Positions 1-33,959 of a stretch of 33,959 nt of DNA are shown one piece after another (the first letter of the stretch is position 1; every line of letters begins with the position of its first letter). Source of the DNA: Anaerolineae bacterium (GTDB lineage Bacteria; Chloroflexota; Anaerolineae; Aggregatilineales; Phototrophicaceae); NCBI GenBank assembly GCA_022843745.1, contig JALHNB010000035.1, positions 1 to 33,959 on the forward strand. The letters are read 5' to 3'. The position numbers were made by a program, and so were the translations under genes. A model generated the notes under the pieces. That model ran no database searches. It saw nothing but the letters and a program-made list of their open reading frames with translations, and was not told where the DNA came from.

Positions 1-250
1 CAGATCATCGAATTTTCTGTACAGCTTCATGAGCGCAATATCATTGACCGCCGCTACAAAATCGACCTTGACGTACCACCCGCCATTCTTGCCAACTTCG
101 CTACTGGAGCGCTCATGCAAGTAGTGAATTGGTGGCTGGAAACCCCGAATGATTACAGCGCCAAGCAAATGGCCGATAGATATGTTCTACACGATGGTCT
201 ATCACCAGCCGCCGACGGACGAGGTGAAAAACGGGATTCGATCTCCCTAA
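1..250 (+). pseudogene. TetR/AcrR-type regulator, C-terminal part, apparent frameshift
   Basis: This is the 3' end of a gene that begins before the window. Frame 1 from base 1 reads a helical ligand-binding tail with ALMQVVNWWLETPNDYSAKQMAD, split here as ALMQVVNWWLE then TPNDYSAKQMAD. That pattern (small residues, then a WWLE helix, then a YS.EEMA helix) is typical of TetR C-terminal domains. After about base 180 frame 1 turns into unlikely sequence and would run on to 369, deep into the opposite-strand rhomboid gene. The frame beginning at 182 instead reads MFYTMVYHQPPTDEVKNGI and stops at 248-250, touching the rhomboid stop codon. That is a natural family ending, so a one-base insertion near 176-183 is likely, either a real mutation or a sequencing error. 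No DNA-binding domain is visible because it lies outside the window. The target genes are unknown. Confidence 0.6.
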
Positions 251-936
251 TCTACGATTGCTTTCGGCGCACGATTAAACAGCGTGTACATGAACGCGAA
301 AATCATGCCAAACACGAATCCACCGATATGCGCGAAGAAGCCGACCCCACCACTTGTCCCAGCGCTTAGAGCAGCCACACCGCTGAAAACCTGAATCACG
401 AACCACAGGCCGAGCATCACCAGTGCGGGAATAGTGGTCTGATAGAGGAAAAAGCGGAAAAACAGCACACCCACGCGCACTTTCGTGCCGGGATAGAGAA
501 TGAGATACGCGCCCAAAACCGCCGAAATCGCGCCACTCGCGCCGATACCCACTAACGGACTGCACATATAAGCGTAGACAACCGTTTGGGTCAGCCCGGC
601 CAATACGCCACCGAGGAAATAGAGCAGCAAAAACGTCCGGCGACCAAAATAATCTTCAACATTCGTGCCGAACAGCCACAAAAAGGTCAGATTACCGATA
701 AGGTGCGCCCAACCTGCATGTAAAAACATGCCGCGCAGGAAACTCACGAGCATATTCGGCCCGACATTGGCCGGAAACTGGCACGGCACAATCGCCAACG
801 CGGAATAAGTCTGATTCAGCGTGGTGTCAGGCAAGGTCAACTGCCAGATGAAAAACAAAATATTGACCAGCATCAAGCCGTAAGTCAGATAAGGGGTATT
901 TTTCGTGGGATTATTCACTGTTCCAAGCGGAATCAT
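247..936 (-). CDS. Rhomboid family intramembrane serine protease
   Basis: This 229-residue polytopic membrane protein has the rhomboid signature. It carries H-x-G-W-x-H-L-x-x-N near residues 73-82, the catalytic GASGA motif with Ser134 in one helix, and the partner His203 in HIGGFVFGM in a later helix. The LWLFG turn follows the N-terminal helices as expected for the GlpG/rhomboid core, and about six membrane segments can be seen. Rhomboids cut transmembrane substrates inside the lipid bilayer; the substrate cannot be told from sequence. The ATG is preceded by AAAGG at about 8 bases. The gene converges on the TetR fragment, and the two stop codons overlap if the frameshift there is corrected. 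It lies downstream of citrate synthase on the same strand, with a 170-base gap that holds a large stem-loop. Confidence 0.92.
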   Translation of the reverse strand: MIPLGTVNNPTKNTPYLTYGLMLVNILFFIWQLTLPDTTLNQTYSALAIVPCQFPANVGPNMLVSFLRGMFLHAGWAHLIGNLTFLWLFGTNVEDYFGRRTFLLLYFLGGVLAGLTQTVVYAYMCSPLVGIGASGAISAVLGAYLILYPGTKVRVGVLFFRFFLYQTTIPALVMLGLWFVIQVFSGVAALSAGTSGGVGFFAHIGGFVFGMIFAFMYTLFNRAPKAIVD

Positions 937-1026
937 GCGGACACCTTTCGTCTCACGAGCGATTTAATCTCTATACGCAGTGGATGGCGGGGAGTTTCAA
1001 ATGGGGTTGGGAAAGGGTAAAAATGG

Positions 1027-1096
1027 AACCACAGAGGCACAGAGGTCACAAAGGAATTTCAAATTTTTCTCTGTGTTCTCTGTGTTCTCTGTGGTT
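1027..1096. repeat. Long stem-loop built from CACAGAG-type units
   Basis: The left arm (1027-1054) starts AACCACAGAG and repeats CACAGAG with one- or two-base spacers. The right arm (1069-1096) is its near-perfect inverted copy, CTCTGTG repeated three times and ending GTGGTT. The loop is about 14 bases and AT-rich. The structure sits 11 bases past the citrate synthase stop codon, so it may end that transcript. Stem-loops made of this word recur in many unrelated bacterial genomes and look like a dispersed repeat; that last point is background knowledge, not shown here. Confidence 0.8.
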
Positions 1097-1106
1097 TAAT
1101 TCAGAT

Positions 1107-2249
1107 TTAGCGTTCGGAGATCGGAGTCCATTCCAGACCCATCGGGCCGACGTAATTCACATCGGGGCGGATCAGGCGATTATTCTTCATCTGTTCGATG
1201 ACGTGCGCTGACCATCCCGCGATACGGCTCATGGCGAACAGCGGCGGGAACATATCAATATCGAGGTTAATCGTATACAGCAGAATTGCGCTGAAATAAT
1301 CGACGTTCGGGTACAGACGGCGGCTGATGAAATATTCATCGGCAAGAGCAGCATTCGCCAGATCATCGGCAATCTGGAACCATTTGGTATTGCCGGAGCT
1401 TTGCGCAAGTCGTTCTGCATGTTCACGCAGAATCGCTGCACGTGGGTCGAGCGCCTTATAAATGCGATGGCCGATACCCATAATGCGACGATCACCATTC
1501 TTGATGTTCTTATCGAACCAGGGCTGGACGTTTTCCGGCTCACCGATTTCGACGAACATGCGCATCGCCTCAGCATTCGCGCCACCGTGTGATGGCCCTT
1601 TGAGCGCACCAATAGCGGCGACAATCGCGCTGTGAATATCCGAACCCGTAGCGGTGACAACGCGCGAGGTAAACGTGCTGGCGTTCATGCCGTGTTCAGC
1701 CAGCAGCACGAGATAGACATTAATCGCGTCGCTGGTGGTCTTATCCGGGTCTGTGCCGGAGAGCATATAGACAAAATTTTGGGCAAGGTTGAGGTCGGCG
1801 CGTGGTGCAACCGGCTCTTCACCTTTGCGAATGCGATCCCAGGCCGCACAAATCGTCGTGATCTGCCCAGTCAGGCGCACAGCTTTACGCTGGGTGGCCT
1901 CAATGGTCACTTCGCTGCTATCGGGATCATAAAATGCCAAAGTCGCGACAGCCGCTTCGGTGACAAACATGGGATCGGCATCTTTGGGAATCGACTTGAG
2001 GAACTGAATTACACCATCCGGCAAAACTGCGCCTTCAGCAATCGACTTGCGCAGGGCTTCGAGTTCCGCTGCTTTTGGCAGACGACCATTCCATAGCAGA
2101 TAGACGACTTCTTCAAATAATGCGTTAGCAGCCAGGTCTTCAATCTTGTAACCTTCGTAGATCAGCTTGCCTTCGGCACCATTTACAAGGCTGGTGACGC
2201 TATCTGCAACAACGATACCCTCAAGGCCTTTCTTCGCTTGTTCGGCCAT
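1107..2249 (-). CDS. gltA: Citrate synthase
   Basis: Condenses acetyl-CoA and oxaloacetate to citrate at the entry of the TCA cycle. The 380-residue protein carries the family landmarks: His186 in AEHGMNAS, catalytic His221 in KGPSHGGANAEAM, His261 in MGIGHRIYK and catalytic Asp317 in YPNVDYFSA. The length suits the short type II-like/Gram-positive class. A 29-codon upstream extension is open, but I chose the ATG at 2249 because AAAGGAG lies 9 bases before it and the protein then begins like its relatives. A 2-methylcitrate synthase activity cannot be excluded, but no prp genes are nearby. It is transcribed away from the sulfur cluster. Confidence 0.93.
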   Translation of the reverse strand: MAEQAKKGLEGIVVADSVTSLVNGAEGKLIYEGYKIEDLAANALFEEVVYLLWNGRLPKAAELEALRKSIAEGAVLPDGVIQFLKSIPKDADPMFVTEAAVATLAFYDPDSSEVTIEATQRKAVRLTGQITTICAAWDRIRKGEEPVAPRADLNLAQNFVYMLSGTDPDKTTSDAINVYLVLLAEHGMNASTFTSRVVTATGSDIHSAIVAAIGALKGPSHGGANAEAMRMFVEIGEPENVQPWFDKNIKNGDRRIMGIGHRIYKALDPRAAILREHAERLAQSSGNTKWFQIADDLANAALADEYFISRRLYPNVDYFSAILLYTINLDIDMFPPLFAMSRIAGWSAHVIEQMKNNRLIRPDVNYVGPMGLEWTPISER

Positions 2250-2402
2250 TATATAAACTCCTTTAAATCGTGTGGTTGTCTCAATAGAGGCCCGATCACG
2301 GGCGTTCAGGATTGCCTTATTTATTGCGGTTAACACGCTCGCTGGGGGCGTTTATGAACAACATATCTGTGCAGGAGTGGACTTTGCCACAAATTTCACT
2401 AA

Positions 2403-2431
2403 AGTATAACATCATCATTTGACAGCGGCAA
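2403..2431 (-). promoter_or_regulatory. Sigma70-type promoter for citrate synthase
   Basis: On the minus strand TTGCCG (2431-2426) is followed after exactly 17 bases by TATACT (2408-2403). This predicts a start near 2396 and a 5' untranslated leader of about 147 bases before the citrate synthase ATG. The assignment rests on box matches and spacing only. Confidence 0.45.
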
Positions 2432-2492
2432 TGTTAAGTCGTGAGGATTAAATTAAGGATTGGCATTTTTTACAATTTGAAGATACGAACTC

Positions 2493-2521
2493 TTGCAATC
2501 TGATTTAAAGCGTGATAGTCT
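2493..2521 (+). promoter_or_regulatory. Candidate promoter for the sulfur-carrier cluster
   Basis: TTGCAA (2493-2498), a 17-base spacer and TAGTCT (2516-2521), with TG one base before the -10 box as in extended -10 promoters. The start would fall near 2528, just before the hairpins of the leader. The -10 match is weak, so this is tentative. Confidence 0.3.
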
Positions 2522-2527
2522 ATCAAA

Positions 2528-2708
2528 CATGAACACTCAAACCGCGTCCACCCCTTCAATTTTTCTAATGCGCATCTGTATGTGCAAATTATTGATATTC
2601 CGGGACGTGTGACGCTAGACAGACGATCAGTTTGTCGCACCAAGCGCAATGGCAAAGAGCCGACCCGTCCCGGGCTGGCTCTTTTTTATTCTATTCAGGG
2701 GCAGATTC
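2528..2708 (+). ncRNA. Structured 5' leader with terminator/antiterminator potential
   Basis: Several pairings can be read directly. There is a 7-bp hairpin TGCGCAT/ATGTGCA (2569-2575 with 2580-2586). An 8-bp long-range stem pairs CCGGGACG (2600-2607) with CGTCCCGG (2666-2673). Inside it is a 6-7 bp hairpin (2607-2613 with 2634-2640, one G-U pair). The right half of the long-range stem lies in the centre of the terminator hairpin (2654-2687), so the two folds exclude each other. This is the usual layout of a transcription attenuator or riboswitch. I see no match to the SAM-I or T-box consensus. The ligand or signal is unknown; the neighbouring genes suggest a sulfur amino acid or related metabolite, which is inference. 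Confidence 0.45.
2654..2687 (+). terminator. Intrinsic terminator in the leader of the sulfur cluster
   Basis: AAAGAGCC (2654-2661) pairs with GGCTCTTT (2677-2684). An inner CCCG/CGGG stem sits between the arms and a run of six T follows. It stands only 21 bases before the mec start codon and no gene precedes it on this strand, so it probably controls entry into the cluster and does not end an upstream gene. Confidence 0.7.
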
Positions 2709-3134
2709 ATGACGATCACGCTGGGAAAATCGCTGCAACAACGCATTTTTAAACATCTTGAAAGCACCTATCCGAATGAAGGCGGCGGCTTCCTGTTGGG
2801 GCGTGTCAGCGGTAAGGATGTGCAGATTGAAGACACCATTCAGATCGAGAATGTGTTTGAGGCGGAAGAACAGTATCATCGTTACGCCATGACACCGCAG
2901 GATTGGGCGCGGCTGGAAGACCAGGCGGATGAGCGCGGCCTGACCCTGGTGGGCTATTACCACAGTCACCCCGATTCGCCAGCGATCCCCTCCATTTATG
3001 ATCGTGACCATGCCCTACCCAACTTCACTTATTTAATCACTCAGGTTCAAAATGGCAGTGCAGTCGATATGCAGGGCTGGCTTTTGCGCACGGATCGCAG
3101 CCAATTCGATGCTGAAAACCTGTCAGTTGGTTGA
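2709..3134 (+). CDS. mec: JAMM/MPN metalloprotease, Mec/HcyD type
   Basis: A zinc peptidase of 141 residues, close to the size of mycobacterial Mec. The complete JAMM site is visible: Glu24 in NEGGGFLLG, then H85-S-H87-P, seven residues, Ser95 and Asp98 (HSHP...SIYD). Mec releases cysteine from the CysO-cysteine adduct, and the related HcyD releases homocysteine from HcyS-homocysteine. Given metY and metX in the same run of genes, I infer that this enzyme frees homocysteine from the carrier encoded at 6962. I chose the ATG at 2709 because it starts the MPN fold properly; an upstream in-frame start at 2649 would overlap the terminator. It is the first gene of the cluster. A general role in removing adducts from MoaD-like proteins is the main alternative. 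Confidence 0.85.
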   Translation: MTITLGKSLQQRIFKHLESTYPNEGGGFLLGRVSGKDVQIEDTIQIENVFEAEEQYHRYAMTPQDWARLEDQADERGLTLVGYYHSHPDSPAIPSIYDRDHALPNFTYLITQVQNGSAVDMQGWLLRTDRSQFDAENLSVG

Positions 3135-3218
3135 TCGAGCAAAAAGATTCAAAGTACCTGACAACGATCAACACTATTTTTAATGAGCAAGAACTTTGTA
3201 GGCAACAGGAGCAAAAAA

Positions 3219-4052
3219 ATGACTGAAGCACTCGTAAGTACCCAATGGGTAGCTGATAATCTTGATAAGGTTCGTTTGATCGAGGTCGATGTGGATACGA
3301 CGCAATATGAAGCTGCCCACATCCCTGGTGCAGCCGCTTTTAATTGGCAAACACAGCTACAGGATCAGGTCGCGCGTGATATTCTCAGCAAAGAGGATTT
3401 TGCCGCACTGCTGGGACAGGCAGGTGTGAGCAACGACACCCATGTGATTCTTTATGGCGATAACAACAATTGGTTCGCCGCCTATGCCTTCTGGCAATTC
3501 AAATATTATGGACATGAAAATGTCAGCCTCATGAATGGCGGACGTAAAAAATGGTTGGATGAAGGGCGACCTGTTACGACAGACGTGCCGAAATATGCAC
3601 CGACCAGCTACACCGTCAAGTCGATCAATGCAGAACTTCGTGCGGATCGTGACTACATCAAGGCACGTCTGGGCAAAGCAGGTTTCGGGCTGGTCGATGT
3701 GCGCTCCCCTGCCGAATATGTTGGCGATATTATTGCCCCTCCCGGCATGACCGAAACTGCCCAACGCCCCGGTCATATCCCCGGCGCTTCAAACATCCCA
3801 TGGAGTCAGGCCGTCGCCGAAGATGGCACATTCAAGAGTGCCGAACAGCTTCGCGAACTCTATGGCAACAAAGGAATCAGCGACAGCAACGACGAAATTG
3901 TCGCCTACTGCCGCATCGGTGAGCGCTCCTCACATAGCTGGTTCGCCCTCACTTATATTCTGGGTTACAAGAACGTCCGCAATTATGACGGCTCATGGAC
4001 AGAATGGGGCAATCTCATCGGCAACCCGATTAAAAAAGGCGCACAGCCGTAA
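3219..4052 (+). CDS. sseA: Thiosulfate sulfurtransferase (tandem rhodanese, SseA/CysA2-like)
   Basis: Transfers sulfane sulfur from thiosulfate or a similar donor to an acceptor through a cysteine persulfide. The 277-residue protein has two rhodanese domains: an inactive N-terminal one (about 5-120, with AAHIPGAAAF and GGRKKW) and a catalytic C-terminal one (about 145-270) with Cys231 in the loop CRIGERSSHSWF. This is the thiosulfate-type active loop shared with actinobacterial CysA2/SseA. The ATG at 3219 follows CAGGAG by 6 bases; an upstream in-frame ATG at 3183 lacks such a site. It lies between mec and metY, so a plausible job is to supply persulfide sulfur to the MoeZ-like enzyme at the end of the cluster. 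That link is inference from position. Confidence 0.88.
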   Translation: MTEALVSTQWVADNLDKVRLIEVDVDTTQYEAAHIPGAAAFNWQTQLQDQVARDILSKEDFAALLGQAGVSNDTHVILYGDNNNWFAAYAFWQFKYYGHENVSLMNGGRKKWLDEGRPVTTDVPKYAPTSYTVKSINAELRADRDYIKARLGKAGFGLVDVRSPAEYVGDIIAPPGMTETAQRPGHIPGASNIPWSQAVAEDGTFKSAEQLRELYGNKGISDSNDEIVAYCRIGERSSHSWFALTYILGYKNVRNYDGSWTEWGNLIGNPIKKGAQP

Positions 4053-4092
4053 AAGAAGCTTGTTAGCAATCAGCTAAAAACACACATATTCT

Positions 4093-4119
4093 GTAGGGGC
4101 AAGGCGTGCCTTGCCCAAC
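4093..4119. repeat. GTAGGGGC-type palindromic repeat, copy 1
   Basis: GGGCAAGGC (4097-4105) and GCCTTGCCC (4108-4116) form a perfect 9-bp stem with a 2-base loop. The outer GTAG and AAC ends are partly matched. It lies in the 105-base gap between the sulfurtransferase and metY. The start GTAGGGGC is shared with copies at 5489 and 9992, but the inner stem sequence differs. Confidence 0.75.
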
Positions 4120-4124
4120 TCTAA

Positions 4125-5477
<1,353 letters not shown>

Positions 5478-5488
5478 TTCAAACTATC

Positions 5489-5518
5489 GTAGGGGCGACT
5501 CGCTGAGTCGCCCTTTTT
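5489..5518 (+). terminator. GTAGGGGC palindrome, copy 2, acting as terminator after metY
   Basis: GGGCGACTC (5493-5501) pairs with GAGTCGCCC (5505-5513) around a 3-base loop, followed directly by five T. It starts with the same GTAGGGGC word as the other copies, but its right end has become a T run, so this copy would work as an intrinsic terminator 11 bases after metY. A weaker, degenerate GTAGGGACTC...GTCCC copy follows near 5528-5550. Confidence 0.7.
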
Positions 5519-5638
5519 CTGGCAACCGTAGGGACTCACAGTGCGTCCCATGAGACCATTATCTCTACCCAATATTTGCAATCAACGTAACAGGCGTGTA
5601 GAAAAGAACATGCGATGCTCATTAAGGTAGAGGGAATT

Positions 5639-6814
5639 ATGACAGATTGGCAAAATCGTGTTCATCCGCTGGATGAAGAAACCCGGTCAGTTGGGATCGT
5701 TAAACGTCAGCACGTGGATTTTGACGTTCCATTGCACTTGCGAAGTGGCGAAACTTTGGAACGCTTCACGCTGGCTTATGAAACTTATGGCACGCTCAAC
5801 CATGACCATTCAAACGCCATTTTGATCTGCCACGCGCTCTCTGGTGATTCGCACGTCGCCGGTTATTACACAGATGAGCCGGATGAAAAGCCGGGTTGGT
5901 GGGACGACGCGGTTGGGCCAGGGAAAATGTTCGACACCAACATCTTTTTTGTCATCTGCTCCAACGTTATTGGAGGTTGCCAGGGCAGCACCGGGCCATC
6001 ATCGACTGCGCCGGATGGCAAACCCTATGCCCTGCGTTTTCCGGTGGTTACGGTTTCCGACATGGTGCAGGCACAGCGTCACCTGCTCGACCATCTGGGA
6101 ATCGAAAAATTGTTCGCGGTTGGCGGTGGCAGCATGGGCGGGATGCAAGCGCTGCAATGGGCTGTCGATTACCCGGAGCGCGTGGCGAATGTGCTTTTCA
6201 TCGCCAGCACACCGCGTTCATCCACGCAAAACATCGCTTTCAACGAGATCGGACGGCAAGCGATCTATGCTGATCCGCGATGGAATAACGGCAATTATTA
6301 CAACGGGCAAGCCCCGGCGGCGGGTCTATCGGTAGCGCGTATGATCGGTCACATCACCTATATGAGCGAATACTCGCTGGAAGACAAATTCGGACGGCGA
6401 CTGCAAAACGAGAATAAACTGGCCTACAGTTTTGATACCGATTTCACAGTCGAGAGCTATCTGAAGCACCAGGGTGATAAATTTGTCGAGCGTTTTGATG
6501 CCAACACATATCTTTACATCACCAAAGCGCTGGATTATTACGATGTCAGCGACGGTTATGAATCGATTTACGAGGCGCTGCGACGGACAAAATGTGCGTT
6601 TTTGGTCGTCAGTTTTTCCAGCGATTGGCTGTACACAGCAGCGCAGGCACGAGAACTCGTGGACGCATTGGAAACTTTAGATCGTGACGTACAATATCGC
6701 CATGTGGAAGCGTCTTTTGGACATGACTCCTTTCTGGTTGAGGTCGAAACCATGACCGAACTGGTAGGAGGCTACCTCACCAAACGGTGGAACAGACGCA
6801 GCAACAGCGAATAA
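5639..6814 (+). CDS. metX: Homoserine O-acetyltransferase
   Basis: Activates homoserine with an acyl group (acetyl by family norm) to feed MetY. The 391-residue alpha/beta-hydrolase fold has the MetX landmarks: LICHALSGDSHVAG at 63-75, nucleophile Ser165 in GGGSMGGMQALQW, Asp329 in SFSSDWLYT and His362 in FGHDSF. I chose the ATG at 5639 because AGAGGGA stands about 6 bases upstream; an ATG at 5615 would add eight residues with no such site. Acyl specificity (acetyl or succinyl) cannot be settled by eye, but pairing with a MetY next door favours acetyl. The 161-base gap before it holds the metY terminator, so metX may also have its own promoter. Confidence 0.92.
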   Translation: MTDWQNRVHPLDEETRSVGIVKRQHVDFDVPLHLRSGETLERFTLAYETYGTLNHDHSNAILICHALSGDSHVAGYYTDEPDEKPGWWDDAVGPGKMFDTNIFFVICSNVIGGCQGSTGPSSTAPDGKPYALRFPVVTVSDMVQAQRHLLDHLGIEKLFAVGGGSMGGMQALQWAVDYPERVANVLFIASTPRSSTQNIAFNEIGRQAIYADPRWNNGNYYNGQAPAAGLSVARMIGHITYMSEYSLEDKFGRRLQNENKLAYSFDTDFTVESYLKHQGDKFVERFDANTYLYITKALDYYDVSDGYESIYEALRRTKCAFLVVSFSSDWLYTAAQARELVDALETLDRDVQYRHVEASFGHDSFLVEVETMTELVGGYLTKRWNRRSNSE

Positions 6815-6828
6815 AACAGAAATCTTAT

Positions 6829-6900
6829 GACGTGATGGCCGATTCGGCTAGGCAACGCCCTGTAAAAGCGTTTAAGCGGGTTCGACTCCTGCTCACGGCT
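6829..6900 (+). tRNA. tRNA-Cys-like element with GUA anticodon, possibly degenerate
   Basis: A 72-base cloverleaf can be drawn in the metX-carrier gap. The acceptor stem is 6829-6835 with 6893-6899 (6 of 7 pairs; A2 faces G71). The D arm has a 3-bp GCC/GGC stem at 6838-6853 with GG in the loop. The anticodon stem is 6855-6859 with 6867-6871 (4 of 5 pairs). The loop CTGTAAA places anticodon GTA at 6862-6864. A 5-bp T stem carries the loop TTCGACT (6881-6887), and the discriminator is U (6900). CCA is not encoded. The short variable region, the D-arm layout and U73 resemble tRNA-Cys, not class II tRNA-Tyr, although GUA reads Tyr codons. One C-to-T change would turn GCA into GTA. It may be a decayed tRNA-Cys copy or a tRNA mimic within the cluster. 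Confidence 0.4.
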
Positions 6901-6961
6901 CTGGAAAGTGGTTAGTAACGGACTAATCGCTCAAAACGAATTGACACTGAGGGAGAAACAA

Positions 6962-7231
6962 ATGGCGAGCATTAAAATTCCAACGCCTTTGCGGGCGTTC
7001 ACCGAAAATCAGGCACAGGTTGTCGTCAGCGGCGGAACAGTTGGCGCGGCACTGGATGACCTGACCCAGCGCTTTCCAGAATTACGTCAACATCTTTATG
7101 AGGGTGACAAGCTGCGTAATTTTGTTAATGTGTTTCTTGGTGAAGAGGATGTGCGTTTTCTGGACGGCCTGGAAACAGAAATTGATGCCGACACCAACCT
7201 GCGCATTATCCCCAGCATCGCGGGCGGTTAA
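6962..7231 (+). CDS. cysO: CysO/HcyS-type sulfur carrier protein (ubiquitin-like, ThiS/MoaD fold)
   Basis: An 89-residue beta-grasp protein ending in the free GlyGly that is adenylated and converted to a thiocarboxylate. It begins with ASIKIPTPLR and contains FVNVFLGEEDVRF and RIIPSIAGG. These words closely match mycobacterial CysO and differ from the usual MoaD. AGGGAG is placed 6 bases before the ATG at 6962; longer in-frame starts at 6908 are less likely. Unlike the described Wolinella HcyS there is no extra residue after GlyGly, so no C-terminal trimming is needed. Its partners are in the same cluster: MoeZ-like activator (8721), MetY acceptor enzyme (4158) and Mec peptidase (2709). It could instead serve cysteine synthesis with a CysM encoded elsewhere. 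Confidence 0.88.
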   Translation: MASIKIPTPLRAFTENQAQVVVSGGTVGAALDDLTQRFPELRQHLYEGDKLRNFVNVFLGEEDVRFLDGLETEIDADTNLRIIPSIAGG

Positions 7232-7237
7232 AAACCC

Positions 7238-7765
7238 ATGAAAGTCCGTGAGGCGCGTGAAGAGGATGCCGACAGCATCGCCAGAGTACATGTCGATAGC
7301 TGGCGGACGACGTATCGTGGCATTATCGCGAATACGTTCCTCGAAGCGCTGTCTTACGATGATCGTGAGCGCTATTGGCGGAGTCTGCTCGTACAAACAG
7401 GGCGGACAAGCCTGATTTATGTCGCTGAAGACGACGATGGTGAAATTGTCGGTTTCGCCTGTGGTGGGCCAGCCCGTGAAGACAACCCGGCTTATAGAGG
7501 CGAAGTATTTGCGATTTACATCATCCAGTCAGCGCAGCGACGCGGCATTGGGCGAGCGTTGATCGCAGCAATCGTTCAACGACTGCTGCAACAGGGCATC
7601 GAGTCATTGCTGATCTGGGTGCTGTCTGAAAATCCGTCTACCGCGTTTTATAAGGCACTCGGCGGTCAGCAGATACAGGAAAAGTCGATTGAAATTGGCG
7701 GAGTCAAGCTGCGCGAAATCGCCTACGGTTGGACGGATATTCACCCGCTGGTATCTGGTAATTGA
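7238..7765 (+). CDS. GNAT family N-acetyltransferase
   Basis: A 175-residue GNAT domain covering the whole protein. The N-terminal strand MKVREAREEDADSIARVH is followed by motif A with Q-R-R-G-I-G near 115-120, which binds the acetyl-CoA pyrophosphate. The C-terminal NPSTAFYKALGG is the usual motif B helix. It starts 6 bases after the carrier stop codon with no clear ribosome binding site of its own, so translation is probably coupled to the carrier gene. The substrate is unknown. Placement inside the sulfur cluster raises the possibility of acetylating an amino acid or the carrier protein, but GNAT genes are common bystanders and nothing in the sequence proves a link. Confidence 0.85.
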   Translation: MKVREAREEDADSIARVHVDSWRTTYRGIIANTFLEALSYDDRERYWRSLLVQTGRTSLIYVAEDDDGEIVGFACGGPAREDNPAYRGEVFAIYIIQSAQRRGIGRALIAAIVQRLLQQGIESLLIWVLSENPSTAFYKALGGQQIQEKSIEIGGVKLREIAYGWTDIHPLVSGN

Positions 7766-7820
7766 TAACTGGTGAACAGCGCAAACCCAAAAGGTTGAGA
7801 AATTAAGAAGGGTTACGATC

Positions 7821-8279
7821 ATGGCAGTCAATAACATGCGAAAAGTGGATCAGACTGGCTTGAGAACCGGCCAGGCGCTCACGATCATTTTGCTCATCCT
7901 GGCGTTTGTCCTCAATGGTTGGCCGCTGGTGGCATTCGTGGCGGTGGCGCAGTTGCTCGGTGGATTGGATTCGCCATTCGCGCCCTACCGTCTGATTTAT
8001 CAGCGCATTCTCAAGCCAAGTGGCCTGCTGAAGCCCAATGTCTACACCGATAACCCAGAGCCGCATCAATTTGCCATGCTCGTTGGTGCAATCTTTAACG
8101 GTGTTGGCACACTTGCATTGTTGGCAGGCGCACCGACTCTTGGCTGGGCGTTGGTGTGGATCGTCATCGCGCTGGCGAATCTCAATTTCTGGTTCAATTT
8201 TTGCACGGGCTGCTGGATGTACTACCAATTTAACCGTCTGGGTGTGCCAGGTTTTGCGCGGAGTCCCATTCATGATTGA
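7821..8279 (+). CDS. DUF4395 integral membrane protein with CxxC motif
   Basis: A 152-residue protein with about four membrane segments (near 19-40, 41-56, 85-104 and 107-126). A conserved FCTGCWMYYQ motif (Cys128, Cys131) follows the last one, and this motif defines DUF4395. Biochemical function is unassigned. DUF4395 genes are often found next to thioredoxins and rhodaneses, which points to membrane redox or sulfane-sulfur handling; that is family context. AGAAGGG precedes the ATG by about 8 bases. The end of the gene overlaps the start of the thioredoxin gene by 8 bases, a sign of translational coupling. Confidence 0.8.
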   Translation: MAVNNMRKVDQTGLRTGQALTIILLILAFVLNGWPLVAFVAVAQLLGGLDSPFAPYRLIYQRILKPSGLLKPNVYTDNPEPHQFAMLVGAIFNGVGTLALLAGAPTLGWALVWIVIALANLNFWFNFCTGCWMYYQFNRLGVPGFARSPIHD

Positions 8280-8673
8280 ACGGATTATTATCGCGCTGGT
8301 TTTGCTCGCTGCCGGGTTTGTCATTTGCCGTCTCTACACCCAACGGCAGTTACGACGCGCATCCAGTAACGCCCCAACGGATCCGATTCTGATGGGATTA
8401 GCGCCGGGTGTGGCAACGATTGTTTATTTTACAACGCCGACCTGTGCGCCGTGCCGTTTGCAGCAGACTCCGACTCTGCAACGCTTGCAGCAGGAGATGG
8501 GCGACGCGCTCCGGGTGATCCGTGTGGATGCCACAGAAGACCCGGACACCGCAGATCGTTGGGGCGTATTCTCGGTACCGACAACCTTTGTGCTGGGTCG
8601 CGACGGCCAGCCCCGCAGCGTTTACAACGGCATCGTTGACGCGCAAACATTGAAACGCGAACTTCAAACGTAA
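8272..8673 (+). CDS. Membrane-anchored thioredoxin-like protein
   Basis: The 133-residue protein starts with one hydrophobic helix (about 4-18) and then a thioredoxin fold with TPTCAPCRLQQTP (Cys58, Cys61), an RVDATEDP strand-turn and the cis-proline loop SVPTTF (Pro103). The active site TCAPC lacks the usual WC of thioredoxin, as in many variants fixed in membranes. The start at 8272 lies inside the end of the DUF4395 gene (ATGATTGA), so the two products are probably made together and may exchange electrons between their CxxC pairs. In this cluster a natural job would be reducing persulfides or disulfides formed by the rhodanese steps; this is inference. Confidence 0.83.
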   Translation: MIERIIIALVLLAAGFVICRLYTQRQLRRASSNAPTDPILMGLAPGVATIVYFTTPTCAPCRLQQTPTLQRLQQEMGDALRVIRVDATEDPDTADRWGVFSVPTTFVLGRDGQPRSVYNGIVDAQTLKRELQT

Positions 8674-8711
8674 GTCATTAAGGCAATCCGAACTTCAAAC
8701 GTAAGTCATTA
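8658..8711 (+). repeat. 23-bp direct repeat at the end of the thioredoxin gene
   Basis: Bases 8658-8680 and 8689-8711 are identical over 23 bp (begin CGAACTTCAAACG, end CATTA), with a period of 31 bp. The first copy contains the last codons and stop of the thioredoxin gene. The second lies in the gap and ends next to the GGGAG that serves the next gene. It looks like a recent tandem duplication. Confidence 0.9.
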
Positions 8712-8720
8712 GGGAGATGA

Positions 8721-9977
8721 GTGAAGTCTATGCAACCATTAATTAACGAAACTGTTGCGCTTTCCAACGAGGAAGTCCGACGTTACAGCCGCCACCTGAT
8801 TATGCCGGAGGTTGGGCTGGAAGGTCAGCAAAAACTCAAGGCCAGCAGCATTCTGCTCATCGGTACAGGCGGATTGGGTAGCCCATTGGCGCTCTATCTG
8901 GCTGCGGCGGGGATTGGCCGCATCGGGCTGGTCGATTACGATGTTGTGGACGAGAGCAACTTGCAACGCCAGATTATTCACGGTCAAAGCACCGTCGGTG
9001 TCCTCAAGATTGACAGTGCCGAGCAGCGTATGCGCGACCTGAACCCGTTTGTCCAGGTCGATAAATACAATGTGCCGCTAACATCGGAAAACGCGCTTGA
9101 ACTTTTCGCGCCCTATGATGTGATTATCGACGGGACGGACAATTTTCCGACACGCTATCTGGTCAACGATGCCTGCGTCAAGCTCGGCAAGCCGAATGTT
9201 TACGGCAGCATTTTCCGTTTTGAGGGTCAGTTGAGTGTATTTTATGCCAACGAAGGGCCTTGCTACCGCTGCATGTTCCCGACCCCTCCCCCTCCCGGCC
9301 TGGTTCCAAGCTGCGCGGAAGGCGGCGTACTCGGTATTCTGCCGGGGACAATCGGCACACTGCAAGCGACAGAAGCCATCAAGCTGCTGCTGGGCATCGG
9401 TGAACCGATGATCGGACGGATGCTGCTTTATGATGCGCTGGAAATGAGCTTCACAAAAATCAGGATTCGCAAAGACCCGAACTGCCCGGTGTGCGGCATC
9501 CCGGCAGAGAAAGTCGAACTGATTGATTATGAGCAGTTCTGCGGAATGCCCGCACACGACAAGAGCGAATTCGGTAAAACAACACAGAATGGTCACGTAG
9601 AGGAAAAGGTCATGTCGGAAATTACTGTCGTAGAACTCAAGGCACGTCTGGACTCCGGTGAGGATGTGCTGATTTTGGACGTGCGTAATCCGCAGGAATG
9701 GGAAATCAGTGCGCTTGATGGCTCACTCCGTATTCCCAAGCCGCAGATCGAAGCGGCGATGAACGATGTTCTGGCGGGACGTAAGCCGCGTGAGGCAACC
9801 GTGCTGGCACAAATCCCGACGGATCGTGAGATTATCGTCCAATGCCGTTCCGGTGCGCGTAGTGCCGATTCGATCAAATTCCTGCGCAATGTTGGCTATA
9901 AAAACGAACTCGTTAATCTCAAAGGTGGCATTCTCGCCTGGGCGCGGGAAATCGACCCGGAGATGGCGACGTACTAA
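8721..9977 (+). CDS. moeZ: MoeZ-type E1-like adenylyltransferase with C-terminal rhodanese domain
   Basis: Activates the C-terminal GlyGly of a sulfur carrier with ATP and supplies sulfur from its own rhodanese domain. The 418-residue protein has a ThiF/MoeB domain (about 18-275) with the ATP loop GTGGLGSP at 48-55, DNFPTRY at 140-146, zinc cysteines 181/184 and 255/258, and Cys198 in VPSCAEGG. A linker follows, then a rhodanese domain (about 299-415) with Cys375 in QCRSGARS. The domain order matches mycobacterial MoeZ, which serves CysO. GTG 8721 is 4 bases after GGGAG, while ATG 8730 is 13 bases after it, so the start is not settled. It is the last gene of the cluster. It may also serve MoaD for molybdenum cofactor. 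Confidence 0.92.
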   Translation: MKSMQPLINETVALSNEEVRRYSRHLIMPEVGLEGQQKLKASSILLIGTGGLGSPLALYLAAAGIGRIGLVDYDVVDESNLQRQIIHGQSTVGVLKIDSAEQRMRDLNPFVQVDKYNVPLTSENALELFAPYDVIIDGTDNFPTRYLVNDACVKLGKPNVYGSIFRFEGQLSVFYANEGPCYRCMFPTPPPPGLVPSCAEGGVLGILPGTIGTLQATEAIKLLLGIGEPMIGRMLLYDALEMSFTKIRIRKDPNCPVCGIPAEKVELIDYEQFCGMPAHDKSEFGKTTQNGHVEEKVMSEITVVELKARLDSGEDVLILDVRNPQEWEISALDGSLRIPKPQIEAAMNDVLAGRKPREATVLAQIPTDREIIVQCRSGARSADSIKFLRNVGYKNELVNLKGGILAWAREIDPEMATY

Positions 9978-9991
9978 ACAACCTAATCTTC

Positions 9992-10020
9992 GTAGGGGCG
10001 ACTCGGCGAGTCGCCCCTAC
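9992..10020. repeat. GTAGGGGC palindrome, copy 3, perfect 29-bp form
   Basis: GTAGGGGCGACTCG (9992-10005) and CGAGTCGCCCCTAC (10007-10020) are exact inverted copies around one base. It lies 14 bases after the moeZ stop and 9 bases before the stop of the opposite-strand gene, so it could serve as a two-way roadblock at a convergent junction. It has no T run. Confidence 0.85.
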
Positions 10021-10029
10021 CCGCACCCC

Positions 10030-10608
10030 CTACCGAACGCCGACCCTCAATTCATGCTGAATCGAACGATAGCACCCCTGTAAATAATCTTCCAGTTTAT
10101 GCCAATCATTTTCAGGATTAGTCGAAGTCTGGCTGGTTATCAGATCGACGGTATTATTCGCCAGCACGCGCAGCTCGGCTGATTCACGCGCCTGCTCTGG
10201 TGACAGGCCAAAAACCGCGCTGTGCAAATCAGTCATCGTCTGGATAAATTCCGTTTTGTCCGGCAGGCCGGAAAGACGACGATGCACATCCCAATAGCGT
10301 GTTTCCAACTCGGCAACCTGTGCGGGGTCAAAATCCAGGCCGGAATGCCGCTGGGCGATAACGTAAAATTTCTTCAGGTAGTCTAAGACTTTTTGGGGAT
10401 CATGATCGGCAGGCACCCATTCCGCCGACGCGCGGGCTGTGTAATAAGCGGCTAAAATCGAGATCGGGAATGGAATGCGAAACTGCTCCTGGCACAAGCC
10501 CACGACCAGCCGGATCAGCTTGATCCAGTCACGGTCATAGTACGCTCGCCAACTGTGGGTTTCGCAATATGCGATGCGATCCGGGTTAAACTCAAACGTG
10601 GTCGCCAT
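10030..10608 (-). CDS. Conserved hypothetical protein, mostly helical
   Basis: A soluble protein of 192 residues that I do not recognise by function. It begins MATTFEFNPDRIAYCETHSW and continues with WRAYYDRDWIKLIRLVVGL, a long amphipathic helix. The rest is rich in alpha-helical stretches and has no membrane segment or metal-site pattern. It looks like a conserved family of short helical proteins seen in Chloroflexota and related phyla, but that is from memory and unproven. The ATG at 10608 follows GAGGAC by 6 bases and lies inside the end of the DedA gene (17-base overlap), so the two are probably co-translated. An open extension further upstream overlaps DedA fully and was not used. Confidence 0.75.
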   Translation of the reverse strand: MATTFEFNPDRIAYCETHSWRAYYDRDWIKLIRLVVGLCQEQFRIPFPISILAAYYTARASAEWVPADHDPQKVLDYLKKFYVIAQRHSGLDFDPAQVAELETRYWDVHRRLSGLPDKTEFIQTMTDLHSAVFGLSPEQARESAELRVLANNTVDLITSQTSTNPENDWHKLEDYLQGCYRSIQHELRVGVR

Positions 10609-11341
10609 GCGTATGTCCTCCCTCATGATGCGTATGTGCGTGAATTTGCAACCTTTCCGCAGCACCCAACGCGAGGCACACCGGGCAGGTCGCCTCATGC
10701 CATGCGCCAAGTGCTTCGGCCAATACATCGCCATTTGAGGCATCCGGCAACTGCCGCCGTCGGATGAAATACCAAAAACCAAAACCGACAACCAGCAGCC
10801 CTACAATAATCCCCACTAGCAGAGGAAGCGGAATCACCTGCTGCACCGTTGACAGCAATAATCCACCTGCGTATCCCAGAAAAAAATGAAGTCCCAAAAA
10901 GAGAGCGCTGCCTAAAATCAGCCCCGGCACGAAGCGGCGCAGTGGAATCCCCGCTAACCCACAGCCGACAACCGCCACCGAACGCACCCCCGGCGTTAAA
11001 ATAGCGATCCCAATCGCGATTGGCCCGCCTTTTTTCAGCCGTTCCGCAGCCGAATCCAGCCGTGCGGGTGTCATGCCCAGATAACGACCAAAACGGTAAA
11101 TAAAACGTCTTCCCGGCCCGCGCACCAATGCAAACTGAACGATGCCACCCACCACCAGCGCGATCAAAATGGCAATGAACGCCTGTGACAGCACCAGCTT
11201 GCCCTCAGCAGCCCGCACGGAGGTCGCGAGCATTACCGCGTCGGCTGGCACGGGGATTGGTACGCCCGCCGATTTCGCCAGCATCAACATAAAAATTGCC
11301 GCCAAACCATAAAGCTCTAAAAAAGTATCTAAATTGTTCAT
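10592..11341 (-). CDS. DedA/SNARE-associated family membrane protein with His-rich tail
   Basis: A 249-residue DedA-like protein; the family are lipid scramblases or transporters tied to undecaprenyl phosphate recycling and membrane homeostasis. The core has hydrophobic segments near 12-30, 55-75, 120-165 and 170-195. The DedA-type loop has F-G-R-Y-L-G-M and L-K-K-G-G-P near 93-112 and a TPGVRS turn. After the last helix a cytosolic-looking tail holds CPVC (Cys-x-x-Cys) and ends with HAHTHHEGGHTHGDHV, seven histidines in 16 residues. That tail is not part of the usual family and suggests zinc, nickel or copper binding. GAGAG precedes the ATG. The next gene overlaps it by 17 bases. Confidence 0.82.
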   Translation of the reverse strand: MNNLDTFLELYGLAAIFMLMLAKSAGVPIPVPADAVMLATSVRAAEGKLVLSQAFIAILIALVVGGIVQFALVRGPGRRFIYRFGRYLGMTPARLDSAAERLKKGGPIAIGIAILTPGVRSVAVVGCGLAGIPLRRFVPGLILGSALFLGLHFFLGYAGGLLLSTVQQVIPLPLLVGIIVGLLVVGFGFWYFIRRRQLPDASNGDVLAEALGAWHEATCPVCLALGAAERLQIHAHTHHEGGHTHGDHV

Positions 11342-11555
11342 TTTGCGACTCTCATTTGTTCATATAGTATACACGCACAATTTACGAAAAATTGAACCAA
11401 ATCGGATGTTTATCGGCATCGAGGGACGATAAAGTCCAAAAACCATACGAATATAAAGGATTTTGTAAGGTTTCGCGCATTGCCAGAAATGATTGTCCGT
11501 TGTAGGCTATAGTATCGAAAAGAAATTACTAAATGTTTCGATTCAGGAGGCATGT

Positions 11556-12272
11556 GTGCCTGTTTTATTGCTCGCTCGCGGTGATGCGCAAGCCAAAGAC
11601 CTGCTGAGACATGCTATTGAGGCTCGATACGGATTCAGTCCGCCCGCTATCGACAGCCTGGAGATTGATTTCAAAGGGCGTGTTCGCGCAAAAGTAGGGC
11701 CAATTACAACTTGGGTTCCCGTCGGCATTATGGCTCGTTTTCGCTTTCCGACGGCGATGCGCTGGGATTTTTCGGTTCGTCCGGTGGGCGTGACGGTTCA
11801 ACGCGGTGTCGAAGCTTTTGACGGGTCAACCTATCGCCACATGCGCGGTGGGAGCGCTCCAAACGTCATCGACGACGAGGCTCTCATCAATTCACTTCAG
11901 CGCCGTCTATGGGCGATGGCAGCCGTTCTGTTAACGCCGCTTGGTGAGCATTTTGTCGAGCTTAAAGCCACCGACAGCAACAGCCTGGAAGCCACAAATA
12001 CGCTCATTAAAGACTGTGTAACGCTGCGTCTTCGGGGGGATTCATCCGTTGAACGGGTGGATGTGAAATGTGTGAATCCTGATACGCAGAAAGAGCAGCT
12101 TTTCAGTTTGCGCCTATCCGAGGATCAAGCGCCAGTCAATGACGTGATGCTGCCCTGTAAAATCAGTGCTTTCTGGGATGATACGCCCTACTTTGAGATT
12201 GAGCCAGAACGGATTGAAAACAACCCGACCTTTTCAGACAACGTGTTCTCGTTGGCAAACGGCGGTCAATAG
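11556..12272 (+). CDS. Hypothetical protein
   Basis: I do not recognise this 238-residue protein. It starts with PVLLLARGDAQAKDLLRHAI, has a beta-rich middle (VRAKVGPITTWVPVGIMARF) and a region around SVRPVGVTVQRGVEAFDG, then long strands to the end. There is no signal peptide or membrane helix. The start is a GTG at 11556, five bases after a perfect AGGAGG at 11545-11550; a longer in-frame ATG at 11493 lacks a ribosome site. The strong site and intact length argue for a real gene. The end overlaps the convergent acetyltransferase gene by 7 bases. Confidence 0.72.
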   Translation: MPVLLLARGDAQAKDLLRHAIEARYGFSPPAIDSLEIDFKGRVRAKVGPITTWVPVGIMARFRFPTAMRWDFSVRPVGVTVQRGVEAFDGSTYRHMRGGSAPNVIDDEALINSLQRRLWAMAAVLLTPLGEHFVELKATDSNSLEATNTLIKDCVTLRLRGDSSVERVDVKCVNPDTQKEQLFSLRLSEDQAPVNDVMLPCKISAFWDDTPYFEIEPERIENNPTFSDNVFSLANGGQ

Positions 12273-12793
12273 TAGCGCGAGGGCATCGGCTCTTCGAGTA
12301 CATCGTAGATACTAAAGCCGCGTTTGAGGTAGTTTTCGAGTGCAGCGGGTGCATCAAGATTGCAGGTGTGTACCCACACGCGCTGTGCGCCATCGCTCCA
12401 TGCCTGAGCAATCCCCCAACTCAGCAAATGCTTTCCCAATCCCTTACCATAATAATTTGGACGAAGGCCGAAATACGCAATTTCGGTTGATTCACTCCGA
12501 CGCGCCAATTCGATATAACCCGCCGGAATGCCGCTTGAGTACAGTACATCCACCGTCGTATGGGGGTCGGAAAGCGCTTCGTGGAGGTTTTCATCTGAAA
12601 TCACTAAGCGATCTCGCCAGCGCCATTGTCCACCTACCGCGCTGTAAAGGAAGCGATAGAATGGCACATCCGGCACTTCCATACGCATCACGACAAAATC
12701 TTTATCGTCCACATATCCGGGGCGAAAAGCCGCCCTGCGAGTCATTTCCAGATAGGTCGTCACCAATTTTTCGGGCATTGTTGCGGTTAACAT
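12266..12793 (-). CDS. GNAT family N-acetyltransferase
   Basis: The 175-residue protein has GNAT motif A in YFGLRPNYYGKGLGKHLL (the G-K-G-L-G loop binds acetyl-CoA) and motif B in NLDAPAALENYLKRGF. The front half differs from the GNAT protein at 7238, so the two are not recent copies. Substrate unknown; the conserved WRWRDRL and VPDVPFYRFLY words suggest a distinct subfamily. Either the ATG at 12793 or the one at 12778 could be the start, and neither has a strong ribosome site. It is divergent from the acyl-CoA dehydrogenase. Confidence 0.82.
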   Translation of the reverse strand: MLTATMPEKLVTTYLEMTRRAAFRPGYVDDKDFVVMRMEVPDVPFYRFLYSAVGGQWRWRDRLVISDENLHEALSDPHTTVDVLYSSGIPAGYIELARRSESTEIAYFGLRPNYYGKGLGKHLLSWGIAQAWSDGAQRVWVHTCNLDAPAALENYLKRGFSIYDVLEEPMPSRYY

Positions 12794-12863
12794 CGTTCAG
12801 AAATCCATGCAACTTAAAGAATTTTACTCTTACTATTTTGCATTAGAATGGTCTTTTATGACA

Positions 12864-12872
12864 TGGTATAAT
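12864..12872 (+). promoter_or_regulatory. Extended -10 promoter for the acyl-CoA dehydrogenase operon
   Basis: TGGTATAAT: a perfect TATAAT (12867-12872) with TG at the extended position. No good -35 box is needed for this class and none is obvious. The start would be near 12879, giving a leader of about 70 bases before the ATG at 12949. Confidence 0.5.
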
Positions 12873-12948
12873 GCGCCGAAAAAGCGCTGGTTTCAACCGT
12901 ATATTTGCACCAGCGCTCCCCCTAAAACAAGTAAGGCTAATTAAAAAC

Positions 12949-14166
12949 ATGGATTTTTCACTTACTCAAGAACACATCCAGGCCCAGAAAATGGTGCGCG
13001 ATTTCGCTCAAAAAGAGATTATCCCGACCATTGGCGAATGGGATCGTAAGCAGGAGATGAATCCGGCTGTTCTGCCGCGCATGGCGGAACTGGGGATTCT
13101 AGGCATCTGCATTCCAGTGCGCTACGGCGGACAGGGTTTTGATTACATTACTCTGGGGTTGGTCTGTGAGGAACTGGAACGCGCGGATACGACTCTGCGT
13201 GTGGTCATGTCCGTCCACATGGGACTCAACAGCATGGCGCTGCTGCAATGGGGTACGGAAGAACAAAAGCAAAAATTTCTCGCACCACAAGCACGTGGTG
13301 AAAAATATGCCGCATTTTGCCTGACGGAACCCGGCGCGGGCAGTGATGTCGCCAATATGGCCGCGACAGCCCGTAAATCCGGCGACAAATATATCCTCAA
13401 CGGCGAAAAAATGTGGATCAGTCTGGCATCAAAAGCGCATCATTTTCTGGTATTCGCTAAAACTGATCCGGCAGGCGGGGCGAAAGGCATCACCGCGTTT
13501 ATCGTCACCAGCGACATGCCAGGGGTTAAAACGGGCGATATTCATGGCAAATTGGGTGTCCGTGCCGGGTCTACCGGCTGGGTCGCCATGCAGGATGTCG
13601 AAGTTCCAGCGGAAAATCGGCTCGGCGAAGAAGGCGAAGGCTTCAAAATCGCCATGTCGTGCCTCGATAACGGGCGTTATACGGTTGCGACAGGCGCGAC
13701 AGGATTGATCCGCGCTTGTCTGGAAGACAGCCTCAAATATGCCCATGAGCGCGAGACATTCGGCAAGCCCATCGGTCAGCACCAGTTGGTCAAACAGAAA
13801 ATCGCCTTTATGCAGCAGTGGTACGATGCCGCCTTTTTGCTGTGTATGCGTGCTGGCTGGATGAAAAATCAGGGTGTCCGCAACACCCGCGAGACCAGTG
13901 TCGCCAAATGGTACACCACCGATCACAGCGTCCAGGCTGCACTGGAAGCGATTCAGGTTCACGGCGCATATGGGTTCAGCGATGAGTATCCCGTCGAGCG
14001 CTACCTCCGTAACAGCAAAGGCGGCGTTATCTACGAAGGCACGAGCGAAATTCACCAACTGATGCAGGCCGATTACGCGCTCGGCTATCGTGATGATAAG
14101 CCATTACGCTGCGAACTTCCTGCCTATGATGCTGAATACTGGCAGGCTGGACCGGAGACGACGTAA
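12949..14166 (+). CDS. Acyl-CoA dehydrogenase
   Basis: An FAD enzyme of 405 residues that oxidises an acyl-CoA to the 2-enoyl-CoA and passes electrons to ETF. Family signatures are visible: [12 protein letters not shown] at 124-135, KMWIS at 154-158, [12 protein letters not shown] near 264-275 and the catalytic base Glu363 in [12 protein letters not shown]. The chain-length specificity cannot be read with confidence; the sequence is of the short/branched or glutaryl type as judged by overall layout. I start it at ATG 12949 because the family N-terminus MDFSLTQEH begins there. The gene is followed 7 bases later by two SGNH hydrolases, and EtfBA are encoded 6 kb away on the same strand, which could accept its electrons. 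Confidence 0.92.
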
Positions 14167-14173
14167 AACCGAT

Positions 14174-14860
14174 ATGAAAATCGTCTTTTTCGGGGACAGC
14201 CTCACGCAGGGAACCGTCGGCATTAACTATGTGGACAAAGTGGCAAAGGCGCTGCGGGGGCATCACTTCTATAACGAAGGTGTCAACGGCGACACCAGCC
14301 TCAATCTTTTCCGGCGCGTCCGGCGCGATGTGATCGACAAACGGCCTGATGGCGTGTTCATTATGGTCGGTGTTAACGATGCGGCATCTTTTGTCGAGCC
14401 AAACGCCAATATTTATTTTCGCCTTCTGAAGCGCATACCGGGTGGGCGCGTCTCGCCCATTTCATTTCGCGAGAATTTGCGGGCGGTGCTGACGGCGCTA
14501 CTGTTCGAAAACATTAAGGTCTGGGTCGCCCTGCCGCCTGCTGAATATCGCCCGGAAATGGTGACGACGCTGCGCCAGATGAACGATTATGCCGCTGAAC
14601 TCTGCGCAGAACTGAATGTCCCGACATTGAATCTACTGGCAAAGATCGCGCCGAAAAATATCCCTGCCCGCCCACCGATAAAATTGACGCAATACGCCGC
14701 GAACCTGGGCGTTCTGCTCGGCAACAAAAATTATGATGCCATGCGCGATGCCGGAGGCTTCACCTATAGCTTCGATGGCACTCACCTCACCGAAAATGGC
14801 GCACAGCGAATCGCCGATGAAATCGTCCGATTTTTACGAAATAATGGAGTCAGCGGATGA
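14174..14860 (+). CDS. SGNH/GDSL-type hydrolase, copy 1
   Basis: A 228-residue esterase or thioesterase of the SGNH fold with the four blocks in order: block I FFGDSLTQG with Ser9, block II Gly in NEGVNGDTS, block III GVNDA with the oxyanion Asn, and block V FDGTHLTENG with the catalytic Asp and His pair. No signal peptide is present, so it should act in the cytosol. It starts 7 bases after the dehydrogenase stop codon and ends with a 4-base ATGA overlap with the second hydrolase. The natural substrate is unknown; acyl esters or acyl-CoA are reasonable given the neighbour. Confidence 0.85.
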   Translation: MKIVFFGDSLTQGTVGINYVDKVAKALRGHHFYNEGVNGDTSLNLFRRVRRDVIDKRPDGVFIMVGVNDAASFVEPNANIYFRLLKRIPGGRVSPISFRENLRAVLTALLFENIKVWVALPPAEYRPEMVTTLRQMNDYAAELCAELNVPTLNLLAKIAPKNIPARPPIKLTQYAANLGVLLGNKNYDAMRDAGGFTYSFDGTHLTENGAQRIADEIVRFLRNNGVSG

Positions 14861-15531
14861 AAATCGTTTTCCTCGGCGATAGTCTCACCTGGGGTGGGTA
14901 TGGCGGCAATTTCGTAGCCGAGATCGCCCACCTCCTGCCCGATCACACGATTATCAATGCGGGTGATGGTGGCGACACAGTAGTCAATCTGCTTGAGCGC
15001 GTGGATGATATTCTGGAGAAAGGGCCGGATGGTATTTTCGTGATGGTCGGCGGCAATGACGCGATTTCTTACACACAGCCGGAAACACGCCGCTACTATC
15101 GCCGCGCCAAGAAAATTGCTGATGGCATTGTCACGCCAGAAGTTTTCGCGCAGAATTATCGCGATTTGCTCACGCACATCCAATTGAAGCATGTGCTGAC
15201 GTGGGTCGGCCTCCCGCCTATCGAATATAACCCCGAAGTTGTCAGCGCTGTGCAGCAATACAATCAACTGGCAGCGGCGGCGGCAAAAGCACTTAATATT
15301 CCTGTCCTGGATTTGATGACTCCATTCGCACCGGAAGAGATTCCGGATCGACCACCGCTCAATCAGGAAACCATTAACCTCATCGGTGAGCGTAGCAAAA
15401 GCGGCTGGTCAGATTTTGAAACAGAACGGCAGCGCGGCGGCTTTACGTTCACCTTCGATGGTTTGCATCTGATGCCCGACACCGCCCCAAGAGTCGCCAA
15501 AATCATCGTCGAATTTCTCGATTTAGACTGA
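14857..15531 (+). CDS. SGNH/GDSL-type hydrolase, copy 2
   Basis: A 224-residue paralogue of the gene just before it. Blocks are FLGDSLTWGG (Ser9), NAGDGGDTV, GGNDAI and FDGLHLMPD. Whole stretches line up with copy 1, such as VRDV/VDDI...PDGIFVMVG, VWVALPP/TWVGLPP and GGFTFTFDG, so the pair arose by tandem duplication, but they have since diverged a great deal. Both copies keep every catalytic block, which suggests two active enzymes with different substrates. The start codon overlaps the previous stop (ATGA). Confidence 0.85.
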   Translation: MKIVFLGDSLTWGGYGGNFVAEIAHLLPDHTIINAGDGGDTVVNLLERVDDILEKGPDGIFVMVGGNDAISYTQPETRRYYRRAKKIADGIVTPEVFAQNYRDLLTHIQLKHVLTWVGLPPIEYNPEVVSAVQQYNQLAAAAAKALNIPVLDLMTPFAPEEIPDRPPLNQETINLIGERSKSGWSDFETERQRGGFTFTFDGLHLMPDTAPRVAKIIVEFLDLD

Positions 15532-15596
15532 TTTTCGACTCCACCGTAGACCATTTTTGCTTGACATGGCACTAAAATAGTCGTTTTCTTTAATAG

Positions 15597-15612
15597 TTAC
15601 GAAAAATCGTAA
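15597..15612. promoter_or_regulatory. 16-bp palindrome upstream of the MFS gene
   Basis: TTACGA-AAAA-TCGTAA is a perfect inverted repeat with 6-bp arms and a 4-base centre, 37 bases before the MFS start codon. A TTGACA (15561-15566) lies upstream without a convincing -10 partner. Its placement fits an operator for a TetR- or MarR-type repressor of the exporter; no such regulator is encoded beside it. Confidence 0.4.
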
Positions 15613-15649
15613 ACACTCAGCCCGGCTCAACAGAAATAGGAATAGTGTA

Positions 15650-17236
15650 ATGAATGTGCAGTCTACGCAGTCGAATCGGTGGCTTGGTTTGCTCTTTATC
15701 TGCATTTCACTCATGGTTATCAGCCTGGATAACACCATTCTCAATGTCGCGCTGCCGTCTATCTCTCGCGAATTAGGTGCAACAGCCAGCGAACTCCAAT
15801 GGATCATTGATGCCTACGTGCTGGTTTTCGCGGCACTCTTATTGACAATGGGCGCAGTAGGGGATCGTGTTGGACGTAAAAAAGCCTTGCAGTTCGGCGT
15901 GCTGATGTTTGGTATCGGTTCATTGGCGGCGGCACTGGCGACTTCTACCCCCATCCTCATTGCGGCACGTGCCTTTCTGGGTATTGGCGGTGCGACCATT
16001 ATGCCTGCTACGCTTTCGATTGTGTCCGCGACATTTCGCGATCCCAAAGAGCGTTCACAGGCCATCGCCATCTGGGCAGCCGTTTTCGCTTTTGGTGTTG
16101 GGCTTGGCCCACTCATCGGCGGCTGGCTGCTGGAACATTTTGAATGGAACTCCGTATTTTTCGTCAATTTACCTGTTGTGGTCATTGCTCTTATTGGCGG
16201 CTACTTGTATATCAGTGAATCGAAAGATGAAACCGCGCCAGCGCCCGATATTCCAGGAGTTCTGCTGTCAATTACTGGGCTGTTCGCGCTGGTCTATGGC
16301 ATTATCGAGGCTGGTTTGCATGGCTGGGGAGCGCAGCACGTTTTACTCTCGTTTGCAGTGGCGGCTGTGCTGATCGGCATTTTCGCATGGTGGGAAAATC
16401 GCGCACCCAACGCGATGCTCCCCTTGAGCTTTTTCAGAAATATGTCATTCACAGGCGCAAATATCGCGCTGGCGCTGGTGACTTTCGCCCTGTTCGGATC
16501 AACGTTCTTCATCAGTCAGTATTTCCAATCAGTTCAAGGGTTTAACGCCCTGCACTCTGGTGCGCGTGTCGTACCATTGGCGATTATGCTGACAATCTGC
16601 GCGACATTTTCAGCGCGTGTCAATCAGCGTTTGGGTACGAAATGGACTGTTGGTATCGGCATTATGCTGGCAGGCATCGGTCTGCTCTATATGTCACAGG
16701 TGGCTCATGTCGATACGCCTTACACGACGTTTGTCATCGGTCAGTTAATTTTGGGTGCAGGCATGGGAACGGCTATGAGTCCGGCAACCAATTCCATCAT
16801 GAGTTCAGTGCCTATCAATAAAGCGGGGATAGGCTCGGCGATGAACGACACCACCCGACAGTTGGGCGGCGCACTGGGCGTGGCGGTTCTCGGCACATTC
16901 GCCAATAACGTTTACTTGAACCACGTCAATTCGCTGGAATTGATGAACACCCTTCCTGCTGATGCTGCCACCGCCATACGCAACAGCATTCAAGGCGCAC
17001 ATATCGTAGCCGAACAGCTCAATAACCCTAGCATCTCGCCGCTGATTGTTAATACGGCAAATGATGCTTTTGTCCTGGGCATGACGGAGGCCATGTTCAT
17101 TGGTTCGCTCATCATGTTTGCGGCGGCAATCCTCACGTTCGCGATTTTGCCCTCCGAAGTGCGACGTGCGATTGAGCCGGAAGCCTCTCTCGTGCCGCAA
17201 CCGGCTATTGAGGCTAAACAATCAGGACTGGATTAA
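15650..17236 (+). CDS. MFS transporter, DHA2 (EmrB/QacA-like, 14 TM) family
   Basis: A 528-residue exporter, probably drug/proton antiporter. Motif LDNTILNVALPS (26-37) is the DHA2 helix-1 signature, and GDRVGRKKAL (71-80) is MFS motif A between helices 2 and 3. About 14 membrane helices can be counted, as expected for DHA2 and not DHA1. The long C-terminal helix is followed by a short charged tail. ATAGGAA stands before the ATG. The substrate is not predictable. The pentapeptide protein follows one base after its stop codon, so the two are probably one transcript. Confidence 0.9.
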   Translation: MNVQSTQSNRWLGLLFICISLMVISLDNTILNVALPSISRELGATASELQWIIDAYVLVFAALLLTMGAVGDRVGRKKALQFGVLMFGIGSLAAALATSTPILIAARAFLGIGGATIMPATLSIVSATFRDPKERSQAIAIWAAVFAFGVGLGPLIGGWLLEHFEWNSVFFVNLPVVVIALIGGYLYISESKDETAPAPDIPGVLLSITGLFALVYGIIEAGLHGWGAQHVLLSFAVAAVLIGIFAWWENRAPNAMLPLSFFRNMSFTGANIALALVTFALFGSTFFISQYFQSVQGFNALHSGARVVPLAIMLTICATFSARVNQRLGTKWTVGIGIMLAGIGLLYMSQVAHVDTPYTTFVIGQLILGAGMGTAMSPATNSIMSSVPINKAGIGSAMNDTTRQLGGALGVAVLGTFANNVYLNHVNSLELMNTLPADAATAIRNSIQGAHIVAEQLNNPSISPLIVNTANDAFVLGMTEAMFIGSLIMFAAAILTFAILPSEVRRAIEPEASLVPQPAIEAKQSGLD

Positions 17237-17237
17237 A

Positions 17238-17819
17238 ATGCTTCGAGGACTGCTCAACAAAATTCCCCAGTCGAAAAATACGCTCATCAAATTGGTGCGA
17301 ACTGGAGACAATGCGACAGCCCTCAATGCCCTCCTGAAATTGCAGGCAAATGGCTGGACAAAAGATGGCTCCCTGTGTGGTCTTGACTGGCAGGGAGCCA
17401 ATCTTCAAAACGCTCGGCTCGCAAAAACCAATCTGGAAGGCATCATTCTGCGCGGTGCAAACCTGACCGGTGCTTATTTTGGTGCGGCCAATCTCGAAAA
17501 ATCGGATTTGCAGGATGCACTGCTGCAAAATGCGACCCTCGGCGACGTCAAATTGTCGCAAGCCAATCTCGCAGGGGCGAACTTGCAGCGGTCACATCTC
17601 GCCAACGCTCACCTGCAAGATGCCAATTTGCAAGGCGCGAATCTCCAAAATGCCAATTTATGGCACGCGAATCTTCAAAACACTAATCTTCAAAATGCCA
17701 ATCTTGCCAACGCCAATCTCGTGGGGGCTATCTTCGACCAGGAAACGATCCTCCCCGATGGCAGCCAGTGGACACCAGAAACGGATGTCTCGCAGTTTAC
17801 CAAGCCCACGCGTGACTAG
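17238..17819 (+). CDS. Pentapeptide repeat protein
   Basis: This 193-residue protein has an N-terminal helical region (1-50) and then a run of A(N/D/H)Lxx pentapeptides from about 52 to 163 (for example GANLQNARLAKTNLEG and HLQDANLQGANLQ). These form a four-sided beta-helix. Such proteins in other bacteria protect DNA gyrase (Qnr-like) or act as scaffolds; the N-terminal helices are unlike Qnr, so no function is assigned. It begins one base after the exporter stop codon and probably shares its promoter. Its end overlaps the convergent ELWxxDGT gene by 4 bases. Confidence 0.85.
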   Translation: MLRGLLNKIPQSKNTLIKLVRTGDNATALNALLKLQANGWTKDGSLCGLDWQGANLQNARLAKTNLEGIILRGANLTGAYFGAANLEKSDLQDALLQNATLGDVKLSQANLAGANLQRSHLANAHLQDANLQGANLQNANLWHANLQNTNLQNANLANANLVGAIFDQETILPDGSQWTPETDVSQFTKPTRD

Positions 17820-19978
17820 GGTGTATCAACGAAGAATGTATCGACAGCGCTCCACCGCCCTGGACTATTTCCGTCTCGCAGCGCACGTACCCGCCAGTAA
17901 TATCGACCATCCTCCGGTACCTCAATCATCTTCGACGTTATCCCAGCAGCAATCGTTTTATCTTCATATTCAAGACTCGAAAAATTAGGGTTATTATCAA
18001 CCTGGATTTCGTAGCCAGCAGCATCCGTTACTGGATTCCAAGAGAGTGTGGGCGTGAGGGTTACGAAGAGATTACGCACTGGCACGCTATTAGCGCTCAT
18101 CTCATCCACAGTGAATTTGAGCAAAAAGTCATTGCCGCTGACTCCATTTCCCATTCCAGCCAATGCGTTATTATCCAGGTCACGGATTCTGGTTGTTCCC
18201 GTTCCGCAGATATAAAGACGATAATTTCCTGTTGGCAAAAACCCACTATCGACATCAATGTCCACATGTTTAAACTGTGCGTCATAGGCCACGCTCAACA
18301 CAAATTGCACATCATCGCTCGTAATACCAGCATTGCAGCTTATCGTATTAAATACACCGTTAGGCCCTGGACTCAGCAGCAGATAATTGTCCGAATTACT
18401 GGCATCATCATTGTCAAATTTCAGCTCAGGGTAATCCTTTAATGCTTCGCTGAAAGTAACACCAAATTCGTCGATCATCTCATTCAGCGTTGCATTATTG
18501 CTCATGGTCAGACCGTCACCTACTACGCTTGTGATGATAGGTGGCCCAACCATACGCTCAAAACTAAAGCCGAAGGCTTGCAGCCCCACTGGGCCAGGAT
18601 AAATATCCGCCAACGTCTGTGTTCCAACCGAAGTTCCATCCGATACGAAGATGCGACGGTTAAATACGCCAGGGACAGGAATAATCGCACGGAAGTAAAG
18701 TTTGTTGCCAAAAACGGTAAAATCGACTGGATTGCTGCCTCCATCACCCGGACTTATATCGATCAACATCTGCGTACCGTCCACGGTACCATCAGTCATG
18801 TATGGCTCATCGCCCAGAGGCCCTGTGGCATTAAAATACATTTTCCCGTTGAATAGCGTAAAAGCAAACGGGTCTCCGCCACCGGAAGAAGTTGTAAAAT
18901 CGTAGAAAAGGTGTGTGCCAGCCTCGGTTCCATCACTGACGTATAATTCACGACCATCGGGGCCAATAGCAGAAAAATATAAAAGGTTGTTGAACACCAT
19001 ATATTGTCCACCGGGATTGCCAAATGCTGGGCCGAGATTAATGTCAACGACCATATACGTTCCATCCGTCGTGCCATCTGTTACCCAAAGTTCCTCACCA
19101 TTGACCCCGTTATCTGCGGTAAAGTACAGCTTGCCCGCAAATTCGGTGAAAAATCGTGAATTACTGCTGTTGGGAGTATATGGGGGAAAGCTGGCAATGC
19201 CGGGGTAAATATCTTTCACCTGCTTTGTTCCCAACTCGGTTCCATCGGTTACATACAACTCGTTGCCATCTGTCCCGGTCGCAGAAAAATACAACTTGTC
19301 ACCCAGTTGCGTAAATCCACTTGGCCAGCCCGTTGCTAAACCTGGATTAATATCAGCCAGCATTTCCGTCCCTCCTGGCGTACCGTCTGTGACCCAGAGT
19401 TCTCGACCATGCAGATTATCGGTTGCATGGAAATATAATCGCCCACCGAATTCCTTAAAGTTCCCAGGAGCACTGTGTTCCGGCCCAGGGTTAATATCTA
19501 AAAACTGGACAGTCCCATCGGTTGTCCCATCAGTCACATATAACTCTACCCCATCCGCGCCGTGTGCCTGGAAATAGAGTCGACCATCAAATTCAGTAAA
19601 TTCCAGTGGTTGACCATGATCCGGCGCTGGCCCAGGGTTAATATCCGCGACCAGTTGTGTCCCGGCGGCAGTTCCATCCGTCACATAAAGTTCCTGCCCC
19701 AATGGCCCTGATGCCACAAAATAAATTCTGCCATCGAATTCGTTGAGATATTGTGGTGAACTATTTTCGATTCCAGGGTTAATATCCAGAACTATTTCAA
19801 TGTTGCCAGCGTCATCTACCCGCCACAATTCTTTACCGTGAACGCCATCATCGGCCACGAAAAGAAACAAGTTCTCAATCTCGGTTGTTTGTGAGTAGGT
19901 GGGCATAACATTTACGATGAGCATAAAGAAGCCTAGTACACAAACCCGCTTTGAATATCGAAATATCGCTTTTCTCAT
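17816..19978 (-). CDS. Secreted ELWxxDGT repeat protein with fibronectin-like C-terminus
   Basis: A 720-residue protein with an N-terminal hydrophobic signal (about residues 12-28) ending near PTYSQ. Nine repeats of about 45-50 residues follow. Each has a beta stretch such as GRLYFQAHG and the ELYVTDGT..GT..V.DI.PG core; the first is degenerate (ELWRVDDAG) and the last two vary the ELW word. After about 470 come a linker with an SwmB/Ig-like region and a fibronectin type III-like domain (LSWNPVTDAAGYEIQVDNNP near 640). The repeats are thought to form a beta-propeller. It is probably exported; the role is unknown. AGGAA precedes the ATG. Confidence 0.85.
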   Translation of the reverse strand: MRKAIFRYSKRVCVLGFFMLIVNVMPTYSQTTEIENLFLFVADDGVHGKELWRVDDAGNIEIVLDINPGIENSSPQYLNEFDGRIYFVASGPLGQELYVTDGTAAGTQLVADINPGPAPDHGQPLEFTEFDGRLYFQAHGADGVELYVTDGTTDGTVQFLDINPGPEHSAPGNFKEFGGRLYFHATDNLHGRELWVTDGTPGGTEMLADINPGLATGWPSGFTQLGDKLYFSATGTDGNELYVTDGTELGTKQVKDIYPGIASFPPYTPNSSNSRFFTEFAGKLYFTADNGVNGEELWVTDGTTDGTYMVVDINLGPAFGNPGGQYMVFNNLLYFSAIGPDGRELYVSDGTEAGTHLFYDFTTSSGGGDPFAFTLFNGKMYFNATGPLGDEPYMTDGTVDGTQMLIDISPGDGGSNPVDFTVFGNKLYFRAIIPVPGVFNRRIFVSDGTSVGTQTLADIYPGPVGLQAFGFSFERMVGPPIITSVVGDGLTMSNNATLNEMIDEFGVTFSEALKDYPELKFDNDDASNSDNYLLLSPGPNGVFNTISCNAGITSDDVQFVLSVAYDAQFKHVDIDVDSGFLPTGNYRLYICGTGTTRIRDLDNNALAGMGNGVSGNDFLLKFTVDEMSANSVPVRNLFVTLTPTLSWNPVTDAAGYEIQVDNNPNFSSLEYEDKTIAAGITSKMIEVPEDGRYYWRVRALRDGNSPGRWSAVDTFFVDTP

Positions 19979-20044
19979 TTGTGGTTCCTATTACAAATCA
20001 TCTACTAACCACTATAATTCAAAAAGTGGGCAAAATAAATTAAA

Positions 20045-20080
20045 ATCGAAACATCGAATTAATCGAATCGCCATTCGATT
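20045..20080. promoter_or_regulatory. Cluster of ATCGAA half-sites before etfB
   Basis: Three direct copies of ATCGAA occur at 20045, 20053 and 20062 (spacing 8 and 9 bases). The last forms, with ATTCGATT, a perfect palindrome AATCGAAT-CGCC-ATTCGATT at 20061-20080. It lies 73 bases before the etfB start and looks like an operator, possibly for a TetR/FadR-type regulator of fatty-acid genes. The regulator is not identified. Confidence 0.45.
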
Positions 20081-20152
20081 TTCCACGCCAAAACAGGTAA
20101 AATGAATAGATAACATGGAAATAAAGCTTATTGTGTATAGGAGGTTTAGACC

Positions 20153-20932
20153 TTGCATGTCATCGTAATGACCCGCAGTACGCCGGATACCGCCGCGAAA
20201 GTCGAAGTCGGCAAAGACGGCAATGTGACCTGGGGCGATGCCGCTACGGTGGTCAATCCCTGGGATGAATATGCGCTGGAAGAAGCGATTCTTCAGGCCA
20301 AAAATGCTGATGGTAAAGCAACCGTGATCGCCGTCGGCCCGGAAATGAACAACGATGCGCTCAAACACAGCCTCGCGATGGGACTCAACGAAGCCGTTCG
20401 CGTCTGGGATGCCGCACTGGAAAATGCGGACAGCCTTGCTTATGCAACCGCCGCCGCTGGCGCGATCAAAAAACTGGGTGATGTTGACCTCGTGATCCTG
20501 GGTAAAGAAAGCATTGATGTCGGCACGGATCAGCATAATTATCAGATTGCTCGTAAACTCGGCTGGCCGATGCTCAGTTATGTCTCAAAAATTCTCGCCG
20601 TCGATTACGCCGCCAAGACGATCAAGGTCGAACGGCTGCTGGAAGAAGGCAAGCAGATCGTCACCAGCAAGCTGCCCGCCGTTATCAGCGTCATGAAAGA
20701 CATCAACGAGCCGCGCTATCCGTCGTTCATCGGCATCCGCAAAGCCGCCAAAGCCGCTATCCCGGAGTGGTCACTGGCTGATCTGGGCGTGACCCTACCG
20801 GGTACAAAATCTAAAGTCCTCGCTTTCAGCAACCCGCCCGCGCGTGAAGTTAAGGTCGAAATGATCGACGGTACGCCCGAAGAGCAGGCCGCAAAACTGG
20901 TTGATCGTTTGTTGGAGGATAAAGTTCTATGA
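20153..20932 (+). CDS. etfB: Electron transfer flavoprotein beta subunit
   Basis: The 259-residue beta subunit of ETF, which collects electrons from acyl-CoA dehydrogenases. It starts HVIVMTRSTPDT, followed by a large nucleotide (AMP)-binding fold with VVNPWDEYALEEAILQAK and LVILGKESIDVGTDQHNYQIA, both typical of EtfB. The start codon is TTG at 20153, 8 bases after AGGAGG; no in-frame ATG fits better. The stop overlaps the etfA start by 4 bases (ATGA), so the two subunits are translationally coupled. Confidence 0.93.
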   Translation: MHVIVMTRSTPDTAAKVEVGKDGNVTWGDAATVVNPWDEYALEEAILQAKNADGKATVIAVGPEMNNDALKHSLAMGLNEAVRVWDAALENADSLAYATAAAGAIKKLGDVDLVILGKESIDVGTDQHNYQIARKLGWPMLSYVSKILAVDYAAKTIKVERLLEEGKQIVTSKLPAVISVMKDINEPRYPSFIGIRKAAKAAIPEWSLADLGVTLPGTKSKVLAFSNPPAREVKVEMIDGTPEEQAAKLVDRLLEDKVL

Positions 20933-21969
20933 GCGCCGTTTATACCTGGATTGAAACCTTCAACGGTCAGGCTGTGCCAAGCAGTTGGGAAGCACTTGGC
21001 GCAGGTCGCACATTAGCTGACAGCATGAAAATACCACTCGTCGCGCTCGTTTTCGGCAAAAACGCGAATGCCGTTGCCGCCACTGCCGCGACTTATGGCG
21101 CAGATTCCGCAATTGTGTCCGAAGACGCGACACTGGATGGCTTCCGGCTTGAACCTTTTGCCGCGCTGCTCACTCAATTGGTCAACGAAAATAAGCCAAA
21201 AGTCGTGATCGCCGTCGGCACAAGCCGCGCCCGCGAATTACTGGCGGCATCGGCTGCCGATACCGATTCCAGCCTACTCACCGAAGTGACTGAGCTTGAG
21301 TTACAGAGTGACGGCGCGATAAAAGTGTCACGTCCGGTATATGCTGGAAAGATCGTCAGTCAGGCTGTTGGCAGCGCCGATGGTACGCAATATCTCACGC
21401 TGCGCGGACGGGCATTCAAGCCCAACGCCGTCAAGTCCGATGCCAAAGCAGACATCAAAACGGTTGCTCCGACTTTAGCAGAAAATGACATAGCGACCAA
21501 AATCGAGTCATTTGAAGAAGCGGTTGGCAGCGTCAACCTCGCCGATGCCGCAATTATCGTCTCTGGTGGGCGCGGCATGGCGAATAACCCGAAAGATGCA
21601 CCAGCAGGAGTCGCCGATGCTACTGTCTGGAAAGCACAGGACGGCTTTGAAAATACGCTGAAGCCTCTGGCAAATGTGCTGGGTGCAGCGGTTGGCGCGA
21701 GTCGCGCTGCCGTTGACGCAGGATATATCCCTTACGCGCATCAGGTCGGACAGACTGGAAAAACCGTCAGCCCCGATCTTTATATCGCCAGCGGCATTTC
21801 CGGCGCGATTCAACATCAGGCTGGGATGCGCACCAGCAAAGTGATCGTCGCCATCAACAAGGATGCCGAATCGCCGATTTTTAAGATGGCTCGTTATGGT
21901 ATTGTTGGCGATCTTTATAAGATCATCCCTGCTCTAACCGCCGAATTTAAAAAACGCCTCGGCAAGTAA
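20929..21969 (+). CDS. etfA: Electron transfer flavoprotein alpha subunit
   Basis: A 346-residue alpha subunit of ETF that binds FAD. The C-terminal FAD domain is plain: VSGGRGM, GAAVGASRAAVDAGYIP, HQVGQTGKTVSPDLYIASGI, SGAIQH and VAINKDAESPIF all appear in order, as in bacterial and mitochondrial ETF-alpha. The N-terminal domain binds EtfB. Encoded in an overlap with etfB. No ETF:quinone oxidoreductase gene is in the window. The acyl-CoA dehydrogenase at 12949 is a likely electron donor. Confidence 0.93.
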   Translation: MSAVYTWIETFNGQAVPSSWEALGAGRTLADSMKIPLVALVFGKNANAVAATAATYGADSAIVSEDATLDGFRLEPFAALLTQLVNENKPKVVIAVGTSRARELLAASAADTDSSLLTEVTELELQSDGAIKVSRPVYAGKIVSQAVGSADGTQYLTLRGRAFKPNAVKSDAKADIKTVAPTLAENDIATKIESFEEAVGSVNLADAAIIVSGGRGMANNPKDAPAGVADATVWKAQDGFENTLKPLANVLGAAVGASRAAVDAGYIPYAHQVGQTGKTVSPDLYIASGISGAIQHQAGMRTSKVIVAINKDAESPIFKMARYGIVGDLYKIIPALTAEFKKRLGK

Positions 21970-21975
21970 GCACCC

Positions 21976-22010
21976 GTAGGGAATCTACAAGTTAGAAGTA
22001 GGTTTCCTAC
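21976..22010 (+). terminator. Stem-loop after etfA
   Basis: GTAGGGAATCTAC (21976-21988) pairs with GTAGGTTTCCTAC (21998-22010) over 13 bp with two G-U pairs and a 9-base loop. It starts with CGTAGGG like the GTAGGGGC palindromes, so it may be a decayed member of that family used to end the etf transcript. It has no proper T run. Confidence 0.5.
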
Positions 22011-22114
22011 AGGTTCATTTACTGTAGAAATACCAAAAAGCATCCTGACAAAACCCAAAAGTTAGATAATAATCGTTGATACACTTACCCCTAGCAGAAT
22101 ATTAAATAGAGACT

Positions 22115-22480
22115 ATGGATTCCATCGAAGTAATTTACGTTGAAGATGATGAACAGGAAGCTTTCATTATGACTATTGGAATGGGCCGTCATAATGTCAA
22201 AATTATCCATATCCCACGTATCTCGTCTCAAATTCTCGATCAGATTTTGTCACCACCTTATAACCAGGCTGCTGCCGTGATCTTTGATTCGGTACTAGGT
22301 GGAGAAAACGGGCTTGACCTGGCAACGAATCTCCGCGCAAAAGGCGATACACGTCCCATATTTCTGATTACCGCTGGCGAAAACCCTTCCCCCCAACTCC
22401 TGAAAACCAACCATATCGAATTTCGCCGGAAGCCCGTTAATTTCGAGGAACTGGCAGCCGATTTACAGCAGTTGGTCTAG
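22115..22480 (+). CDS. Stand-alone receiver-domain protein (CheY-like)
   Basis: A 121-residue protein made only of a response-regulator receiver domain. It has the acid pocket E10-D11-D12, phospho-acceptor Asp58 in AAVIFDSVLGGENG, Thr86 in FLITAGE and Lys106 in RRKPVN. There is no output domain, so it would signal by protein contact. No histidine kinase lies nearby. The ATG at 22115 has no strong ribosome site. The last 30 bases are echoed just past the stop codon (see repeat). Confidence 0.85.
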   Translation: MDSIEVIYVEDDEQEAFIMTIGMGRHNVKIIHIPRISSQILDQILSPPYNQAAAVIFDSVLGGENGLDLATNLRAKGDTRPIFLITAGENPSPQLLKTNHIEFRRKPVNFEELAADLQQLV

Positions 22481-22524
22481 GCTCTGGAGAACTGGCAGCC
22501 GATTCACATCCGTTGATATAGGCT
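22448..22524 (+). repeat. Imperfect direct duplication at the end of the receiver gene
   Basis: Starting at 22448 and again at 22489 (period 41), the sequence reads GAACTGGCAGCCGATT and continues with scattered matches up to AGGCT. The first copy encodes the C-terminus of the receiver protein and the second is non-coding. It is an old, partly decayed tandem duplication next to the tmRNA promoter. Confidence 0.65.
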
Positions 22525-22552
22525 GTACAGAAGTCATAAACTTTGTTACAAT
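22524..22552 (+). promoter_or_regulatory. Promoter of the tmRNA gene
   Basis: TGTACA (22524-22529), a 17-base spacer and TACAAT (22547-22552) lie 11 bases before the mature tmRNA 5' end. The placement makes it the likely ssrA promoter. Confidence 0.5.
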
Positions 22553-22563
22553 TTAACCTACAC

Positions 22564-22949
22564 GGGGGTGACATGGCTTCGACAGGGGAGGCTGTGTACG
22601 TGTTGCAGGCCGCGGCGCCCACAGCCGCGTCAACAATGGGCAAGGCTATAAATGCCAAAAACAACAACTACGCTCTGCCAGTCGCCGCCTAAGGCGATGT
22701 AGCTGAGCGCTAACCTTGCGAGGTTAGCCGTCCGCCCCAATCGTATCCGTCTGGTTGGATTGGCGGGCGTCATGAATGACGGAGTGCGGTCACGCTCACG
22801 CCGATAAAGCGGGACCAAAGACAACATCGGATAGCGATAGTTGTACCACGTTAGCCGGGGCTAACTGTCGCAAAAATAAACGGTTGACTAAGCTTGTAGA
22901 AGCATCTATGCGAATCTCTTGGACAGCGGTTCGATTCCGCTCACCTCCA
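22564..22949 (+). ncRNA. ssrA: Transfer-messenger RNA
   Basis: Rescues stalled ribosomes and tags the unfinished protein for proteolysis. The 5' end GGGGGTGACATGGCTTCGAC and the 3' end, with T arm AGCGG-TTCGATT-CCGCT and acceptor strand CACCTCC, form the tRNA-like domain; GGGGGTG (22564-22570) pairs with CACCTCC (22942-22948) with one G-U pair. The tag frame (22654-22692) reads AKNNNYALPVAA and then a TAA stop. ALPVAA at the end is the usual degradation signal. The terminal CCA is not encoded (CAA follows the discriminator A at 22949), so it must be added after transcription. The single-piece, 386-base form is standard. Confidence 0.96.
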
Positions 22950-22969
22950 CAAATATATAACCCTCGCCT

Positions 22970-22996
22970 AAAAACCACCTCAAAAGGGTGGTTTTT
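22970..22996 (+). terminator. Intrinsic terminator after tmRNA
   Basis: AAAAACCACC (22970-22979) pairs with GGTGGTTTTT (22987-22996). The T run on the right gives a clear Rho-independent terminator 20 bases after tmRNA. The A run on the left makes it able to work for the convergent osmC transcript too. Confidence 0.85.
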
Positions 22997-23024
22997 CATT
23001 CAAGAAAACTAAACGCCTCTCCGT

Positions 23025-23465
23025 TTATCTCTGGGGTATTTCTTCCGAGAGATGTTGGCTAAAAAAAACCGGATTCGCAAGAGTCAGATGCACCGGGCAT
23101 TTGCCAGCAATCGTCATCAAGCGTACTCTCTGTTCCTCAGTGAGCGAACCTTCGAAGTGGATTTGTTCGCGGATTTCATGAATAAAAGCGGCATCCCCTG
23201 TATATGCGGGGTAATCCTCACGCCGAATACGTTCCATCTCTAGCTCAACAGATACACCTTCAAGCGGCCACCCTTTGCGTTGAGCATAAGCTTTGGTGGT
23301 TACGGCAATACACGCACCTACTGTGCCGAGCAATATTTCCATTGGTGTTGGCCCTGTATCGGTGCCTCCATCCTGGATTAGCTCATCAGCAATAACCGTA
23401 TGATTACGAATCTGAATAGCGGTTCGGTAGCCTTGATCGGTATGTACAATAATCGGGGACATCAT
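23025..23465 (-). CDS. OsmC/Ohr family peroxidase-like protein
   Basis: A small (about 146 residues) OsmC-fold protein, in a family that reduces organic hydroperoxides with a pair of cysteines. Both are present: Cys55 in LGTVGACIAVTT and Cys126 in AGKCPVHLTL (numbers from the longest form). The helix PTPMEILLGTVGACIA is typical of the YhfA/OsmC subgroup, for which peroxidase activity is less certain than for Ohr. GAGGT lies 5-8 bases before the ATGATG pair at 23465/23462, so I start at the first of these and not at the GTG at 23474. It converges on the tmRNA gene and shares its terminator. Confidence 0.85.
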   Translation of the reverse strand: MMSPIIVHTDQGYRTAIQIRNHTVIADELIQDGGTDTGPTPMEILLGTVGACIAVTTKAYAQRKGWPLEGVSVELEMERIRREDYPAYTGDAAFIHEIREQIHFEGSLTEEQRVRLMTIAGKCPVHLTLANPVFFSQHLSEEIPQR

Positions 23466-23678
23466 CAACCTCACATCTCATCAATAGTTTGGTTTCATTG
23501 AAGCCTCGACAGTATCATAATGCACAGTCTTTCCTCTGTATCCAATTGAGGTGACACTTGTCACGGATTTTATGAGTACATCTGATACCGATAGGCTCAT
23601 CATTTGCCCCTTTTGTCTTCAACCTACACTCTGTTAAACTGAACATTCAATAAACGACGAACTTCCTGGAGTAATCGT

Positions 23679-24392
23679 TTGGTTAAATACCTCCGTAAAA
23701 TATCTGCCCTCTTTCTGATGAGTCTGTTTTTAGCAGCCTGCGCTCGCGACGACAAAGTTGAGTTAACCCTGGTAGCAACGCAGGTCGCGCTCAACACACA
23801 AATTGCTGCGATACGTCAGACAGCGACAGTGGGAGCCGAGCGCATTCAGGTCACGGTTGAATACATGGCAACACAGGTCAGAAGTGCAGAAGTGCAGAAC
23901 GATCAACTACGGGCGACATTGGTTTCACGCGGGATAGACCCGCAAACTTTCACCAATATTGACCCATTATCCATAACCCCCGTGCCAGGCGTGACGAATA
24001 ATGCCGCACAGCCGGAAGCCACCTTTGAAGCGATCCCGCTGATTACCCCCACGCCGGGAGATGGGCCAACGCTGACGAATATTGTCATGTCAGAAAATGT
24101 TGGCGATGATGACTGCGCTGTCGGCCCAACTTCGACCTTTACCACCAGCGCCCAGCAAATTTACATCGTTGCAACCGCCCTCAATATCCAACCGGGGACG
24201 GCGATTGTCTCGCGCTGGCAAATTGGCGGGCAGGAAATCGTCCATGATTTCACGCCGGATTTTGAGATTGACCAAAATTGTATCTGGTTCTTCATTGACC
24301 AGGTGGACACCGCGTTCACGCCTGGAAACTGGAATGTTCAACTTGAGATAAACGGATCACCTGTCGGCACGGTAAACTTCAGCATTTCCTGA
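23679..24392 (+). CDS. Lipoprotein of unknown function
   Basis: The 237-residue protein has a lipoprotein signal: MVKYLRKISALFLMSLFLAAC with lipobox LAAC and Cys21 as the lipid-anchored residue (shown across more than one clause: hydrophobic core at 8-19). A helical, possibly coiled stretch (25-85) follows, then a Pro/Thr-rich linker (about 95-130), then a beta-rich domain of about 100 residues containing WQIGGQEIVHDF and GNWNVQLEINGSPVG. The latter looks like a small sandwich domain as used for binding. TGGAG stands before a TTG start codon. Its partner and role are unknown. Confidence 0.78.
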   Translation: MVKYLRKISALFLMSLFLAACARDDKVELTLVATQVALNTQIAAIRQTATVGAERIQVTVEYMATQVRSAEVQNDQLRATLVSRGIDPQTFTNIDPLSITPVPGVTNNAAQPEATFEAIPLITPTPGDGPTLTNIVMSENVGDDDCAVGPTSTFTTSAQQIYIVATALNIQPGTAIVSRWQIGGQEIVHDFTPDFEIDQNCIWFFIDQVDTAFTPGNWNVQLEINGSPVGTVNFSIS

Positions 24393-24485
24393 TGAAATCT
24401 GTACCTACCGTTATTATTTGCTGATGAAACCTGTGCGGGGTACGTGCGTATATATGCCTGTGAAGTAAAAACAGGGGAAACATCA

Positions 24486-24875
24486 ATGAGCATTGTCATC
24501 CAATGGGATAACCCAGAGCAGACCGTCATTCATCTGGAATTGAGGCGTGGCTGGATATGGGAAGAACTTAAGGACGCTATCCGGGAGGTTGATAAACTGA
24601 TTACGAGTGTCGATCACACCGTTCACATCATGATTGACATCCGTAAGGCAGGCAGCATCCCCGGCGATTTCATGAGCATAGCTGGCGACATTTTTGCGAG
24701 TGGGGATGCCCGCTCGAACGAGGGCAAACGGGTCGTGATCGGCGCGGGCACGCTAATACGTATGGCTTACAAAGGCGTTCTCGCCATTTATGGACACAAG
24801 CTGGCGAATCGACCATTTCTGTTTGCATCCAGTGTGGAAGAAGCCGAAAAGCTGATCGCGCAATCGGATGCCTAA
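24486..24875 (+). CDS. Small STAS-like protein
   Basis: This 129-residue protein has the strand-helix order of the SpoIIAA/STAS fold: VIHLELRRGWIWEELKDAI, then VHIMIDIRKAG, then RVVIGAGTLIRMAY and RPFLFASSVEEAEKLI. The conserved W-x-W-E-E-L start and V-x-I-M-I-D-I-R strand occur in a group of small cytosolic STAS-like proteins. The serine phosphorylation site of true anti-anti-sigma factors is not obvious, so the fold is only likely and the function unknown. AGGGGAAAC precedes the ATG at 24486, which is better than the longer in-frame start at 24444. Confidence 0.65.
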   Translation: MSIVIQWDNPEQTVIHLELRRGWIWEELKDAIREVDKLITSVDHTVHIMIDIRKAGSIPGDFMSIAGDIFASGDARSNEGKRVVIGAGTLIRMAYKGVLAIYGHKLANRPFLFASSVEEAEKLIAQSDA

Positions 24876-24941
24876 AGGACACTTGAATATAAGGCAAAAG
24901 TAGAACAGATAGTAGACTATACGAGTCTTTGGAGCAGCGCA

Positions 24942-25460
24942 GTGTTCGAAAAAATAGATCAGATAGATTGGGATAGTCTCGGATTAGGTGGTTCTCGGGT
25001 TAAAAGATTATTTCGAGAAGCCACATCTTCCGATCTTGATACTTCACGGCGCGCCGTTGGAGAAATTGGCGGGCGTCTTGCTAACTGGCCCGCCTTTGAC
25101 GACCAATTAGGGACTGTTGATGCCTTCAAGTTCGCACTGCAAGATGATATTCCTCTACATATGGTTCCGTTTGTCATTGAATTAGTCAGCAATATATCAC
25201 TGCCAATTGAGTACCGTAGCCATTTGCTTGAAGATCTCCACAATGCAGCATGTTTCGTCTATGCATCCAAGGTTTATACCAATCCGATAAAGCCAGACGA
25301 TGAAATCTATCGTACCCGTGCACAGACCATACGAGATGCGGTCAATGTAGGTATTCCGGTATACGAGGCACTACTCAACCATGAATCTGCATCGCTTCGG
25401 GAAGGTGCACACGACATCCTCAGAATTCTTCAAAAGGATATAGGAAACTCTAGTCCTTAA
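24942..25460 (+). CDS. Hypothetical alpha-helical protein
   Basis: I do not recognise this 172-residue protein. It is helical throughout, with helix pairs such as RRAVGEIGGRLANWPAFDD and the end VYEALLNHESASLREGAHDI, which look like HEAT-type repeats. No signal or membrane segment is present. The start is a GTG at 24942 with TTGGAGC about 9 bases before it. The end overlaps by 11 bases the end of the TIR-FHA gene on the other strand. Confidence 0.65.
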   Translation: MFEKIDQIDWDSLGLGGSRVKRLFREATSSDLDTSRRAVGEIGGRLANWPAFDDQLGTVDAFKFALQDDIPLHMVPFVIELVSNISLPIEYRSHLLEDLHNAACFVYASKVYTNPIKPDDEIYRTRAQTIRDAVNVGIPVYEALLNHESASLREGAHDILRILQKDIGNSSP

Positions 25461-26268
25461 AAAACACAATGAGTGTCAGATTGCCCAGGTGGACAATCGA
25501 TTTACTTTTGAGCAAAACAGGTTGTTCGACAGGCAGATGTTCCCGGTCAATATAAGTCCCATTGCGCGAACTCAAATCCGTAAGCGTAAAACCCATTGTT
25601 GTTTTGGTTAACATGGCATGTTGCCGCGAAACACCATGTTTCATCGCATCATACTTTGACAAATCAATGTCAGGTCTTGCGCCCGTTTCCTGGTCATACC
25701 ATCCGATAAAAATCTTGCCCTTCGTCATATCAACAATCAGCTTTTCAGTAAAATCCGGCAGTACAAAAACAGCCTGATTCTCCAGGATGAGGCCGTTCAT
25801 CATCAGATTCAGGCCATCCGCCTGGGCTTTCAACCGTGCCAGTTCGAAAGCCCGCTCGTCCACTTCGATTTCTTCGGTATTCACGGGATGCGTCGGCGCG
25901 GGCAGCACCTTTGCCAGCTTTTGAAAATGATCCTCAATCGTTGGAGCACCGAAAAAGTCGATATATTGCAGATGACGAATTAGCAGCGGCGGACGACATT
26001 CCTCAATCCGCACCGGGATGATCGTCTTGCCCATATTCAGAAATTCGCGCCATTCGGCAGCAACCGCGTGAGATTTAATCGCCGAATTCGACAGCACGAG
26101 GATCATCAGATCGACTGTGCCTAAGACTTCTTCGACCACCTGATCCCAGATTTTACCCGGCAGAACATCGGAGTGATCGACCCAGGTTTCGTAACCGTGT
26201 TTACGCAGCACATTTCTCAGTTTATTGACAAACAAGTCATCCTGAGTGCTATGACTGATAAAAATCAT
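25450..26268 (-). CDS. TIR-FHA domain fusion protein
   Basis: The N-terminal half (1-125) is a TIR domain beginning MIFISHSTQDD, with DLMILVLSNSAIKSHAVAAEWREF holding the expected catalytic Glu72 (core: NSAIKSHAVAAEW) and IIPVRIEE. Such domains are often NAD+-cleaving or nucleotide-signal-making enzymes. A helical linker (about 128-165) is followed by an FHA domain (about 166-272) with GVSRQHAML (Ser214, His217) and SSRNGTYI (Asn236), the phosphothreonine-binding residues. The pairing suggests a TIR effector or adaptor recruited to a Ser/Thr-phosphorylated partner. No kinase, no known defence gene and no partner lie beside it. It is probably cytosolic. Confidence 0.86.
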   Translation of the reverse strand: MIFISHSTQDDLFVNKLRNVLRKHGYETWVDHSDVLPGKIWDQVVEEVLGTVDLMILVLSNSAIKSHAVAAEWREFLNMGKTIIPVRIEECRPPLLIRHLQYIDFFGAPTIEDHFQKLAKVLPAPTHPVNTEEIEVDERAFELARLKAQADGLNLMMNGLILENQAVFVLPDFTEKLIVDMTKGKIFIGWYDQETGARPDIDLSKYDAMKHGVSRQHAMLTKTTMGFTLTDLSSRNGTYIDREHLPVEQPVLLKSKSIVHLGNLTLIVFFKD

Positions 26269-26305
26269 ATCCGATCATTCCAGCATTGATGAATTTATGG
26301 GTAAA

Positions 26306-26394
26306 GGTATTACTTCGCGATAATCTACTGGATAATGGTACTACTTCACGATAATCTACACAGGTGTAAGGATATTGCGCCTACTATAATCTAC
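26306..26394. repeat. Tandem degenerate repeat, about 31 bp, with ATAATCTAC core
   Basis: ATAATCTAC occurs exactly at 26320, 26351 and 26386 (spacings 31 and 35), preceded in the first two copies by GGTA(T/C)TACTTC(G/A)CG. This array fills the gap between the TIR-FHA start and the oxidoreductase stop. No coding potential; function unknown. Similar arrays with other sequences occur at 27536 and 29769. Confidence 0.75.
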
Positions 26395-26433
26395 TGGAAA
26401 TTCGACACCGTGTAAACAATGTGTCGCACCGTT

Positions 26434-27462
26434 TTACCACCGAATATCAACGGTTTTGCCACTTTCCGCGCTTTCAATCGCCCCAAAAACCATCGCCAGA
26501 CTCTTAATATTATCCGTGCAGATCGTTTCGGGAATAGTATTTGTCCGCACACATTCGACAAAATCACGAATCAATCCGTGATGACCGCCGATTTTGAGAG
26601 GTGCAGGTTCACTCGGAATTTCGACATCATCGTAAGGATTGATAAAGCCTTCTGTTTTGGCGACGACCTGTGCCTGCATATTCTGGTCGCCACTCCAATG
26701 GACGCTGCCCTGCTGCCCGATAATGCGCCAATCGCACTCCCACGTCGTTTTCAGCCCTTCCGCGCACCAGCTTCCACGATAGGTGTAAACCAAACCGTTG
26801 CTCATTTCATAAATCGCGATGGCCGAAGCGTCATGATCGTACCATGAACCTGCCGGATTCCACTCTTTGCAATAGACCGATACGGGGTCTGAGCCGCTGA
26901 TATAACGCGCTGCGTCGAAGGTGTGAATCGCCATATCCAGCAGAAGCACATGCTTCATACGATCACGAAAGCCGCCGAAGTGCGCACCAATATAAAAATC
27001 ACTGTTGACGGTTGTGATGTCACCAACCGCGCCAGATTCAAGGAAGGCTTTCAAACGGCGGATATTCGGGTCATAACGACGATTCTGAATGACCGCATAA
27101 ATTTTCCCGGCTTCCTGAGAGGCTGCAACCATTTTGCGCGCATGATCCATCGAATCCGCCAGCGGTTTTTCGCCCAACACATGACAGCCATGCTTGAGCG
27201 CCGTGAGCGTGACTGAGATGTGTGCTTCGGGAATGGTGCAGTCGAACACGATGTCTGGATTGGTTGCATCGAGAACTTTTTGCAAATCAGTGCCGACAAC
27301 TGCATCCGGCGTGCCATATTCCACCGCTTTTTTTCGAGCCGCATCCTCGATCAGATCGACAAATCCGACCATTTGCAGCCCTTCGATCTCTTTAGTCACC
27401 GGCAGCCATGCGTTAGTAATCGAGCCACAGCCCGCCAGCACGACTTTTAATGTTGATGTCAT
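26434..27462 (-). CDS. Gfo/Idh/MocA family NAD(P)-dependent oxidoreductase
   Basis: The 342-residue protein has an N-terminal Rossmann fold with LKVVLAGCGSITNAWL (5-20), the GEKPLADS motif (97-104, EKP being the family mark with a catalytic Lys) and LLDMAIHTFDAARY with a conserved His in the C-terminal domain. Members oxidise or reduce sugars, cyclitols and similar polyols; the substrate here is not known. I chose the ATG at 27462 because GGAG is 8 bases upstream and the Rossmann strand starts there; a 38-codon extension upstream is unlikely. No sugar transporter or other catabolic gene is beside it. Confidence 0.88.
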   Translation of the reverse strand: MTSTLKVVLAGCGSITNAWLPVTKEIEGLQMVGFVDLIEDAARKKAVEYGTPDAVVGTDLQKVLDATNPDIVFDCTIPEAHISVTLTALKHGCHVLGEKPLADSMDHARKMVAASQEAGKIYAVIQNRRYDPNIRRLKAFLESGAVGDITTVNSDFYIGAHFGGFRDRMKHVLLLDMAIHTFDAARYISGSDPVSVYCKEWNPAGSWYDHDASAIAIYEMSNGLVYTYRGSWCAEGLKTTWECDWRIIGQQGSVHWSGDQNMQAQVVAKTEGFINPYDDVEIPSEPAPLKIGGHHGLIRDFVECVRTNTIPETICTDNIKSLAMVFGAIESAESGKTVDIRW

Positions 27463-27535
27463 AAAATTCTCCATGTCGTAATTTTTGATGGCAATATGAA
27501 TTCCGCGAAATAATACCCTATCTATACCCTCAGCA

Positions 27536-27664
27536 ATAGACACACCTGACCATAGATTACAGAAGCGCCTGACCATAAGCTTTAGCCCATCTGGTCATTC
27601 GATTAGCGCCCCGATTATAGACACACCTGACCACATGATTAGCGCACCTAACCATACGATTAGT
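27536..27664. repeat. Degenerate repeat cluster with CACCTGACCA and GATTAGCGC words
   Basis: The 17-base string ATAGACACACCTGACCA occurs exactly at 27536 and 27617. GATTAGCGC occurs at 27601 and 27637. Diverged CTGACCATA (27569) and CTAACCATACGATTAG (27648) fill in between. It is a non-coding tract in the divergent gap between the oxidoreductase and the ABC gene, and the units are about 25-40 bp. Confidence 0.7.
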
Positions 27665-27730
27665 ATTCAAGACAGGCTGATTCAGGTATTCTAAAGGTAT
27701 GTTAAATCAAAAGAGGTACGGAGTTAAATT

Positions 27731-29764
27731 ATGATGCGAGGTGGTCGTGGAGGCGGTGGTGGTTGGAATGTATATATGCACGGCGGTGATGACGACCAGA
27801 AGCCGCATGTGACATGGGCGCTGCTCAAGCGTGTATTGGCCTACGCTCGGCCTTATACGAGTGGGATTGCGATACTGCTGCTGTTTATCCTGGTCACAAC
27901 CGGGCTGGGCTTGCTCACGCCCCTCATTTTTCGCGATCTCATCGACCATGCCCTTCCTGATGGAGACGCGAATCGCCTGAATATTCTGGCGCTCGGTTTG
28001 GTCTTGATCCCGATTATCAGCGGGTTGATCCGCGTAGTACAGCGCAAAATCAATGCCAACATTGGCGAGGGCGTGATCTACGATTTGCGCGTCGCCCTCT
28101 ACACCCATTTGCAGCGCATGTCCCTGCGCTTCTTCACCAATACCAAAACAGGCGAATTGATGAGTCGCTTGAATAATGATGTCGTCGGCGCACAGACTGC
28201 TATCAGCAGCACGATTGTCGATATTATTACCAATATTGTCACAGTGATCGCGACTCTCGCCGTCATGCTCACGCTCGAATGGCGGCTGACGATTATCGGC
28301 GTAGCGGTATTGCCGCTGTTCATCCTAGCGGCTGGTCGGCTAGGGATGAAATTGCGGGATATCGCCCGTGAGCAAATGGATCATAACGCCCGTATGAACG
28401 CCATGATGAACGAAACGCTCAATATCAGCGGTGCGCTGCTGGTCAAGCTTTTCGGGCGACGGGACACAGAAGTTAACCGTTTTTCCGAACGCGCGGCGAA
28501 AGTGCGCGATACAGGCATCAAACAAGCTGTCGCGGGCAGTCAGTTTTTTATGCTCATCAGCCTTGTAGGTGTAATCGGAACCGCGCTGGTTTATTGGGTT
28601 GGCGGGCATCTGGTGATCGAGGGTGCATTTAGCATCGGCACAATTGTCGCTTTCGGCTCCTATCTCTCGCAGCTTTACGGCCCGATGCAGTCGCTGACCA
28701 ATGCCCCCGTTATGTTCGCGCAGTCGATGGTCAGTTTTGAGCGTGTTTTCGAGGTGATCGACCTGCCGTTGGAGATTGCCGAAAAGCCCGATGCCAAGCC
28801 CTTAGCCAACATCCGAGGCGAACTGAACTTTGAAAACGTCTCGTTCAATTATGCGATTGACGAAAGCCTGCTGCTGACAGAGGTCACACGGCATGGGCGT
28901 ATGGATAATGTGCGTGCTGTATTTTCCGATGCGGACAAAGCCCTTGTGTCGGATGAGAAAAAGCCCACTCCAGTGAAAAGCTTCTTCGCAAAAGAGCCAT
29001 CTGCACCAACGAAAGAGCAAATCGCCGAACCGGAGAAAAAGTACAGCCAAGCCCGCGAGAAAGCCCTCGAACACGTCTCGTTTTCGATTAAGCCGGGTCA
29101 ATTAGCGGCACTGGTCGGGCCAAGCGGCGCAGGTAAAACGACGATGACTTATCTTATCCCGCGCCTGTATGATCCCACCGAAGGCCGCATTTTGCTCGAT
29201 GGGCTTGATCTGCGCGATGTGAAGCTCGATTCACTGGCAGAGCAAATCGGCATGGTCACACAGGAAACCTATCTCTTCCACGATACCATCCGCACCAATC
29301 TGGTTTATGCGAAACTGGACGCGACTCAAGCCGAAATCGAAGCAGCCTGTAAAGCGGCGAATATCCACAATTTCATTATGGAGCTATCCGAAGGCTACGA
29401 CACGATTGTCGGCGAACGTGGCTATCGTTTAAGCGGTGGCGAAAAACAACGACTGGCGATTGCCCGCGTGATCCTCAAAGACCCGCGTGTGCTGGTTCTC
29501 GACGAAGCAACCAGCCATCTCGACAGCCAATCCGAGGCACTCATTCAGGATGCGCTCAAAACGGTCATGGAGGGGCGCACATCGCTGGTCATCGCCCACC
29601 GCCTCAGCACCATTCTGGCAGCAGACCTGATTCTCGTCATGGATCGTGGTCAGGTGGTCGAGCGCGGGACACATCAGGAACTCATGGCGCTTGGCGGGCT
29701 GTACGCGCAGCTTTACGAAACGCAGTTCAGCCGGGAGCGCGAAGCCATTCACTTGGAAGCATGA
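27731..29764 (+). CDS. ABC exporter half-transporter with insertion in the NBD
   Basis: The 677-residue protein starts with a Gly-rich stretch (3-12) and has a six-helix ABC exporter membrane domain (about 40-345). The nucleotide-binding domain shows Walker A GPSGAGKT (463-470), LSGGE (567-571), Walker B VLVLDE (587-592) and H-loop His623. Between the first strand with its A-loop (FNY, 372-374) and Walker A are about 88 residues, where a typical exporter has about 18. The extra piece (about 376-444) is rich in Lys, Glu and Pro and may be a flexible loop. It should act as a homodimer or with another half encoded elsewhere. Substrate unknown. GGAG precedes the ATGATG start. Confidence 0.9.
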   Translation: MMRGGRGGGGGWNVYMHGGDDDQKPHVTWALLKRVLAYARPYTSGIAILLLFILVTTGLGLLTPLIFRDLIDHALPDGDANRLNILALGLVLIPIISGLIRVVQRKINANIGEGVIYDLRVALYTHLQRMSLRFFTNTKTGELMSRLNNDVVGAQTAISSTIVDIITNIVTVIATLAVMLTLEWRLTIIGVAVLPLFILAAGRLGMKLRDIAREQMDHNARMNAMMNETLNISGALLVKLFGRRDTEVNRFSERAAKVRDTGIKQAVAGSQFFMLISLVGVIGTALVYWVGGHLVIEGAFSIGTIVAFGSYLSQLYGPMQSLTNAPVMFAQSMVSFERVFEVIDLPLEIAEKPDAKPLANIRGELNFENVSFNYAIDESLLLTEVTRHGRMDNVRAVFSDADKALVSDEKKPTPVKSFFAKEPSAPTKEQIAEPEKKYSQAREKALEHVSFSIKPGQLAALVGPSGAGKTTMTYLIPRLYDPTEGRILLDGLDLRDVKLDSLAEQIGMVTQETYLFHDTIRTNLVYAKLDATQAEIEAACKAANIHNFIMELSEGYDTIVGERGYRLSGGEKQRLAIARVILKDPRVLVLDEATSHLDSQSEALIQDALKTVMEGRTSLVIAHRLSTILAADLILVMDRGQVVERGTHQELMALGGLYAQLYETQFSREREAIHLEA

Positions 29765-29768
29765 AGCG

Positions 29769-29864
29769 GAGCATAAAGCCGACTGGCGCGTCAGATAATC
29801 GAGCATAAAGCCGTCCGGCGTGTCAGATAGTCGAGCATAAAGCCATTTAGCGCGTCAGGCAAGC
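29769..29864. repeat. Three tandem 32-bp repeats after the ABC gene
   Basis: GAGCATAAAGCC begins exactly at 29769, 29801 and 29833, giving a period of 32. Each is followed by a variable (A/T)(C/T)(T/C)GGCG-like stretch and GTCAG. The copies differ at several bases. The array starts 5 bases after the ABC stop codon. It has no spacers and no CRISPR features. Confidence 0.85.
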
Positions 29865-29895
29865 GTATAGCAATCATCTCTACCCTTTTGCGGCA

Positions 29896-29926
29896 AACAA
29901 ATGGATAATAAAATTATTCATTTGTT
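29896..29926. promoter_or_regulatory. Long inverted repeat before the 29942 gene
   Basis: AACAAATGGATAAT (29896-29909) pairs with ATTATTCATTTGTT (29913-29926), 14 bp with one G-U pair and a 3-base loop, 15 bases before the start codon of the membrane protein. It could be an operator, a translation-blocking hairpin or the end of the ABC transcript; the sequence does not decide. Confidence 0.5.
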
Positions 29927-29941
29927 CGCGGGGTATAGACC

Positions 29942-30499
29942 ATGACCATCAGCCAGGAAACTATCGCCGAGTTTTTGCAATTGGGTGGACAGTATGCACT
30001 CCCAATTGCGGCGCTTCTGCGGGCTATTTATGCGGGTTTTAGAGGTAATTTACCAGATGGCTTCTTCCAGATCACCGTTGCCAGTATTTTTGCTGGCTTA
30101 GTGACCGTCATTGACCCCACTCAACCTTTTGACTGGCGTATCGCGCTGCTGGAACTCACGGGCAACGCCGTTTTTATGGCGGGTCTGTTGAGCTTCATTT
30201 TGCTTTATCTGCTGCGCCAGCCCAATCGCGGCTTGTTTTTTGACGGCTTTGTCGGCGGCGCACTCGGTCTGGTCGCCTGGGTGGTCTGGACACAGATTTT
30301 GCTCAATGAATGGCCCTGGTGGACAGCGCCATTCGCGATTGCCGGAGGCGCAGCGGCGTTCATTGCGTTACGCTTTAGCCTGCGTCAGATTGTCAGATTG
30401 ATGCGGATTGCCACTTATTTCATCGTACTCGGCGTGATTTTGGTGGTTGGCGCGGGCTTCTTCCTCGCCGCCAACTGGTTTATGACCCAGATGGGCTAA
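29942..30499 (+). CDS. Small polytopic membrane protein, function unknown
   Basis: This 185-residue protein has about five transmembrane segments (near 43-59, 68-91, 101-122, 128-146 and 156-179). Charged loops between are short, and QPNRGLFFDGFVGGALG sits between helices 2 and 3. I recognise no motif. The ATG follows the long inverted repeat with no strong ribosome site visible. It is followed 36 bases later by pth. The gap before it contains the 32-bp repeats. Confidence 0.7.
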   Translation: MTISQETIAEFLQLGGQYALPIAALLRAIYAGFRGNLPDGFFQITVASIFAGLVTVIDPTQPFDWRIALLELTGNAVFMAGLLSFILLYLLRQPNRGLFFDGFVGGALGLVAWVVWTQILLNEWPWWTAPFAIAGGAAAFIALRFSLRQIVRLMRIATYFIVLGVILVVGAGFFLAANWFMTQMG

Positions 30500-30535
30500 T
30501 GGGTAACGCAGCCCATCAACGCACTTGAGGATAAC

Positions 30536-31231
30536 ATGACAGATTTGTACTTGATCGTCGGCCTGGGCAACCCAGGCAAAGAATATGAAAATACGCGCCA
30601 CAATGTCGGCTGGCGTGTCATTGACGAGCTTGCACGGCGGCATGGTTTAAAGCTCGACAAAAAAGAGAAAAAGTCCATTACGGCCAGCGGCGTGATGAAC
30701 GGGAAAAAAGTGATTCTCGCCAAACCGCAGACGTATATGAATCTGAGTGGTGAAGCGGTGCGTGGACTGGTCGATTTTTACAAGATCGACACCGATCATC
30801 TGCTGACGATTTCGGACGACCTCGACCTTCCACTCGGCACACTGCGGCTGCGCAAAACCGGCAGCGCAGGCGGTCAGAACGGGTTGAAAAGCATCATCCA
30901 GCATTTGGGCGACAATCAGGATTTCAGCCGTGTGCGCTTTGGCATCGGGCGACCACCGGGAAAAATGAACCCGAAAGATTACGTGTTACAGGGTTTTAAA
31001 GGCGATGACGCGATTCTCGTGATGGAAGTGGTGGATCGCGCTGTTAAAGCAGTGGAAACGTGGCTGGCGGAGGGCATTGATCTGGCAATGACCAAACACA
31101 ACGGCGATGGTACACCGCCAAAAGCGCAGCCAGTTGTTCCGGGCGAGCGCAAAGCACCATCTACTACCTCTGGTGAACGAAAAGTGCAGCCCATTGTTCC
31201 AGGCGAACACGGCAATAAAGATAACCCATGA
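30536..31231 (+). CDS. pth: Peptidyl-tRNA hydrolase with C-terminal extension
   Basis: Frees tRNA from peptidyl-tRNA that drops off the ribosome. The core shows all family landmarks: LIVGLGNPGKEYENTRHNVGW with Asn12 and catalytic His22 (word split: GLGNPG, TRHNVGW), QTYMNLSG with Asn69, SDDLDLPLG with Asp94, and GGQNGLKSI with Asn115. A normal protein would end near residue 190. Here about 40 extra residues follow, made of loose repeats of VPGERK and SGERK separated by Pro/Thr. The gene ends with a 4-base ATGA overlap with the phosphoesterase. Ribosome site TTGAGG precedes the ATG. Confidence 0.9.
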   Translation: MTDLYLIVGLGNPGKEYENTRHNVGWRVIDELARRHGLKLDKKEKKSITASGVMNGKKVILAKPQTYMNLSGEAVRGLVDFYKIDTDHLLTISDDLDLPLGTLRLRKTGSAGGQNGLKSIIQHLGDNQDFSRVRFGIGRPPGKMNPKDYVLQGFKGDDAILVMEVVDRAVKAVETWLAEGIDLAMTKHNGDGTPPKAQPVVPGERKAPSTTSGERKVQPIVPGEHGNKDNP

Positions 31232-31866
31232 AAATCGGCCTCATCTCGGACATTCACGCTGATCTGAGACTTTTACGTCGCGCACTAGGCCTTCTGGAAG
31301 AACACCGGGTTGATCTGATTGTATGTGCGGGCGATTTGATTGATCGCGGCCCGGATGGTGACGCGGTGATACAGGTTTTTCAGGATCGCGGCATTCCGTG
31401 TGTGCAGGGCAACCATGACGCAGCCGTTCTGAATAAGCAGGATCGGTTGCGCAGAAAAGCGGATTTTTCGCAGCCAGAAATGCAGTCTCAAATTTTAAAC
31501 CAGAACAGCATTGATTACCTGCTCAAACTGCCACAAACGCAGCGATTCTCCTGGGATAATCTCGATGCTTTGCTGGCGCATGGCACACCCGCAGACTATG
31601 GCGAGTATGTTTTCTCGAATACACCAAATGATCGCTTTCGGGCTATCGCTCAGGAAGCCGAAAGCGACATTTTGATTTTAGGGCATACTCATGAGCCGAT
31701 GTGTGTACGGGTCGGGGGCGTATGGGTTTTAAATCCGGGGTCAATCTGGTATAATCGCTTCGGTGTTAAGCACACTTGCGCAATACTCCAACTACCCACT
31801 TACGAATTTGATGTTTTTGATATTCTCACCGGCTACCCAATCGGTCTGCCCATGATTGAGATTTAA
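31228..31866 (+). CDS. Calcineurin-like metallophosphoesterase
   Basis: A 212-residue enzyme of the YfcE-like two-metal fold. It shows D8-x-H10 in ISDIHADL, Asp36 in AGDLIDRG, Asn62-His63 in GNHDA, an HG in LLAHGTP and the closing GHTHEP. All metal ligands are present, so it should be an active phosphodiesterase or phosphatase, but the substrate is not shown. The start overlaps the pth stop codon (ATGA), so the two are co-translated. Confidence 0.88.
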   Translation: MKIGLISDIHADLRLLRRALGLLEEHRVDLIVCAGDLIDRGPDGDAVIQVFQDRGIPCVQGNHDAAVLNKQDRLRRKADFSQPEMQSQILNQNSIDYLLKLPQTQRFSWDNLDALLAHGTPADYGEYVFSNTPNDRFRAIAQEAESDILILGHTHEPMCVRVGGVWVLNPGSIWYNRFGVKHTCAILQLPTYEFDVFDILTGYPIGLPMIEI

Positions 31867-31952
31867 CAGGATATTTTGATCCTCTCAGTTTGGCATTCAG
31901 CACCCATCAGATAAAATATCAACCCGAAAAAACAAAATTTGCGGGAGCGTAT

Positions 31953-32363
31953 ATGAAAACTGACGATTTTTTCAGACAGTTTGGGGATGTGCTTCAAAAC
32001 ATTGAGTTTGCAGTTAGCAAAATTTATAAAGAGTATCCTGAACTCACTGATAACAATGTGGAGCGAGTGTATGAAAATTTACAGCGCACCTACCAGAATG
32101 AATTAAAAAACAAGGCTGCACCAAAAGCAAATTTCTCCACACTGGAACAAAAGGTGTTACAAAATGTCCGAGAAATGTGCGAGTGGCGACTGGGGCGAAC
32201 CGAATATTCACAAATGGAGAAAGTGCGTGGGGAATTCCATACCATCTCGCTAGACGATCTCATCACTTGCTTTAAACGTTTGCGCCGTTCTATCGAATTC
32301 TGGTCAGGCAAAAACGGCGGTATACGAGGATATTTGAATTATATGAAGGATTTTGTGCCGTAG
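31953..32363 (+). CDS. Hypothetical protein
   Basis: A 136-residue soluble, helix-rich protein that I do not recognise. It begins MKTDDFFRQFGDVLQNIEF and carries a conserved-looking LEQKVLQNVREMCEWRLGR and LDDLITCFKRLRRSIEFW. The start at 31953 follows GGGAG by 6 bases; a longer in-frame start at 31890 is less likely. No membrane segment. A short gap separates it from the next, opposite-strand gene. Confidence 0.7.
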   Translation: MKTDDFFRQFGDVLQNIEFAVSKIYKEYPELTDNNVERVYENLQRTYQNELKNKAAPKANFSTLEQKVLQNVREMCEWRLGRTEYSQMEKVRGEFHTISLDDLITCFKRLRRSIEFWSGKNGGIRGYLNYMKDFVP

Positions 32364-32370
32364 ATGATAA

Positions 32371-32616
32371 TCAATCCCACCAGCGATACCAGGGTGGACG
32401 ACGCGAATTATAAACCCGACCAATCGGAAGCGACTGGCGATCATAATACAGCCACACCCAGAATATAACGAGGAAGAATGGGCCACCGACTGCGCCAACC
32501 ACCGCCCCAATCAAACCACCCATCGTGACATCACGCCCGCTGCGTTCGTGCAGATAAGCCGTCTCAAATGAGCCAATAACCGCGAATACAGCATGTAACG
32601 CGATAAAATAATACAT
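32371..32616 (-). CDS. Small membrane protein
   Basis: An 81-residue protein with two hydrophobic stretches (about 2-16 and 33-58, the second with repeated Gly: GGLIGAVVGAVGGP) joined by ETAYLHERSGRD, and an Arg/Trp-rich tail ending RRPPWYRWWD. A GGGAA lies before the ATG at moderate distance. It converges on the gene before it with 7 bases between the stops. Function unknown. Confidence 0.6.
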   Translation of the reverse strand: MYYFIALHAVFAVIGSFETAYLHERSGRDVTMGGLIGAVVGAVGGPFFLVIFWVWLYYDRQSLPIGRVYNSRRPPWYRWWD

Positions 32617-32861
32617 ACAGAGGTTCCCTTAATCCTTGTATGGACAACCATTCAATTATAAGTTGAAATCTCGCTGACGGGATTTACAAATCCAGAGCCA
32701 ACAGAAAATTATATGTTCTTCATAGATCAAAGTTGGACAATAGATATTGCACACGCCCAATAATTACGGGATAATGACCGAATCAGTCCCGACCATTTTT
32801 TGATCTCCCAGCCCAATTTTGATCATTTTGACAGTCCAAATTCTGAAGAATCCAGGGGAAT

Positions 32862-33959
32862 ATGCAACTCACAGGTTTACTTGATCTGCTGCGCGATAGC
32901 CCTGTCTATGACGCACTCCTTAACCGTCTCAAAGCCGGGCAAGCACCCGGAGATTTGCGCATCATCCGTGCCGCACGTCCATTCATGCTGGCGGCGCTGG
33001 CGCGTGATTGGCAAGCGCCCGTTATTTATATTACCGCGCGTGTAGACCGCGCCTATAATGTCTCCGAGCAGCTTCCCGTGTGGTTGGGCAATGCGCCGAT
33101 CCATCGCTTTGCCGAGCCAACGCCATTGTTTTATGACCGCGCACCCTGGGGCGAAAACGTCATTCGCAACCGCCTCAGCACACTCGCGGCATTGGTTCCT
33201 CACGACGAATTTGAAAATACGAGCGCCTACCCGGTTATCGTCACGTCTGCCCGTGCGATTATGCAGCCCACCCTGCCCGTCAATGTTTTTCGTAAAAGCA
33301 CACAGGCGCTTCTGCCTGGACAGCGGCATACACTTGACCGTTTGCTGACACATTGGCTCAAACTCGGCTACGAACCCGCGCCGATTGTCACCCTCCCCGG
33401 CACATTCAGCCGTCGCGGTGGCATCGTCGATATTTTTCCAGTTGCGGCGGAAAATCCCGTGCGGATCGAATTTTTTGATGACGAGATCGAAAGTCTGCGC
33501 ATGTTCGATCCTTCGACACAGCGCTCGACAGATCGCATCCCCTATGTCGAGATTACGCCCGCCCGCGAAGCACTGCCAGAACACACGCCGCCCATAGCCG
33601 ATCACCTGCGAAGCTGGTTCGATTCCCTGCCGAATGTCGAAAATGACGTGACCAGTTCGCGTCCCGATCTCGAATCGCTGACAAACGGCGCGGCTTTCCC
33701 CTATCTCGAACATTACATTCCCTATCTGTATCCCAATCCGGTCAGTCTGCTGGATTACGCGCCGGAAAACGCGCTGATCGTCGTTGAAGACTGGGGTGAG
33801 CTGCGCGACACCATTGGTGGCATCGAAGACAGTGCGCTAAAAAATCGTGCTGAAAAATTAGCTGGAAATCAACTCGCGCCTGACCATCCCCTACCCTATA
33901 TCACCTGGGATGCCCTGACCGAAGAATTGGAGCAGCGCACGACTCTGCATCTGGGCAGC
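32862..33959 (+). CDS. mfd: Transcription-repair coupling factor Mfd, N-terminal part
   Basis: The open frame runs off the window at codon 366. It begins MQLTGLLDLLRDSPVYDALL and reads the UvrB-like damage-binding fold of Mfd, with PLFYDRAPWGE near 87-97 and the diagnostic GTFSRRGGIVDIFPV near 181-195, followed by PVRIEFFDDEIESLRMFDP. In the full protein a UvrA-interacting region, RNA polymerase-binding domain and translocase motor would follow. Mfd removes RNA polymerase stalled at DNA damage and recruits UvrA. CAGGGGA lies 5 bases before the ATG at 32862. Confidence 0.92.
   Translation, partial: MQLTGLLDLLRDSPVYDALLNRLKAGQAPGDLRIIRAARPFMLAALARDWQAPVIYITARVDRAYNVSEQLPVWLGNAPIHRFAEPTPLFYDRAPWGENVIRNRLSTLAALVPHDEFENTSAYPVIVTSARAIMQPTLPVNVFRKSTQALLPGQRHTLDRLLTHWLKLGYEPAPIVTLPGTFSRRGGIVDIFPVAAENPVRIEFFDDEIESLRMFDPSTQRSTDRIPYVEITPAREALPEHTPPIADHLRSWFDSLPNVENDVTSSRPDLESLTNGAAFPYLEHYIPYLYPNPVSLLDYAPENALIVVEDWGELRDTIGGIEDSALKNRAEKLAGNQLAPDHPLPYITWDALTEELEQRTTLHLGS

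Follow-up and report, generated by a model that had tools for sequence, protein, structure and literature searches.

Operons for methionine and cysteine synthesis from protein thiocarboxylates were reportedly described by Krishnamoorthy and Begley in 2011. Classes of ThiS-JAB-E1 operon are known (PMC1779556), and the available portions of the literature on thiocarboxylate operons likewise place a ThiS carrier, a JAB peptidase, an E1-rhodanese protein and a sulfur amino acid enzyme together; these portions mention no tRNA, whereas in the locus described here a tRNA-Cys relative lies directly before ThiS. In archaea and in a few bacteria, SepCysS loci are also on record as having tRNA-Cys genes beside cysteine-forming genes (Mukai et al. 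2017, PMC5424206), and it is this placement next to genes of cysteine formation that the present locus shares with them. The neighbours differ, being here of the ThiS, MoeZ, JAB, MetX and MetZ types. The selC*-type and opal tRNA-Cys variants (PMC7609411) are, in the portion of that paper available, also U73 relatives of tRNA-Cys, some of them with a changed anticodon, but they have longer acceptor and variable arms like those of tRNA-Sec and some are accompanied by a second CysRS, whereas the element described here has an ordinary class I body and no second full-length CysRS was found. In the open-licence literature, with subscription papers outside the scope of the search, we found no report of a tRNA-Cys linked to sulfur-carrier or thiocarboxylate operons.

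The locus is contained in a 33,959-nt stretch of DNA (the window; contig JALHNB010000035.1) from an Anaerolineae bacterium of the family Phototrophicaceae, with a genome assembly of 7.96 Mb in 117 contigs. The element begins 14 nt past the metX stop codon and ends 61 nt before the ThiS ATG, and its neighbours are given in Table 1. The alpha/beta hydrolase preceding it is taken to be MetX, a homoserine acyltransferase, as it was named in an earlier sequence-only reading; the PLP enzyme is presumably of the MetZ/MetY type and the E1-rhodanese fusion presumably of the MoeZ type. The thioredoxin-like protein probably starts later than the first position of its open reading frame. Because the element and ThiS are on the same strand and a promoter and terminator scan returned no terminator-like site between 6829 and 6962, the two may be co-transcribed; the same scan returned no usable promoter. 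Elsewhere in the window, ARAGORN and Rfam identify an ordinary tmRNA gene at 22564-22950 (+) with the tag AKNNNYALPVAA.

ARAGORN called a tRNA-Tyr(gta) at 6829-6901 (+), and the general Rfam tRNA model RF00005 scored the 6829-6900 element at 42.5 bits, above the gathering cut-off of 29, so that the tRNA likeness put forward in the sequence-only reading holds under a covariance model; the element ranks last in score among the 46 tRNA matches of the window genome. All of the features listed in that reading are present, namely a cloverleaf with U8, A14, the D-loop GG, U33, the loop CTGTAAA and the tRNA-Cys discriminator U73 and without an encoded CCA, together with a variable region of 4 nt. The mismatches it claimed, one in the acceptor stem and one in the anticodon stem, were located at pairs 2-71 and 31-39 and amount to two among 20 stem pairs in a hand-set register. 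For the window copy, the fold predicted to have the lowest energy is something other than the cloverleaf (z -0.61), as against z values of -1.98 and -2.52 for two intact copies from relatives. The resemblance is more than chance, since a covariance model built from 17 operonic tRNAs of relatives with the window left out (model R1) gives the element 65.7 bits (E 2.5e-14 over 85 sources). With canonical bacterial tRNA-Cys(GCA), such as the gene in L019 of the same genome, the element shares U73, the CTGYAAA loop, the short variable region and the lack of CCA; it differs in having another acceptor stem (62% identity), a GUA anticodon in place of GCA and two broken pairs.

Table 1 Features of the window around the tRNA-Cys-like element
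Feature	Position	Strand	Basis
Prok-JAB metallopeptidase	2649..3134	+	Pfam PF14464
Two-domain rhodanese (sulfurtransferase)	3183..4052	+	Pfam PF00581, two stretches
Cys/Met metabolism PLP enzyme	4143..5477	+	Pfam PF01053, 1.1e-134
Alpha/beta hydrolase, read as MetX; Pfam gives the fold only	5615..6814	+	Pfam PF00561
tRNA-Cys-like element, GUA anticodon, discriminator U73, CCA not encoded	6829..6900	+	ARAGORN, RF00005, model R1
A2 opposite G71 (6898): broken acceptor pair 2-71, A.G	6830	+	Hand register
C31 opposite A39 (6867): broken anticodon-stem pair 31-39, C.A	6859	+	Hand register
Anticodon GTA; middle base 6863 is T, versus C in the 16 intact copies of relatives	6862..6864	+	Hand register, alignment
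ThiS-family sulfur carrier with GG at its C terminus; in relatives, the gene that follows the tRNA-Cys	6962..7231	+	Pfam PF02597, 5.7e-10
GNAT acetyltransferase	7238..7765	+	Pfam PF00583
DUF4395 protein	7821..8279	+	Pfam PF14340
Thioredoxin-like protein	8038..8673	+	Pfam PF00085 at ORF residues 127-210
ThiF/MoeB-type E1 enzyme fused to a rhodanese domain	8721..9977	+	Pfam PF00899 and PF00581

The window genome encodes elsewhere one class II tRNA-Tyr(GTA) (in L013) and two tRNA-Cys(GCA) genes, neither of which encodes CCA and one of which also has a single acceptor mismatch. A true tRNA-Tyr was ruled out, because the tRNA-Tyr of this genome is class II and the element, with U73 and no long variable arm, is class I. 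A recent duplicate of the genome's own tRNA-Cys was likewise rejected: with those two genes the element shares 62.0% and 59.2% identity, versus 80.3% with its nearest sequence, the operonic tRNA-Cys of genome G105. The sequence-only reading of a tRNA-Cys relative with a Tyr anticodon is supported, relatives carry a tRNA-Cys at the same place, and the comparison with the true tRNA-Cys and tRNA-Tyr of the genome sets the element apart from both. It appears to represent, in this genome, a group of additional tRNA-Cys genes placed directly upstream of the same ThiS-type gene.

How this group arose has two possible answers. In a tRNA tree of about 75 columns, with weak deep forks, the window copy falls beside that of G105 with weak support and the operonic copies do not form one clade, those of G010, G131 and G149 grouping with off-operon tRNA-Cys (supports 67-78). 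The off-operon tRNA-Cys of G009 is 71.8% identical to the element, exceeding several operonic copies, and the nearby forks are weak. Since the tree does not unite the operonic copies, a tRNA-Cys may have been recruited or replaced at this site more than once; an old operonic gene that was lost several times is the other possibility. The window genome (L030 1501-1572, C101) also has a second type of off-operon tRNA-Cys whose acceptor stem differs, and this type is found in G148, G109 and G149 as well (L166, L233, L294).

Other GTA relatives were sought with a sequence pattern in 154 genomes of the order, 62 of which yielded a total of 63 matches. Thirty-three were identified, comprising 24 tRNA-Thr(TGT), one tRNA-Sec, one tRNA-Ser, two class I tRNA-Tyr from family f7, four strings with no tRNA call and the window element itself; about 18 of the other 30, from genus g18, look like the identified tRNA-Thr strings. 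The f7 genes, in L279 (G053) and L280 (G048), are class I tRNA-Tyr(GTA) with C1-G72 and A73, and similar strings occur in four more f7 genomes. C1-G72 with A73 in tRNA-Tyr is an archaeal-type identity reported for CPR bacteria in the accessible part of PMC5370408. ARAGORN also called a tRNA-Sec (TCA) at L265 1449-1543 in G009, a genome of the same family as the window.

The linkage to ThiS was surveyed by searching the window ThiS protein against 151 genomes of the order, which gave matches in 118, and 120 ThiS places were read for tRNAs, one of them (L071) with only 58 nt of upstream sequence. At 17 of the 120 places, ARAGORN found a tRNA no more than 250 nt upstream of ThiS, on the coding strand in every case. 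These hold 18 tRNAs, of which 17 are tRNA-Cys(GCA), spread over 16 places, and the last is the GTA element of the window; apart from it, no non-Cys isotype was found upstream of ThiS at the 120 places. Extending the view to 600 nt upstream and to the fetched downstream part (5 to 1500 nt) added no other tRNA. In G131 (L067 849-1020), two tandem tRNA-Cys(GCA) genes lie directly upstream of ThiS. Model R1 found degenerate elements at two more ThiS places, in G035 (47.7 bits) and G019 (35.1 bits), so that an element at this position is present at 19 of the 120 ThiS loci of the order, all in a single family and on the coding strand throughout. R1 gave no additional element in 29 other loci of the order or 25 of the class; its matches in L114 (15.2 bits, E 0.37, inside the ThiS gene) and L314 (11 bits, E 2.4) were dismissed as chance. 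A twentieth genome, G032, has the tRNA after MetX at a contig end, with ThiS not seen.

All 20 element-carrying genomes belong to the family of the window, in which the tRNA-Cys stands by ThiS in nine genera and is intact in seven. The element is absent from 68 of the 87 family genomes with ThiS (L071, with its short upstream sequence, being counted among the 68) and from all 31 ThiS genomes of the order outside the family. A class-wide search listed 43 places, of which five were already covered, 25 more were read and 13 were left out (a second place in G277 and the 12 weakest); none of the 25 has a tRNA beside ThiS. In the genome collection, three of 47 named loci have the element; their tRNA sequences are identical to those of G149, G010 and G005, which identifies them as the records of these genomes. 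Such surveys start from ThiS and do not by themselves show that these tRNAs are exclusive to it. A search of 61 genomes with the DNA of the element gave six genomes besides the window, four with a tRNA beside MetX or ThiS and two, G009 and G027, in which the tRNA-Cys is unlinked. R1 was also run on ten genomes, and the tRNA-Cys genes read there were of the operonic or off-operon types. The gene preceding the tRNA is MetX in the window, G016, G005 and G131, rhodanese in G026, G008 and G105, and JAB in G142 and G129, and the next gene of the set after it is ThiS in all nine of these loci, as expected if the tRNA is tied to ThiS. On a ThiS tree of 89 columns (117 of the 120 rows, the weaker places L350-L352 being omitted; 68 of 114 inner branches open), presence of the element changes at least 10 times, a rough figure. 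The genome with the most similar ThiS (G023, 84%) lacks the element, so the state just before the change in the window lineage is not visible.

The operonic copies of the relatives show the marks of selection on a folded RNA. In the 17-copy alignment, 98.5% of 340 cells are paired and both partners have changed in 14 of the 20 pairs; shuffling the alignment 500 times never gave as high a value on either measure. The 16 intact copies have no mismatch in 320 stem pairs in the hand-set register, and all of them keep GCA and U73. Positions 8 and 14 carry T and A in eight of the 16 and G and G in the other eight; off-operon tRNA-Cys rows have T and A in 16 of 16, and canonical tRNA-Cys has U8 and A14. 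Together the pairing, the covariation, the kept U73 and GCA and the coordinated states of positions 8 and 14 are taken as evidence that the intact operonic copies are real, folded tRNAs. The replacement of the near-universal U8-A14 by co-varying G8 and G14 (L056, L061, L062, L082, L105, L106, L140, L297) provides natural variation at this contact of the tRNA core; a Hoogsteen G8-G14 pair was earlier suggested for one Haloferax volcanii tRNA-Thr gene, in the part of PMC2584109 available. The general Rfam model scores the operonic copies from 39.5 (G129) to 69.8 bits, a range that holds the window copy, and gives no match for the elements of G035 and G019; in G140, the best match within the clan is tRNA-Sec at 32.9 bits, below the cut-off of that family.

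Another tRNA-Cys was found in 19 of the 20 element-carrying genomes; in G026 (88% complete, 1180 contigs), none was seen among the matches examined. The idea that the operonic gene is the sole tRNA-Cys of genus g17 was discarded, since R1 found another in the five g17 genomes. Given these other tRNA-Cys genes and the absence of the element from most ThiS loci of the family, the operonic tRNA-Cys is likely to be dispensable. Nineteen of the 20 genomes, the window genome among them, each have one CysRS above the cut-off; G151 (88% complete) has weak CysRS matches, none of them complete, and G024 has an extra partial match of 148.8 bits, below cut-off. SepRS was over its cut-off in none of the 20 genomes, with weak matches in 11, and the window genome has neither a SepRS match nor a second full-length CysRS. 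On these counts, a second CysRS or a SepRS serving the element was rejected, and no special charging enzyme was found.

This bears on the recoding tRNA suggested in the sequence-only reading, an active mistranslating species that would insert Cys (or Tyr) at Tyr codons. A GUA anticodon with U33 and A37 formally reads Tyr codons, and in the available part of PMC9976931 U73 is a major Cys determinant that suffices alone in minihelices. The GCA anticodon is the other major determinant in E. coli and yeast (PMC9976931, same part), and since both are major determinants the GUA copy should charge poorly with Cys; even if charged with Cys, it would read Tyr codons. The element has two broken stem pairs and lacks both A73 and the long arm seen in the class II tRNA-Tyr of this genome, and the genome has one CysRS over cut-off and no SepRS match, so we consider a recoding function extremely improbable.

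The window copy departs from the conserved pattern in three ways, by C35 -> U and by the two broken pairs. Assembly or sequencing errors in an intact operonic tRNA-Cys might in principle have produced the GTA or the mismatches, the genome being in 117 contigs and its species represented by one assembly in the analysis, but three separate departures fall within 72 bases and the open reading frames on both sides are full length, which makes errors a very poor explanation. Four stem pairs (7-66, 10-25, 27-43 and 49-65) are changed on both sides between the window and G105 copies, as read from the alignment, suggesting that the structure was under selection until recently.

Genus g20 shows a similar loss. 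Its G129 copy keeps GCA and has C73 and one mismatch, and its G035 and G019 copies have neither the GCA anticodon nor U73 and carry two mismatches each; the four copies without GCA and/or U73 (the window, G129, G035 and G019) are the same four that have mismatches. A single mismatch is in itself no proof of loss, as one is seen both in G129, which keeps GCA, and in one of the window genome's other tRNA-Cys genes. Substitutions in the element number 11/71 for G129-G035, 19/72 for G129-G019 and 12/71 for G035-G019, alongside ThiS four-fold site differences of 8/48, 9/47 and 4/48 (Fisher p 0.27 for G035-G019), and from these counts the g20 element appears to evolve roughly as fast as silent sites do and shows no constraint. 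The spacer between tRNA and ThiS in g20 (L066, L068, L069) is, unlike the tRNA, nearly unchanged across the three species and may be a promoter or leader.

In a retained role other than decoding, the element would be a tRNA-like RNA with little or no charging, or a tRNA-like leader on the ThiS transcript, and would act as an RNase P processing site or as a regulator that binds CysRS. Such a role would fit the loss of the anticodon while U73, the T arm and the D and T loops are kept, the same-strand position directly upstream of ThiS at the 19 places, and the G035 and G019 copies, in which the anticodon loop is altered and most stem pairs remain. However, U73 is also gone in those two copies, the element there changes near the silent rate of ThiS, most ThiS genomes of the family do without it, and the predicted fold of the window copy is not a cloverleaf. 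We regard such a role as unlikely.

The kinship of the element to operonic tRNA-Cys, its linkage to ThiS, the covariation among its relatives and the loss of the anticodon and two pairs are observed, and loss of function in the window copy is inferred. The element is most probably a pseudogene, the recently disabled copy of a dispensable second tRNA-Cys embedded in the operon. Part of the family would carry a second, divergent tRNA-Cys gene within a sulfur-assimilation operon, directly upstream of the ThiS-type gene. In relatives the intact tRNA-Cys(GCA) would presumably be transcribed along with the operon and cut out by RNase P; it would then serve as an additional Cys-tRNA of the ordinary kind, supplied in step with sulfur assimilation. 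In the window lineage, C35 -> U would have ended the reading of Cys codons and two stem pairs would have broken, leaving a pseudogene that is perhaps still transcribed within the operon. The decay would need to be recent, because the copy still has U73, sound D and T loops and most of its stems. Of the three meanings offered in the sequence-only reading, the dead gene copy fits best, although as a member of the operon-linked group and not as a copy of the genome's own tRNA-Cys; a mimic sensed by CysRS is at most a possibility. A more elaborate scheme, in which a dedicated second tRNA-Cys with a core of its own (G8 and G14 in half of the intact members) is a functional part of the carrier operon, where it ties the level or charging of Cys-tRNA to carrier expression or serves a carrier-dependent tRNA reaction, and in which the RNA gave up decoding in the window lineage and g20 and persisted for some time as a tRNA-like regulator, seems to us distinctly doubtful.

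Read as a recently disabled tRNA-Cys, the window element catches a tRNA gene in the course of giving up decoding. The ThiS-linked tRNA-Cys group to which it belongs is of more interest than the window copy itself, and the pairing of tRNA-Cys with ThiS suggests that the supply of Cys-tRNA is coupled to thiocarboxylate-based sulfur assimilation in this family.
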